From: Okeania sp. KiyG1
GTDB taxonomy: Bacteria > Cyanobacteriota > Cyanobacteriia > Cyanobacteriales > Microcoleaceae
Direction of reading: 5' to 3'
DNA: 61,458 nt
NCBI RefSeq assembly: GCF_014132355.1
Contig: NZ_BLZO01000133.1
Span: 1 to 61,458 of the forward strand
The notes beneath the pieces are model-generated. The model did not search any database and was not told the origin of the DNA. It worked only from the letters and a program-made list of their open reading frames with translations. The position numbers and the translations under genes were made by a program. Shown in pieces: positions 1 to 61,458 of the stretch; position 1 is the stretch's first letter; every line of letters starts with the position of its first letter.

Positions 1-1033
1 CTGAATGTGATTGTAAATGTAAACCAATAATAGTTTTGCCACGAGAGTGTAATTTTTCCCAAGCAACTTTTACTTTTTCCTCTATCTCTAGTGCAGGTTG
101 AAACAAAGAACAAAAATATTCTTTAAAGGGCGCATAATAGCGAGTGTGATATAAAAATTCTCCATGAATATCTACATTTTTCAAAATTTCTGTATTACCG
201 AGAATAAATTCATTATTATTCTCTGAAACTTCAGGTAAATCTTCAGAAATCTCTAGGTCTTGATGCCCAAATAATTCTTGCCCTATCCATTTTGGAGTCT
301 CTACTAATAAGGAATTTTCTTGAGCATATATTTTCAAGAAACTATACTGAAAAATTTGATTACCAAATCCACCATTTTTGCCAAGAGTAGACATACTAAT
401 TACTTGTTTTCTCACATAAAAAGCATCTCCCCAAGAAGGGTGAAAAGGTGTTGCCTCCGCTATTTTACCAAAACCATTATCTGCTAAAAACTCATCAATT
501 TTTTCTGCCAAAGCACAACCTTCATAGAGTTCTTCATAATTAACCTTAGTGTAAACTGCATCTATATATGTAAGTAAATTAGTTGCGCCTTGTAATGCCA
601 AAAGTTCTGCCCCTTGAATATCTAGATTGAGAATATTAAAATCTCCTGGTGTTAGTCCTAATTCTGGTAGCAAAGTATCAAGAGTTTTTGACTCAACAGT
701 TAGTTGATGTGTTTCTTTAATATTTGGATAAATATTTCGATAAAATTTCAAAGGCAAAATGGAACTACTCTTTCCCATAGAATTAACATATAATTTGACT
801 TTTCCATTTTGATTACTAATGGCATAATTAACAGCTTGCACATCAACAGATTCTTCAGCAATATTTATTTTTAGCCTTTCAAATACTGTGGGGTTAGCTT
901 CTATGAACAGAATTTTTGAGATATTTAACGCTTGATAAGTTTTAATATCTTTACCCTCATAAGCACCTACATGAATAATGCCTCTAGGAAAAATTTGGTT
1001 TTGAGAACAAAGGTTCTTTAAATCTAATTTCAT
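1..1033 (-). CDS. FkbM methyltransferase fused to GT11-like glycosyltransferase (partial, C-terminus off window)
   Basis: The minus strand is open from ATG at 1033 to the window edge, so 344 residues are visible and the C-terminus is missing. Residues 1 to about 212 are an FkbM-type SAM-dependent methyltransferase, with a SAM-binding loop GIIHVGAYEGKD near residue 14 and the family motif LDIQGAELLALQGA near residue 145. After VRKQVIS a second domain starts in the same frame with GGFGNQIFQYSFLKIYAQ, the N-terminal signature of alpha-1,2-fucosyltransferase-like (GT11) enzymes. The junction shows no stop or frame change, so I read one bifunctional protein. It probably glycosylates and methylates a cell-surface polysaccharide, as the GT2 gene at 3.5-4.7 kb suggests. 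The donor sugar cannot be read from the sequence. Confidence 0.8.
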   Translation of the reverse strand, partial: MKLDLKNLCSQNQIFPRGIIHVGAYEGKDIKTYQALNISKILFIEANPTVFERLKINIAEESVDVQAVNYAISNQNGKVKLYVNSMGKSSSILPLKFYRNIYPNIKETHQLTVESKTLDTLLPELGLTPGDFNILNLDIQGAELLALQGATNLLTYIDAVYTKVNYEELYEGCALAEKIDEFLADNGFGKIAEATPFHPSWGDAFYVRKQVISMSTLGKNGGFGNQIFQYSFLKIYAQENSLLVETPKWIGQELFGHQDLEISEDLPEVSENNNEFILGNTEILKNVDIHGEFLYHTRYYAPFKEYFCSLFQPALEIEEKVKVAWEKLHSRGKTIIGLHLQSHS

Positions 1034-1502
1034 GACTACTAATACTTAAATAATTTCAGTTCAGGAAAAAATAAATAGGTTCCTCTGCCACTATTGAAGA
1101 AAGCAGAAGGCAGAAAGCAGAAGGCAAAAAACAGAAGGAAAAATTGTATGCAGATAGTCTTCGACAAGCCACTTCGTGTCTACAAATTTCAAACAATTTT
1201 AAGCACTATGTAGATGGTGGGGTATTATACCATTTATCAAAAACTTTTCTACGTTTTCTTGAGTAGGGGAGTAGGGGAGTAGGGGAGTGGGGGAGAAGTA
1301 AACATAAGAACAATTAATATTAAATTAACTCAAATTAGCAAAAAGTGATTTAAATTGTTTTAATTACTTAATAACTGAAGAGCTGCACAAGTACAGCATT
1401 ACTTTTGGGAATTGGTATTAAGCTCGCAAAAGAAAAGATAAAATCAATCTTTAACCAAAAATAGAACTATTTCCTAACTAAAGCAGTAAAACAGAGGTCT
1501 TT

Positions 1503-1542
1503 TCAGTTATCAGTTATCAGTTATCAGTTATCAGTTATCAGT
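1503..1542. repeat. Heptamer tandem repeat CAGTTAT
   Basis: About five perfect tandem copies of a 7-bp unit. The same unit, on either strand, recurs near 4968, 9240, 22715, 40300, 59733, 60570 and 61115. This is the short tandemly repeated repetitive (STRR) type known from cyanobacteria. Confidence 0.85.
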
Positions 1543-1767
1543 ACATCTGCAATAAGCAGGCTTGAAATCAGGAATATTCTCTTTTTTTATCCCCTGAAAA
1601 AGAGAAGCTTTAGACCACAAAATTTCGGTAAAATTAAGCCAATTTTTTGAGTTTATATTCTTTAGACATAGCATTTTCATTTGAGATGTAAAACAAGAAT
1701 TAGTTATTTACTATAGCACTACAAAAATTGGGCGCGGACATTTTTCAATCCTAAAACCCTTTTACAG

Positions 1768-1809
1768 TTCCCTATTCCCTATTCCCTATTCCCTATTCCC
1801 TATTCCCTA
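1768..1809. repeat. Heptamer tandem repeat TTCCCTA
   Basis: About six perfect 7-bp units. Shorter versions of the same unit occur near 15480, 15855, 34065 and 38385. Confidence 0.85.
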
Positions 1810-1912
1810 GCGCTATATTGTCTGATATTTGTTTGATAAATAATCTTTGAATTTGCAACATACTTTAGCTTAATATAGTCAAGTTATAAAAAAACTTATA
1901 CTTAACTTAACT

Positions 1913-2932
1913 GTGAATATAGTAGAAAAACACCAAAAAGCCACAGAATATTTGGCCCAAGGTAAAATTGATAGAGCGATCGCTCTGTGTCATCAAATTA
2001 TAGAGGTAAAACCAGATTTTATTCCAGCTTATCAGACTGTGGGAAATGCTTTAGAAACTCAAGGTAATTTCAAAGCAGCAATTAATTGGTGTATTAAGGC
2101 ATTACAAATTCAGCCAAATTTAGCTGAATTATACAAAATGATTGGTAATTTATACTCTCAACAAAAGCAATGGGATGAGGCGATCGCCAGTTACCAAAAA
2201 GCTATAAAATTACAACCAAATTTAACAGAAGTGTATGAACATTTGGGGGATATTTTTCAGCAGCGTTATCGGACTAATTTAAAAGCAGCATTGACTCATT
2301 ATCGTCAAGCAATAGATTACTATCCTCAGAATGAAAGTAATTACCATAAATTCTTAGAGATTCAACCCTATCATCCAGAAATATGCCGTCGTTTAGCTAA
2401 TATCTTATTTGAAAGAGATAAATTAGGCTCTGCAATTATTTTTTATCAAATTGCTCTAATAACTGAACCAGAAAATTCCGAAATTCATTTTAATTTAGGC
2501 AAAATATTGACAAAGCAAGGCGATATTGAGCAAGCAATTTATGAATATCAATTTGCCTTAGAAGTAGAGAAAAATAATCCAGAAATTTATCTAAACTTAG
2601 GAATAGTTCTCGCAAGAAAAGAAAGATGGTCAGAAGCGATCGCCTCTTACCGTCGTACTATTGAAATTAATCCTAACTCAGATTTAGCTTACAACTATTT
2701 AGGAGAAGCTTTAACAAAAGTAGGGGAATTAGAAGAAGCAATTTATGTTTTTGAGCAAGCAATAAATCTCAATTCCACCTCACCTTTATTTCATAAAAAT
2801 TTAGGAGATGCTTTAGCAAGACAGGGAAAAATAGATGAAGCAAGTGTCGCTTATAGTCGTTTTATTGAATTAGAAGGAAGAAGTAAGAAGGAAGAAGGAA
2901 GAGGGGAAAATACTGCTTTGTCTGAATTTTAA
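1913..2932 (+). CDS. TPR repeat protein
   Basis: A 339-residue protein made almost entirely of tetratricopeptide repeats, roughly eight to nine 34-residue units with the usual W/L..G..Y..A..A pattern, for example units near residues 50-83, 84-117 and 228-262. TPR solenoids bind other proteins, and no catalytic domain is visible. The start used is GTG at 1913, the first start after the upstream stop, and no strong ribosome binding site is seen. The last 16 or so residues (from about 323) are Lys/Glu/Arg-rich and are encoded by the first unit of a purine-rich tandem repeat that continues for 420 bp past the stop, so the tail is repeat-derived. The gene sits between polysaccharide glycosyltransferases, but a role there is only a guess. 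Confidence 0.85.
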   Translation: MNIVEKHQKATEYLAQGKIDRAIALCHQIIEVKPDFIPAYQTVGNALETQGNFKAAINWCIKALQIQPNLAELYKMIGNLYSQQKQWDEAIASYQKAIKLQPNLTEVYEHLGDIFQQRYRTNLKAALTHYRQAIDYYPQNESNYHKFLEIQPYHPEICRRLANILFERDKLGSAIIFYQIALITEPENSEIHFNLGKILTKQGDIEQAIYEYQFALEVEKNNPEIYLNLGIVLARKERWSEAIASYRRTIEINPNSDLAYNYLGEALTKVGELEEAIYVFEQAINLNSTSPLFHKNLGDALARQGKIDEASVAYSRFIELEGRSKKEEGRGENTALSEF

Positions 2933-3352
2933 GCTGAAGAAGAAAGAAAGAAGAAGAAAGAGGGAAAAATATTGCTTTGTCTGCATTTTACTTTTTATTG
3001 AATTAGAAGGAAGAAGGAAGAAGGAAGAAGGAAGAGGGAAGAGGGGAAAATACTGCTTTATCTGAATTTTAAGCTGAAGAAGAAAGAAAGAAGAAGAAAG
3101 AGGGAAAAATATTGCTTTGTCTGAATTTTAAGCTGAAGAAGAAAGAAGGAAGAAGAAAGAAGGAAGAAGGAAAAGGGAAGAGGGAAGAGGGGAAAATACT
3201 GCTTTATCTGAATTTTAAGCTGAAGAAGAAAGAAAGAAGAAGAAAGAGGGAAAAATATTGCTTTGTCTGAATTTTAAGCTGAAGAAGAAAGAAGGAAGAA
3301 GAAAGAAGGAAGAAGGAAAAGGGAAAAATATTACTTTGTCTGAATTTTACTT
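2868..3352. repeat. Purine-rich tandem array grown from the 3' end of the TPR gene
   Basis: A core that reads TACTGCTTTGTCTGAATTTT and then AAGCTGAAGAAG recurs near 2910, 3050, 3110, 3197 and 3256, with shorter variants near 2968 and 3327. GAAGGAAGAAGG spacers separate the copies. The segment TTTTATTGAATTAGAAGGA inside the gene (about 2860) is repeated outside it (about 2993), so the array copies the gene's own end. Confidence 0.85.
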
Positions 3353-3458
3353 TGTCATAGCAAGAATATTTACAACTCTATATTTTTGGTTAACTAATTC
3401 TAGCAAGATGTATGAAATTTCAAAGGATACAATTTTTCTCAGCGTGACAATAAATTGA

Positions 3459-3526
3459 CCCCACTCCCCTACTCCCCTACTCCCCTACTCCCCTACTCCC
3501 TACTCCCCTACTCCCCCACTACCCTA
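3459..3526. repeat. Octamer tandem repeat ACTCCCCT
   Basis: Eight-base units in tandem, running up to the stop codon of the minus-strand glycosyltransferase gene. The same unit, or its complement GGGAGTAG, recurs at 1265, 42181, 50956 and 58767. Confidence 0.8.
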
Positions 3527-4660
3527 TTTCCTATTTTCTTGATAATATTTTTGTGCAGTTTGCATCCAAGCTTTAATCTGAGATTCTAGCCATTTTTTTT
3601 CATCATTTAACTGATTAATTTTCATTTCTAAAACCGAATTTTTTTTCTCAATATTTTTAACCCAGTCCCTATATTCATCCACTTCAAATTTTAGGCGAGA
3701 ATTTGCTTGTAAAATTTTTTGTATTCTAGTCCCTAACTCCTGCACGGAAATACTTAATTTTCCCGACTTGCTCCGCCAATTTTCCAGCAACTCGCATAAC
3801 TTAAATGCCTCATCAAAATTTCCCTTTTCCAGATGATGATAAATTCGATAAAAACTCACCCATTTAACAGTTCGAGATAACACTTCACTTTCCCAATCAT
3901 TTAATTCTGGGTCTGATAAATTTAAACTATCAATTAAATCGCTAGAAATTTGTAAATGTTCTTTCACCTGATAAAAATCATCAAAACTATGAGTTTTATT
4001 TCCTTCATGCCATCGATAATATCCCAAGATTTCTTTGACAAAATATAAATCAGCAACCAAAGCAATTCTCAACCATAATTCTAAATCCGCAGCATAAGCA
4101 TAATTCTCGTTAAATTTCCCGCCAACTTTCTCTAAAACTTGTCTTCTCATTAATACAAACGGGCAACAAATAGGATTAGCTTCTCCCAAAATATTCGTCA
4201 CCCATTCCTTGCCATTTACTAACTTATCCTTAGGATAATTTGCCCAATTCCAATTGAGATGATTATTATTAGCGTCAACCACCATAACAGATGAAGTAAC
4301 TAAACCTATATTTTGGTATTTATCCAAAATTTTTACCTTTTGCTCTAAATTTTTTGGCAACATCACATCATCCTGAGCAAAGATAGTAATATATTCACCA
4401 TCAGCATTTTCTAAACACTGATTCCAATTAGTAAAAAGTCCTAAGTTTTTGGAATTTTTCAAGTATCTAATTCTATTATCTTTCTGGAGATAATTTTTAA
4501 TAATTTCTGGAGTATTATCGTTGGAACAATCATCAGAAATAATTAACTCAAAATCTGTAAATGTCTGTTGAAGGATACTATCTATTGCTTGAGTCAGAAA
4601 TTCTCCAGAATTATAAGTAGGTAAACAAACGGTAACTTGAGGACAATGATTTATAAGCAT
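3524..4660 (-). CDS. Family 2 glycosyltransferase with C-terminal coiled coil
   Basis: A 378-residue GT-A fold enzyme. The N-terminus has VTVCLPTYNSGEFL, then FELIISDDCSNDNTPEII for nucleotide-sugar binding, then FAQDDVMLP near residue 95 as the DXD-like metal site. Residues about 190-215 (ADLELWLRIAL) match the acceptor-side ED/LW motif. The last 60 residues are charged heptads (KKNSVLEMKINQLNDEKK) that predict a coiled coil, a common tail on cyanobacterial polysaccharide glycosyltransferases. It should transfer a sugar to a surface polysaccharide or glycolipid in the cytoplasm. It is transcribed towards the TPR gene and shares no operon with it. The start is ATG at 4660. Confidence 0.9.
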   Translation of the reverse strand: MLINHCPQVTVCLPTYNSGEFLTQAIDSILQQTFTDFELIISDDCSNDNTPEIIKNYLQKDNRIRYLKNSKNLGLFTNWNQCLENADGEYITIFAQDDVMLPKNLEQKVKILDKYQNIGLVTSSVMVVDANNNHLNWNWANYPKDKLVNGKEWVTNILGEANPICCPFVLMRRQVLEKVGGKFNENYAYAADLELWLRIALVADLYFVKEILGYYRWHEGNKTHSFDDFYQVKEHLQISSDLIDSLNLSDPELNDWESEVLSRTVKWVSFYRIYHHLEKGNFDEAFKLCELLENWRSKSGKLSISVQELGTRIQKILQANSRLKFEVDEYRDWVKNIEKKNSVLEMKINQLNDEKKWLESQIKAWMQTAQKYYQENRK

Positions 4661-6025
4661 TTAATCTAATATTAATTTTGAAGTAATACTAATACCGTTT
4701 CACGGAAGTCAAAAGTAAAAAATCAAAAGTCAAAACTAAGATTTTATAGAGCTACAAAACTTTGATGGTACAGTAATTTTAGGAAATTATTTAACATTTA
4801 AAGTTTGAAACTATTTGTGACATTTTTAAAGTGAATTGGCATAAGTTCGGTTTATATAACTCTACGCGCTAGGGAATAAGGAATAGGGAACAGGAAATAG
4901 TGAAATGTACAAGGTTTTTTCTTGCAGAAACGCTATTTCAAGCCTCTGCTTTAATAGGAGGTACTAATAACTGATAACTGAAATGACAGTGGAGTATTAA
5001 ACCCACTACAGAAAAGATAATAAAAGTGATTGAAAAACCTTATTTTGATGTCTGTCAAACTCAAAATCAAGCCTTATATTTGTCACTAATAAATTAAAAT
5101 AGTTACCAATATAGAAAAAATAGATAATAAATATTTCAAATTAATTTGATGAAACCATGTATTCTAATTCCTAAATTAAGTACTTAAGCAAAATTAATCA
5201 TGCATTAACTTCTCACTATGCCAGAGTTAGAGATGAAATTATATACAAATAATTTGGCATGGGCACTTATTATTATTCCTGAATTATAAATTATCACAAT
5301 TTAGAGCCAACTTTTTTCAATTGCCATGAAATATTTTGAGTTAGGGCAAATTAGAGTGTGACTAAGTTATTTTAATTATTCTTGTTCCTGCTGATAAGTG
5401 GAAACGTAAACTTACAAATATAGCAACTGTCATTAAGTAGGCACAGAAAATTAATTTCCTATTTTTGTCATCAAAATATATCCTTAGATAAAAGGAAGCA
5501 AAATGCTGATTTATATGAGATTCATGTTGAGAATTAAATATGGAGACTAAAAAACCTTTAGAAAGAATAAGTTTCCAAAGTAAATTTCCTCAAGTGAGAG
5601 ACAGCAGCTCTATGTATGATGTAAAAATTAACTCAATTACGAAATACATCAGGGAGTAATTGACAGTAAAATTGTCATAAATTTTTGAAATAAGTTTAGT
5701 CAATATTTACCTAAATTCTTGCTCTGTAGTTATGGATAGAGCTTCCATCTATACGAGGGATAAAATGAGCGATAAATTATCAGAATGGAAAGAAAAAAAA
5801 TTAGAGATATTTTGGTGTCCAACTTACTTACCCAAGCACAACTTAATCGAAATTCTTTGTAAATTTATTAACTATGAGTGAATTAAAGTTGATGAAACTT
5901 GAAAACTGTCCAAGCTTTCTTAAGTATCTCAAAAAAGTGCTAGACAAAGATTGTCAAAAATATGTAATTAATTTTGTGTAGGTACTTACTACTCTTGAGT
6001 TATGGAATATCTGTGTGTGTACCAC
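4661..6025. other. AT-rich gap without a recognisable gene
   Basis: I find no ORF with coding character on either strand. Near 4710 there is an AAAGTCA-type repeat, and near 4970 a CAGTTAT-complement tract that ends in ATAACTGAAATGAC, the consensus that forms start codons elsewhere in the window. The rest is unique AT-rich sequence. Confidence 0.5.
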
Positions 6026-6966
6026 TCCGTAGGAGAAACAACGGAATATGAATAATTAATCTTTTTCCTTTTCTCCTAGATAACTAAATGCCTTTTTCCT
6101 TTTTACTTCTGCTATAAAAGCAATACTGTTGATTAAATTTAACTGTGTAGGATTAAGTAGATGAATAAATTTAACTGATTTTATGTACTGAGTTCTGATT
6201 GATAAATAAATTTCCAGGTTAGTACAATCAACTCTTTTAATAAACAAGTAAACTCTATAGCTAACTCAGGTAGTCAATTTTTCTCCTCCACAAAAATAAA
6301 AAACTGCACCTATACTTAAATGGAATAGTAGAAACAACGGAATATCAATAATTAACCTTCTTCCTTCTCTGCTAGATAACTAATATCATCTCCAGATAAT
6401 TAGTGATAAAAAAACTTTCTCTTTTTCCCCCTCTTTATTCTTTCTTCTTCTTTTTTATTTTTTTATTCTTGCTTCTTTCTTCCCTCCTGAGGACTGACTC
6501 CTCCATCATTATTCTGATTAGTAAATAAATTTCCCGGTTAGTACAATAAACTCTTGTAATAAGCAAGTAGACTCTATAGTTAACTCAGGTAGTCAATTTT
6601 TCTCCTCCACAGAAATAAAAAACTGCACCTATACTTAAATGGAATAGTAGAAACAACGGAATATCAATAATTAACCTTCTTCCTTCTCTGCTAGATAACT
6701 AATATCATCTCCAGATAATTAGTGATAAAAAAACTTTCTCTTTTTCCTCCTCTTTATTCTTTCTTCTTCTTTTTTATTTTTTTATTCTTGCTTCTTTCTT
6801 CCCTCCTGAGGACTGACTCCTCCATCATTATTCTGATTAGTAAATAAATTTCCCGGTTAGTACAATAAACTCTTGTAATAAGCAAGTAGACTCTATAGTT
6901 AACTCAGGTAGTCAATTTTTCTCCTCCACAGAAATAAAAAACTGCACCTGTACTTAAATGGAATCT
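6026..6966. repeat. Three tandem copies of a 319-bp unit
   Basis: Matching landmarks, such as GGTAGTCAATTTTTCTCCTCC, lie at 6269, 6588 and 6907, giving a period of exactly 319 bp twice. Copies two and three are nearly identical, while the first has diverged and has lost part of its poly-pyrimidine middle. Each later copy contains ATATCATCTCCAGATAATTAG, a diverged version of the family C element end. The array stops about 40 bp before the downstream TPR gene and so includes its probable promoter region. Confidence 0.9.
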
Positions 6967-7007
6967 GTTCCAATAAAAACTAATATATATAGATAAATAG
7001 GCAAAAT

Positions 7008-9053
7008 ATGCGTATTTCTAAAACAGCAGTCTTAACCCTTGCTGCTCTCAGTTCCCAAAATTTAACTGCTGAAGCAAAAGCTCATCCTAATATTAATTCC
7101 TACCCTCAGATAAACACACAAGAAACTAGCAATTTTACTGACTCTAATAATATTAGTATTTTCCCATCTACTAAATTAATTAGTCCTCCAGAAATTTTAC
7201 TTAGTCAAGCTCCTAGCACTCCTAAAATTATAGCTGCTTTATCAACTCCGGATATACATCAAATGCGAGAGGTTTTAAATGAGAGTTGGCTGGGAAAAAT
7301 AGCAGAATTTACTGCTAAAAATAATTCTCAATTCCAGCAGGTTACCTCTCAAATTGCTTTACAAACAGATGGAGAAGATGAAGCTAGTCTCAACCTCAAT
7401 CCTACCATCACTATATTGAATACTTTATTATTAGTTGCAACTTTATTTCCCCCTGTAACTATTATCTTTTTTTGGTTAGTCAGAAGGCTGATAATTAAAG
7501 AATTGATTGGTGAGGTTAATCAGCGGTTAAAAAAGATCGGTGAATTAGAATTAAATTTGAATCAATCTCAAACATTAGTTACAGAACTAGAAAGTCATAT
7601 AGTAGCTGCCAAAAAATCTATTGAATTGATTAATCAAGAAGCGAAAATTTCAAAATCTTCCGTTGAACAAATAGAAACTTTGAAGTCTCAGTTTTTGATG
7701 CAGCTACAAGTGATTATTTCTGAGACTCAAGAAGCAAAACATCAGGCCATTCAAGAAATTAATTCCTCTGTAAATGCAGAAACTAAATCTCTTGAAAATA
7801 CTCATAAATCAAAATATTCTGATCGACAAACTACTACGGTTGCTGATGATTATTTGAAACAAGGGGAAAAACTTTTTTCTGAAGGTAAGTATAATCAAGC
7901 TTTAGCAATTTTTGAAAAAGCTATTTCTCTGAATTATGATTTAAGTGAAGCTTGGTTTAGTCGCGGTAATATCTTTGTAAAATTACAGCGCTATGCTGAA
8001 GCATTGACTTCTTATGACAAAGCTCTTTCTCTTGATTCTGATAAATTTCAATATTGGTTTAATCGTGGCAATGTTTTGGTGAGAATGCAAAGTTATGCTG
8101 AGGCATTAGCTTCTTATGATAAAGCTCTTTCTTTTCAGCCAGATCATGTAAATATTTGGCTAAATAAAGGTATTTTACTCAGGAAGTTACAACGATATAA
8201 TGAAGCACTTATTGCTTATGAACAAGCTCTTTTAGTTCAGCCTAAAAATGTTGATGTTTTACATAACTTAGGCGCTCTACTTGGAAAACTACAGCGCGAT
8301 GAAGAGGCACTCTCTGCTTTTGATAGTGCATTAAAAATTCAACCAAATAAATATGAAGTTTGGTATAATCGAGGCAATTTGTTAGGAAAATTACAATCTT
8401 TTGCTGAAGCAATTGATTCTTATAATCGAGCATTAGAAATTAAGCCAGAAAAATATGAAATTTGGTACAACAAGGGGGCTTTATTATGGCAATTAGAAAG
8501 ATATGAGGAAGCAGTTAATTCCTACGATAGAGCAATTAAGTTGATGCCAGATGATTATGAAGTTTGGCATAATCGAGGGGTGGCTTTAAATTCTTTAGAA
8601 AGATATGAAGAAGCAGTTACTTCTTTTGAACAGGCCATTAAAGTTAAGCCCCAATGTTATCAAGCATTTATGGGTAAAGCAGAAGCATTATTGAAGTTGG
8701 AAAAGTATGAGGAAGTTCTTAGTTGTTGTAATTATGCTATTTCTATTCAAGATAATGGTTATGAAGCTTGGGTAAAAAAAGGTATTGTTTTAGAAAAACT
8801 CAAACGTTATCAAGAAGCTTTGGTTTGTTACGAGGGCGCTCTTGCTATTAATCCAGATGATTCAGAATCTCAGCATAAACGTAATATATTAATGTCAGAG
8901 TTACAAGGGGAAAAAGTTTTAATTGGAAAAAATCAACCATTATCACAAGGCAATTTAGATTTAAGTGATCGTCAAGATAAAGAACTTAGTAATAGCAAGA
9001 AAGTTCATCCTCTTGCTCTACTAAATGGCAAAAAAGTTAAGACCGATAACTAG
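7008..9053 (+). CDS. Membrane-anchored TPR protein
   Basis: A 681-residue protein. An N-terminal hydrophobic or secretory segment (residues 1-25) is followed by a polar stretch and one strong membrane helix at about 134-160 (NTLLLVATLFPPVTIIFFW). A coiled-coil region spans about 170-255. Then come some ten TPR units from residue 282 to 635, very regular, each with the pattern W.N.G..L..L.RY.EA. The layout suggests an envelope-anchored scaffold with a soluble TPR domain. The ligand is unknown. The start is ATG at 7008. The 319-bp triplicated repeat lies immediately upstream and must contain its promoter. It stands alone, as the next 3 kb is a non-coding mobile element. Confidence 0.85.
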   Translation: MRISKTAVLTLAALSSQNLTAEAKAHPNINSYPQINTQETSNFTDSNNISIFPSTKLISPPEILLSQAPSTPKIIAALSTPDIHQMREVLNESWLGKIAEFTAKNNSQFQQVTSQIALQTDGEDEASLNLNPTITILNTLLLVATLFPPVTIIFFWLVRRLIIKELIGEVNQRLKKIGELELNLNQSQTLVTELESHIVAAKKSIELINQEAKISKSSVEQIETLKSQFLMQLQVIISETQEAKHQAIQEINSSVNAETKSLENTHKSKYSDRQTTTVADDYLKQGEKLFSEGKYNQALAIFEKAISLNYDLSEAWFSRGNIFVKLQRYAEALTSYDKALSLDSDKFQYWFNRGNVLVRMQSYAEALASYDKALSFQPDHVNIWLNKGILLRKLQRYNEALIAYEQALLVQPKNVDVLHNLGALLGKLQRDEEALSAFDSALKIQPNKYEVWYNRGNLLGKLQSFAEAIDSYNRALEIKPEKYEIWYNKGALLWQLERYEEAVNSYDRAIKLMPDDYEVWHNRGVALNSLERYEEAVTSFEQAIKVKPQCYQAFMGKAEALLKLEKYEEVLSCCNYAISIQDNGYEAWVKKGIVLEKLKRYQEALVCYEGALAINPDDSESQHKRNILMSELQGEKVLIGKNQPLSQGNLDLSDRQDKELSNSKKVHPLALLNGKKVKTDN

Positions 9054-9087
9054 ATTATTATTTTATAGTAGAAGGAAGAAGAAAGAA

Positions 9088-9095
9088 GGAAAAAT
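9088..9095. repeat. 8-bp target duplication, left copy (family A)
   Basis: GGAAAAAT directly precedes the left inverted end. The identical octamer follows the right end at 11962-11969. Confidence 0.8.
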
Positions 9096-11961
9096 GGCGT
9101 TGCTGAGTGGTAATGATTTTTAGATTAAGTATCAACACAATACATAAGTTTTTCAATTTTACCGAAAAATTGTGGGTATGCGCCTCCCTTTTTAAGGGGA
9201 TAAAAAAAATATTCCATATTTAAAGCCTCCTTATTCCAGAGGTACTGATAACTGATAACTGAAATTACCTTCAGCTACTTACCATTACATTTGAGCAACT
9301 GCTAGACAAGGATTTGGCCACGGATATACGGATGATTAATCTGCATTCTGTGAAGCTCAAAAAAAACGGCAAGGCTTTTCCCCTTGAATCGCCAAAAAGC
9401 GAGTGTGTAATTCCGAGGTCTCCTCGGAATGAAAGACACACTCAAGACAAATCATGATAGTATGTAATCATTGGGTTTAACTTGCCCCTACGCATGACTT
9501 TTTATTCAACGCAAAAACAGCATATCGTCACTGAATATATATAGAAGAGATACTCACACCATCAAAACAGAGAAAAATTATCATTCTGTGAAACTCTACG
9601 AACAGAAGTAACCATCGGAAAAAATTTCTACCATTAACAGATAAATATAGGTCAACACATCAATATAGGCGTTGCTGAGGGGCGGGATGAAACTTTTGGC
9701 AAAAGGTAAATCCCATGGGCGTGTTTTTTATACGGACTGTGTTCGAGAGCCTAAAATTCATCCCGCACTCCATGCAATACCATACATTTACTCATGTAGA
9801 AGCGATGTAGCTGCTGCACTTGCTCCGCCAACGCTATATTCACAAACAAAGAAAAATCCTCATTTTGTGAAGCTCAAAAAAAACGGCAAGGATTTTCCTC
9901 TTGCATCCCCAATAAAATCGTGATACAATTTAATCATTGGGAGTCACTCGCCCCTACGCATGACTTTTTATTCAACGCAAAAACAGCATTTCGCCACTGA
10001 ATACATATAGAAGGGAAACTCACACCATCAAAGCAGAGAAAATTATCATCTTGTGAAGCACTAGGGAAAGAAGTGGCGACACCGAAAAATTTTCACCCCA
10101 TCAACACATCTATATATTTACTCATGTAGAAGCGATGTAGCTGCCGCACTTGCTGTGCCAACGCTATTATTCACAAACCAAAGAAAAATTATCATTTTGT
10201 GAAGCTCAAAAAAAACGGCAAGGTATTTCCCCTTGCATCCCCAAAAAGCGAGTGTGTAATTCCGAGGTCTCCTCGGAATGAAAGACACACATCTGACAAA
10301 TCGTGATATGATTTAACCATTGGGAGCTACTCGCACCTACGCATGACTTTTTATTCAACACAAAAACAGCATTTCGTTACTGAATACATATAGAGGGGAA
10401 ACTCACACCATCAAAGCAGAGAAAATTATCACTTTGTGAAGCACTAGGAAAAGAAGTGGCGACACCGAAAATTTTTCACCCCCATCAACACATCTATATA
10501 TTTACTCATGTAGAAGCGATGTAGCTACCGCACTTGCTGTGCCAACGCTATATTCACAAACCAAAGAAAAATCATCATCCTGTGAAGCTCAAAAAAAACG
10601 GCAAGGATTTTCCTCTTGCATCCCCAAAAAAATCGTGATATGATTTTACCGTTGGGAGTTGCTCGCCCCTACGCATGACTTTTTATTCAACACAAAAACA
10701 GCATTTCGTTACTGAATACATATAGAAGGAATACTCACACCATCAAAGTAGAGAAAGTTATCATCCTGTGAAGCACTCAGGTCAAGAAGTAACGATTGCC
10801 AAATTTGCCCGCCCCATCAACAGTATCGATATTATTCATGTAGAAGCGATCGCTATATTCACAACCAAAGAAAAATTATCATTTTGTGAAGCTCAAAAAA
10901 AACGGCAAGGTATTTCCTCTTGCATCCCCAAAAAAATAATGATACAATTTAACCGTTGGGGGTTGTTCGCCCCTATACATGACTTTTTATTCAACCCAAA
11001 AACAGCATTTCGTTACTGAATATATAGAAGAGATACTCACACCATCAAAGCAGAGAAAAATTATCATCCTGTGAAGCACTGAGAAAAGAAGTGGCGACAC
11101 CGAAAAATTTTCACCCCATCAACACATCCATATATTCACTCATGTAGAAGCGATGCAGCTACCGCACTTGCTCCGCCAACCCTACGCTCAACAACTCAAA
11201 AGTCAAAACTCATCCATGAGTGAGTTTGAGTGTTGATAATTGCCCTAACCTATTTACCTAGTGCTATATATTCACAAACCCAGAAAATCCTCATTTTGTG
11301 AAGCTACTAAAAAAACGGCAAGGATTTTCCCCTTGCATCGCCAAAAAAATCATGATACGATTTAACCATTGGGTGTCGCTCGCCCCTACGCATGACTTTT
11401 TATTCAACCCAAAAACAGCATTTCGTCACTGAATACATATAGAAGGGATACTCAGACACCAAAGCAGAGAAAAGTTATCATCCTGTGAAGCACTACGAAA
11501 AGAAGTGGCGACACCGAAAAACTTTCACCCCATCAATACATCTATATATTCACTCATGTAGAAGCGATCGCTATATTCACAAACAAAGAAAAATTATCAT
11601 CCTGTGAAGCTCTAAAAAAAACGGCAAGGATTTTCCTCTTGCATCCCCAAAAAAATCGTGATAGTATGTAATTATTGGGCTGCATTCGCCCCTACGCATG
11701 ACTTTTTATTCAACCCAAAAACAGCATTTCGTCACTGAATACATATAGAAGGGATACTCAGACACCAAAGCAGAGAAAATTATCATCCTGTGAAGCTTCA
11801 AAAAATGGCAAGGTATTTCCCCTTGCATCCCTAAAAAAATCGTGATAGTATGTAATCATTGGGTGTAACTAGCCCCTACGCATGACTTTTTATTCAACCA
11901 TTGAAAAACCTATATTTTGCGTTGATACTTAATCTAAAAATCATTACCACTTAGCAACGCC
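9096..11961. mobile_element. 2.87-kb non-autonomous element (family A) carrying an eight-copy modular array
   Basis: The left end reads GGCGTTGCTGAGTGGTAATG and continues as a 60-bp sequence through AGATTAAGTATCAACRCAA. The right end (about 11905-11961) is its inverted complement. Perfect 8-bp direct repeats GGAAAAAT flank it. Inside, a module around CGCATGACTTTTTATTCAAC occurs eight times (9491, 9957, 10340, 10672, 10976, 11389, 11695, 11879), with spacings of 184 to 466 bp that reflect loss or gain of submodules. No ORF is conserved between copies, so I see no transposase. The ends resemble those of IS5/IS903-like elements, but I cannot assign a family. Another element tract (ACCGAAAAATT to CAGTTAT repeat, 9170-9265) has inserted near the left end. 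Confidence 0.75.
9415..9445. other. Palindrome inside the array, also at 10256-10292
   Basis: ATTCCGAGG and CCTCGGAAT form a 9-bp stem, flanked by GTGTGT and ACACAC that extend the stem. The same structure recurs in one other unit at about 10256. It is the strongest foldback in the array and may mark a structured transcript. Confidence 0.5.
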
Positions 11962-12082
11962 GGAAAAATCTTGCTTCTTTTTTATGCTATGTAAACACCT
12001 AGGCGGAATCTAATTTCAGCTATTAGCAGTCAGCTCTTCGGTGCGAAATGCGCTTGCATTCAGCTTTTTAAGATAATTTCTT

Positions 12083-13051
12083 CTAAATGATAGAAATTGT
12101 TGTGGGTAATATTGATTTTCGTAACATTCCATGAACTCCTTTATGAGGATTATTTACAACTTGAGTAATGTGAAAATTTACAGCAATAGAACACAGAATA
12201 TAAGCATCTTCAGCACTCAACCCAACAAAATTTTCTAACCAACTAATCATTTGCTTTAAAGCCAATTCAAAAGCAGCATCTAGAGTATTGCCAAAACCAA
12301 AGGAAATAATATCAGTCGATGTTTCTGCCATAGGAAAAATTAATTGTAAATCTTTCCTAACCTTAATCTGAATAGTGCCATTCATGGAAGTTTCAATAGC
12401 CGTTACATTTATTTCTCCATCCCCCTGTGCAGAATGACCATCACCAATAGAAAATAAACCACCAGGCACAAAAACAGGTAAAAAAATTCGCGAACCAACC
12501 TGTAATTCTCGGCAGTCAATATTTCCCCCATAAATACCAGGAGGAATAGATGAACGTTGAGTATTTTCTGTAGCAACTCCGAGAATTCCAAAAAATGGTT
12601 GAAGTGGAATTTTTATCCCACTATTAGGAGGAAATTCAGCTATCTTTTTTTCTAAATCTAGTGGAATAAAGTTTAGTTTTGGTTCGGTAAATTGTTCGGG
12701 TAATGCACCCCATCCCGGACGAATAGAATTAAAACCCATCGGTAAACTAGGGTAAATATTTTCCAGAATAATTTCCAATACATCTCCTGGTTTAGCATCA
12801 TTAATATATATTGGTCCAGTTAATAAATGAGGACCAACACCAACTTTTCTTTCTGCTGGTAAATTGTGACAAATTTCTAGAAATTCTGGAGTGAGAAATT
12901 CTCTAGGCGCTCTGTCGTAAAGATAATAACCCGTGTAAGTTTCTATATCTATGCGATCGCCAGAATTAATGATTAATGCTGGCTCTAGTTTATGGGAAAA
13001 ACCTCCTAAATGAACAGTGTGACATCGAGCTTTTAAAATGTGCTTGCTCAT
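12083..13051 (-). CDS. Acetamidase/formamidase family amidohydrolase
   Basis: A 322-residue member of the FmdA_AmdA family, which hydrolyses formamide or short aliphatic amides to ammonia and the acid. The family core is clear: GPIYINDAKPGDVLEI (about 81-96), HSAQGDGEINVTAIE (about 207-221), and a conserved C-terminal part with AYILCSIAVNFHITQVVNNPHKGVHGML. Its length matches the shorter bacterial branch. The likely role is nitrogen scavenging from amides in the cytoplasm. It is transcribed away from the P-loop gene across an 82-bp intergenic region, so the two promoters are back to back. The start is ATG at 13051, and no strong ribosome binding site is seen. Confidence 0.85.
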   Translation of the reverse strand: MSKHILKARCHTVHLGGFSHKLEPALIINSGDRIDIETYTGYYLYDRAPREFLTPEFLEICHNLPAERKVGVGPHLLTGPIYINDAKPGDVLEIILENIYPSLPMGFNSIRPGWGALPEQFTEPKLNFIPLDLEKKIAEFPPNSGIKIPLQPFFGILGVATENTQRSSIPPGIYGGNIDCRELQVGSRIFLPVFVPGGLFSIGDGHSAQGDGEINVTAIETSMNGTIQIKVRKDLQLIFPMAETSTDIISFGFGNTLDAAFELALKQMISWLENFVGLSAEDAYILCSIAVNFHITQVVNNPHKGVHGMLRKSILPTTISII

Positions 13052-13133
13052 CTTGTTTATTTTTTTTAAGATTTATCGTATATAATACCTATCTAAGTAA
13101 AATAATTTCAAATTTTCATAAACTTAACTTAAA

Positions 13134-13994
13134 ATGATTCAAACTATAACTAAAACTAATCAAAGTTTTAAACAGTTACAGCCAGGAATTGGTATTGGTG
13201 TACCCCTACCTCAAGATTGGGTATCTATCAAGAATGAAGCTCTAGTAATTATTGTAGGTTTAACTGGTGTAGGGAAAAGCACAGTTATTAATACATTAAT
13301 TGAATCTGGATTAGATTTTACTTTACTTCCAAATCGACGCACCCTAACAACAGAATTAATTATTCCTCATATTACAGCCACAAACGAGCAAAATGTTCAA
13401 ACAATTTGTCGTATAGACCGCTTCAAATATACTCGTCAGTATCAAAAAAGTTTTCCCGGAGGTATGGGTCACATTTTAGCCCAGTTACAAGTTAATCCCT
13501 CTTTAATCAATCATCCATTAATTTTCGATGGTTTACGGGGAGAAAATGAAGTTACTTATGCTGCTAATACTTTGAAAAAAGCTAAATTTATAATTTTGGA
13601 TGCCTCATTATCAGTTCGTTTAAAACGTCTTTTAACTAGAAGTGATGCTTTCGATAGAATCACAAAATATATAGATGATGAAGTAGTTAATCCCAAAAAG
13701 ATTATGGGTTTTTCTGACTTTGGCATACCCGAAGCATCCAATTTATTTACCTTTGATGAAGAGCAGGAAATTTTAACTCTACTGGAAAGAGGAGTATATA
13801 ACTCTGTAGATGTTTGTGAACGATTAAACATTCTGGTTGAGGAGAGCAAAAATTACAATTCGGAAGCAACAAAAACAACTTTACAGGCAATTGCTCCTGA
13901 GAGAACTTTGCTTTTAGATACTACTAAGTTTTCACCTCAACAAATTACTCAAAAAATTCTTGCTTACTTATTACTTAAAAATTCGAGGGTTTAA
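13134..13994 (+). CDS. P-loop NTPase/kinase-like protein of unknown role
   Basis: A 286-residue protein. IIVGLTGVGKSTVINTL near residue 40 is a clear Walker A motif. Downstream, LIFDGLRGENE (about 130) may be the Walker B equivalent, and ASLSVRLKRLLTRSDAFDRI (about 160) resembles the arginine-bearing lid of small kinases. The closest general type is a nucleoside/adenylate-kinase-like or AAA fold, and no substrate can be named. It is divergent from the formamidase and lies upstream of homocitrate synthase, but 2 kb of repeats separates it from the latter. Start: ATG at 13134. Confidence 0.7.
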   Translation: MIQTITKTNQSFKQLQPGIGIGVPLPQDWVSIKNEALVIIVGLTGVGKSTVINTLIESGLDFTLLPNRRTLTTELIIPHITATNEQNVQTICRIDRFKYTRQYQKSFPGGMGHILAQLQVNPSLINHPLIFDGLRGENEVTYAANTLKKAKFIILDASLSVRLKRLLTRSDAFDRITKYIDDEVVNPKKIMGFSDFGIPEASNLFTFDEEQEILTLLERGVYNSVDVCERLNILVEESKNYNSEATKTTLQAIAPERTLLLDTTKFSPQQITQKILAYLLLKNSRV

Positions 13995-14013
13995 GTTTCC
14001 TACTATTTTAGGG

Positions 14014-14209
14014 GTAAGCATTTCCTGCGGAATGCTGCGCAAACAGCTATTAGCTGTCAGCTCTCAGCAAAAAAAAAGGGTGTTTTAATGAATATAGACT
14101 GTTTCAGCTAGCTTTTATAGTAAGTATAAATCCTGACTCAATTAGTAAAGCTTTTATCTAAAATAAAAAGCAATAGCTGATTGCTGATAGCTGACAGCTG
14201 AATGCTTAC
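14014..14209. mobile_element. Family G MITE, full-length copy
   Basis: Ends are GTAAGCATTT and its complement AATGCTTAC. Identical 8-bp direct repeats TTTTAGGG flank the element on both sides. The interior has a CTGACAGCT-rich foldback arm at each end and a middle nearly identical to the copy at 59343-59537. Confidence 0.85.
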
Positions 14210-14319
14210 TTTTAGGGAGTAGGGAGTAGGGAATAGAAAAGAAGAAAAATGACTGTACCTCAGTAATTTGAGAAACACTATAACTTACTCAAATAACTAG
14301 ACATCTGGTGAAAAATAAA

Positions 14320-14565
<246 letters not shown>

Positions 14566-15193
14566 AATAAACCTTTTGATTAGGGTGTGCTGATTAAATC
14601 TCAAAGCACTTCTAAATAAAGGTAAGTGCCTTTTTATAATCGAAAAAAGTGTGCCTGTTTCAATCCTAAACCCTCAAAAAGTGAGTATTTTGGGGTGAGT
14701 ATGACAGAAAAATCAAAGAACAATTATTTCTTCTACTTTCTCTGTCTTCCCCTCCTGGGAGGTGAAGTAGGGGAGTGGGGGAGTTAAACCACCCCTAACC
14801 CCTCCGCTGGAGGGGAAGCAAACATAAGAATAATTAACATTAACTTAGCTTAAATTAGCGAAAAAGTGATTTTACTTGTACCGATCAGTTGACAACTGAA
14901 GTACTGCTCAAGTATAGCAATAATGCATGGGAATTGGTATAAGGAGATGGAAGGAATGCATAAGGGAAAAAGGTTAAAAAATACTCCCCACCTCTCCGCC
15001 TCCTCATCTTTTTTTAAATAGATATCAAATGGGTTATATACCACGCGAACGAGTTGGTGTTTGATATAAACTGATGATGAAGCAAAGAAGGGGAAATGTT
15101 TTTTCTACTGTTTCCCGTTCCCTTTTCCCGACTATGTGTCAAAAATATTTTCTAGGTTTGAAAAGTGAGCGTTATGAGAAGTATAAAAATTCA

Positions 15194-15302
15194 GGCGTTG
15201 CTGAATGCTAATGATTTTTAGATTAAGTATCAACGCAAAACATAAGTTTTTCAATTTTCCCTTCAGCTACTTACCATTACATTTCAACAACTCAACAACG
15301 CC
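15194..15302. mobile_element. Family A MITE (109 bp) with a matching empty site
   Basis: It begins GGCGTTGCTGAATGCTAATG and ends CAACTCAACAACGCC. The interior shares AGATTAAGTATCAACGCAA and CTTCAGCTACTTACCATTAC with the large element at 9096. Left flank AAAATTCA and right flank CAAATTCA form an 8-bp duplication with one mismatch. The paralogous copy at about 15553 has a single AAAATTCA with no insert. Confidence 0.85.
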
Positions 15303-15607
15303 CAAATTCAGATAGCAATCAGAAATCATTTGTCAAAAATCTAAGGATATATAAAAACTCTGAAACTTTTACCGAATAATTAAGGTTTAAAGCCTCTCTT
15401 TTCAAGGATAAAAAAATTTCTCTACCGCGTAAATCCTCTCCTTGAAAAGAAGAGATAATTGTTAATTATTAATTATTGAACCCTATTCCCTTTTCCCGAC
15501 TATGTGTCAAAAATATTTTCTATGTTTGAAAAATGAGCGTTATGAGAAGTATAAAAATTCAGATAGCAATCAGAAATCATTTGTCAAAAATATCAGGATA
15601 TTTAACG

Positions 15608-15705
15608 AAGTCAGAAGTTATTTTTGTGACGGAAATTTTGAGCAACTCTCTAAAAAAAAATCGCCTTAAGAGGCGGGGTTTTAGACCCATATTATTTTGA
15701 TAAAA
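15608..15705. mobile_element. Family F repeat, a mobile element without inverted ends
   Basis: It begins TTAACGAAGTCAGAAG, contains a hairpin CGCC-TTAAGA-GGCG, and ends ATTATTTTGAT. It is absent from the other copy of the tandem duplication. Related copies lie at about 17385-17490 (reverse) and 49150-49275, with a fragment at 40818. No inverted ends or target duplication are seen, which would suit an IS200/IS605-type source. Confidence 0.6.
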
Positions 15706-16065
15706 ACTCTGAAACTTTTACCGAATAATTAAGGTTTAAAGCCTCTCCTTTCAAGGATAAACAATTTTTCCTATCGCGTCAATTCTCTCCTTGAAAAGAA
15801 GAGATAATTGTTAATTATTAATTCTTAATTCTTAATTCTTAATTATTAATTATTGAACCCTATTCCCTAAAATCCACAATATCTCACAACTCAAATAAGA
15901 TTGCTTTGCTATAGATTTTAACAATAACTTAAATGTTCTTAAATATTATTAAATATCTTTAATATATAGCATTTTTTTGTGATATTAATTGTAATTAACC
16001 ATACTAACCATAATTCCTGTAATATGTTTAGCTGAAAATTATAGAATTATGCCTAAACTAAAAAA

Positions 16066-17208
16066 ATGCTATTAAGTAAATTAGCCATAGTTGATTCTAC
16101 TCTGCGAGAAGGAGAACAATTTTTTAAATCTAACTTTTCTACGAGTGATAAAATTGAAATAGCTAGAGGATTAGATCAATTCGGAGTAGAATACATAGAA
16201 GTTACTTCTCCGAGAGCTTCTCCTCAATCTTATAAAGATTGTCAAAAATTAGTTCAATTAGGTTTACAAGCTAAAGTTGTCACCCACATTCGTTGTCATC
16301 TAGAAGATGCAAAAATAGCCCTAGATACAGGTGTAGATGGCATTAATCTGTTCATCAGTACTTCACAAATTTTACGTCAATTTGGTCATCGTAAAAGTAT
16401 AGAAGAAATTATTGATATAGCTACAGAAGTTATCACTTTTATTCATCAAAAAAATCCTCAAGCAGAATTGCGTTTTTCTACTGAAGATTCATTCCGTAGC
16501 TCTCTTTCAGATTTACTACGAGTCTATTTAGCAATTAATAAATTAGGAATAGTCGATCGCTTTGGAGTAGCTGATACAGTAGGAATAGCAACTCCCCATC
16601 AGGTTTATCAACTAATTCAAAAGATAAGACAATGCTTTTCTGAGGATATAGAATTTCACGGTCATAATGATACAGGTTGTGCCATTGCTAATAGTTTTAC
16701 TGCTTTTGAAGCGGGGGCAACTCATATTGATACAACTGTTTTAGGGATTGGTGAACGTAATGGAATTACTCCTTTAGCTGGATTAATTGCTCGTCTTTAT
16801 ACCCTCGATCCACAAACTTTAAATAATAAATATTCTCTGTCTTATCTCCATCAATTAAACCAATTAGTAGCGGAAAAAATTGAACTTTCTATTCCTTTTA
16901 ATCATTGTATTGTAGGAGAAGCTGCATTTAATCATAAAGCTGGAGTTCACACTAAAGCAATTCTCAATAATTCTAGAACTTATGAAGCAATAAATCCCAC
17001 TGACTTTGATTTGAGTCGGTCAATTTTAATTAATCATAAACTTACAGGTAAAAATAGTATTAATCATCGTGCTATTCAACTCGGTTTGAATTTAAACAAC
17101 TTCCAAATTCAAGCTATTACTCAAACAATTAAAAATTTAGCCGACCGACAACAACTGACTCTAGAAAATGTAGATGAAATTTTGTTTTCATCCCAAAACA
17201 ATATATAA
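16066..17208 (+). CDS. nifV: Homocitrate synthase (NifV/LYS20 type)
   Basis: A 380-residue member of the isopropylmalate/homocitrate synthase superfamily. It condenses acetyl-CoA with 2-oxoglutarate to homocitrate, the organic ligand of the FeMo-cofactor in diazotrophs. The N-terminal catalytic motif VDSTLREGEQFF is at about 8-19 and the metal-binding HGHNDTGCAIANS at about 197-209. The C-terminal GIGERNGITPLAGL and NHKAGVHTKA motifs are intact. The motif form DSTLREGEQF matches the lysine-type (LYS20) branch, found alongside classical NifV in cyanobacteria, so the nifV symbol is tentative. No other nif gene is in the window. The TAA stop lies inside the first bases (ATAAGC) of a family G element, so the element supplies the stop. 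Confidence 0.85.
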   Translation: MLLSKLAIVDSTLREGEQFFKSNFSTSDKIEIARGLDQFGVEYIEVTSPRASPQSYKDCQKLVQLGLQAKVVTHIRCHLEDAKIALDTGVDGINLFISTSQILRQFGHRKSIEEIIDIATEVITFIHQKNPQAELRFSTEDSFRSSLSDLLRVYLAINKLGIVDRFGVADTVGIATPHQVYQLIQKIRQCFSEDIEFHGHNDTGCAIANSFTAFEAGATHIDTTVLGIGERNGITPLAGLIARLYTLDPQTLNNKYSLSYLHQLNQLVAEKIELSIPFNHCIVGEAAFNHKAGVHTKAILNNSRTYEAINPTDFDLSRSILINHKLTGKNSINHRAIQLGLNLNNFQIQAITQTIKNLADRQQLTLENVDEILFSSQNNI

Positions 17209-17604
17209 GCATTTCCTCCGGAATGCTGCGCAAACAGCAGTCAGCAGTCAGCAGTCAGCTATCAGCTATCAGCTATCAGTTATTAACTAATTATCTTATG
17301 CTAAATTCAAAAAAGGTCGCTACAGTATTAACCTCAACACTCCTAGTAACAGACTAAAGCACTGTAACAGTATTTTTTGAAAATAGTATTAGAAGGAGAA
17401 TTCAAAATTATGTTTATCAAAATAATAATGTTTTTGGAGGTTTGCTCAAATCCCCGTTACAAAAACAACTTCTGACTTCTGACTTCGTTAAGCAGCATTC
17501 CGCAGGAAAGAAGAAGGTAACAAGCTAATCTTAGTAAGTCCTTTACTTTCAAAAGCTGTTTGCGCAGCATGACAAACGGAAATGCGAGCTAGCTGAGTGC
17601 TTAC
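17205..17604. mobile_element. Family G element abutting and overlapping the nifV stop
   Basis: The left end ATAAGCATTTCC is a one-base variant of GTAAGCATT. The right end is GAGTGCTTAC. It is 400 bp instead of 195 because a reversed family F segment (about 17385-17490) lies inside it. The flanks ACAATAT and ACAAATAT look like an imperfect target duplication. Confidence 0.65.
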
Positions 17605-17645
17605 ACAAATATTGATTAAATTTTTCCTTGGTGAAAAGAGGTATA

Positions 17646-17800
17646 ATATCTCGTCTGGATAAGAGGGCGAACAAAAAAACTTTCTCCTTCTAATACTCTT
17701 TCTTCTTCTTTCTTCCCTCCTGACTCAGTCTTTCCCCTCCCAGGAGGGGTTAGGGGTGGGTTGACTCCTAAGTAATTAAGATTAATATCATACCCGCGCT
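17646..17800. repeat. Diverged family C-like segment
   Basis: TATCTCGTCTGGATAAGAG and then AAAACTTTCTCCTTC, a pyrimidine-rich stretch and GGGGTTAGGGGTGGGTTGAC follow the order of the family C elements. The right end is not a clear inverted match. Confidence 0.45.
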
Positions 17801-17836
17801 TTACCAACGCCAATTTTTTTAGCATCAGTGCCAAAT

Positions 17837-18577
17837 CTACCACAATATTAATATATTCCTTTGTTCCCAGAGAATAAAGACACCACTAAAAAGCACAAAA
17901 ATAATTACCAACTGACGGAACAATTGAGGGCTAATTTTTTCTAATACTAAATTACCCAACCAATTACCCGGAAAAGCAGCTATTCCTATAAGTATCCCAT
18001 ATCCCAGCAAAGGCAAAGTTAAAGTACCAAAAATGGCATAGGCGATCGCTTTAACAATATGAACTATCATCCGGTTCACTGCTTGAGTGCCCAATAGTTC
18101 CTCTTTTTCCAAGCCAAAATTAAGGTAAAAAGGTGCAAGTATCGGTCCCATACTACCAATAATACCTGACAAAAAGGAATAAATAAAACCTGCTGGTAGA
18201 AAATACCAAGCACGAACAGTAAAAGATTGCTCTTGATTCTTAATAATTAAATTTATCCCAGAAATAACTAGAAATAATCCTACTAAAAAACTCAGCCATC
18301 CTACAGAAATTTGGGTCAACATAAAAGCCCCCAAACAAGCACCAACAATAGCACCCGGTAGTTCCCAAAAAATTACTGTCCAGCTAATTTTTTGCCGATA
18401 AGTAAAAGCACGTTCAGCATTACCAATAATTGCTCCAGTTGTAATAATTGGTGGGATGGCTAAAGCTCCTAAAAAAAAACCAATGACTGGCATTAAGAGA
18501 AATGAACTACCGCCACCTGCTAGGGTACTGACAAACCACCCAATAATACTTGCTAATGTTAACCACAAATAGTTCAT
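17837..18577 (-). CDS. TauE/SafE family sulfite/anion exporter
   Basis: A 246-residue integral membrane protein of the TauE/SafE (former DUF81) family. Seven to eight hydrophobic helices are visible, in two inverted halves typical of the family: residues 1-115 with WLTLASIIGWFVSTLAGGG, and 125-246 with LPAGFIYSFLSGIIGSMGP. The repeated glycine-rich GxxGS signature occurs in both halves. Members export sulfite, sulfonates or related organic anions from the cytoplasm, and the substrate here is unknown. The start is ATG at 18577. No co-directional neighbour is close enough to form an operon. Confidence 0.85.
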   Translation of the reverse strand: MNYLWLTLASIIGWFVSTLAGGGSSFLLMPVIGFFLGALAIPPIITTGAIIGNAERAFTYRQKISWTVIFWELPGAIVGACLGAFMLTQISVGWLSFLVGLFLVISGINLIIKNQEQSFTVRAWYFLPAGFIYSFLSGIIGSMGPILAPFYLNFGLEKEELLGTQAVNRMIVHIVKAIAYAIFGTLTLPLLGYGILIGIAAFPGNWLGNLVLEKISPQLFRQLVIIFVLFSGVFILWEQRNILILW

Positions 18578-19519
18578 ATTCTTTGAAAATTTATAATATT
18601 TTACTACTAATTATTTCTGCTTTATTTTTTGATTTATAAGTTTGACCATTCTACCAATATTAAAGCGACATTGAAGAAGGGTTTTTAATAAAATTGTAGA
18701 ACCTCAAAATCAACTTAAGGAATTATAATGGGATGACTGTTTGATTAATTAGTTATATAACTCCGTTCTGCTCGAACGTTATACGCGCTACATACAGCGA
18801 AGCGAAACGAAAAATAATCCCTTCCCTTCTGCCTTTATAAATATTCAACAGCAGATCATAGTAGGTAAATTTTACCGAAGTCAAAAAATTTTAAGGATTT
18901 GAAAATTTCTGATATTCCGATAAAGTTTGATTTTAATATTCTGAACCTGACTCCTAAAATGCCATCAATTAATTTGCAATTTTGCCATTCATATCTAAGA
19001 TTTTTGCGGAACTATTTCCACACTTTAAAAGCCTTAGATCGGCGCTCAATTAAAATTTATATTATGGAGAGAGTCCTCTTTCCACATTCTCTGAATATAG
19101 GAATCTTGTTTTAGTTGCTGCTAAAAATATATTTTAATTTATGGAACACCAGTTCTAGGAATAGGAATCTAAGTTTTAGAGTTTTTATATATCCTTCCTT
19201 AAATTTTTTACCGAATAATATCATGTCCGCGCTTTATCGTTTGTGTAAACCCAAGGGTAAATATCTATAGAAAATTTAAGTTTTTTCAGACTTTTAAGTC
19301 TTCTATTCTAGATAAATAAAGCCTTCTTGCCTCTTCCTTCTTCCTTACCAATCATTTGGAATTTCTATAGAAAAATCTAAGGCTTTAAATTTTTCATCTC
19401 ATATCAATAATCTTCTCCAGAAGCTACTAATAAAAATTTAGTAGTAGTTTCTAGAGAAGGAATTACTAACAAAATTCATTGATTCAAAACTTAATTAACA
19501 TTGCTACTTAAGGAAGTGG
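18578..19519. other. Non-coding gap with element fragments
   Basis: No supported gene. Near 18770-18815 a short GC-rich piece (GCGAAGCGAAACGA) resembles IS605 right-end debris. ATATCATGTCCGCGC at 19220 is a solo family C-like end. The rest is unique AT-rich DNA between two convergent or isolated genes. Confidence 0.5.
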
Positions 19520-19990
19520 CTATTCATAATATAACCCTTCTATCGGCACACCATCCTCATGTTTGTTTTCCTTTGATTTTCCTGGTAATGACTTACCATC
19601 AATACCAATACGATTAACTGGAATTTTTTCCTTTTCTGCACCTACTCTCATCATAACCAGAGGTTCGTCTCCACAACTTTGAAACTTGTAAAAACCACCT
19701 CTAGGAATTAATATACCTTGGTTTTTGCTGAAAACTCCAACTTCACCATCTTTGCCAAAGAACCTAGCTTTTCCAGCTAAAATTACAAAAGTATGGTCCT
19801 CTCCAGGATGAGAGTGTAGAACATTTTCTCCCCCTTGAGCGTAACATTTAATTCTCACGCTCATTAAATCAGTTTTGGCGAGGGTATAGTCACTTCTTCC
19901 CTTGCTCAAAAGTTGAGTTTTGAGTTGAAAAACTTGAAGTTCTGGACTTTCGTTAGAAATTTTTTCTGTTAATTCTTGATTAGCAACCAT
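19520..19990 (-). CDS. Cupin domain protein
   Basis: A 156-residue single-domain cupin. The metal-binding motif 1 is LHSHPGEDHTFVILAGKARF, giving His59, His61, Glu64 and His66 as likely ligands. The second motif, GVFSKNQGILIPRGGFYKF (about 87-105), is also present but lacks its usual histidine, so metal binding may be weaker. Small proteins of this type act as dioxygenases, isomerases or sugar/ligand sensors, and the substrate is not predictable. The start is ATG at 19990. It is an isolated gene, with no partner nearby. Confidence 0.8.
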   Translation of the reverse strand: MVANQELTEKISNESPELQVFQLKTQLLSKGRSDYTLAKTDLMSVRIKCYAQGGENVLHSHPGEDHTFVILAGKARFFGKDGEVGVFSKNQGILIPRGGFYKFQSCGDEPLVMMRVGAEKEKIPVNRIGIDGKSLPGKSKENKHEDGVPIEGLYYE

Positions 19991-20292
19991 AGCAGGTATT
20001 TTTTTTTACAGAAAACACTAAACATAAACAATAGTATATTAACCGAATTCTCTAATAATATTCATTATAAAAATATTAATTTTTACTACGTCCAATTCAT
20101 CAATTCTAGTCCAAGTAATACCAAATCCGGCTATCAAAAGCACGTTTTTCAAATCTCTCTCTAACCTTTCTGCCTTCTGCTCTCTCCCTTCTTCCTTACT
20201 TTCATAAATAAAGGTTATTTATAGACCAGATTTAGTTATAATTAGCACTCAAAAAAACAACTCTATTCTCATCCAACTTGATTGTATTAAAG

Positions 20293-20357
20293 TAAGCATT
20301 CAGCCGTCAGCCATCAGCTAATAGCTGTTTGCGCAGCATTCCGCAGGAAATGCTTAC
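20293..20357. mobile_element. Family G MITE, short form (65 bp)
   Basis: GTAAGCATTC and AATGCTTAC ends enclose just the two CAGC-rich arms, giving a near-complete palindrome. Flanks GTATTAAA and GTATTAAC form an 8-bp duplication with one mismatch. Confidence 0.8.
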
Positions 20358-20442
20358 GTATTAACTATTCAAATTTAAGTCCAAAACTGATTTTCTGAAG
20401 AAGGGGCAAACGCCGCACATAATTTTTTCCACATTGGGCATT

Positions 20443-22097
20443 TCATCTGTAAAAATAAGCCTGTCTTAATCGCCTAACAATTTCTCCATGAACTTCACTA
20501 CGGATACGGTTACCACGCTGACATTGTTCCAATTTCACATTATCGATAAAAAACTTTACAGCCAAATCTATAGTCCCTTCTCCACTGCGTCCTATTGTCA
20601 CATTATTCATCCAAATTTTGGGATGTTGCCAAGTAGCATAAATTTGAAATCTATCCTCCATCCATTTCCATAACTCTTCACCATAGTCATCCAACTTAGT
20701 TTCTAAGAAACTATTATTAGCATTAACAATTTGCTGTAAGAATTTATCCATTCTCATCTTTAAAAAAGCAATTTTTCTTTCCAACTCAACCTTTAAAACT
20801 TCATTATCTTCCTCAATTAAATCTGGATCTTTCTGCCAAATTTTATACCAAATTCTTAGCAAGCTAATCAGAGTATTTTCATCCATATTTTCTGATTCTT
20901 TCAAAGAAAATAACCTTTTTCCTCTTGTTTTTTCTGAAATTATTTCAAAGCCTATTGTTCTAAGTATTTCCATATAGTAACCCTGAATTTCTCTGACTTC
21001 TCCTCCATCAAGTCCTTCCTTTTCTAGAAACTGAATTTTGCTAATCAAATCTTTCATTGCTTGTTTGATTTCTGCGAGCTGAATTTTTAATTTTTGCTCT
21101 GCTATGAGACGCTGATGACCAAATTCTTTCTTTGATAAAAGATTATCCTGTACATCTAACAATCGATCTTTCACCCTGTAAAAATTTTCTATAGCCACCA
21201 ACTTTTTATCTATATCTCCTAAAGTATCTGGATGACTCAACACAACTTCTTCAATAATTTTAATGGCTTGATTTGGGTCGCAGTCACCTCTGATTGGTAC
21301 AATAATTGTATAGTAATAATTCGGATTCGGACGACTAAAATTAATCAGCTTTTCACTTTCTAAAGTAGCGTTAGGAAGAAATAAATCGCAATGACTTTCA
21401 ATCAAATATAAGGTGGTCAACCTAATTCCCACAGATTTAATTACAGCCGTCGAGCCATCCTTTAAAGCAACAACATCACCAAATTGAAATGGCGTATCTA
21501 TCAATAATACCAAACCACTAAAAAGTTAGATAAAATATCTTTCAATGCAAAACCGAGTACAAATGTCACACCGCCAAATCCTACCCATAACCCAGTTAAA
21601 TCTATTCCTAATGTTTGTAGAAATAAAAAGCCTCCTATCAAGAATATAATGATTGGTAGAGTATTCTTAACGATAGGAACTAATACATCATCCCACTCTG
21701 CCTCTGTTTTTTCTGCGTACTGACTGAGGTAGTAAGAAACTACCTGAGTAAATAATTCACTTACTAAAAAAGTGCTGACAGCAATAATTGCTGCAGTCAA
21801 TAATCGTTCAATAAGAGCTAAATATTGTAAAGATTCTAAATTATAAATTGCTATTTTGATAAAAATCAGGATAAAAATTATTGGCAGAGGAGTTTGTAAA
21901 ATGTTTAGAGTTAAAATTCCTATTTCATTATTTAACTTCCGAAATAAAAACCTAGCCCCATAGAAGACAACTATATATAAAATAAACCCTAAAATAGTCC
22001 AAATTAGTAAATCTCCTAGAACATTACTTAACTCCTCTTTAATCAAGAGTAGAAAATTGATGCTTGGAGAGTCTAATACTTGTAAAACTTTCAACAT
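20443..22097 (-). pseudogene. Mechanosensitive ion channel (MscS family), one-base frameshift
   Basis: Two overlapping frames (22097 to 21501 and 21513 to 20443) together encode one MscS-type channel of about 550 residues. Fragment one has four membrane helices and ends ...GFALKDILSNFLVVWYY. Fragment two starts at VLLIDTPFQFGDVVALKDG. The conserved family reading is NFLSGLVLLIDTPF, which is restored by adding one A to TTTTTAGTGG (about 21527). The C-terminal part holds the beta domain, a coiled-coil insert (about residues 260-330 of the joined protein) and the terminal alpha/beta domain. The protein would release solutes at high membrane tension. The lesion may be a real mutation, a sequencing error or, less likely, a recoding site, since a -1 slip exactly there restores the protein. 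Confidence 0.8.
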
Positions 22098-22144
22098 AGT
22101 CTAAATTAATTCCTATTCATTTTTTCAGTTGAAACGAAACTTTG

Positions 22145-22180
22145 AAGAAGGCAGAAGGCAGAAGGCAGAAGGCAGAAGGG
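22145..22180. repeat. Heptamer tandem repeat AGAAGGC
   Basis: Five near-perfect 7-bp units just upstream of the mscS start. Confidence 0.8.
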
Positions 22181-22343
22181 AAAATTGCTTATGGGGTCCA
22201 CACCCAAAACAAATTTAAGCACCCCCATTGACGCTGGGGTATTAAACCCGCAAAAGAAAAGATAATTTAAATTGATAAGTTTAACAGCCAATGACCAGAA
22301 CATCAGGTCTGATATAGAATCCGGGTAATTAGTGATCGTATTG

Positions 22344-22484
22344 GTGACATCTCCCACACGCTCGCTGACGCTATAGTGTGGGCTTCTCGTTTCGCAGCCC
22401 CGGTATCCCGTCGGGCTCCACAAGCTTTAAAGACGGAATGCCCTACCGCCCTATTTTTGATATTTATCGCTGCATTTAAGTCGC
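22344..22484 (-). pseudogene. IS200/IS605 right-end remnant with TnpB C-terminus
   Basis: On the minus strand it reads DLNAAINIKNRAVGHSVFKA and then RDTGAAKREAHTIASA. This is the C-terminal tail of TnpB with its RuvC-III D.NAAINI motif, followed by the element's right-end hairpin (CCCACAC/GTGTGGG). The rest of the transposase is gone. Confidence 0.75.
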
Positions 22485-22759
22485 ACTAAGAATTCAGGAG
22501 TCAGGAGTCAGGAGGCACGGAGTCAGGAGGCACGGAGTCAAGAAAGGATTTGAACTATTAAATTTTTAAATTCGTATTCAAACAGAACATCTGTATTCTG
22601 AGGAAGTAATTTTACAATTACTGTATAAGCGGATTATATATCAAGCCTCCCCTTTCAAGGGGATAAAAAAGAAAATTAAGTATTTTTTTGTATCCTACTT
22701 TAGTAGGAGGTACTGATAACTGATAGATAACTGATAGATAACTGATAACCAATAACTGA

Positions 22760-23090
22760 AATTACCGAAAAATTCAAGTATAAAGCCTCTCCATTCATGG
22801 AGAAAAAAGCGGTCGAGGGATGGCGAGGTCCCCTCGCCATATCCAATCGACCAAGACAGCGGTCGTTTGCGGAGCAGTCCGTTAGGATGGGATGGCGTTA
22901 GCGAAGCGGCTCTGATCAGAGCGGGTCCCCTCGCCATATCCATGAGACCAAGACAGCGGTCGTAGCGCAGCTTCCCGTAGGGTGGGATGGCTCCAAAACC
23001 TGCGCCATATCCATGAGACCAAGATAAGAAAAAAATCCTTTGATCCAACCCTCTTAAATTATAACCCACATTCCGCACCACAAAATGTAG
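22760..23090. repeat. GC-rich palindromic repeat cluster
   Basis: Segments built from CCATATCCATGAGACCAAGA, GCGGTCG and GGGATGGCG repeat three times. Related pieces occur near 24690-24830 and 40380-40430. Base composition is far above the surroundings. The open frame on the minus strand here is repeat-derived. Confidence 0.7.
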
Positions 23091-23336
23091 CAACAGAAGA
23101 AGGAGTCAGGAGACAGCTATACTGGAGACAGAATTTTAGAAGAAAATCATAACTGCCGTGATTGAGTAATCAATTAAGTAAGTATTTATGCGTAAATTTT
23201 TTACTCGGAAGATCGATCGACGAAAAAAGTAATTGAGATGATTTGCATAGTATAAATACTTACCAAACTACTGATTTATATACTACTTTTAATGAGACGC
23301 TCTTGAAGTGCGGAATGTGGGTTATAAGAAAAGGTA

Positions 23337-23392
23337 ATTCTAAATTCTAAATTCTAAATTCTAAATTCTAAATTCTAAATTCTAAATTCTTG
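23337..23392. repeat. Heptamer tandem repeat ATTCTAA
   Basis: Seven or more perfect 7-bp units ending 7 bp before the fmt stop codon. A shorter tract of the same unit ends beside the mobA stop near 32785-32815. Confidence 0.85.
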
Positions 23393-23399
23393 ACCCATC

Positions 23400-24398
23400 C
23401 TAACTGCCAATCATCTCCCCCGTGGCCAAACGAGTACCATTAGCAAAATCCCAACCAGAAACCGCCTTCTTTCCTGACAACTGAACCTGCCACAATAACA
23501 ACCAACCAGCGCCAGTTTGTACCACTGGTCCCAAACCCTTAATAACTTTCACTACTTCCCCCACACTCCCAGAAACCTCAGACTCAGAAGACCAAACCTT
23601 CTCTAACTTCTGCAACTCAGGTGGCAACCCCGACCAATATTCAGCACCTACTGGCACAGTTGCCATTACCTTCAAAGACTGACCCCGAAAACTGGTGACA
23701 CAGTTAGGAAAAAACCCCCTTATTTGGTTGTGAATTTCCAAAGCACTCCTGGACCAGTCAATTTGATAATCAGAATTTTGAATCAGCGGAGCATAAGTTG
23801 CCAAAGAATCATCTTGAGCAATAGGTTCAATATCCCCTTTCTCCAACTTCAACAAAGTTTCCCATAATAAATTAGCCCCATCCTTTGCCAAAACTTCCAC
23901 CACAGATGCAGCATTATCCAATAAACCAATAGGAGTAATACTCTTCAACAGCATTGGACCAGTATCCATCCCCACATCCATCAACATCGTGGTATTACCT
24001 GTTTCCTTTTCACCATGATAAATAGACCACTGAATAGGAGCAGCACCGCGATACTTAGGCAAAATCGAACCATGAACATTGACACAACCCAACTTAGGCA
24101 TATCTAAAATTTCCGCAGACAAAATCTGTCCATAAGCAACTACCACAAATACATCTACTTGTGCTTGTCGTAATAAATTGAGAGTTTCAGTATGTTTTTT
24201 AACTCGACGGGGTTGCCAAACAGGGATACTGTGAGAAACTGCTAATGACTTAACTGGAGATGGGATAAGTTTATTGCCACGTCCCCGTCGCTTATCAGGT
24301 TGAGTGACAACTGCCACAACTTCAATTTCTGGCCGAGTTAATAATTTTTCCAGAGTAGGAACAGCAAATTGGGGTGTGCCAAAGAATATTATTTTCAT
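23400..24398 (-). CDS. fmt: Methionyl-tRNA formyltransferase
   Basis: A 332-residue Fmt. It transfers a formyl group from 10-formyltetrahydrofolate to initiator Met-tRNA. The N-terminal Rossmann part starts MKIIFFGTPQFAVPTLEKLL. The folate-site motif NVHGSILPKYRGAAPIQW (about 105-122) carries the catalytic Asn and His, and MDVGMDTGPML supplies the catalytic Asp. The C-terminal OB-like tRNA-binding domain runs to the end. The frame extends six codons further upstream to 24416, but the ATG at 24398 starts the conserved sequence and is chosen here. The insert between residues about 265 and 290 is somewhat long. An AAAGTCA heptamer tract lies directly upstream. Confidence 0.95.
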   Translation of the reverse strand: MKIIFFGTPQFAVPTLEKLLTRPEIEVVAVVTQPDKRRGRGNKLIPSPVKSLAVSHSIPVWQPRRVKKHTETLNLLRQAQVDVFVVVAYGQILSAEILDMPKLGCVNVHGSILPKYRGAAPIQWSIYHGEKETGNTTMLMDVGMDTGPMLLKSITPIGLLDNAASVVEVLAKDGANLLWETLLKLEKGDIEPIAQDDSLATYAPLIQNSDYQIDWSRSALEIHNQIRGFFPNCVTSFRGQSLKVMATVPVGAEYWSGLPPELQKLEKVWSSESEVSGSVGEVVKVIKGLGPVVQTGAGWLLLWQVQLSGKKAVSGWDFANGTRLATGEMIGS

Positions 24399-24416
24399 AG
24401 AATTATAATAAGTCAA

Positions 24417-24895
24417 AAGTCAAAAGTCAAAAGTCAAAAGTAAGATTTTATATACTTACAAAACGAAGTTATAAGTTATAAGTTATAAGTTATTAAGTAA
24501 GATTTTATAGAGCTACAAAACGAATGGTATAAAAACATTCTCTATCTTCAACATTACCAAATCTTGATAAATTTTTTCCCTCCTGACTCCTGAGTCCTGT
24601 TCATTATATGGATAATGGATAATGGATAATTGATAATTACCTCTGGTTAAAACCGTTACGGAATTGAATATAAGGAATATTTTCTTTTCTCTTGGTCGAT
24701 TGGATATGGTTAGGAAACCCATCCATCCCACCCTACGGGAAGCTGCGCTTTTTCCTTCGGAATGCTCCGCAAACATGTCGCGTAGCGTTAACGTAGTTAT
24801 GCGCCAGCAAAACGACCGCTTTTTCCCCTTAAAAGGGGAGGCTTTAGACCTGAATTATTTAATTATTAATTATTAATTATTAATTATTAATTATT
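24417..24895. other. Repeat-filled gap between divergent fmt and recF
   Basis: From left to right: AAAGTCA heptamers (24416-24440), TAAGTTA heptamers (24473-24493), GATAATG heptamers (24609-24630), a GC-rich palindromic repeat like that at 22760, a GGGGAGGCTTTA palindrome arm, then TTAATTA heptamers (24853-24896). The recF start follows directly. Confidence 0.7.
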
Positions 24896-24903
24896 CGGTG
24901 AAT

Positions 24904-26076
24904 ATGTACCTCAGACATTTACATTTACGACAGTTTCGGAACTATCTAGACCAGAAAGTTAATTTTGATGCTGCCAAAACAATTTTAGTGGGAGATAATG
25001 CCCAAGGTAAATCTAATCTACTGGAGTCAGTAGAGTTACTTTCTACTCTCAAATCTCATCGTGTTAGTCGCGATCGCGATTTAATCCTAGATGGCAAACC
25101 AGCGGGACAAATACAAGCTAACTTAGAAAGACAAGTTGGAAATATTGAACTGACTTTAACTGTACGGAGTCAAGGTAGACGTACTGTAGCAATTAATGGT
25201 GAAACTTTACGTCGCCATTTAGACTTTTTAAGCATTCTGAATGTGGTTCAGTTTTCCAGTCTAGATTTAGATTTAGTCCGGGGTGGACCTGAAGTACGCC
25301 GTCACTGGTTAGACCGACTCTTGGTACAACTCGAACCTGTCTATGCTCACATTCTGCAACAGTACAATCAAGTTTTACGCCAACGGAATGCTTTATTAAA
25401 GCAGATGCGCCAACAGAAAATGGCAGCAGAAACTACTGGTTCCATAAATTCTATTTCTACTCAAGAATTAGCTTTGTGGGATGCTCAGTTGGCAACTACT
25501 GGAGCGAGGGTAATTCGCCGAAGACAGCGTGTTTTACAGAGGTTAGCTCCGTTAGCGAGTGAGTGGCATCGGGCGATCGCTGGAAATATGGAAATTTTGC
25601 AGATGGAATATTTGGCGAATGTGATGGTTGATAGCAAGGAATTGATTATTCAAGATAGTTTGGAGGGTGTGCGTCAGGCTTTTTTAGAAAAAATCAAGGC
25701 ACGGGCGATCGCCGAACAATATCAAGGTACTACAGTAGTAGGTCCTCATCGAGATGATGTAGCTTTTATCATTAATGAGACTCCAGCACGACAATATGCT
25801 TCTCAAGGACAGCAACGTACTTTGGTGTTAGCGTTAAAGTTGGCGGAGTTGCAACTTATTGAGCAGGTAGTAAAGGAACCACCGTTGCTTTTATTGGATG
25901 ATGTGTTGGCAGAATTAGATTTGCATAGACAAAATCAGTTGTTAGAAGCAATTACTGACCGTTTTCAAACTTTGATTACAACTACTCATTTGGGGTGTTT
26001 TGATGGTCAGTGGTTACAAGATACTCAAATTCTTTCGGTGCGATCGGGACAAATTAGTTATTTCTTGGATTTTTGA
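24904..26076 (+). CDS. recF: DNA replication/repair protein RecF
   Basis: A 390-residue SMC-like ATPase that loads RecA at gapped DNA with RecO and RecR. Walker A is [14 protein letters not shown] (about 29-42). The ABC-type signature [18 protein letters not shown] is near 298, and Walker B is [14 protein letters not shown]. All are intact, and the length is normal for the family. A GTG at 24898 is in frame, but the ATG at 24904 begins the conserved [14 protein letters not shown]. Neither has a clear ribosome binding site, and a TTAATTA heptamer tract ends just before both. It is not next to dnaA, dnaN or gyrB, as is usual in cyanobacteria. Confidence 0.95.
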
Positions 26077-26537
26077 TTATGTCAAACGAGGGAACAGGGA
26101 AGAGTTCATTAATTGATAATTGATAATGGATAATTGATAATTACCTCGGGTTTTAACCGCTACGGAATTGAATATAAGGAAATATTATTTCTTTATTTCC
26201 CCGATCAAGGGGAGGCTTCAAGGCGCGAATTATTTAATTATTAATTATTAATTATTAATTATTCGGTAATACCAAATTGATAAATGTTTGCTACAAATAG
26301 TTAGGGTATTTATTATAATTTCCGTTTGTCATGCTCCGCAAACATAATTTAGAATTTAGGATGCAGAATGGATATATTTAATACCATTTTTGATGTTGTG
26401 AATTACATTTTTAGTGAAAAATACTTTATCTGAAAGTCTTTTATGATGCTGATTATTCGTAACATTCTTTTTTTTAAATGGTATAAGAAGGCTTAATATC
26501 ATGTCCGGATAATCAGTTGTTCAACAATTAATAATTA

Positions 26538-26685
26538 TATCATGTCCGGATAATTAGTTATAAAAAACTTTCTCCTTCAACTCCAGTTCTTCTTCTTTCT
26601 TCCCCTCCACCGGAGGGGCGAGGGGTGGGTTGACTCCTGAGGACTCCGTAGTTATTTATTTATCACTGTTCAACCGGACATGATA
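26538..26685. mobile_element. Family C MITE
   Basis: The left end is TATCATGTCCGGATAATTAG and the right end CCGGACATGATA is its complement. TTA flanks both sides as a 3-bp duplication. The middle is pyrimidine-rich with GGAGGGGCGAGGGGTGGG. Confidence 0.85.
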
Positions 26686-26750
26686 TTACCTCTCCTTGAA
26701 AACGGATAGGATTGACTAATAATGAAAATTTTTTCTTGTTTCTCCTTTGA

Positions 26751-27026
26751 TATAGAATCCGGTTGAATAGTTATTGTATAGTTGGGAGTGGGGGACCCAC
26801 CCTAACCCCTCCCAGGAGGGGAATTGGGGGAGTGGAGGAGTAGGGGAGATTAAATATTGAAGTAATCAGGACTTACGCACTGACACTAAATCCAGTGAGG
26901 GCGAATGCCATTTGCGTTCCGCAAAGCTCCGAATGGCGCCCCTACTTATGGGGTTTTCAAGGTTAATTTGCGTAAGTCCTGTTAATTATAGAATTATCAA
27001 CATATACTATATAACCGGATTCTATA
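26751..27026. mobile_element. Family D MITE with a nested family B MITE
   Basis: Ends are TATAGAATCCGGTT and AACCGGATTCTATA. TGA flanks both sides as a 3-bp duplication. Its interior shares GGGAGTGGGGG and ATATTGAAGTA with the related copy at 50932. Here the ATATTGAAGTA segment is interrupted by the family B element at 26867. Confidence 0.85.
26867..26981. mobile_element. Family B MITE (115 bp)
   Basis: CAGGACTTACGCA and TGCGTAAGTCCTG-type ends match those of the IS at 40866-42153. Flanks GTAAT and TTAAT agree in four of five bases. The interior contains GCGAATGCCATTTGCGTTC and GCGCCCCTAC. Confidence 0.8.
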
Positions 27027-27046
27027 TGAGAGAGAGGTATTTTACC

Positions 27047-27350
27047 TTAATTATTCGGTAAATAAAGGTTTTTGCCTTTTGAGAATCGAAAAGAGTGCAC
27101 TTGTTTCAATTCACTTACCCTCAAAAAGTGAGAATTTTGGGGTGAGGGGGGCAGAAAAATCTCCCGAACAATTATTCCTACTACTTTCTCTGTCTCCCCA
27201 CCCTCCCCGCGTCTCCCACACAAGGACACGGAGAAGGGGAGACACGGAGACACGAAGAGAGGGAGATAAGGTGTCACCGCGTCACCGTGTCACCGTGTCA
27301 AATCTTACACCCTCCCCACACTTTGCTTTTTTCAGCAAACCATAGTTAGT
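27047..27350. mobile_element. Decayed family E copy
   Basis: The right end TCAGCAAACCATA is clear at about 27340. The left part shares CTCAAAAAGTGAG and GGTGAG with the copy at about 14600. The pyrimidine-rich middle and GTGTCACC repeats are not coding. Confidence 0.5.
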
Positions 27351-27432
27351 CCCTACTGTGGTCTGCCCAAATGAAAACCGCTTTTTATTCACCTAAAATA
27401 TATAAATAAGTTTAGTATATAGGAAATAAAAA

Positions 27433-30400
27433 ATGGATAATAATCAAAAGTCTGTACATACTTGGTGGAAAAGTCGTATTGCCGTTTGCTATTTGGTAAT
27501 TACAAGTATCTTATTAATAAGTATCAACCTAGTAGCAGAAATAGTCTTAATTCAACAAAACTTGAAATGGCAGTTAGAGAAACTAGAAAAAAAAGCTGAA
27601 AATGAAGTCCAATTTTTAAGTACTCTCAGTGGAGAAGCAATTGTCAAGTCAAATTTCAGCACCTTACAAAAATTTATGGGGCGTACAATTCATGATAGCA
27701 ATTTTATTTACAGTGTTGTCATAGATCGACAAGGAATTCCCCTAGAAGCTCAAATCGATCTAGAAGACCCGACGATCGCCAAGCAGCTTAAAATACATAA
27801 CTTGAAAGAAAATAATATTCTCAATATTATTAATCACTTTAAAGAAAAAGATAATATATACGAAGTAAGTTCTCCAATTATTAATAATGGTGAACATCTT
27901 GGAGAAACAAGATTAGGTTTTTCAGTCAAACAAATGAGAGCAGAATTATCTCAAAATGTTATCAAAAATTTAGCTATTTCTATGACTATGAGTTCAGTGC
28001 TAGTGACTGTAATAATAATTTTGTTTCAGCGACAGGTAGGCGTTCCATTACAAAAATTAACTGAGTTTGCTACAACACTGACCAAAAGAAAATTAAACGA
28101 AAATAATCATACCCAAGGTAACGATCAAATAGGCATTATCCAGGGTAGTATGCATCAAATGGCCACTCAAATTCAAGAAAATTTGTTAGATTTACAACAG
28201 CAGATCGTAGAAAGGGAAAAGACAGAAACTGCACTGCTAGAAAGAGAAGAAAAATATCGCTATGTAGTTGATAATATCGCAGAAGTAATTTTTCAAACAG
28301 ATGCTACAGGTAAATGGATATTTCTCAATAAAGCTTGGGAAAATATGACAGGTTTTACAGTAGAAGAAAGTCTAGGAAAGAACTTTTCAGATTTTATACA
28401 TCCATCCGATCGCCTCCAAACTATAAACAAGTTTCAAAGTTATATAAATGGTCAAGATAGTAAAAATGAAAATCAAAATGAAAATATAGAATCCCGCTAC
28501 CTAACTCAAGAAGGCGGGTTTTGTTGGACTGAAGCATTTGTCCAAACTCATTTCGATGCAGATGGTAATTTAACCGGAACATCGGGAACTCTTAATAATA
28601 TTACCCAACGCAAACAAGTTGAGGAAGCTTTAAAACTTAGTCAGTTTTCCTTAGACAAAGCTGCGAATGCAATTTATTTAATGGGTGATGATGCCAAATT
28701 TTTCTATGTAAATGAAGCTGCCAGTCGTACTTTAGGTTATTCCAAAGCAGAACTTCTACAGATGAGGGTTTTGGATATTGATACCATCATCTCATCTGAG
28801 GAAAAGTGGAAGCAACATTGGCAAGACTTGAAAAAATTTCGTTCTTTCAGACTAGAAAGTTTTCACAGAACTAAAGAAGGTAAAATTATTCCAGTAGATG
28901 TGACTGTGAATTATTTAGAATTTAATGGTAAAGAGTATAATTGTACTTTTGTTCGGGATATTAGCGAACGTAAACAAATAGAAAAAGAAATCCGAGAAGG
29001 AGAAGTAGCTATTCGTTCTCTGTACAAAGTCGCTTCAGCACCAAAGCTTAACTTTGAACAACGAACAAAAGGACTTCTAGCTATGGGAAGACGACGTTTT
29101 GAACTTGAAATTGGTATTCTAGGATATATTAACGGCGATCGCTACAAAGTCATTGCCTTACAAAAGCCAAAGCACATTGATTTTTCAGTTCAGGTAGGAG
29201 ATGAGTTTGATTTAGACAAAACTTTTTGTGGAATAGTCTTTCGTGCGGAAAAACTTATATGCTTTGAAGCAGCTCAGGAATCAAAATGGCATTCTCACCC
29301 TGCCTACACTGACTTTGGTTTAGAGGCATATATGGGTACTCCTGTAGAAGTGGGAAGAGTGCCTTATGGTGTACTTGCCTTTAGTAGTTTCAATCAACGG
29401 ACGACACCTTTCAAAGAAAGCGATCGCCAACTTTTAAAACTAATGGCTCAATGGGTAGGTAATGAATTAGAACGTCAGCAAGCTCAAATAGCTCTAGAAA
29501 AACAAGTCCAACGAGGAGTGTTGCTGAGGCAAATTAGCCAAGAAATTCGCCAGAGTTTAGATATTCATACAATCTTTCAGACTACAGTTAACCAAGTGGG
29601 TCGTGCTTTTAAAGTAAATCGCTGCATGATTCATACCTACATTAATATAGCTCTACCAGAAATTCCCTATATGGCAGAATATTTGGAGACTGGGTATCCA
29701 TCTTTACTAAATTTGAAAGTTCCAGTTATCGGGAACCCTCATGTGCAACAAATTTTATCCCAAGACCGAGCTGTCTCTACTCCTAATGTATATACTGATC
29801 CGTTGCTCAAATCAATGTTAGATTTATGTCAGCAGATAAATCTCAAATCAATGTTGGCAGTACGAACTTCTTATCAAGGAAAAGCTAATGGTATTATAGG
29901 ATTACATCAATGTGACTCTTATCGTGAATGGACAACAGAAGAAATAGAATTATTGGAAGCAATAGCCGAACAAGTAGGTATAGCGATCGCTCAAGCTAAT
30001 CTTTTAGAGGAAGAAGTTTTGCGAAAAGAGGAGTTGACTCTAAAAAATTGTGCTTTGGAAAAAGCGACAAAAGCAGCAGAAGCAGCAGCTCAAGCAAAAA
30101 GTCAATTTCTAGCCACAATGAGTCACGAAATTCGGACACCGATGAATGCTGTAATTGGTATGACAGGTTTACTCCTAGATACAGAGCTGCAACCTCAGCA
30201 AAGAGATTTTGCTGAAACTATTCGCATGAGTGGAGATAGTTTACTGACTCTAATTAATGATATCCTTGATTTCTCAAAAATTGATGCTGATAAATTAGAA
30301 CTAGAAGAACAAGCATTTGATTTACAACAATGTATTGAGGAATCTTTGAATTTGTTAGCTTTGAGAGGGCAAGAGAAAAATCTGGAGTTGGCTTACATGG

Positions 30401-32529
30401 TTGAACAAATGACACCCCTGAAAATTGTCGGAGATGTGACTCGTTTACGACAAATTCTAGTAAATTTGCTCGGTAATGCCATTAAATTCACTAATGCTGG
30501 AGAAGTTACGATTCATGTACAGGCAACTCCCAGGGACAGCAGTAACGATAACGACATTTATGAGATTCAATTTGCCGTGCGAGATACTGGTATCGGCATT
30601 GCTCCAGAGCAAATGGACCGCTTATTTAAGTCTTTTAGTCAGGTTAATTCCTCTATTAATCGTAATTATGGTGGTTCTGGTCTAGGTTTGGCAATTAGTA
30701 AAAAGTTAAGTGAATTAATGGGGGGTAAAATGTGGGTAGAAAGTACAGTAGGAGAAGGCTCAACCTTCTACTTTACGATAGCTGCTAGACCTGCGATCGA
30801 CTCAACTAACGTTAATGAAGAAGCAAAGCAATATTTAGCAGAAAAACGATTACTCATAGTAGATGATAATACAACTAATCGAAAAATGCTAGCTTTACAA
30901 GGACAGTCTTGGGGAATGTTAACTTGGGCAGTTGCTTCTGGTAGCGAGGCGGTTGATTTAATTCACCAAGGCATGAAGTTCGATCTAGCTATATTGGATA
31001 TTGATATGCCTGAAGTGGACGGCTTGACTCTAGCGATAACTATCCGCAAACAAACTTTAGGTCAAAATTTACCTCTGATTATGTTAGGTTCATTAGAACA
31101 ACAGAAGCTGTTAGCAGAATTTTCAGATGTTAATTTTGCCGCATTTATTAATAAACCAATTAGAATATCTTCACTTTATAATACGATCATTAATATTATT
31201 ACAGGCAAAAAAGTCAGTATAGAAAATTTAGCTGTTGCACCGAAGGCTAAAATTAAGCCAGTACAAAACTTGCGAATATTACTGGCAGAAGATAATGTAG
31301 TCAACCAAAAAGTCGCCTTACTGCAGCTACAGCAGTTAGGATATCGAGCAGATGTGGTGGCAAATGGCATAGAGGTTTTAGAGGCTTTGCAACGTCAACC
31401 TTATGATGTAGTATTGATGGACTTGCAAATGCCAGAAATGGATGGGTTGGAAGCGACTCGTATTCTACATCAGCAATATTCTCCTGAATTATGCCCACGC
31501 ATTATTGCTGTTACTGCTAACGCTATGTTAGAAGACCGCAATGAATGTTTGGAGGCTGGCATGAGTTATTTTATCTCTAAACCCATCCAAATTCAAGAGT
31601 TAGTCCATGTACTACAGCAAGTTAATCGAATTGATGCAGATATATCAATATGGCAAAATAATTTTGATACTAATATTATTCAAAATAATCAACATTTAAG
31701 TAATAGTATTATTAGAGATAATTCGATAAAAAAGGCCAATTCAATGCAAGATATTACAATGTTAGAGTCAATTAGAAAGATGGGAGGCGATGAACTTTTA
31801 AATGAAATTATTGGAGATTATCTTAATTATGCTCCTGGTAGGTTAGCAGCAATTCGAGAAGCAATTACTGCTAATGATGCTAAAGCATTAAGAAGGGCAG
31901 CTCATGTTTTGCGCTCTAGTAGTGGTAATCTGGGAGGAGTTATTATGGGCGATATATGTAATCAGTTGGAAAATTTGGGACGGGCAGATACTACCATAGG
32001 AGCAGCAGAAATTTTTTCTAAACTTGAAAATGAGTACGAACAATTTAAACAATATTTAATTAATTTTAAATTTAGTAATAATATTGATTCGTCAACTTCT
32101 CAAGAAACTGCTGTGGCTGAAGATATCTCTGCTGATACTTTCAGTAATTCTATTAATAATATTAATCACTCAGTTTTAGATTTAACAGTTTTAGATTCCA
32201 TTCGTCAAGCGGAAGGCACAAACGCAAATAATGTTATAGCTAAAATGATTGAGGATTATTTAGAAAATGCTGCTCATTATATGCAACAAATTTTCAATGC
32301 AATTGCTATTAATTCAACAGAAAAATTGAAACAGTATACTCAACGTTTGGGTGTTTTTAGTTATCAAATTGGAGCTATAAATATTCCTAGTTTATGCGAT
32401 AAATTAGGAAATTTACCCGGTTCTGAACTGATAACTGAAGGAATGGATTTGGTATTAGAACTTGATAGTGAATATGAAAAAGTAATAGCAGCTTTGAAAC
32501 AGGAGTTATTGACCTATGTAAATACTTAA
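27433..32529 (+). CDS. Hybrid sensor histidine kinase with PAS, GAF, two receiver and HPt domains
   Basis: A 1698-residue membrane phosphorelay kinase. Order: TM1 at 16-40, an extracytoplasmic sensor of about 135 residues, TM2 at 177-197, HAMP to about 250, PAS at about 272-395, PAS at about 400-515, GAF at about 530-690 and GAF at about 710-865. The kinase core follows, with the phosphorylated His898 in [16 protein letters not shown] box [10 protein letters not shown], then DTGIGI and [10 protein letters not shown]. Receiver 1 has Asp1189 ([10 protein letters not shown]) and receiver 2 Asp1330 ([10 protein letters not shown]). The first HPt domain has His1491 ([14 protein letters not shown]). 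A second HPt-like domain at about 1595-1690 has Gln1637 where His is expected. No separate regulator is adjacent, so the output partner is elsewhere. AGGA lies nine bases before the ATG. Confidence 0.95.
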
Positions 32530-32807
32530 AATTTTTACATAAAAATTGTGGTTTAAAGCTTCCTATTTTAAGGGGATAAAAATAAAAATTTTCCTTTGAG
32601 TCAATCCTCTTTCTTTAAAGGAGAGATAATTGTTAATTATTAATAACTAATTATTAATTGTTGAATGTATTTCATAGTGCATCTCCATTTTTACCGAAAA
32701 ATTTAGGTATAAAGCCTCTCCATTTATGGAGAAAAAAGAAAAAAAATCCTTTGATCCAATCCTCTTATTTACAAGAAGAGGTAATTCTAAATTCTAAATT
32801 CTAAATT
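32530..32807. repeat. Two AGCCTC-palindrome repeats
   Basis: Two copies of the dispersed repeat that reads TTACCGAAAAATT.GGT, AAAGCCTC, CCTTT and AAGAGGAG. Others lie at 9170, 15385, 22770, 51352 and 59650. The copies have paired arms that fold, and no gene is visible. Confidence 0.6.
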
Positions 32808-33413
32808 CTAAATTCTTGAATGTAAATCTGAAGGAGTATTACAGTTAAATAACATTTTTTCTGTCTGAGTATCAATGGATATTTGTTGAATTGGAATTCG
32901 AGTTAGTAATTTTTGAAAGGAGCGATCGCCAAGGTCAATATATTTTTGTAATTCAATTTTTATCTGTTGCCGATAGAAGCCACATAATGGTTCCCACCCT
33001 TGAGGTGTTTTCGGAACAAAAGCTAAAATTTCAGGGTAAAGTTGGTTCAACTGAGTTGCCCAAGTTTGAATAATATCTAAGTTCAACAGAGGTAAATCAC
33101 ACCCTAATAGTAAAATCCAATCACTATTAATTTGAGCTAATCCTTGATGAAAAGCAACTAAAGGTCCTTCAGTTTTAATCTCTGTTAACCATTCACATTC
33201 TGTAGGTAAAATATGCTGATATTTTTCTGGCCAAGGAGTAATAAGATAAACTTTTTCCGTACATTCACTAGCTACTTGATAAACTCTTTTTAGCATAGGT
33301 ATATTTTGCCAAGGAATTAGGGCTTTATCTTTACCCATACGAGAACTTTTACCACCTGCAAGAATGAGTGCTACTAGATGATTTTTCTGGAGTGAAACTG
33401 AAGATGTATTCAT
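32808..33413 (-). CDS. mobA: Molybdenum cofactor guanylyltransferase
   Basis: A 201-residue MobA. It adds GMP to molybdopterin to form the bis-MGD cofactor of enzymes such as nitrate reductase. The nucleotidyltransferase signature LILAGGKSSRMGKDKAL is at about 16-32. LLLGCDLPLL (about 101-110) gives the metal-binding Asp, and AFVPKTPQGWEPLCGFY follows as in the family. The length is normal. Start: ATG at 33413. It lies near cobA, which supplies sirohaem for nitrite reductase, so both genes serve nitrate assimilation. They are 800 bp apart and separated by repeats, so they are unlikely to be one operon now. Confidence 0.9.
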   Translation of the reverse strand: MNTSSVSLQKNHLVALILAGGKSSRMGKDKALIPWQNIPMLKRVYQVASECTEKVYLITPWPEKYQHILPTECEWLTEIKTEGPLVAFHQGLAQINSDWILLLGCDLPLLNLDIIQTWATQLNQLYPEILAFVPKTPQGWEPLCGFYRQQIKIELQKYIDLGDRSFQKLLTRIPIQQISIDTQTEKMLFNCNTPSDLHSRI

Positions 33414-33444
33414 GAGGTATTTGACTTCTTTAGTTAAAATAAAT

Positions 33445-33740
33445 AGGGTTTGCGCTCAAAAGTCTTTTAGTAGGGGTAGGAGACAGGAGATAAGAGACAG
33501 GAGACAGGAGATAGGAGACAGGAGACAGGAGACAACCCACCCTCGCCCCTCCTCCCAGGAGGGGAAGGGAAGACAGGAAGAACGGGGGATGAGCGAGGAG
33601 GTAGGAGTAAAAATTGTTCCAAGATTGTTCTGTCATACTATGCGCCTAAAATACGCTCCATGCATGAGCGTCAACAGCTGAAAACCAGGCACTGCAATTC
33701 GACCTCAAAAAGCCTAAAGTCTTTATATGTCAATGCTTTT
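33445..33740. mobile_element. Family E-like element with GGAGACA heptamers
   Basis: It starts TAGGGTTTGCG. The right side shares GTCTTTATATGTCAATGCTT and TTTAGATT with the copies at 56280-56515 and 60231-60556. A GGAGACA heptamer tract lies at 33475-33533. The right terminus is degraded. Confidence 0.6.
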
Positions 33741-33755
33741 AGATTATATCGGTAA

Positions 33756-33985
33756 TATCATGTCCGGATAATTAGTTATAAAAACTTTCTCCTTCAACTC
33801 CAGTTCTTCTTCTTCTTCCCTCCACCGGAGGGGAGGGGCGAGGGGTGGGTTGACTCCTGAGGAGGTCCTTCCCCTCCCCTCCACGGTCGGGGTTAGGGGT
33901 GGGTTGGGAGGGGAGGGGCGAGGGGTGGGTTGACTCCTGAGGACTCCGTAGTTATTTATTTATCACTGTTCAACCGGACATGATA
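33756..33985. mobile_element. Family C MITE, long copy
   Basis: TATCATGTCCGGATAATTAG and CCGGACATGATA ends, with TAA on both sides. Its GC-rich middle (AGGGGCGAGGGGTGGGTTG) is duplicated, which explains the extra 80 bp compared with the copy at 26538. Confidence 0.85.
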
Positions 33986-34213
33986 TAAGCCCTAAATATA
34001 AATCTTCAAAAATCAAAAATCAAAGCAATTATTTTCTATGAAATTGTCAATTATTTATCCCTGTTCCCTATTCCCTAAAATAAGATGCCTAATATTATGT
34101 CCGCTTAATTAGCCTCCGCGTTAACGCAGTTTTGCGCCAGCAAACGAAAAACTTTCTTCTCCTTATCCTACTGATATATTCTTTTTTTCACCACTTCTCT
34201 TTACTCCTGACAC

Positions 34214-34990
34214 CTAACTCCTGACACCTGACACCTGACTCCTCCCTAAGATTTGATGTAAATTAACCACATCACCAATAACCGCAATAGCTGGTGCTTT
34301 AAACCCAGTTACTTCAATTTGCTCTACAATAGTTTCGAGAGTAGCAATTAATTCTTTTTGGTCGGGACGAGTTCCCCACTGAATTAAAGCAATGGGTGTT
34401 TCTGGAGAACATCCGGCAGCTATAAGTTCTGTGATAATATTATGTAAGTTATGAACTCCCATATAAATCACAATAGTTTCTGAACCCTGGGCGATCGCTT
34501 GCCAGTTTATATTTGCTCGATATTTACCTGTTGCTTCGTGACCTGTGACAAAGGTAACTGAGGAACTATAATTTCTGTGGGTCAGGGGAATACTAGCATA
34601 AGCAGGTGCAGCAATACCAGAAGTGACCCCCGGAACAACTTCTACAGGTACTCCTGCTTCTATTAAATCTTCCATCTCTTCTCCACCACGACCAAACACA
34701 AAGGGGTCGCCTCCTTTCAAACGTACCACCACTGCATGAGTTTGAGCTTTTTGAATAAGTAGTTGAGTTGTTTGTGTTTGTGGTAGAGAGTGGCGACCGC
34801 GACGTTTGCCTGCATTGATTTTTTCTGCATTAGAGTTAATCATTGCTAGGATAGGAGCGCTAACTAGAGCATCATAGATAACAACATCTGCTTGTTCTAA
34901 TAGTACTTTGCCTTTAAGTGTCAGTAGTCCCGGATCTCCCGGTCCTGCTCCTACTAAATAAACTTTGCCTATACATTTTGACTGATTCAT
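34214..34990 (-). CDS. cobA: Uroporphyrinogen-III C-methyltransferase
   Basis: A 258-residue SAM-dependent methyltransferase that converts uroporphyrinogen III to precorrin-2, the branch point to sirohaem and cobalamin. The family motifs are intact: [15 protein letters not shown] near the N-terminus, [17 protein letters not shown] (about 85-101) and [20 protein letters not shown]. It lacks CysG-type dehydrogenase/ferrochelatase and HemD domains. The frame continues 12 codons upstream to 35026, but those codons lie in an IS605-type element that begins about 10 bp before ATG 34990. The native start is therefore 34990, and the original promoter has been displaced by the insertion. It would support nitrite reductase together with mobA nearby. 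Confidence 0.92.
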
Positions 34991-35000
34991 ATTTATTATT

Positions 35001-35374
35001 TTAGCTAAATCGCTCTTGAGCCTCACGCCATAATCTGTGATTTGGCATCAGATGAATCGGCGGTAAATTAATGGGAGGAGATGTCCCATTAATTTACAAA
35101 TTTTTATGTTATCATCGAATTATGCTGCTTTGAGCTAATCGCCGCCAGTAATAAACCATGAAAATTTAATAGGATATGGGGTTGTTGGCCCGAATTCCTA
35201 GTCAACCGTGGGAAAACGTAAAATCTTATTCCGGAACTAGGTGAGCAGTTTTTGATGTGCAAAAAGAGCGGTGGGGCATCTCGTTCTTAAAGCACGCGCT
35301 TGTCCGACGGGATACCGGGACTGTGAAACGAGAAGCCCACACCATACCGTCAGGTTAGTGTGGGAGTATGTCAC
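35001..35374 (+). mobile_element. IS200/IS605-derived mini-element
   Basis: The left end reads TTAGCTAAATCG and then CCTCACGCCATAATCT and ATGAATCGGCGGTAAATTAA, the same as at 49502. The right end contains AAGCACGCGCTTG, CGAGAAGCCCACACC and GTGTGGGAGTATGTCAC, as at 50005 and 53834. Only a scrap of TnpB tail remains between them. Confidence 0.8.
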
Positions 35375-35434
35375 ATAATTATGCAATATAGTTAATTGAC
35401 TATTCCCCTGACTGAAGCCAAGGAGATTCTTAGT

Positions 35435-35665
35435 TTATACTACGCCACAGGATAAATCCTTGTTGCTTCGTTTGTTCGAGCGCTGACCAAAGATACACTC
35501 TCTGGGGAAAATTTCCGTGATGCCCCTACACAGTCGGCGGTAGTCTAAACCTAACCTTCTGCTTACTTTTCTCATAATATTTGCAGCCCCATTACAGTCT
35601 GCATTAATCAACCAATTATTACCACTTTTACATAAACCACGCTTTATTCTTTTGAAAAGTAATGT
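35435..35665 (-). pseudogene. TnpB remnant (IS1341-type C-terminus)
   Basis: The minus strand reads RIKRGLCKSGNNWLINADC, then NGAANIMRKVSRRLGLD, then CRGIT, and stops at 35435. INADCNGAANI is the third RuvC motif of TnpB nucleases. The tail differs from the other TnpB remnants here, so it comes from a second element type. Everything upstream is lost. Confidence 0.75.
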
Positions 35666-35667
35666 AT

Positions 35668-36300
35668 GTAAGCTTTTAGGGTTTAGTAAGTGAGAGAAAA
35701 ATCTTTATATTAGTTAGACTTATCAAATTTTATTAAATATATTTGGAATTTAAACTGAATTTTGCAAAAAAAGTTTAAATGAGCTATTTAGGGGAAAAAT
35801 AGGGATAATTTAGGTGCGGTCGCGTTCTCATTGGCCATTCCCTTAAAGTATTGATATGTAATAAATACATGGCGGTTGCAGGGAAAGAAATTTTCGTGTA
35901 TTTTTGAAGTAAGTGATTCGCTCTGCGTAGGTGCTTGATAAAATGAAAAAGGGTATTAGTGAGCGGGAGTGCGATCGCGCTAGCGTAACGTAGTTTTATC
36001 GCGTAGCAGAAGGTAGTTTTATAGCGCTTCCTATAATTACGTTTTTTGTTGAAAAACTTGCAGCGTAGCTTTTAATTGAGCTTTATAAAAATTTAATACT
36101 TTTGACATAGTTATCAGTTTGACTGCAAATTAATGTCTGTAAGGTTTTTAGGGTTTAATGAACGGTACTTATAAATTAAGCGTATAAAATATTGTTAAAT
36201 ATATTTGGAATTTCAACTAAACTTTGCAAAAAAAGTTGAAATTAGCTATATGAGGGGAAAAATAGAGGTAAAAAGGGTTGTTCATGGCGGATAAAAAATT
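35668..36300. repeat. Diverged duplication of a 160-bp region upstream of the small-protein gene
   Basis: TTAAATATATTTGGAATTT followed by CTTTGCAAAAAAAGTT-like and GAGGGGAAAAATAG segments occurs at about 35733-35805 and again at about 36195-36270, 462 bp apart. Both copies are followed by CATGGCGG. No gene is visible between them. Confidence 0.65.
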
Positions 36301-36358
36301 TGATTAACTTCGATAGGATTAATTCCATACTTAAATCTTGCGTGTGTATTTACTTTAG

Positions 36359-36364
36359 TGGAGG
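36359..36364 (+). promoter_or_regulatory. Strong ribosome binding site GGAGGT
   Basis: GGAGGT lies 7 nt before ATG 36372. It decides the start of the 80-aa small protein over the in-frame ATG at 36300, which has no such site. Confidence 0.75.
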
Positions 36365-36371
36365 TAAGTTT

Positions 36372-36614
36372 ATGGCTTGGCATTTACCTATTGCAGGAGC
36401 AGCTGGTCTAGTTGTTGGGTTAATCAAAACTTGTGCAGATCTAGAAGAGGGTAAAAGTCTAGGAGACTCTTTAATGGGAGGCTTAGATGTTGGTTTGAAA
36501 GCCTCAACAACTGTAGCAACTCTGGGGTTGGTTTCTCCAGATGCTGGTATTGATATCGGTGGCCCTGATGGGGTTTGCTACGATCCTGACGGATCTTGTC
36601 GAAAGGATGTATAA
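36372..36614 (+). CDS. 80-aa Gly-rich small protein, unknown function
   Basis: The start at 36372 is set by GGAGGT. The protein opens MAWHLPIAGAAGLVVGLIKT, a short hydrophobic Gly/Ala segment. A middle part is rich in GL, GG and small residues (LGDSLMGGLDVGLKASTTVA). The C-terminal tail, after a GG at 63-64, is acidic with two cysteines (GVCYDPDGSC). I do not recognise a family. The Gly-rich body and Gly-Gly followed by a Cys-pair tail recall class II bacteriocin or RiPP-like peptides, but no modification or export gene is nearby, so that stays a guess. A short membrane-active or membrane-anchored protein fits as well. Its upstream region is duplicated. Confidence 0.6.
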   Translation: MAWHLPIAGAAGLVVGLIKTCADLEEGKSLGDSLMGGLDVGLKASTTVATLGLVSPDAGIDIGGPDGVCYDPDGSCRKDV

Positions 36615-36636
36615 CTGCTAAGGAGTATGCTACTCC

Positions 36637-36714
36637 AGTAGGGTGCGTTTGACTGCGTGATATGTTTGCGGAGCATTCCGTCAGGAAAAATGAAATGTAA
36701 CGCACCTTACTTAA
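36637..36714. repeat. Inverted repeat AGTAGGGTGCGTT / AACGCACCTTACT
   Basis: Arms of about 13 bases enclose a GCGGAGCATTCCG palindrome. It sits 22 bp after the small-protein stop and could act as its terminator. A related hairpin lies at 47341-47371. Confidence 0.6.
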
Positions 36715-36798
36715 TTACTATCCAAAAATACTTTTAAATTCACCAACTTTCAAAAATAGGAAGTACTGATAACTGTTAACTGTTACCTAATAACTGTT

Positions 36799-37199
36799 TT
36801 AAGTAGTTACTGACTTACTTGTATTTGATTGTTGTTGAGAATATAAACCTGCTTTTAAGTTAGCTTTATGTTCTGTTTCTGCTGCTACTTCTGCCTTTGC
36901 TTCTGCCACAATATCCCCGAATACTTCTACAGTTTCTGCCAAAGCACCCCTTTAGTTTTTTAAATCAAAGAAACTCCTGTTTTAATAGTTACTTGAGCTA
37001 CAGGTTTTAACAGGGATAAAATAATCGGAGTTAACACAATTGTTCCTACACCTACTGCAATTGGAACTTTATTTTGAATGACAGTTTGTTTAATTTGTTG
37101 CGGTAAGTTATGAGTTGTTTGTTGCCAGGTTTGATTAACTGCAACGGGTAAATTGTTATTAAGTGATTCTGGTGAACTTTGATTCATTTGTTCTACCAT
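36799..37199 (-). pseudogene. DUF5132-like small membrane protein, disrupted
   Basis: Frame one (37199 to 36960) has a polar N-terminus and a membrane segment IAVGVGTIVLTPIILSLL followed by KPVAQVTIKTGVSLI and a stop. In another frame the DNA immediately downstream gives GALAETVEVFGDIVAEAKAE and then VAAETEHKANLKAGLYSQQ, the known second half of this cyanobacterial family. The stop (TTTAAAAAACT where YEKT would be expected) and a frame slip at a run of four G (AAAGGGGTG) separate the halves. The full form would be about 130 residues. Family function is unknown. Confidence 0.7.
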
Positions 37200-38268
37200 A
37201 TTAGAGCAATTTGATAACTGTTTGCTAGAAATAGTTAGGCTATTTCTTAGGAGTAAGGAGTCATAATGAATGACTTCAATACCAGTTTTTAGGTCGGAAA
37301 TTCTCTTTTTTTGTCAAAAGGATATCTTCTCTAAAGTCTTTATATTGCACTTATTATTCGTAACATTCTTTTTTCAAAATGGTATTATGCCCTTCTGATT
37401 TCTAAACTATTATTGTCATAAGAAAATATGCTCAAAAGTAATTAATTTTTAATTAAATTTTGCTCAGTTTTTCACTAAGGGTTGAGGATTAAATAAACTC
37501 TAGAAGTTTACGAATGGATCTATATATGAAGTTATACCAAATTCAAAAAAGATAGTTACAGTAGAATGATTACAAAACAGTTAGTAAATTTCCTGCCGAC
37601 GTAGAGGGTAAAAAACAATTTATTATAGTTATCAGACTATTTTTAGTCAATCATGGAACAGTTTAACTTTCAGAAAAAATAAATATTATAAATTATTACC
37701 TCCTGACTCCTGACTCCTAAGAACAAAGCCATTGTAGAAATATTTTATGAAATTGATATTAAAAGTTAAAAGTCAAAAGTAAGAATTTATAGGTTCAAAA
37801 CTTTAATGCTACTATAATTCCAGGAAATTATTAACCATCTAAAAATTTGAAACTATTTGTGACACTTTTAAAGTTAATTGGTATTACTTTAGAATTGTGA
37901 GGTTCTAAAAGAGGCAAAAACCACAAGCTTAGTAGTAGGAGTTTGGTGACCAAACCCCTACAATATTAGACATCTGGTGATAATCAAAAATAAAATTAAT
38001 TATCCCACAGAAATTATCAATTATTTCCCCTATTCCCTACTCCCTCTTTCCCGAAGATGTCTATTGAAAAGTTTTAGTTATAGCGCTGTGCGCAGGCAAC
38101 AGCTCATCTGGCAACAGCTCATCTGGCAACAGGGAACCCACCCCTAACCCCTCCGGTGGAGGGGAATAAAAAAACGATAATATAAGACTTTTAGCTATTT
38201 GGCACCTCCTGCAATTTGTAAATATACCAGCGCTCATTGCTATAAATCAATTTAAGATATAAAATCAA
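37200..38268. other. Non-coding gap with dispersed repeats
   Basis: No gene seen. It holds an AAAGTCA-type tract near 37765, a CAACAGCTCATCTGG short tandem duplicate near 38095-38130, and a CACCCCTAACCCCTCCGGTGG segment shared with other element interiors. The rest is AT-rich. Confidence 0.5.
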
Positions 38269-38359
38269 CAGGAATTACGCAGTACCGCTACATATAGTGT
38301 ATGATTTGGTCATTATTGCGGATGTCACCACTATAATTAGTGCCGTTGCGTAAGTCCTG
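38269..38359. mobile_element. Family B MITE (91 bp)
   Basis: It begins CAGGAATTACGCAGTACCGC and ends TTGCGTAAGTCCTG. Perfect 5-bp repeats ATCAA lie on both sides (38264-38268 and 38360-38364). Confidence 0.85.
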
Positions 38360-38468
38360 ATCAATAATTTCATCTCCCTACTGCCTATTCCCTACTTCCT
38401 ATTCCCTACTTCCTATTCCCTGACTTCTGCAAGAAGTCTAATCAAATCCTCATCCCTTTATATTTACT

Positions 38469-40298
38469 TTAAAAACCTAAAGCTAAAGCTCCTTGGTAGA
38501 AAATCAAACTAGAAACCCAAGCTAAAACTAATGGAAATACTAAAGAAAGTAAGGAAAATTTCCATGATTTTGCCTCTTTAACTATAGTTGCTAAAGTAGA
38601 TAAACATGGGGTATAAAGTAAACAAAAAATACAGAAACTGTATCCTTGAATAAAAGTAACTGTCTCAGCAATATTACTACTAACATTTTGTTCGCTCATA
38701 CTGTAAATAACAGCTAAAGAACCAATGACAATTTCCTTAGCAATAAAGCCAAAAAATAGGGATAATGTTAAGTAAGGATTAATCCCAATTGGGTCCATAA
38801 TTGGACTCATGAATTGACCAATTTTACCGCCAATTGTATCTAATCCTGTTGCACCTGGTGGTAAACTTGTAAGTACCCAAACTGCAATACAACCAACAGT
38901 AATAAAGCCTGATGCTCTGACTAAAAATTCTCTGACTTCTCCCCAACTTCTCAGGAAAACTTGTTTTAATGTAGGTAAACGATAAGGAGGTAGTTCTAAA
39001 ATGAAAGGTTCTTCATTTTTATATATCCCTTGAAATAATGCTGCGGTGATAATAGCAACCAGAAAACTGAGGATATATAGAGAGAATAAAACTATCGCTC
39101 CATTGCCATTAGGAAATACTGCAGCAATAATAAATACAAATACCTGCAGTCGTGCCGAACATAAACCAAAAGGAATAATTAACATCGTTAATAACCGCAA
39201 AGCAGGCGATCGCATTACCCTAGTTCCCATTAATGCTGGTACATTACAACCAAACCCCATTATATGCAGTACAAAACTACGTCCATCTAAACCTAATTTT
39301 GCCATAAAGGCATCCATTAAATAGGCGGAACGTGATAGATAACCACTATCTTCTAGCACTGCCATAATAATAAAAAATACGATAATTAATGGCACAAAAG
39401 AAGCAACAGTAGTTACCCCTGCCCAAACTCCATTAAGGAGAAAGTCTTGAATTATCTGTGGAAAAAGTTGAGCTATAGGTTCAACAATTGATGACTGTAC
39501 CCATTCAACAACTATTTCGAGCAGGTCTATTGAAGGAAGTCCGATGTTCCAAACTGCCCAAAAAACTAGAAACATTCCAAGGAAAAATAAGGGTAAACCC
39601 CACACCGGATGAAGGAGTATTTTGTCAACTTGAGCTGTGAAGTTTTTTGCCATTTGAGAAGGCATAACTACAGCACCATTTAAGACTGTATCTATATCAC
39701 TCAGAGAAATATCTGACTGTGCTTCTATCCAAGATGTATTTAATTTGACAGAATTTTCTACCTTTTTTAACTGTTCAGAAATTGCCATATATGCATTCAT
39801 ATAGCCTTTGCCATATTTAGCACTAATTAGAAACACTGGCATTTCTAATCGTTTCGATAATTCTTCTGTATCTATTTGAATTCCATATTGTTTTGCTTCA
39901 TCTGACATATTCAACATCAAAACTGCTGGTAAACCCAAAGCTTTTATCTGTAATGGCAGTCGAATTTGACGGTCAATTTGTGCAGCATTGATAATAACTA
40001 ATACTAAGTCAATGGCATAACTTTCTAGGAATGTTTGAACAACTTTTTCGTCTTCTGAAAAACCGTTAAAGTTATAAATTCCTGGTAGGTCTACAAATTC
40101 AGTTGTTTCGTCATTTATTTTGACGTTAGCTTGCAAGAGATCGACTGTTACTCCAGGCCAGTTTCCCACATGAGCAGAAACCCCAGTAATACGATTAAAA
40201 AATGTGGATTTTCCAGTATTTGGCATCCCAATTAAAGCTACTCTTTTTGTAGTTTGGGATTTTGATATTGTTGTAGTTGTAGTAGTGTGACAAGTCAT
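38469..40298 (-). CDS. feoB: Ferrous iron transporter FeoB
   Basis: A 609-residue FeoB that takes up Fe2+ across the plasma membrane. The N-terminal G domain has G1 GMPNTGKSTFF (about 24-34), the switch region HVGNWPGVTVDL, G3 DLPGIY and G4 NMSDE. Two gate domains and about ten helices follow, including the conserved GFGCNVPALMGTR. The ATG at 40298 is used. Three bases before it begins a CAGTTAT heptamer tract, and the consensus ATAACTGAAATGAC of that repeat supplies the start codon itself. FeoA-type genes for the same system lie upstream on the same strand at 42255-43927. A decayed IS (40866-42153) now separates them, so feoB probably needs its own promoter. Confidence 0.93.
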   Translation of the reverse strand: MTCHTTTTTTISKSQTTKRVALIGMPNTGKSTFFNRITGVSAHVGNWPGVTVDLLQANVKINDETTEFVDLPGIYNFNGFSEDEKVVQTFLESYAIDLVLVIINAAQIDRQIRLPLQIKALGLPAVLMLNMSDEAKQYGIQIDTEELSKRLEMPVFLISAKYGKGYMNAYMAISEQLKKVENSVKLNTSWIEAQSDISLSDIDTVLNGAVVMPSQMAKNFTAQVDKILLHPVWGLPLFFLGMFLVFWAVWNIGLPSIDLLEIVVEWVQSSIVEPIAQLFPQIIQDFLLNGVWAGVTTVASFVPLIIVFFIIMAVLEDSGYLSRSAYLMDAFMAKLGLDGRSFVLHIMGFGCNVPALMGTRVMRSPALRLLTMLIIPFGLCSARLQVFVFIIAAVFPNGNGAIVLFSLYILSFLVAIITAALFQGIYKNEEPFILELPPYRLPTLKQVFLRSWGEVREFLVRASGFITVGCIAVWVLTSLPPGATGLDTIGGKIGQFMSPIMDPIGINPYLTLSLFFGFIAKEIVIGSLAVIYSMSEQNVSSNIAETVTFIQGYSFCIFCLLYTPCLSTLATIVKEAKSWKFSLLSLVFPLVLAWVSSLIFYQGALALGF

Positions 40299-40865
40299 TT
40301 CAGTTATCAGTTATCAGTTATCAGTTATCAGTACCTCTGCAATAAGGAGGCTTGAAATCTGGAATATTCTCTTTCTCTTGGTCGGTTAGATTAGATATGG
40401 CTCCGAAACCTTGCCATCCCTAGACCGCTTTTTATTCCCTCAAATTTTATCCCCTCAAAAGGGGAGGCTATTGACAATAATTTTTCCGTCATTTGTTACT
40501 GGATTATTTATTTTAAAGTTAGCGAGATATTTTATGGCTTTATTATACACATAAATTCTGAAAATTAGGGATTATTTTTAGAAGTCTTTAAGTTTTTTTG
40601 GAGATTTTTCCAGAATATTTGGAGGGTTTATCTAGAGCAAAAAAAGCATAAAATTAAAGCGATAGATAAACATTGAAAAGCTGAATTATTATACTTATAA
40701 GTCAGCTCTCAAGCCTAAAAACTTCCCTCTTCTACTTTTCTTTTCTATAGAATGCTGCACAAATGAAAATATAGCAATTAATTCAGGATTAAAAATCCAG
40801 AAATAGACCACAAAGCTTAACGAAGTCAGAAGTTGTTTTTGTAATATAGAATCCGGTTATATAGT
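40299..40865. other. Leader region of feoB, repeat-rich
   Basis: CAGTTAT heptamers (40300-40335) are followed by a GGTCGGTTAGATTAGATATGG repeat like those at 22760 and 24690, then AT-rich sequence, a family F fragment (about 40818) and a family D left end (ATAGAATCCGGTTAT, about 40848). The IS follows directly. No gene is present. Confidence 0.55.
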
Positions 40866-42153
40866 CAGGACTTACGCAAAGACACTATATATAGCGTATG
40901 CTCAATAGAGCGATCGCCTAAAAATTATAGCGATCGCCCAGCTTGGCTAATTCTATTCCTATTTATACTCATGTTAAACAACTGTCATTTTAATTGTCGG
41001 ATATTTGAGTTCACAAACTAGATATTTAGATGACAATTGATGTTTCAGTTGGTAAATAGTTTTCCCCATAACATTTGCCATTTTTTTCAAATGATTCCAC
41101 ACCAACATGGCACAAGCAATATGATTTTTTTGAATTTTTGCCCGACGACATTGGCAAAATTCAAGCCCTGTTAGTTGTTTAATTCTGGCGTGAAATTCCT
41201 CAATTGTCCACCTGGTTTGAATTTCAAACTCAACGTCATCTGTACTTTGATAATTGAGGTCATTCGTGGCAATATATTCTGTTCTGTTTGTAGAAACAGT
41301 AGCCCAGAATAATCTAACTTTTTTATCTCTAGGAAAACCTTTAATCTTAATAATCTTTCCTGATGCTAGTTCCAACTCATTCCATTTTAATCCTTCCAGT
41401 TTTTGATATTTTTTTACACCCCCACTATCGTCTACTAAACGATTGCTTTTCAAAGGGCAATAGTAAATTTTATCTAAATTATCTATTAAACTCATTAGTC
41501 TTTGAGTTGCATAACAGCTATCCATTAATACTATTTTTACTGGTTTTTTCTTCTTTTAGACCACATCAACCATCATTTATTGTACATTATCTATTTTACT
41601 CTTTTCATCGCTTTCTGGATTATAAATACGATAATCTACTATCCAGAATCGCTCTAACTGAGGATTAAAATATAAGCAATTCACTATTCCTATTCCACTC
41701 ACTACCCTATGTTCATTACCACTCTCTCTGACGACGAACAAATTCAATTTTATGGGAATATTTTTTATTAATAACTGTATCATCAAAAATTAAATAACCA
41801 TCTTCAGAAGTGACAATCTCTTCCCTGACATTTTGCCACAAAATTTCTGTACCTAAATCAACATTTTTTTGTAGGACGATTAATTTGATCGTGGCTAATT
41901 TTTTCCAGATGCTCGGCCAGATTTGTCAGAGTATAATTTTTCTGACTACTTATTAAATACTGACAATATTTTATATAATTAAAGTTCATCTTAAAGTATT
42001 GACAAGTATATGGATACTAATCTAGTATACCAAGTAATTTACAGTAATTTGGGGTACATTTTTAAGGTTTTTATATTTTGCTATTCAAGCGATCGCCAAA
42101 TAGATCGGCCTTTAAGGACTAACACTATATGTAGTGTCTTTGCGTAAGTCCTG
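40866..42153. mobile_element. Insertion sequence of family B (IS4/IS701-like), decayed, inside the feo locus
   Basis: The left end CAGGACTTACGCAAAGACAC and its complement at 42131-42153 form the inverted ends. 5-bp repeats ATAGT flank it (40861-40865, 42154-42158). It carries one minus-strand transposase gene broken by several frameshifts. Its ends match those of two MITEs in this window, making it the likely source type. Confidence 0.9.
40974..41992 (-). pseudogene. DDE transposase (IS4/IS701-like), frameshifted
   Basis: Reading from ATG at about 41990, the pieces give MNFNYIKYCQYLISSQKNY, then in other frames LIFDDTVINKKYSHKIE, NEHRVVSGIGIVNCLYFNP, RFWIVDYRIYNPESDEKSK, and finally from 41525 a 183-residue part with MDSCYATQRLM and RWTIEEFHARIKQLTG. 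FDDT, MDS and the E of TIEEFH are the DDE residues. At least three frame changes and a stop between KIDNVQ and the 41525 part disable it. Confidence 0.85.
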
Positions 42154-42180
42154 ATAGTATACGTTTATAACTATGCTTCC

Positions 42181-42237
42181 ATCTCCCCTACTCCCCTACT
42201 CCCCTACTCCTCTACTCCCCTACTCCCCTACTCCCCT
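42181..42237. repeat. Octamer tandem repeat ACTCCCCT
   Basis: Seven units between the IS right end and the stop of the FeoA-fusion gene. Confidence 0.85.
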
Positions 42238-42254
42238 GATGCCGAAATTTAGTA

Positions 42255-43181
42255 TCACTTTGGCTCTATCTCTAGGCTACCGTCTGCATAGAGTAAAATA
42301 ACAAACTCAGTCCATTCTGTTCTATTAGTAGCATTAGGCGTAACTAAATTGGGCAGTGGTGTACTGCTCAAATGGTTTTTTGCTATTTGATTAAAAGCTT
42401 CGTAAGAAATAATTTCTCCATTTTTATCTACCTTAACTAGATAAATTGCTGTTTGTTTTACTGGTTTGTCCCAGTTTTTATCAATATCAGTATAGAGTTT
42501 TTCTTGTAATCTAGAAATTTCTTTTTTATCGGTAATTTTTTCACCTATTGATTCTACATTTTCAACGGCAGAATTAGTTGTTGTTTCTACTGGATTAATG
42601 GTATTTTCAATAGTAGCTTGATTTGTCGTTTCAAGGGAATCAGATTTATCATTTACAGTATCCGAATTTCCAGCTACTTTTGGTGCAGATAAAGTTGTAT
42701 CTATCGTCTCTAAATTTTCATTTTCTGTTAATTGTGAAGTCGAATTAGAAACAATATTAGCAGTAGTTTTTTCTCGAACGCCTCCATCAATATTTCCATT
42801 ATTCAGAAGTTGATAAATTTCAGCAATAACAACTATAAAAATGGCAGTTAATGTCAGTAATGAGAGAGCTTTAACTTCTTTAGTTAACTTAATTACAGAC
42901 TTGGGGAGTATCTCATAATCTTCTGATGAATTTGTTTCCTCATCCCCATCTGTTTTAATCACGATCATTTCTGCTTCATGGGACCGGATAGCTATTTCTG
43001 TACTTAAACCGACTCGAATGTGCAAAGGCCCACTAAAGCTTCCCTCTCGCAAGACTTGCACTGGTCTATCAGAAACTACCCCCATTGCTGCGAGTCTCTC
43101 AACAATTCCTTGATCGCGACCAATATTTAATACTCGATCGACTATTGCCATTTGCCCTGTTTTCAAATCAGCTACATTCAT
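42255..43181 (-). CDS. FeoA-domain protein with membrane helix and periplasmic tail
   Basis: A 308-residue protein. Residues 1-76 form a FeoA (SH3-like) domain: LKTGQMAIVDRVLNIG, RLAAMGVVSDRPVQVLREG and a closing IAIRSHEAEMIVIK. One membrane helix follows at about 103-123 (LSLLTLTAIFIVVIAEIYQ). A Thr/Ser/Asn-rich linker (125-225) leads to a small C-terminal domain (about 235-308) that ends WTEFVILLYADGSLEIEPK. Free FeoA is a small cytosolic partner of FeoB, so this fusion would anchor FeoA at the membrane and expose a tail outside. It lies between feoA (43505) and feoB and is co-directional with both. Function of the tail is unknown. ATG at 43181. Confidence 0.8.
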   Translation of the reverse strand: MNVADLKTGQMAIVDRVLNIGRDQGIVERLAAMGVVSDRPVQVLREGSFSGPLHIRVGLSTEIAIRSHEAEMIVIKTDGDEETNSSEDYEILPKSVIKLTKEVKALSLLTLTAIFIVVIAEIYQLLNNGNIDGGVREKTTANIVSNSTSQLTENENLETIDTTLSAPKVAGNSDTVNDKSDSLETTNQATIENTINPVETTTNSAVENVESIGEKITDKKEISRLQEKLYTDIDKNWDKPVKQTAIYLVKVDKNGEIISYEAFNQIAKNHLSSTPLPNLVTPNATNRTEWTEFVILLYADGSLEIEPK

Positions 43182-43339
43182 TTTGATTACCTTTGATGTA
43201 TTTTGATGTATTATTTATATATTGTGTAGGTATTGTGGTAATTACTGTCTTGTATTCTGCTTATAATCTCAAGCTTACAGCGAGTCATATCATCCGCTTA
43301 TTATTTGACCGAGTTTTCCCTTCTACTCTCTGCCTTTTA

Positions 43340-43494
43340 TATCATGTCCGGATAAGAGCGTGATCAAAAAAACTTTCTCTTTCTTCTTCTTTCTTTCCTC
43401 CTGACTCCTGAGTTCCCCTCCCAGGAGGGGTTAGGGGTGGGTTGACTCCTGACTCCTGAGTCGTTTATTTATAACTATTCAACCGGACATGATA
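43340..43494. mobile_element. Family C MITE between the two FeoA-type genes
   Basis: TATCATGTCCGGATAAGAG and CCGGACATGATA ends, with TTA on both sides. It sits 10 bp after the feoA stop codon and separates feoA from the FeoA-fusion gene. Confidence 0.85.
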
Positions 43495-43504
43495 TTACTT
43501 ATTG

Positions 43505-43927
43505 CTAATGAATGATTTTGGCAGAGACAATAATATTGCTAGCAGGGTTAAGTCCCAAACCAATATTCTGATTTCCTACTGCAACAATTACCGAACCACT
43601 AGAACTATTACTAATTACCTCTAGCTCAACTCCTACAAATAACCCCATTTTTTTCAAGCGGCGAGCCATTTCACCTATAGCATTGATATTAACAATATGT
43701 AAGCGATCGCCTCGTTTTGCTTGTGTGAGTGGAAAGTTAGTTTCTACTGCTTGTTGATAATTTTCTTTAAGAGTTTGATAGCTGTTTTCCTCTTTCAGCT
43801 CAATATAGTTGCTGTCTCCCAGAAATGTAAATTCCCATGCTTTCTCTTTTTTCTCTACATTATGTTTTGACCTATCTTCATATTTTTTATCCATTAACTT
43901 ATGTAAATAATTGACATTTATTTTCAT
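43505..43927 (-). CDS. feoA: FeoA domain protein
   Basis: A 140-residue protein. The C-terminal half (about 62-140) is a FeoA domain: FPLTQAKRGDRLHIVNI, EMARRLKKMGLFVGVELEV, then SGSVIVAVGNQNIGLGL and the end ASNIIVSAKI. The first 60 residues are charged and not conserved. FeoA supports FeoB-dependent Fe2+ uptake. It is the first gene of the feo locus. A family C element and then the FeoA-fusion gene follow on the same strand, and a decayed IS separates these from feoB. A start further in cannot be excluded. ATG at 43927. Confidence 0.82.
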   Translation of the reverse strand: MKINVNYLHKLMDKKYEDRSKHNVEKKEKAWEFTFLGDSNYIELKEENSYQTLKENYQQAVETNFPLTQAKRGDRLHIVNINAIGEMARRLKKMGLFVGVELEVISNSSSGSVIVAVGNQNIGLGLNPASNIIVSAKIIH

Positions 43928-44257
43928 TTAGTATAGTAACGATAGCAGAGTAGTTTGTCAAGTTTAATATTTTTAATATTTGACATTATTCAAAACTGGA
44001 AATAGAGTAAATCAAGAGCAATCAATTATATTATTTCTCTCACCTACCTGCTATTAAGAAAGTATTAATTTTCAATACTTTTACTAAATACTAAAAATAA
44101 TACTTTTATGATGGGGGGATGGGGAGATGGGGAGATGGTAGTCAAACATAGCATTACGATTCAGAAATGGTATAATCAGACGCACGCATACGAAATTATA
44201 CACCATTTCTAGAGGTTAACGGTCGTTAACCCCTACTTTAATTGTTACTCAAAATTC
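43928..44257. other. Upstream region of feoA
   Basis: Just upstream of the start the DNA reads GTCAAGTTTAATATTTTTAATATTTGAC, a near-palindrome with GTCAA/TTGAC arms that could be a regulator site. I cannot tell whether Fur binds it. A GGGGAGATGGGGAGATGG short repeat lies at 44115. Confidence 0.35.
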
Positions 44258-45702
44258 TCACCCAATAACTTTTGATGGAGATTCATCGAACATTTCTCCT
44301 GCTTGTAAACGCTTCATATAACTTACTTGGTCTGTTGCAACTTTACCACAGAGAAAATAAGCGCCAAGCAAACTTGGAAAAGCAAGAGTTATTTTCATAG
44401 CATCACTAAACTCAATAACTGCTTCTGGGTTAGTAACCGTACCGACAAAAATACCTACTAAGAACAAGATTTTATAGATAATCACACCTCGGTTTCCAAA
44501 TAAATATTGCCAGCAAACTTGACCATAGTAACTACTAGAAATCATGGTAGAAAAAGCAAACAAAAATATACAAACTGTCAAAACAGCAGGAAACCACTCA
44601 ATCACAGTAGTAAAAGCTGCTAAAGTTAGTTCTGAACCGTTGAAAGCAGCAAATTCAGGATTATTGTAAACACCAGTAATAATCACTACTAAAGCGGTCA
44701 TATTACAGATAATGACAGTATCAATAAATGGTTCTAGCATTGCTACAATACCTTCTCGGACAGGTTCATCTGTCTTTGCCGTAGCATGAGCGATCGCTGC
44801 TAAACCCAATCCTGCTTCATTAGAAAAAGCTGCACGGCGAAACCCTTGTATTAGCGATCCCACAAAACCTCCTGCCATAGCTTGGGGAGCAAAAGCGCTA
44901 TGAATTATAGTAGAAAATGCGTGAGGAATAGCAGTAAAATTAGCTAAAATCACCCATGAACCTGCCAGAAAGTAAACGCCACACATTGTCGGTACAATGG
45001 CAGCAGCTACTCCAGCAATACGTTGAATACCACCTACTATTACTAACCCCACTATCAATACTAAAATTAATCCATAAACCCAGCTTCGTTCAGCAAAAAA
45101 AAGGTATCACATTAGCAACAACTACTTGAGACTGGTTAGACTGAAATATACTGGAACTGCCCAAAACAGCTAAGATATTGAACAGTGCAAACATTCCACC
45201 TAAAAATTGACCTAATTTTTTTTTGTCCTAAATCGGCTAAACCCATTGATATATAATACATTGGCCCTCCAATGCTTGTACCATCTGGGTTAACTACACG
45301 ATATTTTTGTGCCAGAGTACATTCAACAAACTTTGTACTCATGCCTAACAATCCTGCGATCGTCATCCAAAAAGCTGCGCCTGGTCCTCCAAAACTAATA
45401 GCAATAGCAACTCCAGCAATATTTCCTAGCCCCACAGTTCCGGATAAAGCAGTTGCCATGGCTTGAAAATGGGAGACTTCACCTTCATCATTAGGGTCAT
45501 CGTATTTTCCCAAAATAATGTCTATCGAGTGTTTAAAAGCTCGAATATTAATAAATTGCATTCGGAGAGTAAAAAAGAGACCGCCACCAATTAGCCAAAG
45601 TACAATAAGTGGTATCCCTTGGTCGCCACCAATACGATAAAAAATGATAGCATCTATATTTTTTAATATTTGAGAAAAAGTAACAGAAATCCAATCTAAC
45701 AT
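44258..45702 (-). pseudogene. AGCS sodium:alanine/glycine symporter, two frameshifts
   Basis: Two fragments (45702 to 45136 and 45058 to 44258) belong to one symporter of about 480 residues that imports alanine or glycine with Na+. Part one has the family motif [20 protein letters not shown] and [18 protein letters not shown]. Part two has GFRRAAFSNEAGLGLAAIAHA and DTVIICNMTALVV. Between them the frame is lost at a run of nine A (eight restore it, about 45220) and regained at a run of eight T (seven restore it, about 45100). With both corrections the reading gives [19 protein letters not shown] and then ERSWVYGLILVL. Both lesions are +1 in homopolymers, so polymerase slippage or sequencing error are both possible. 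Confidence 0.85.
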
Positions 45703-46120
45703 TTGGTTAGTAGTTCATAGTAATATTTAATACTATATTATACCAAGTAGTATATTTTTTGATTATATTTATTCAAAAAACCAAATAATATTTATTTTTG
45801 TCAATTTAAACCGTAAAAAACAAAGAATTTTAAAATCGTTTTTAGTCGAATATTAACGGAAATTCAAATCTATTTTTACACGTTAAAAATATTCTTACTA
45901 GAAACATGATTGATAACATAGAGAAACACTATAAAATCCATATTTTTTTTACGTTCTCCAAGGTTAGTAATACCATTTCACTTAAAAAATGTCACAATGA
46001 GAATGTTAATTATTCGTTTGACAATTTCTCTATAGGTATTTTAGGTATTCATTATCAAACCTCGGCTTAATTCACAAAACATATTGTTATAATATTGCTT
46101 GAACTTCCTGAACAGGTTCC
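45703..46120. other. Divergent promoter region, no gene
   Basis: AT-rich, unique sequence between the symporter and the 46.1-kb gene pair. No repeats of the named families are seen. Confidence 0.45.
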
Positions 46121-46672
46121 ATGAGTGAAAATTTAGATCCAGATTTGCCTGAAAAGAAAATCCTTCCTTATTCTCAAACTTCGGAGAGTAAACTCATTTC
46201 TCTCCCTAATACAAAAAATTCTGATTTAGATTTGATCAATCAGGTTTTAGCCGAGCGAACTCGTAAAGCAGAAACAATTCAAGAAGTTGAAAATATTGTC
46301 AAGCTTCTGCCTTATATAGATAAACTAAAGGAAAATCAGCTTAAACAAAACTTAGCTCTTGCTCAAATTGAAGAATATCAAAAGCAAGCTGATTTTAATA
46401 GAAAAATTGCAACACGTAAAGAGTTAACCAAAATTGTTGCTAGTATCACTGGAATAGGAGTCGGTTTATATTTAATGTCAAGCGCTCCTTTATTCGGTCC
46501 ACTTTTGATTATTCTTGGACTAGCAAGTCCGCTTCAGTATTCACTAAGAGAGGTGGCCAATCTATGGGACAGTATGGTTAACTCTACAAAAAATTCAGCA
46601 TTAAGTTTATTATCACCAGACCAAACAGCTAGCGATCAGACAGATAATTCGGATCAAATTTCAAATTTATAA
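46121..46672 (+). CDS. Hypothetical membrane protein, first of a gene pair
   Basis: A 183-residue protein I do not recognise. The N-terminal 100 residues are polar and helical (NQVLAERTRKAETIQEVE, then KLLPYIDKLKENQLKQN). Two hydrophobic stretches follow at about 107-124 (IVASITGIGVGLYLMSSA) and 126-139 (LFGPLLIILGLAS), then a short polar tail. The second gene starts 16 bp downstream with its own strong ribosome binding site, so the two form an operon. The pair may be a membrane complex. It is isolated between an amino-acid symporter and a DUF3352 gene, so context gives no function. ATG at 46121, AGG at about -7. Confidence 0.65.
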   Translation: MSENLDPDLPEKKILPYSQTSESKLISLPNTKNSDLDLINQVLAERTRKAETIQEVENIVKLLPYIDKLKENQLKQNLALAQIEEYQKQADFNRKIATRKELTKIVASITGIGVGLYLMSSAPLFGPLLIILGLASPLQYSLREVANLWDSMVNSTKNSALSLLSPDQTASDQTDNSDQISNL

Positions 46673-46678
46673 AGGAGG
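46671..46678 (+). promoter_or_regulatory. Strong ribosome binding site AAAGGAGG
   Basis: AAAGGAGG overlaps the stop region of the upstream gene and lies about 10 nt before ATG 46689. It indicates coupled expression of the pair. Confidence 0.75.
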
Positions 46679-46688
46679 CAAAGCTTGT

Positions 46689-47291
46689 ATGTCAGAATCT
46701 AGTAAAAACGATGTTTTAGAAAAGTATAAATTTGATAAGTATTATAAGTTTATCACAGCAATTGCTCTCTCAGGAATCTTATTGATTTTGATTTTAATTT
46801 TAGTATATGTTGCGATTCCTCTGACTACACAACAAGTTTTGATAGCTATTATAGGAATGGTTTTATTAGCAACATTAGATGCTTTTAAACGATGCTTTGA
46901 ATATCCGGACTTATATCAAGCTACTACTATTATTGACAACAGACAGATTGAAAACAATACAGTCTATAACACATCTTATGGAAAACAAAATCTCGCAGAA
47001 GCAGCGGCTGAAATTCAGGAATTGCTAGAGCAGCTTTCTCAGACTTATCCAACAACAACAGAGAAAGAGCAAATAGAATTAGCTGTGGAAGCTGTAGATG
47101 AAATCCAGCATAATCCTACTCTCAAATCTAGATTAATAACTGCATTAAAAGCAGGAGCAATGGAAGCACTTAAAGAATCAATTAACCACCCGGTAGCTAA
47201 TATAATAGTTAATTTATTAGCTACAGAATATTCACAAGAATGGCAGAAAAGCACTACAGAGAGCGTGGAAGATAAGACTATTGAGAAGTAA
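46689..47291 (+). CDS. Two-helix membrane protein with cyanobacterial C-terminal helical domain
   Basis: A 200-residue protein. Helix 1 is at about 21-43 (FITAIALSGILLILILILV) and helix 2 at about 50-65 (QVLIAIIGMVLLATLD). A polar spacer with IDNRQIENNTVYNTSYG leads to a helical domain at about 98-190: NLAEAAAEIQELLEQLSQTY, EQIELAVEAVDEIQHNP, LKSRLITALKAGAMEALKE and HPVANIIVNLLA. I recall this module as the C-terminus of many cyanobacterial pentapeptide-repeat and other multidomain proteins. Here it is joined only to two membrane helices, a layout seen in effector proteins of conflict systems. That reading is inference. It is co-transcribed with the preceding gene. Confidence 0.65.
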   Translation: MSESSKNDVLEKYKFDKYYKFITAIALSGILLILILILVYVAIPLTTQQVLIAIIGMVLLATLDAFKRCFEYPDLYQATTIIDNRQIENNTVYNTSYGKQNLAEAAAEIQELLEQLSQTYPTTTEKEQIELAVEAVDEIQHNPTLKSRLITALKAGAMEALKESINHPVANIIVNLLATEYSQEWQKSTTESVEDKTIEK

Positions 47292-47340
47292 TACAAAATC
47301 TGGTTTTACTGACAATTTACTTCATCTATTTTGATAATTT

Positions 47341-47371
47341 GGGTGCGTTACGCTATCGCTAACAGCACCCT
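47341..47371. terminator. Hairpin GGGTGC...GCACCC
   Basis: GGGTGCGTTA pairs with TAACAGCACCC around a CGCTATCGC loop, 50 bp after the end of the gene pair. A T-rich AAAGTCA-complement tract follows. It could terminate transcription from both sides. The same arm sequence occurs at 36637. Confidence 0.5.
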
Positions 47372-47419
47372 ACTAACTACTTTTGACTTTTGACTTTTGA
47401 CTTTTGACTTCTAACTCTA

Positions 47420-48967
47420 CTACTTCTGCAACACCCACAACATTTCCATCTCATTTGTCAACTCATCCGACCAACTCGCCGTCACCCCAATACCACGAAT
47501 TGAACTCAAAACAACCTTCACATCCCGTGGCATAATCACATTCACAAACGGATAACGATTCGCCCAAACCATCATCTGCTCCACATTCAAATAAAAATAC
47601 CCCTGATTCGACCTTGGTAAAGACCCCACGACTTCCTCAAAACTCTCACTCCCAATTAAACCATTATCAGGCATAGTCGTCATCACCTCTATCAACGGTT
47701 CGCCAAGCGCCACAAACAAAGAATCATCATCCAACCACCCATACCCCAAAAAACTACCAATACCAATCATCTGCCACTCAGTTACCGATATCTCTCCCAC
47801 CTGTCTTTCCTTCAACGACACACCAGGTTGTTCCACCGCTATTCTATTTAACTTTCTCAACATTCCATTAGCTGCAAAGCGATCGCTAGTCTCCAAAATC
47901 ATCCCTCCACCAACCCCAGTCTGTGCCAATATTCCTTCATTAGACCGAATCAAACCTATAGCAAACTCCCCATCCATCCAACCAAACACTTCTCGATCCA
48001 CATCCAAATCAACATCTTTCAACGTCTTCCTCACCATCTCCAACAGATCCTGCAAATCTTCACTACCTTGGGCCTGCACCACAAACTGCGACCAAGCTGA
48101 ACTAATATTCTTCCCATTAATCGACATCATCGTCTCCGCTGGAAACCGTTGCAAAACCTCAACCGATGCCGTTTCAGTCTGCTCTGGAGACAAGGGAGAA
48201 TTCAACTTAGTCACTGTCCGCAACCGCAAACCAGCATCATCCACCCCTATTCCCATCACCACAGAATCTATTTTTTCCAACTGCCCTAAACTGGCAGTAG
48301 ATAACTTTTCATTCTCCGGCAAGTCATCAGTAAATGCCTTGATCAACTCACTATAATTAGGAATAAAAATAGTAGCGAGGGCATTCTCCACCCCCGCACT
48401 CTGCTGTAAACTCTCAGCAGCATCTTCTTGCATCGCCAAAGAAGCTTGACCCTGAAACGTATCAATAGCATCTTCCACTGCTGCTGCAAGGGGAGCGATC
48501 GCCAAATAATCTCCCAAAATTGCCAAATTAAAAGTTTTCCCACTCTCATCAGTAACTTCCCGAATAGTCACCCCCTGATATTTCCTCTCAATAACTTGAT
48601 TTTCCTCATCCCCTTTTAATTTATTGGCAAATTTCCAAAGCTCCAACTTATTTTTAATTCCTACCAACATCAAAAGATTCACCGAATCGACATCTTGCTC
48701 TGACTCAGCGGAAACAAAAGCCAACATTACTCCTCCCAACCAAGGTTGAATGTCTTTTTGCCAATCAATATTAGCTTCTGCTAAATTTTTCTGCTGAAAT
48801 TCTGCATAACTCTGGCTAATTAATTTTCTGGTTTCGGGAGTACCAAATTGTTGTAATTTATTTAAAGCTTGTTGATTAGGATGAATAAAACTGGCCATAA
48901 TTGCCGACTCAGGTACTATTTGGGCGCTGTTCAGAGGGTTGGAGACTTTCGCGGCCACATTTCTCAA
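47420..48967 (-). CDS. DUF3352 domain protein, N-terminus/start uncertain
   Basis: A DUF3352 protein of at least 515 residues: PESAIMASFIHPNQQALNK near the start, WLGGVMLAF at about 76, repeated beta-rich units, and GYGWLDDDSLFVALGEPLIE and NQGYFYLNVEQMMVW near the end. Family function is unknown, and it is common and membrane-anchored in cyanobacteria. The first usable start is TTG at 48967. In the same frame further upstream the DNA encodes KKLYEKSHFLIAGAAIIAAG and SIATYFYL, exactly the expected anchor helix. That stretch is open to 49054 but has no ATG, GTG or TTG before the helix. ATA at 49049-49051 stands where ATG would be expected. Either ATA is used or the anchor is lost. Confidence 0.85.
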   Translation of the reverse strand: MRNVAAKVSNPLNSAQIVPESAIMASFIHPNQQALNKLQQFGTPETRKLISQSYAEFQQKNLAEANIDWQKDIQPWLGGVMLAFVSAESEQDVDSVNLLMLVGIKNKLELWKFANKLKGDEENQVIERKYQGVTIREVTDESGKTFNLAILGDYLAIAPLAAAVEDAIDTFQGQASLAMQEDAAESLQQSAGVENALATIFIPNYSELIKAFTDDLPENEKLSTASLGQLEKIDSVVMGIGVDDAGLRLRTVTKLNSPLSPEQTETASVEVLQRFPAETMMSINGKNISSAWSQFVVQAQGSEDLQDLLEMVRKTLKDVDLDVDREVFGWMDGEFAIGLIRSNEGILAQTGVGGGMILETSDRFAANGMLRKLNRIAVEQPGVSLKERQVGEISVTEWQMIGIGSFLGYGWLDDDSLFVALGEPLIEVMTTMPDNGLIGSESFEEVVGSLPRSNQGYFYLNVEQMMVWANRYPFVNVIMPRDVKVVLSSIRGIGVTASWSDELTNEMEMLWVLQK

Positions 48968-49149
48968 GTAAAAATAGGTAGCAATACTGCCTGCTGCAAT
49001 TATGGCTGCGCCAGCAATTAAAAAGTGTGATTTTTCATATAATTTTTTTATGACTTAATATTAATATTTAGCAGGTAAGTGCAATAGTAGGGGCGGGTTC
49101 CGCGTTAAGTTAATAGTTTTACCCACAACGGGCGTGAACCCGCCCCCGC

Positions 49150-49275
49150 GCCATTAACGAAGTCAGAACTCAGAACTCAGAACTCAGAAGTTATTTTTGT
49201 AACGGGGATTTGAGCAAAGCTCCAAAAACATTTCGCCTGAAAAGGCGGGGTTGCGCAACCCAATTATTTTGATAA
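49150..49275. repeat. Family F copy
   Basis: TTAACGAAGTCAGAA, a short AGAACTC tandem, TTTTTGTAACGGGGATTTG, the CGCC-TGAAAA-GGCG hairpin and ATTATTTTGATAA follow the same order as the copies at 15608 and 17385. Confidence 0.65.
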
Positions 49276-49501
49276 TCTAATGCATAAAATTAGCTGTGTC
49301 AGTCCAGTAGGTAGACAAAATTCTCTTTAATATTTACTACCAGTTTATATTTTCTGTTTCCTGGTACTTGACCCAACCTACTAAGCTAAAAATCATTTAG
49401 ATTCTATATTTCCTGCTCCCTGTTCCCTGTTCCCTTTGACAAATGGTTTAAATGCAAAACAACTTATATGATGTCTTATATGATGTCTTAAAAAGATAAA
49501 T

Positions 49502-50005
49502 TTAGCTAAATCGCCGAGAAGCCTCACGCCATAATCTATGATTTGGCGACCAGATGAATCGGCGGTAAATTAATGGGACGTCGATTCCCATTCATTAATT
49601 TACAAATATTATCCTCAAGTTTTGGTCTTTAAAAAAACTTGTGCTATTATGTTTTCTAATCAATAAGAGGACAATTTCTAACTATATTGACTGTCAAAAA
49701 AGCCGTTAGCGCAGCTCCTCCTCCGGAGGCAAACGCTGGGCAGAAAACTATAGCTGTGAACCCTCAAAAACAGAGCCAAGATTGCTCAAATTGTGGTGAA
49801 AAAGTCTTGAAAGAATTATCCCAAAGAACTTATTCTTGCCCGCACTGCGACATCGTAATAGACCGGGATGTAAACGCGGCGATAAATATAAAAAATAGGG
49901 CGGTAGGGCATTCCGTCCTTAAAGCTCGTGGAGCCCGATGCAATAGCAGGGCAGCGAAACGAGAAGCCCACACCATAGCGTCAGCTTAGTGTGGGAGTAT
50001 GTCAC
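49502..50005 (+). mobile_element. IS200/IS605-type element with internally deleted tnpB
   Basis: The left end TTAGCTAAATCG with CCTCACGCCATAATCT and the right end with GCCCACACC and GTGTGGGAGTATGTCAC bound it. It holds the 100-codon tnpB remnant. The right end stops 2 bp before ATG 50008 of the next gene and contributes a GGGAG ribosome-binding sequence. Confidence 0.8.
49687..49989 (+). pseudogene. TnpB C-terminal remnant (zinc ribbon and RuvC-III)
   Basis: A 100-codon open frame. After 25 unrelated residues it reads CSNCGEKVLKELSQRTYSCP and HCDIVIDRDVNAAINIK. This gives the four-cysteine zinc ribbon and the third RuvC catalytic Asp (DRDVNAAINI) of TnpB, followed by the tail KREAHTIASA. Full TnpB is about 380-400 residues, so three quarters is deleted and it cannot be an active guide-RNA nuclease. 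Confidence 0.85.
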
Positions 50006-50007
50006 TG

Positions 50008-50931
50008 ATGAAAGTAGCTATTACAGGAGCAACAGGCTTTGTTGGCAGTCGCTTGGTAGAGCGTCTACATTCGGAAGGGGAACAAATATTAGTTTTGACC
50101 CGCAACCCAGAAAAAGCTAAACGAATTTTTCCTGACTCAGCCTACCCTAATTTAGAGGTAGTTGCTTACCAACCAAAACAGTCTGGTCCTTGGCAAAAGT
50201 TTATAGATGGCTGCGATGGTGTGGTTAATCTGGCCGGAGCTGGTATTGCTGATGAGCGTTGGAATGCTAGTCGGAAGCAAGAAATTATGGACAGTCGCAA
50301 GGTAACTACGGAAAAATTGGTGGAGGCGATCGCTCAGGCTAATTCTAAACCATCGGTATTGGTGAGTGGGTCGGCTATTGGCTATTATGGCACGAGTGAA
50401 ACGGCAACTTTTGATGAAACTAGCTCTAGTGGAAATGATTTTCTGTCGGAAGTTTGTCGAGGTTGGGAAAATGCGGCCCAACCTGTAAAGGATTTAGGGG
50501 TCAGGTTGGTTATTTTACGGATTGGTATTGTACTGGGCATGGGGGGTACTTTCTCAAAAATGCTAACTCCGTTTCAGTTCTTCGCTGGTGGGCCAATTGG
50601 TAGTGGTAAGCAATGGTTCTCTTGGATACATATTGATGATTTGGTTGGTCTGATTTTACATTCTCTGCGCCACTCAGAGATAGAGGGCAATTTTAATGGT
50701 ACTTCTCCTAATCCTGTAAGAATGGGAGAATTTTGTCAAGATTTAGGATTAGCTTTAAATCGACCTTCTTGGTTTCCTGTGCCTGATTTTGCCATTGAAT
50801 TGTTATTGGGAGATGGTGCAGTGGTGGTATTGGAAGGTCAAAAGGTCTTACCAAAACTGACTCAAGCTTCTGGGTTTGAGTATCAATATCCAAATGTTCA
50901 GTCGGCTCTGAAAAATATTTTAGCCCCTTGA
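50008..50931 (+). CDS. TIGR01777 family NAD(P)-dependent epimerase-like protein
   Basis: A 307-residue short-chain dehydrogenase-like protein (TIGR01777, related to YfcH). The N-terminal Rossmann motif is KVAITGATGFVGSRLVERL. VLVSGSAIGYYG (about 115-126) places the catalytic Tyr region, and FSWIHIDDLVGLILH (about 205-219) is the family signature. The C-terminal DUF1731 domain with RPSWFPVPDFAIELLLG is present. Substrate is unknown, and plant and cyanobacterial homologues are linked to cell division or plastid function. The frame extends three codons upstream, but those lie in the IS605 right end, so ATG 50008 is used. The stop TGA (50929-50931) is also the left target duplication of a family D element. 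Confidence 0.88.
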   Translation: MKVAITGATGFVGSRLVERLHSEGEQILVLTRNPEKAKRIFPDSAYPNLEVVAYQPKQSGPWQKFIDGCDGVVNLAGAGIADERWNASRKQEIMDSRKVTTEKLVEAIAQANSKPSVLVSGSAIGYYGTSETATFDETSSSGNDFLSEVCRGWENAAQPVKDLGVRLVILRIGIVLGMGGTFSKMLTPFQFFAGGPIGSGKQWFSWIHIDDLVGLILHSLRHSEIEGNFNGTSPNPVRMGEFCQDLGLALNRPSWFPVPDFAIELLLGDGAVVVLEGQKVLPKLTQASGFEYQYPNVQSALKNILAP

Positions 50932-51102
50932 TATTAAATCCGGTTGAATTATATTGTTGGGAGTGGGGGAGTGGGGGAGTGGGGGAGTAGGGGAGTAGGG
51001 GAGTAGGGGAGTAGGGGAGTGGGGGAGCAGGGGAAATTCAATATTGAAGTATCAACAGATATTATATAACCAGATTCTATGTGCAATTAACCGGATTTGA
51101 TA
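50932..51102. mobile_element. Family D MITE directly after a stop codon
   Basis: The left end TATTAAATCCGGTT and right end AACCGGATTTGATA match in 13 of 14 bases, with TGA on each side. It contains a GGGAGTAG octamer tract (50956-51029) and an additional internal right end (AACCAGATTCTAT at about 51068). Confidence 0.8.
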
Positions 51103-51234
51103 TGACATACTCCCAACTGTACACTTAGGCGACACTAGGGGATTCTTCAACTCAAAAAAAAGTTACGGTTTATACAGAGGCGATGCCCTCCCCATGTTTA
51201 TTTTCTATATATAATATCAAATCCAGTAGCATCG

Positions 51235-51300
51235 CTGTTATTCAGTATTAAAGAATTGTAGGGGCGAATGGCCATTCGCCCCTACGCATTGTATGACAAT
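51235..51300. repeat. Palindrome AGGGGCGAATGGCCATTCGCCCCT
   Basis: A near-perfect 24-bp inverted repeat at about 51261-51284. Related GCCCCTACGCAT sequences occur in the 9-12 kb array and in family B elements. Confidence 0.7.
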
Positions 51301-51439
51301 CGACGGAATTATACTACTCCGATTTATCGGGAACCGTAGCCAACGGATTTTACCGAAAAATTGGGTTTAAAGCCTCGCCCTTGTAGGGCGACTTTTTATT
51401 TTTATGTTAAGTGAATTGAATATATGCTATAGTGTTATT

Positions 51440-51589
51440 AGTTGCCGGGGGGCACTCGGAAACTCTAAACGGACGTGGAGGCAAGCGTCAGACTACTGCC
51501 AAAGTAGCAGCAGCCTGTGAGACGTCAACCCACCGAGGAGCTAAGGCTCGGTAGGAATCCCCGTGCCTTTAGGCCGGGGAGGATGTCAA
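51440..51589 (+). ncRNA. Orphan IS605-type right end, omega-RNA-like
   Basis: It has the sequence order of a TnpB-associated right end: GGGGGGCACTCGGAAACTC, GAGGCAAGCGTCAGACTA, GTGAGACGTCAACCCACC, GAGGAGCTAAGGCTCGGTAG, then a terminal hairpin AATCCCCGTGCCTTTAGGCC-GGGGAGG and ATGTCAA. No tnpB is attached. In intact elements this region forms the scaffold of the guide RNA. Whether it is still transcribed is unknown. Confidence 0.6.
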
Positions 51590-51666
51590 ATAACATGGAT
51601 GGCTATCATCCTGAGGTTCCCTTACAGGAGAGCGCGGGACTTCCCACTACGAGAGTTAAAAAAAAT

Positions 51667-51700
51667 CAAGCTGCCTTAATTAAACTTCAAGGCAGCTCTA
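51667..51700. terminator. Rho-independent terminator (bidirectional)
   Basis: AGCTGCCTT and AAGGCAGCT form a 9-bp stem around an AATTAAACTTC-like loop. A run of A precedes it and ATTTTT follows. It lies about 40 bp after the stop of the 72-aa minus-strand gene. Confidence 0.8.
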
Positions 51701-51737
51701 TCAAATAATTTTTAAGCCTAATAGGTAGTTAAAATCT

Positions 51738-51956
51738 TTATTTCTGAGCAGTTGCGGATTCTTTGATTAATTCTTTATTTTGTTCCAAGTTATCTGGATC
51801 TACATAATGACATACTGCGTCATCTAGGCAAATTAAAGCCCAACCAGACTCATCTATGCTCATCAGTTTATAATCTCCTTGCTGTACAAAAAATCCTTTG
51901 TGATTACGAGTTTCTGGCTTTAAATTAACTTCTTTGTTGTTGTTATTAATTGTCAT
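51738..51956 (-). CDS. 72-aa conserved-type small protein, unknown function
   Basis: A 72-residue soluble protein. An Asn/Lys-rich N-terminus (MTINNNNKEVNLKPE) is followed by a compact part, GFFVQQGDYKLMSIDESGWA and LICLDDAVCHYVDPDNLEQN. No known motif, helix or signal is seen. Coding status rests on an AAGGAG site 8 nt before ATG 51956, codon use like the neighbours and a strong terminator downstream. It stands alone between IS605-type remnants, so context suggests no role. Confidence 0.65.
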   Translation of the reverse strand: MTINNNNKEVNLKPETRNHKGFFVQQGDYKLMSIDESGWALICLDDAVCHYVDPDNLEQNKELIKESATAQK

Positions 51957-52283
51957 TGTATTTCAACTCCTTTGTATTATCTAAAAATTAGGTTTTACTC
52001 TCTGAATAGAGATTTTTACTAACGCCTAAACAAGTGGTTAAGTTTTCCCTGACTTGCTTGTTTATATATAGGTACAATCTCACACTCTAAAAATCTTGTT
52101 CTGAATTTATTTGTGCTTTAACTACCTATTTATTTTTTTTGTTTAGTGTCTGTTGTTGTTTGGCTGTCAGCAATTTTTTGTAGGTCACAATATGCTATTG
52201 ACTAAAAAATTTTATCTGTGTTTTAGGATTTTACAGATAATTTCCCCTTATCCTCATTTCTGCAGGCAACTTGATAATTTGAT
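51957..52283. other. Leader region of the 72-aa gene, no other gene
   Basis: AT-rich unique sequence. It ends at the terminal hairpin of the minus-strand IS605-like right end at 52284. Confidence 0.45.
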
Positions 52284-52480
52284 TGACTTCTCCCCGCGAT
52301 AAATCGACGGGGATTCTAAAAGGATACTGCGCAATGGCTTAAAACCGCATTGCTTGGTGTCTTTTTAGCTGACCAGAATTTTAACTTCTGGGGACGAGTC
52401 AAAACGCCCCTAGACACTCGACTTAAATCAAAATTAAGTGTCGTGCTTACTTATAGAAGAAGTGCAAGGCTTTTCCCAAG
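52284..52480 (-). ncRNA. Second orphan IS605-like right end, omega-RNA-like (different type)
   Basis: On the minus strand it ends GAATCCCCGTCGATTTATCG-CGGGGAG and AAGTCAA, the same terminal architecture as 51589. Upstream come TAGGGGCGTTTTGACTCGTC, CCAGAAGTTAAAATTCTGG (a hairpin) and CAATGCGGTTTTAAGCCATTG (a hairpin). No tnpB is next to it. The 98-codon plus-strand frame overlapping it has no coding features. Confidence 0.5.
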
Positions 52481-52649
52481 AAAGAAAAAGATAGGATGGA
52501 TTAAAATCCATCAAGTCGCATTTCATCCATCGCTTCAAAGACGATGGCTTTCATGTTCCGGTGTTAATTTGGTAATGCAAAAATTCGCATTCTTCAAGTT
52601 TTTGCTAGGTTATTTAAAGGTAGTTCCTAGACCTAGATACTCTTAGGTA

Positions 52650-53103
52650 TTTTCTCAATTTACAGCGATTCAGTAATCTCTTAAAGTTCTAAAAATCATA
52701 ACATGATTTTTCAGGGTAGATCATAAAGTTTTTATATGAATTATTAAGTTTTTTTAACATATATATTTTAACTTCTTGAATAAGTGAGGAGTAGTTTAAC
52801 TAGGAAAAGGGAAAAAAGATTTAATGTTGAGAATTTATGGGAGTTCTATATCTTTGAAAAATAGCTTTTAATGTTTTGCTTCATCTATACAGCTATCAGT
52901 TTAACTCAAAACTATTTATTTCAAAATATAGCAATTCCCAAGAAACGTGAAGTAGAAAATTCCTTTATTTTAGGGAGTAGGGAGTAGCGGTGCGACCCCG
53001 CGTCGGCGTAAGACGCCAGGGAACGCGCACCAAGAGAGGGAATAAATAAAGAATAAAAACAACAGTCCAGTATGAGAACTGCCATAGTAATTATTTAATT
53101 TAT
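52650..53103. other. Gap with a GC-rich repeat
   Basis: Mostly AT-rich. A GC-rich piece at 52976-53035 (GGTGCGACCCCGCGTCGGCG, AAGACGCCAGGGAACGCGC) stands out in base composition and is likely a repeat fragment. No gene is seen. Confidence 0.45.
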
Positions 53104-53526
53104 TTAAACATCGAATAACCAACTCTTAACCCGACTTAAACTAGGCCAATCAGCTCTTCTATCAAAACCATCCTGAATATTACCTTTAATTTCCTCAAGC
53201 CAATCTGAGTCAGCCATAATCATTTGTTGTGCCCTTTCTACATGAGTTCTTACACCCTTTTCTCCCATTTCCAGCATTGCTAAAGCTAAATTAATTCTCC
53301 CTTGTGGATCGTCTGGATTAAGTTTAACTCCTGTCTTCGCTGCTTTATAAGCTGATTTAGGTTTTTTCTCTAATAGATATAACCAGGATAAACTTATCCA
53401 ACTACTACTACTTTTAGGAGCACGATTTGTGATATCTTTAAATACTGGAATTAAAGTTTGGGCTTCTTCTCCAGCTTTATATCTTTCTAATCCTTCTTTA
53501 TATAATTCTTCGGGTGTCTGAGTCAT
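53104..53526 (-). CDS. Small TPR-like protein
   Basis: A 140-residue protein with two to three TPR-like helical hairpins: PEELYKEGLERYKAGEEAQT, SSSSWISLSWLYLLEKKPKS, AYKAAKTGVKLNPDDPQGRI and NLALAMLEMGEKGVRTHVER. No membrane segment or catalytic motif. Such short TPR proteins are common next to iron-sulfur assembly genes in cyanobacteria, and iscA lies upstream on the same strand. They could once have been an operon, but an IS605 remnant (53608-53834) now separates them. ATG at 53526. Confidence 0.8.
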   Translation of the reverse strand: MTQTPEELYKEGLERYKAGEEAQTLIPVFKDITNRAPKSSSSWISLSWLYLLEKKPKSAYKAAKTGVKLNPDDPQGRINLALAMLEMGEKGVRTHVERAQQMIMADSDWLEEIKGNIQDGFDRRADWPSLSRVKSWLFDV

Positions 53527-53607
53527 AATATTCGATATTTTCTACTTGAAAAATTAAAGATAATATAGTAACTAAGCTTAAGATTGTACATTATTTAAAG
53601 AATTATA

Positions 53608-53834
53608 TAAAGAACCAATTCTTGTCCGGACTGTGGCATAGTAATATACCGCGATGTGTTTGCGTTTGCGCAGCATCCCGTAGGGAAGCATGACCTAGGA
53701 AACGTGGCGATAGATATCAAACATAGGGCGACAGGGCATTCCGTCTTTAAAGCACGCGCTTGCTCGACGGAATACCGGGGCTGCGAAACGAGAAACACAC
53801 ACTATAGCCCTAGCTTAGTGTGGGAGTATGTCAC
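53608..53834 (+). pseudogene. IS200/IS605 remnant: TnpB tail with right end
   Basis: It reads NSCPDCGIVIYRDV, then after an inserted GTTTGCGTTTGCGCAGCATC repeat NVAIDIKHRATGHSVFKA, then the right-end hairpin and GTGTGGGAGTATGTCAC. The right end overlaps the iscA stop codon. Confidence 0.75.
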
Positions 53835-54187
53835 GCAGAAAAGGAACTACCACAGCCACAGGTTTGAGTTGCATTGGGATTACTAAATTGAAACCCACCC
53901 CCAATTAAAGCATTACTATAGTCGAGTACTAAACCGTAGAGATATAGAATACTCTTACGATCGCAAACTACCTTAAATCCATCATAATCAAAAACTTCAT
54001 CATCTTCTCTAATAGTATTAGGGTCTGCAAAATCCATCGTGTAGGACATTCCAGAACATCCACCTTGACGCACCCCTACTCTGAGGCACAGGTCTTTCCC
54101 TTCTTTCTCTCTTAGAGAATTAACCTGAGCTAAAGCAGCTTCGCTCATCATAATACCTTTTTGCTGAGACTGAGTAGCTTGTGTCAT
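53831..54187 (-). CDS. IscA/SufA-type iron-sulfur cluster assembly protein
   Basis: A 118-residue A-type carrier (HesB/IscA/SufA family) that binds Fe or an Fe-S cluster and hands it to apoproteins. The three ligand cysteines are in [15 protein letters not shown] and the C-terminal [11 protein letters not shown]. Full length. ATG 54187 has an AAGGAG site 10 nt upstream. The stop TGA at 53831-53833 lies wholly inside the right end (GTCAC) of an IS605 remnant, so the insertion supplies the stop just after the conserved C-terminus. The exact subfamily (IscA, SufA or ErpA) cannot be fixed here. Confidence 0.92.
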
Positions 54188-54638
54188 TTTTATTTCTAGC
54201 TCCTTGTACTATTGCTCTAAAATAGTAATTCCTTACTATTTATATATTCTATTTCATATTTCTATTTCTAGATAAAGATTGTAACTATACTTTTTGAATA
54301 GCATCCTCAGTCAAAAATAATCATTTTTTTAAATATGGCCTTATTGTGGTTTAATACCTTAATATATGGGTATCAAAAACTTAAAGACTGTCGTTAATAA
54401 TGTTAAAATTATTAAAATTATAGATAGATAATTCTATAGTAACTCTATATATTTTTATTTTAATTATGATTAATTGCTCAATTGCTCCGGGCAGTCAATA
54501 AGATAGTAGAGAATCAAATTCCCGTCACATTAGCAAAGCTGTATAGAGAAAAATGTATATCAAAATACATTAATAATATGGCTTAATGCAACAAGGAAAG
54601 AATATTCACCAATTGCTTCACTTTCACAGGCTTAGTCT
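54188..54638. other. Divergent promoter region, no gene
   Basis: Unique AT-rich sequence between iscA and the DUF6930 gene, free of the named repeat families. It probably holds promoters for both. Confidence 0.45.
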
Positions 54639-56276
54639 ATGGCAGCTCTCAATCCTTCAACAATTCGTAGGTTACAAAAATTACAACAAGTTCCAAGTGT
54701 GTGGGAAGGCGATCGTCGCCCTATATACTCAGACTCAAGCTCTAACCCTGAGTTAGAGGAAGAGACAACAAATGAATGTATTATCTGGGTCGATGGCTCC
54801 CATGGAATGGTACGAGCAATGGACATGGTGACATCAGATATTGGCCCAGAAGCAATTGTTCGGACACTGCTGCGAGCAATGGAAAATCCTCAAAGTCCAG
54901 CTCCGGCAATTAGACCCCAAAAAATAGTAGTCAAAGACCGAGAAATTCAATTTTTTCTGAGGGGAGTATTACAAGACCTAGGAATTACAATCGATTATGT
55001 CCCAGATTTACCTCTAATTGATGAAATATTTCAAGGACTACAGGAAGTAGCGGAAAATCGTCCTCCTAACTTACCTCCTGACTATGCGGAAGCTTTAGTT
55101 GAAAAAGCATATCAAGTTTGGGACGATGCACCATGGGAAATATTAGGAGAGCATCAAATTATTTCCATAGAACTCAATCAATGGGATCTCAAAAATCTTT
55201 ATGTCTGTGTCTTAGGTAAGTTGGGTATGGACTATGGCATCTTACTATATCGTTCTTTAGATTCTCTCAAAAGGTTTCGGCAACGAGTAGCTTATGAAAA
55301 ATCTTATGAAAATTTAGAAGAAGCTTTTTTGGGACAAGATTGTTTGTTTATTACTTACGACAACCTTCAAGAAGAAGGCGAGGAAGGGGATGAGAGTGAG
55401 GATATTGACCTCCAAAATTTATCTGCATCAGAAATTCAGCCCAATTTTGGTAATCTACATCCTCTAGAAGGTTTAAGGTCTGTTCTATATGAGGAGGAAG
55501 CAGCTACAACATTAGTGGCGATAGAAGCACTCCATCGTTTTTTACGCTCCTACCGCAAAAAGATGATGGGCGATAAGTTTCCTAGCATTAATAGTCGCTA
55601 CCGTATCCCTATACCAGAATCTGAAGAAGTAATTTCAGTAAAAGTGGCCACAATGCCTGAAGTGGCAGAAGAATTATATGAAATGGCTGCTGAGGCGGAT
55701 ATTGAAGGAGATGAAGAACTAGAAATTGAAATGCCCATGCTGAAGAATGATTTGGTCCCGGCCAATTCTCTCTTAAGTTTAGGAGTTATACCTTGGGAGA
55801 CAGTGACATATCTACGAGACAATACCAAACTATACCAGGCAGCGGAAGAAGAGATTAAATCATCAGGAGAGGGTCTACCAATAGTTTTGATTCAAACTTC
55901 TCTGCCAAAAGCAACTAAATTGATAGATGATTTACAAGAGGCTCAAGGACTTCATGGTATTGGGTTTAATATAGGAGAAGACCCTATGGAAGAAACAAGC
56001 TACGATTTGGGCATATTTAAAACTCATGATGGTGTGCTTCATTTATTTGGTGAATTTGTGCAGAATGACCCAGCACACAAGAAAGCTAAACAAAAATGGG
56101 ACAAGCGTTGCCAGGCTACTGATGGTTGGTGTGGTTTAATTATTGCCAGGGGTATTACAGGCGCTTCTCGTGGTCAACCAGATTTTAAGGATATGATGGC
56201 TTTGTTTGAGGTCCGCTTTCTCTCAACTAAAGAGTTGGGGATAGGGCCATTACAATTAATGCCTGTATCTTTTTAA
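54639..56276 (+). CDS. DUF6930 domain protein (cyanobacterial, unknown function)
   Basis: A 545-residue soluble protein of a family conserved in cyanobacteria. The DUF6930-like N-terminal part has ECIIWVDGSHGMVRAMDMVT at about 46-65. Next comes PQKIVVKDREIQFFLRGVLQ, then a middle alpha/beta region, an acidic linker rich in Glu and Asp (about 244-262 and 350-365), and a C-terminal domain with IGFNIGEDPMEETSYDLGI and a conserved end. No membrane helix or catalytic motif I can name. Start: ATG at 54639, with no strong ribosome binding site. It is monocistronic, followed directly by GGAGACA heptamers. Confidence 0.8.
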   Translation: MAALNPSTIRRLQKLQQVPSVWEGDRRPIYSDSSSNPELEEETTNECIIWVDGSHGMVRAMDMVTSDIGPEAIVRTLLRAMENPQSPAPAIRPQKIVVKDREIQFFLRGVLQDLGITIDYVPDLPLIDEIFQGLQEVAENRPPNLPPDYAEALVEKAYQVWDDAPWEILGEHQIISIELNQWDLKNLYVCVLGKLGMDYGILLYRSLDSLKRFRQRVAYEKSYENLEEAFLGQDCLFITYDNLQEEGEEGDESEDIDLQNLSASEIQPNFGNLHPLEGLRSVLYEEEAATTLVAIEALHRFLRSYRKKMMGDKFPSINSRYRIPIPESEEVISVKVATMPEVAEELYEMAAEADIEGDEELEIEMPMLKNDLVPANSLLSLGVIPWETVTYLRDNTKLYQAAEEEIKSSGEGLPIVLIQTSLPKATKLIDDLQEAQGLHGIGFNIGEDPMEETSYDLGIFKTHDGVLHLFGEFVQNDPAHKKAKQKWDKRCQATDGWCGLIIARGITGASRGQPDFKDMMALFEVRFLSTKELGIGPLQLMPVSF

Positions 56277-56370
<94 letters not shown>

Positions 56371-56520
56371 AGAATTGTCAGAATGATTTTTCTGCCCAAC
56401 TATGCGCCTAAAATACGCTCCTTTTTGAGCATAAAGAGCTGAAAACCATGCACTTTTTAAAGGCCACAAAAAGGCACTTGTCTTTATGTGTCAATGCTTT
56501 TACATTTAATCAGCAGAGCA
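56371..56520. mobile_element. Family E copy, left end replaced by heptamers
   Basis: GCGCCTAAAATACGCTCC, TTTTTGAGC, GAGCTGAAAACCA, GTCAATGCTTTTA and TTTAATCAGCAGAGCA match the right half of the copy at 60231-60556. The left end is missing or lies in the heptamer tract. Confidence 0.6.
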
Positions 56521-56525
56521 ATAAT

Positions 56526-56800
56526 TAGAGTTTGCTGAAAAAGTCTTATGGGTGAGGTTAGGAGACAGGAGACAACCCACCCCTAACCCCGACCGTGGAG
56601 GGGAAGACAGGAGACAGGAGAAATGGGAATTATAGAGGAGATAGTAGGAAGAATCGTCCCTAGATTTTTCTGCCCTACTCTTGAGCAAAATCCTAATTTT
56701 TTGAACCATTACCACCTAAAACTTCGCACTTTTTGATACTTAAAAGGCTACTTACCTTTATCTGTAAAGACTTTTAGATTTAATCAGCAGAGCAATAATT
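56526..56800. mobile_element. Family E copy
   Basis: The left end is TAGAGTTTGCTGAAAAAGTC. The right side is CTTTTAGATTTAATCAGCAG with AGCAATAATTA. A GGAGACA tract lies inside. The neighbouring copy ends in the same AGCAATAATTA, so the two elements are arranged head to tail. Confidence 0.6.
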
Positions 56801-56947
56801 ATTTACTCGGAATTTGATCGACTAAAAAAGTAATTGAGATGATTTGCATAGTATCAATACCTACCAAGCTACGGATTCATACACTACTTTTTATGTTACA
56901 GATTGAAGTGCGGAATGTGGGTTTTAGGCTGATAGCTGATAGCTAGT

Positions 56948-57220
56948 TATTGCTGTGCTGATTAACTATCAAAACATTGACGTATAAAGGTTTCATCCTT
57001 ATTATTTTGAAAAAAAGTACCAGCTTTTCGGTCAAGAAAGCTCAAAAAGTTAACATTTTGTGCAGACAAGGGCAGAAAAATTAAGAGATAATTCTTCCAA
57101 CTACATCCTCTGTAATTCCCATTTATCCTGACTCGGTCCTCCTGACTTCCCCTCCTGGGAGGGGTGAGGGTGGGTTGACTCCGACCCTCACCCATAAGAC
57201 TTATTGAGCAAAACCTAGTT
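56948..57220. mobile_element. Family E copy, reverse orientation
   Basis: TGCTGATTAACTATCAAAAC at the left and CATAAGACTTATTGAGCAAA with ACCTAGTT at the right are the inverted layout of the previous copy. It ends about 70 bp before the crtQ start and includes its upstream region. Confidence 0.55.
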
Positions 57221-57289
57221 AAGTCAAAAGTGAAAATTTGGAGGTAAAATTATTAAGAATTGTAAAAAAAATGAATAAGGAAGTAAATA

Positions 57290-58759
57290 ATGCGAGTCGC
57301 GATCGCAGGTGCAGGATTAGCAGGCATGGCCACAGCCGTAGAGTTGGCCGATGCTGGACATCAAGTAGAAATATTTGAATCTCGCCCCTTTGTTGGGGGA
57401 AAAGTTGGTAGTTGGGTAGATGCAGACGGAAATCATGTAGAGATGGGTTTGCACGTTTTCTTTGGTTGCTACTACCAATTGTTTGAGTTAATGAAAAAAG
57501 TGGGAGCTTTTGAGAATCTCCGTCTCAAAGAACATACTCACAATTTTATCAATAAGGGGGGTAAAACAGGTTCCCTAGATTTTCGCTTCTTGACTGGAGC
57601 GCCCTTTAATGGGTTAAAGGCTTTCTTTACCACATCTCAGTTATCTGTGCAAGATAAGTTACAAAATGCGATCGCTCTAGGAACAAGTCCCATAGTTAGA
57701 GGGTTGGTAGATTTTGATGGGGCGATGAAAACTATTCGAGATTTGGATAAAGTTAGTTTTGGAGAATGGTTTCGTGGCCAAGGTGGGTCTGATGGAAGTA
57801 TTAAGCGAATGTGGAACCCTATTGCTTATGCTCTAGGGTTTATTGATGCGGATAATATTTCTGCTCGATGTATGTTGACAATTTTCCAATTATTTGCTGC
57901 AAAAACAGAAGCATCGGTGCTGCGGATGTTGGAGGGGTCTCCTTATGAATATCTACACAAACCAATTGTTGAATATTTGGAGGCAAGGGGGACAAAAATT
58001 CATACCAGAAGACGAGTCAGAGAAATTCAGTTTACGGAGAATGATGGGGAAACTCGTGTCAGTGGCATAGTTGTTGCTAGTGGGGAGACTGAAGAAACTA
58101 TTACTGCTGATGCTTATGTGTTTGCCTGTGATGTACCGGGTATTCAGCGTATTTTGCCTGAAGCTTGGCGCAAATGGCCAGAGTTTGACAAAATCTATAA
58201 ACTAGATGCAGTACCTGTAGCAACAGTACAGCTCAGGTTTGATGGTTGGGTGACAGAGTTACACGATAAAAACCAACGTCAACAATTAGAGCGTGCTGCT
58301 GGTCTTGATAATTTACTTTATACTCCAGATGCAGACTTTTCCTGTTTTGCGGATTTAGCATTAACAAGTCCAGGAGATTATTATCGGCAAGGACAAGGTT
58401 CTTTATTACAGTTGGTGTTAACACCAGGAGACCCTTTTATTAAAGAGAATAATGAGGCGATCGCTCATCATGTTTTAAAGCAAGTCCATGAATTATTTCC
58501 TTCTTCACGGGAATTAAATATGACTTGGTATAGTGTGGTGAAATTGGCTCAGTCTTTGTATCGGGAAGCACCTGGTATGGACTTATATCGCCCTAACCAG
58601 CAAACACCAGTACCTAACTTTTTTCTGGCAGGTAGTTATACCCAACAGGATTATATTGACAGTATGGAGGGAGCAACTATTTCTGGAAAGCAAGCTGCTC
58701 AGAAAATTTTGGCAAATGTCGAACATATTTTGGGGCGAACTCCAGTTGCTGCTAGTTAA
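57290..58759 (+). CDS. crtQ: Zeta-carotene desaturase
   Basis: A 489-residue CrtQ/ZDS that desaturates zeta-carotene through neurosporene to lycopene at the membrane, using FAD and passing electrons to quinone. The FAD-binding dinucleotide motif is [20 protein letters not shown] (residues 4-23), with [16 protein letters not shown] following. [19 protein letters not shown] (about 172-190) and the C-terminal [20 protein letters not shown] (about 443-462) are family signatures. Full length and intact. AAGGAAG lies 5 nt before ATG 57290. The SRPBCC gene downstream is its usual neighbour in cyanobacteria (slr0940-slr0941 in Synechocystis), here pushed 1 kb away by repeats. Confidence 0.95.
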
Positions 58760-58766
58760 AATTAAG

Positions 58767-58833
58767 TGAGGGAGTGGGGGAGTAGGGGAGTGGGGGAGCA
58801 GGGGAGTGGGGGAGTGGGGGAGTAGGGGAGTGG
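58767..58833. repeat. Octamer tandem repeat GGGAGTGG/GGGAGTAG
   Basis: Eight or more units start 8 bp after the crtQ stop. Confidence 0.85.
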
Positions 58834-59342
58834 GGAGAAGTAAACATAATCATAATTAATGTGTTCCTAGGGTGCTAATTATCACAAAGGTGTCCTATTT
58901 GTGTTAATTACTTAATAAATAAATTTGGATTGTTTGCGCAGTATTCTAGTAGGAAAAGTCAGTAGTTCCTGAAGACAAAAGGCAACAAAGGAATATCCTA
59001 AACTTAATTATGTAGCGCGATAGTATTATTTTTGGTTGAATACTAACAAACATCTCCAAAAATAAAAAATAAAAGCAATTCTTATCTATAAAATTGTCAA
59101 TTATTTATCCCTAGTGCTACAGTATATTTGACTCTTTAGCGCTCAAAAATGCCTAATTTTTATAGTAATTGAACAAAAGGTATAGGATAAATAGAAAGCT
59201 TATAGCAGTTTTCATGTACATAAAATACAGAAATTTTGGCTTAAAGGCAGAGTGCAGAAGTTTTGTAGTCAACATGAGTAAAAACCTATATAAAACTCAG
59301 ACAACGTAAGATTTTTCCTTCTTCCTTCTTCCTTCTTCCTTC
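58834..59342. other. Non-coding gap
   Basis: AT-rich with a short GTTTGCGCAGTATTC repeat piece near 58930 and a CTTCCTT tract that ends at the family G element. No gene is seen. Confidence 0.45.
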
Positions 59343-59537
59343 GTAAACATTTCCTGCGGAATGCTGGGCAAACAGCTATTAACTCTCAGCTCTCAGCTCT
59401 CATGAGGGGGCTTTAATGAATATAGGCTTTAAAGCCAGCTTTTATAGTAAGTATAAATTCTGACTAAATTAGTAAAACTTTTATATAAAACTAAAAGCAA
59501 TAGCTGATGGCTGAAGTACTGACGGCTGAATGCTTAC
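59343..59537. mobile_element. Family G MITE, full-length copy
   Basis: Ends GTAAACATTT and AATGCTTAC, flanked by CTTCCTTC on both sides (an 8-bp duplication, though in a simple-sequence tract). The interior GCTTTTATAGTAAGTATAAA and the TTAGTAAA segment match the copy at 14014. Confidence 0.75.
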
Positions 59538-59732
59538 CTTCCTTCTTCCTTCTGCTATACAAGTAATTTTGCCTTTTAAACTTTAAATATTTACTTGAAA
59601 AAATTGTTCTATATAATAATCAATTTAAAATATTATTTATGACCAAAAAATAGGGTCTAAAGCCTCCCTTTTCAAAGGGATGAAAACAAATAAAGTTCAA
59701 TATTTAAAGCCTCTGACTTTAACTAGAAGTAC

Positions 59733-59762
59733 TGATAACTGATAACTGATAACTGATAATTG
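59733..59762. repeat. GATAACT heptamers abutting a start codon
   Basis: Four units, then ATTGAAATGAC. The ATG in this repeat end is the start codon of the SRPBCC gene at 59765, as at feoB. Confidence 0.8.
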
Positions 59763-59764
59763 AA

Positions 59765-60223
59765 ATGACTAATTGGCTAGAGCATAGTGTACAAATAGAG
59801 GTAGCTGTTCCAATTGATTTAGTATGGAATCTTTGGTCAGATTTAGAACAAATGCCTCGATGGATGAAGTGGATTGAATCTGTTAAAGTTTTGGAAGATA
59901 ATCCTGATTTATCTCAATGGAAATTAGCCAGTGGTAATTTCCAATTTAGTTGGCTTTCTCAGATACAAAGAGTAGTTCAGCATCAAATTATTCAGTGGGA
60001 GTCTGTGGATGGTTTGCCAAATAGAGGTGCAATTCGTTTCTACGACCGACATGGTAGTAGTATCGTTAAATTAACTGTAGCTTATGGAGTTCCTGGTTGG
60101 TTAATTAAGATTATGGATAACTTATTTTTAGGTAGGATAGTAGAATCTACTTTGATGGCAGATATGGAAAGATTTCGTGATTATGCTGTTGCTGTCAAGC
60201 AGAACGAAGAAGGGAAAATTTAA
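59765..60223 (+). CDS. SRPBCC (cyclase/dehydrase-like) protein
   Basis: A 152-residue START/SRPBCC fold protein (polyketide cyclase/dehydrase type): VQIEVAVPIDLVWNLWSDLE at the N-terminus, MPRWMKWIESVKVLED next, and a C-terminal helix ESTLMADMERFRDYAVAVK. The fold has a hydrophobic pocket for lipids or isoprenoids. Its position after crtQ is conserved in cyanobacteria, which suggests a link to carotenoid synthesis or transport, but no activity is established from sequence. The start ATG is the last part of a GATAACT repeat consensus. A family E element starts 7 bp after the stop. Confidence 0.85.
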   Translation: MTNWLEHSVQIEVAVPIDLVWNLWSDLEQMPRWMKWIESVKVLEDNPDLSQWKLASGNFQFSWLSQIQRVVQHQIIQWESVDGLPNRGAIRFYDRHGSSIVKLTVAYGVPGWLIKIMDNLFLGRIVESTLMADMERFRDYAVAVKQNEEGKI

Positions 60224-60230
60224 CTATAAT

Positions 60231-60556
60231 TAGGGTTTGCTGAAAAATTCTTATAGGTGAGGGTAGGAGACAGGAGACAACCCACCCCTCGCCCCTCCCC
60301 TCCCAACCCACCCCTCGCCCCTCCCCTCCCAACCCACTCCCTAACCCCTCCCAGGAGGGGAGGAGACAGGAGAAAAGGGTCGGGAGCGAGGAGGTAGGAG
60401 CGGGCGTTTTGGATATAGTGATTTTTCTGCCCAACTATGCGCCTAAAATACGCTCCTTTTTGAGCGTGAAGAGCTGATTCCCAGGCACTTTTTTAGACCC
60501 CAAAAAGGCTACAACCTTTATCTGTAAATACTTTTAGATTTAATCAGCAAGCTCTA
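60231..60556. mobile_element. Family E MITE, complete copy
   Basis: The left end TAGGGTTTGCTGAAAAATTC and right end GATTTAATCAGCAAGCTCTA enclose a GC-rich CCCACCCCTCGCCCCTCCCC tract, a GGAGACA tract and the GCGCCTAAAATACGCTCC segment. TA is at both ends. Confidence 0.75.
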
Positions 60557-60632
60557 ATTATGGGTAATTTCAGTTATCAGTTATCAGTTATCAGTTATCA
60601 GTTAATTGCCGTATAAAAATAAGCTTGAAATT

Positions 60633-61043
60633 ATGAGAGATAATTTTCTCGTACAAATAGAATTGCTGAATAATGAGATTATTTTGATTGAAGCTGGAAA
60701 AAAAGGATTAGAAATTTTAAATTCAACCTTTGAAGAAGTACTTAAAGGTATAACAGGAGGATTTCATGCTCGAATAGGTGCTGAAAGAGAGGAAGTTCAA
60801 GAATTACTTTTGTTAATAAAAATACCTTTAGAAACCTTCGACTCTCAACCAATTCAAAATTCAACTATGAAGGTTCAAATTTCAGTCGAACAGCTCAGGA
60901 TATTCACACAAATTTTAAGCGAAGCTTGCCACGGTATTAAAATTTTAGATTTTGAAAACAAAATAGGAACAACCAAAAATCAATTAAAGTCTTTTCTGGA
61001 TGTAAGTATTAACTTATATGAATCGATAGAAAAATCAATATAA
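60633..61043 (+). CDS. Hypothetical protein
   Basis: A 136-residue protein I do not recognise. It reads MRDNFLVQIELLNNEIILIE, then KGITGGFHARIGAEREEVQE and LLLLIKIPLETFDSQPIQN, and ends in two amphipathic helices (SVEQLRIFTQILSEACHGIK and TTKNQLKSFLDVSINLYESI). No membrane segment. The frame extends upstream to a TTG at 60606 within the repeat tract, but ATG 60633 is the first natural start. It may be co-transcribed with the SRPBCC gene, although a family E element and heptamers lie between. Confidence 0.6.
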   Translation: MRDNFLVQIELLNNEIILIEAGKKGLEILNSTFEEVLKGITGGFHARIGAEREEVQELLLLIKIPLETFDSQPIQNSTMKVQISVEQLRIFTQILSEACHGIKILDFENKIGTTKNQLKSFLDVSINLYESIEKSI

Positions 61044-61149
61044 CTCAAATAGTTAAACTCCTATCAAGTACCTAAATCAAATTAATTACTATTATTTATT
61101 CCCCGTAACTTTTACTGATAACTGATAACTGATAACTGATAACTGAATA

Positions 61150-61383
61150 TTACCAGTCCATATCTACAGAAAGGTTAATCGTCATTTTTTTCCTTCCTGG
61201 AGGAACTGCTGTAATACAAGCACAAATAGTTTGACCACCATCAATTTCAACTTCACAAGCATGACAAGAACCCATTAAACAACCTGTAGGAATAGTTACC
61301 CCAGCACGTTCAGCAACTTCTAGAATAGGTTCTCCTGACTCTGCTTCAACAGTAATATTATCTGGCAAGAAAAGTATTTCCAT
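61150..61383 (-). CDS. 2Fe-2S plant-type ferredoxin-like protein
   Basis: A 77-residue protein with the 2Fe-2S binding loop GCLMGSCHACEVEIDGG (Cys at about 35, 40 and 43) and the fourth ligand in QTICAC. The beta-grasp start MEILFLPDNITVEAESGEPI is typical. It is shorter than photosynthetic ferredoxin (about 97 residues) and resembles the short cyanobacterial 2Fe-2S type that acts as an electron carrier in the cytoplasm. Its TAA stop falls at the border of a GATAACT heptamer tract. ATG at 61383. Confidence 0.85.
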   Translation of the reverse strand: MEILFLPDNITVEAESGEPILEVAERAGVTIPTGCLMGSCHACEVEIDGGQTICACITAVPPGRKKMTINLSVDMDW

Positions 61384-61458
61384 AATTCAGCAATAATTAT
61401 TTAATTGATTGTTAGTTTATAGTCAATTATAATTAGTATCTAATTAATAAATTTCAGT

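Follow-up and report, generated by a model that had tools for sequence, protein, structure and literature searches.

As described in PMC9045159 and PMC3610870, NsiR1 of heterocystous cyanobacteria is an RNA of ~60 nt, which is encoded by one array upstream of hetF and transcribed from DIF1-type promoters. The array is described in PMC9045159 as 12 tandem copies with individual promoters, where the seven central copies are identical and those at the edges are divergent; the divergent siblings may have different targets. The array that we describe here, from the cyanobacterium Okeania sp. KiyG1, resembles NsiR1 in being composed of tandem short non-coding units (each with its own promoter in NsiR1, each with a promoter-like region here), and in having central copies that are more alike and edge copies that are divergent and may likewise differ in their targets. 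However, NsiR1 forms one array, whereas tens of arrays per genome are found here with unit starts ~290 nt apart, and hetF, which adjoins NsiR1, does not lie beside the array in our window (the whole stretch of 61,458 nucleotides that was analysed). HetR-dependent DIF1 promoters carry TCCGGA near -35. In contrast, the -35 region here reads TTGCAT, another promoter type than DIF1, and some of the arrays are carried by IS1-type ends. NsiR1 is thus the closest system in working, yet the unit array is not a member of it, given the neighbours at the window array, the promoter and the many arrays.

Non-autonomous elements of the IS1 family include MITEs and mobile insertion cassettes. The carrier of the window array shares with them ends as in an IS1-family element of the same genome, an 8-bp duplication, the absence of an internal transposase and the presence of passenger DNA, and it belongs with the IS1-type non-autonomous elements. 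It differs in that its passenger is a promoter-like non-coding array, not one or a few genes, and in that this array is also found in many places without such ends. REP and BIME sequences are dispersed bacterial repeats that are high-copy, intergenic, non-coding and lineage-restricted, and the unit is like them in all four respects; yet the units here are long, lie head-to-tail, lack a conserved palindrome in the 5′ part examined, and possess a promoter-like region and a defined constraint pattern.

The element occupies positions 9096-11961 of the window, with a TPR-protein gene on one side and an acetamidase/formamidase-family gene on the other. The first-pass annotation had described it as a transposon-like insertion with 60-bp inverted ends, a perfect 8-bp target duplication and a non-coding cargo of eight modules, some of them with a 9-bp palindrome. 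The duplication, GGAAAAAT, is indeed exact at 9088-9095 and 11962-11969, no ORF of at least 100 aa is found between 9053 and 12083, and a profile search recovers eight units between the ends (starts at 9341, 9858, 10190, 10573, 10877, 11289, 11595 and 11781), all eight with an exact copy of an 18-nt motif, CATGACTTTTTATTCAAC. As for the ends, their inverted pairing holds over 62 nt (9096-9157 and 11900-11961, 57 of 62 positions complementary), while they turn out to be fragments of a 101-bp MITE with further copies in this genome. On the left side lies a forward MITE, nearly whole, which is split by ~100 bp of another repeat, and on the right side an inverted half MITE is joined directly to the last unit; the ends seem to derive from two oppositely oriented MITE copies. 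The features, with "motif" standing for the 18-nt motif, are:

9088-9095, no strand: left target-site duplication GGAAAAAT, with an exact copy at 11962-11969 and a single copy at the empty site of G019 (L216)
9096-9163, + strand: left end, the first 68 bp of the 101-bp MITE, an IS1-type terminus; inverted repeat at 9096-9157
9164-9264, + strand: ~100 bp from a second dispersed repeat, interrupting the left MITE; parts also match L007 and L014
9265-9299, + strand: remainder of the left MITE (MITE positions 64-98), by MITE comparison
9341-9526, + strand: unit 1 core; TTGAAT at 9384 and TGATAGTAT at 9455-9463, 68 bp apart; motif at 9493-9510
9858-9992, + strand: unit 2 core; TTGCAT at 9901, 17-bp spacer, TGATACAAT at 9921-9929; motif at 9959-9976
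10046-10059, + strand: extra TCATYNTGTGAAGC module downstream of unit 2, at the usual offset of 185-190 nt from core starts
10190-10375, + strand: unit 3 core; TTGCAT at 10233 and TGATATGAT at 10304-10312, 68 bp apart; motif at 10342-10359
10573-10707, + strand: unit 4 core; TTGCAT at 10616, 17-bp spacer, TGATATGAT at 10636-10644; motif at 10674-10691
10877-11011, + strand: unit 5 core; TTGCAT at 10920, 17-bp spacer, TGATACAAT at 10940-10948; motif at 10978-10995
11289-11424, + strand: unit 6 core; TTGCAT at 11333, 17-bp spacer, TGATACGAT at 11353-11361; motif at 11391-11408
11595-11730, + strand: unit 7 core; TTGCAT at 11639, 17-bp spacer, TGATAGTAT at 11659-11667; motif at 11697-11714
11781-11906, + strand: unit 8 core (last); TTGCAT at 11823, 17-bp spacer, TGATAGTAT at 11843-11851; motif at 11881-11898
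11900-11961, - strand: right end, the inverted half (positions 62-1) of the same MITE, by MITE comparison
11962-11969, no strand: right target-site duplication GGAAAAAT, an exact match to the left copy

An extended -10-like element, TGATAnnAT, is kept in all eight window units, and six of the eight have TTGCAT before it, separated from TAnnAT by exactly 17 bp. In units 1 and 3 the spacer between the -35-like and -10-like elements is 68 bp, 51 bp longer than in the other six, because of an insert that bears the 9-bp palindrome (ATTCCGAGG TCT CCTCGGAAT; 9410-9430 in unit 1 and 10259-10279 in unit 3). Since the insert is absent from unit 1 of three orthologues (G006, G024 and G028), the palindrome is, judging from sequence comparison, a later insert in some units. 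Further copies of the TCATYNTGTGAAGC module were found in the window at 10761, 11064 and 11478, with a weaker one at 9581.

A search of six genomes of the genus matched the left flank of the element in each, in G019 in part only. In G019 (probably Okeania hirsuta PAB10Feb10-1), the left and right flanks overlap by exactly one GGAAAAAT, which constitutes an empty site, and G006, G013, G024 and G028 carry the element with GGAAAAAT on both sides and with 4, 8, 5 and 6 units, respectively (two partial units included). The insertion of the element as one unit, with its 8-bp duplication, is therefore genuine, although the single GGAAAAAT in G019 may have resulted from precise loss of the element rather than from a site that was never filled. 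In Okeania sp. SIO2B3 (L106), another array is enclosed by such ends and has the duplication CAAAAATT; no clean empty site was found for it, and G028 has both ends at that place too. At L069, L071, L072, L163, L181 and L198 a half MITE follows the last unit, and no matching second end was found at these loci. Moreover, a MITE match lies beside only 7 of 37 arrays of the own genome, one of the seven being weak. Array and carrier are thus separable, and the cargo is not peculiar to this transposon.

The end sequence of the element matches 24 places in the genome, many of them being the 101-bp MITE. MITE copy L004 shows the 8-bp duplication GAAAAATG and copy L020 the duplication ATAAAATT, and other copies, L006 and L012 among them, show none. 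Genome-wide, GGCGTTGCTGAR was counted 173 times and its reversed control 0 times. A genome-wide search for a transposase-bearing relative of these ends, using the IS1 transposase family, was successful and led to L261, a 755-bp element with the duplication GCAATTCT and the ends GGCGTTGCTGA(AA/TT)AGTAATGAT. Two partial frames of L261 match the N-terminal and C-terminal parts of NF033558 (IS1 transposase) with E values of 1.3e-26 and 1.7e-20, both falling below the cut-off of that model, and the second frame also matches PF03400. A second IS1-type copy, L262, has ends as in L261 and no visible target duplication, and ends of this type were absent from the eight other PF03400 loci examined. Over the first 24 bp, the left and right ends of the window element share 21 and 20 positions with the right end of L261 and 19 and 18 with its left end, and none of 20,000 random 24-mers shared more than 17. 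The 21 and 20 positions shared with the right end of L261 indicate that the ends of the window element are IS1-type. The target duplication expected on IS1-family insertion is 8-9 bp, and the duplications of the window element, L261 and L106 fit this size. The carrier, bounded by IS1-family ends, is non-autonomous and was presumably moved in trans by an IS1-type transposase. Ends of the same type pair around other cargo as well, namely the 101-bp MITE, the transposase of L261 and the second array of L106, which tells against the possibility, named in the first-pass annotation, that they might be chance repeats never pairing elsewhere, just as the G019 site tells against that of a missing empty site.

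The unit itself is present in the own genome (G000, 10.98 Mb) with 150 matches to a 304-nt query and with at least 37 arrays, counted in gathered stretches, while motif sites occur on further contigs too. All gathered DNA contains at least 501 profile hits in at least 143 loci, grouped into at least 151 arrays; these hits and arrays, like the set of 496 cores, count orthologues and a few loci more than once (the window reappears as L089, and L090 and L092 are the same arrays as L177 and L146, respectively). Among the arrays listed, orthologous and duplicate loci included, all units point the same way in 118 of 120 multi-unit arrays; 31 of the 151 listed are single units, and the median unit spacing among those listed is 287 nt. 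Exact copies of the core motif CATGAYTWTTTATTCAAC number 177 in the own genome, more than chance would give since its reversed control yields 0, and 104, 109, 55, 147 and 115 in five other genomes of the genus, so that Okeania genomes hold 55 to 177 copies each, with tens of tandem arrays. Seven genomes of another genus (g7) have 6 to 151 copies and two further genera 9 and 2 (the 2 in G003), while CATGAYTWTTTATTCAAC has 0 copies in five of the 20 genomes tested (G001, G002, G009, G010 and G011, one of them 55% complete) and the reversed control 0 in all 20. By similarity, the unit matches 16 of 60 genomes of the family, from 5 of 11 genera, and 44 of the 60 have no match; in an even sample of the class, which holds four other members of the family, only the own genome among 388 has CATGACTWTTTATTCAAC. 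The matches listed come from Okeania, Trichodesmium (including T. erythraeum), Hydrocoleum and a Microcoleaceae MAG. Phages, plasmids and viral contigs gave no match to the unit, and a phage or plasmid origin was rejected on this ground. No description of the unit was found in the literature searched, which excludes the T. erythraeum primary transcriptome, where it may already be in print; nor is the unit described in the available parts of PMC9045159, PMC3610870 and PMC7517822.

The unit is a non-coding core of ~118 nt, of which the most conserved part is 18 nt long. Its constraint was assessed in 128 own-genome units (effective number 71), which were gathered by similarity, the motif not being used for selection, and which were left after 9 units of at least 150 nt had been removed from the 137 full own units before alignment. 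In the -35 columns the frequencies are.98,.95 and.95 for TTG, then.94 for C,.92 for A and.87 for T; in the -10 columns they are.94 and.89 for TG, then.86 for T, 1.0 for A, two freer positions,.83 for A and 1.0 for T. The whole pattern (TTG, TG and TAnnnT at the right spacing) is found in 72 of the 128 units vs 1 of 128 after mononucleotide shuffling. Conservation falls on the columns of an extended -10 promoter, and the pattern of constraint is of promoter type. A standard promoter scan with stricter hexamer rules did not list the unit sites (13 others were found, 8.4 expected), because TTGCAT shares with the -35 consensus TTGACA only TTG. Downstream, CATGACTTTTTATTCAAC starts ~24 nt after the predicted start (about 24-41 nt), with every position at.92 or higher in the same 128 units. 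It is found in 117 of these and reads ATG A(C/T)T (T/A)TT TAT TCA AC, its changes being mainly ACT to ATT and TTT to ATT, at codon positions 2 and 1, with third positions at.98 or higher, which argues for constraint on the nucleic acid and not on a peptide; no coding signature was seen in the units. All species give the same column picture (at least 436 distinct full units, effective number 96), the invariance of the motif being there partly by construction since loci were gathered with a 22-nt pattern that contains it.

In the first-pass annotation it was suggested that the units may be structured RNA with covarying stems. This gained no support in the 5′ part of the unit, where RNAalifold predicted 0 pairs in 74 aligned regions of ~58 nt (72 sequences chosen with a motif-containing pattern and two window units). 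None of the 4227 Rfam 15 families reached its gathering score in the window, and when the limits were relaxed for the element only two matches appeared, with E values of 8.3 and 9.1, neither of them credible. Terminator-like sites on the + strand, up to 220 nt after the core, were found for at least 9 of at least 496 units vs 4 of 496 mononucleotide shuffles, a near-lack that gives the unit no defined 3′ end. On the opposite strand, a terminator-like hairpin occurs in 107 of 496 cores among those listed, a count without shuffle control; such hairpins may shield the array from opposing transcription.

With its dozens to hundreds of recurrences in Okeania genomes, the unit looks like a hitherto unrecognised multicopy small-RNA gene family. 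We place about equal belief and doubt in the reading that these are NsiR1-like multicopy non-coding RNA genes, locally amplified and sometimes carried by IS1-type ends. The carrier was inserted between the TPR-protein and acetamidase/formamidase-family genes in an ancestor of several Okeania species, presumably moved by an IS1-type transposase supplied in trans. The promoter-like region of each unit (TTGCAT, 17 bp, TAnnAT after TGn) would start a short RNA, whose 5′ part would expose the 18-nt CATGACTTTTTATTCAAC stretch and which would act in trans by base pairing, like the multicopy NsiR1, with copy number setting the dose. On this reading, arrays grow and contract internally between end units that persist, and new ones arise through IS1-type transposition or when an array is duplicated together with adjacent genes. 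Transcription of the units, an RNA as the selected product and its action in trans through the 18-nt stretch are what we infer from these observations. That this is an undescribed multicopy regulatory RNA family of the filamentous marine cyanobacteria Okeania, Trichodesmium and Hydrocoleum, in which every array is an evolving group of sibling RNAs with a nearly invariant 18-nt pairing region in common and some arrays are IS1-type cargo, is proposed only tentatively.

Perhaps the unit is instead a selfish or passive dispersed repeat without host function, which spreads by IS1-type ends, gene duplication and gene conversion and whose promoter-like part is a relic or self-serving; we regard this as possible, though doubtful. 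In favour of it are the high counts of some genomes (177, 151 and 147 exact motifs) against few or no copies in other members of the family, the carriage of arrays between IS1-type ends, and the inserts that several arrays share at one position within the unit. Copying from unit to unit within arrays would suit it as well, and the internal amplification proposed at the outset is supported: mean identity is.875 between units of the same own-genome array vs.742 between different arrays, and for 99 of 129 own-genome units the closest relative lies within their own array, vs 4.1 with shuffled labels (L089-L100 left out of this comparison). When the window array is compared with its orthologues L177 and L120, the last units of the different species are closest to one another, while most inner units group with those of their own species. 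This indicates that the array ends are old while the inside turns over; the first window unit pairs with the first of L120, not with the first of L177. The last-unit core is no slower than its flank, as orthologous arrays diverge by ~7% in the core, ~17% in the preceding spacer, ~4% in the adjacent MITE half and ~2% in the flank (six pairs, with the window left out because its flank aligns poorly). The core overall is thus not unusually slow, only particular columns are, and the case for selection rests on which columns vary rather than on the overall rate. Yet constraint peaks at the promoter-type columns and the 18-nt motif while other columns vary, a pattern not expected from neutral copying, and each array keeps one orientation. 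Moreover, some arrays have stayed at the same genes over genera, a synteny demonstrated by comparison of nine non-Okeania loci: arrays of T. erythraeum and Okeania lie beside the same uvrA (protein 92% identical), the same second gene (76-79%) and the same third gene (91% over 93 aa), and those of Hydrocoleum and the own genome beside the same fourth gene (87%).

The units could also be DNA-level sites for a protein (TCATTnTnTGAAGC at ~-75 and ~+109, and CATGACTTTTTATTCAAC) whose role is to titrate a regulator, form DNA loops or order the chromosome, with RNA as a by-product, which we consider unlikely. The conserved block TCATTnTnTGAAGC lies at the core start, ~-75, and in many units again 185-190 nt from the core start, and the recurrence of this TCAT..TGAAGC module at its usual offset would agree with binding sites, as would an 18-nt motif that is nearly invariant as DNA and has no conserved RNA fold in the 5′ region. 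However, the second module is missing, by pattern, from both Hydrocoleum loci, four of six Trichodesmium loci and several own arrays, and a -10-type pattern (TGn, T, A, two free positions, A, T) suits RNA polymerase and not an array of binding sites. The absence of a clear orientation bias to neighbours is likewise compatible with DNA-level sites: among the 36 own arrays with both neighbours, 12 lie between convergent genes, 9 between genes both forward, 8 both reverse and 7 divergent. A role as promoter for the downstream gene was rejected, no orientation clearly prevailing in these 36. In all gathered arrays with both neighbours, convergent genes are the most common (at least 40 of at least 107, orthologues and duplicates included), and at L087, L114 and L180 the next gene (start MQFIDQAEIQVEAG, read as obg) begins 14-17 bp downstream. 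The genome gives 31 matches to genes of the FGE-sulfatase type, and five own arrays lie 143-213 bp after such genes; because these copies have similar DNA separating gene from array, they are read as joint duplications and a diversity-generating retroelement was dismissed. A link of TnpB genes to the arrays was discarded too, their distance not being fixed. The ATTCAAC end raised integron attC sites as a further candidate.

That each unit encodes a short peptide (MTFYST...) is very improbable since, even though the motif reads as codons and the frame continues to ~16 codons in window-type units, changes fall at codon positions 2 and 1 with third positions conserved, downstream frames vary in sequence and length between arrays and no ribosome-binding site was seen.

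Trichodesmium is a major marine nitrogen fixer, and the reason for the large non-coding share of its genome is an open question. The unit provides a concrete and testable piece of this non-coding DNA in Trichodesmium and its relatives, with many conserved promoter-like sites that have one common downstream motif, some of them at the same genes across genera, and with a transposon cargo that is a non-coding array and not a gene. If transcribed, the unit would, in our judgement, rank with the bacterial small-RNA families of highest known copy number. If this reading is true, copy number and transposition would tune the dose of a small RNA across the genome.

In units 1 and 3 of the window element, a palindromic insert separates the -35-like element (TTGAAT in unit 1, TTGCAT in unit 3) from the extended -10-like element of the promoter-like core, and the same separation is found in two other arrays of Okeania sp. 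KiyG1, L069 and L071. The palindromes in the window are the following.

9410-9430, palindrome in the insert of unit 1
10259-10279, palindrome in the insert of unit 3

Nine units of 177-187 nt occur in 6 arrays of this genome, their excess length being due, or probably due, to the palindromic insert, which was read letter by letter in the window, L069 and L071 and assigned by length alone in L074, L078 and L082. The recurrence of insert-lengthened units in 6 arrays suggests that units have been copied between arrays.

MITE-like pieces and a further copy of the 101-bp MITE, parts of which form the ends of the window element, were also observed. Between units 1 and 2, as read from the sequence, the spacer holds a nested MITE-like piece (9669-9781) that starts with GGCGTTGCTGAGGGGCGGGATGAA and ends near TTCATCCCGCACTCCATGCAATACC; two similar pieces, with GGCGTTGC ends, lie in the L070 array. 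The 101-bp MITE itself occurs again, almost in full, at 15194-15291, about 3 kb from the window element. A different repeat was found in the same genome (G000:C24:29993-31980, loci L225-L237), in 13 head-to-tail copies, each starting with GGCGTTGCTGAATCAA and mostly spaced at 152 bp; it is a MITE-like sequence arranged as a tandem array.

On the strand opposite the promoter, a terminator-like hairpin was counted in 107 of 496 cores, a count made without a shuffle control, and four such sites were listed in the window element versus 2.5 expected.

Five arrays of this genome (L053, L076, L084, L085 and L086) lie 143-213 bp downstream of an FGE-sulfatase/kinase-type gene, and the gene-to-array DNA is similar among the five copies. 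The gene products end in GFR(I/V)V, an ending typical of the variable proteins of diversity-generating retroelements. At three other loci (L087, L114 and L180), the array has 5-7 units and stops 14-17 bp upstream of the start of a gene (MQFIDQAEIQVEAGKGGDGMVA) that was read as obg; given this short distance, the last unit could act as the promoter of the putative obg.
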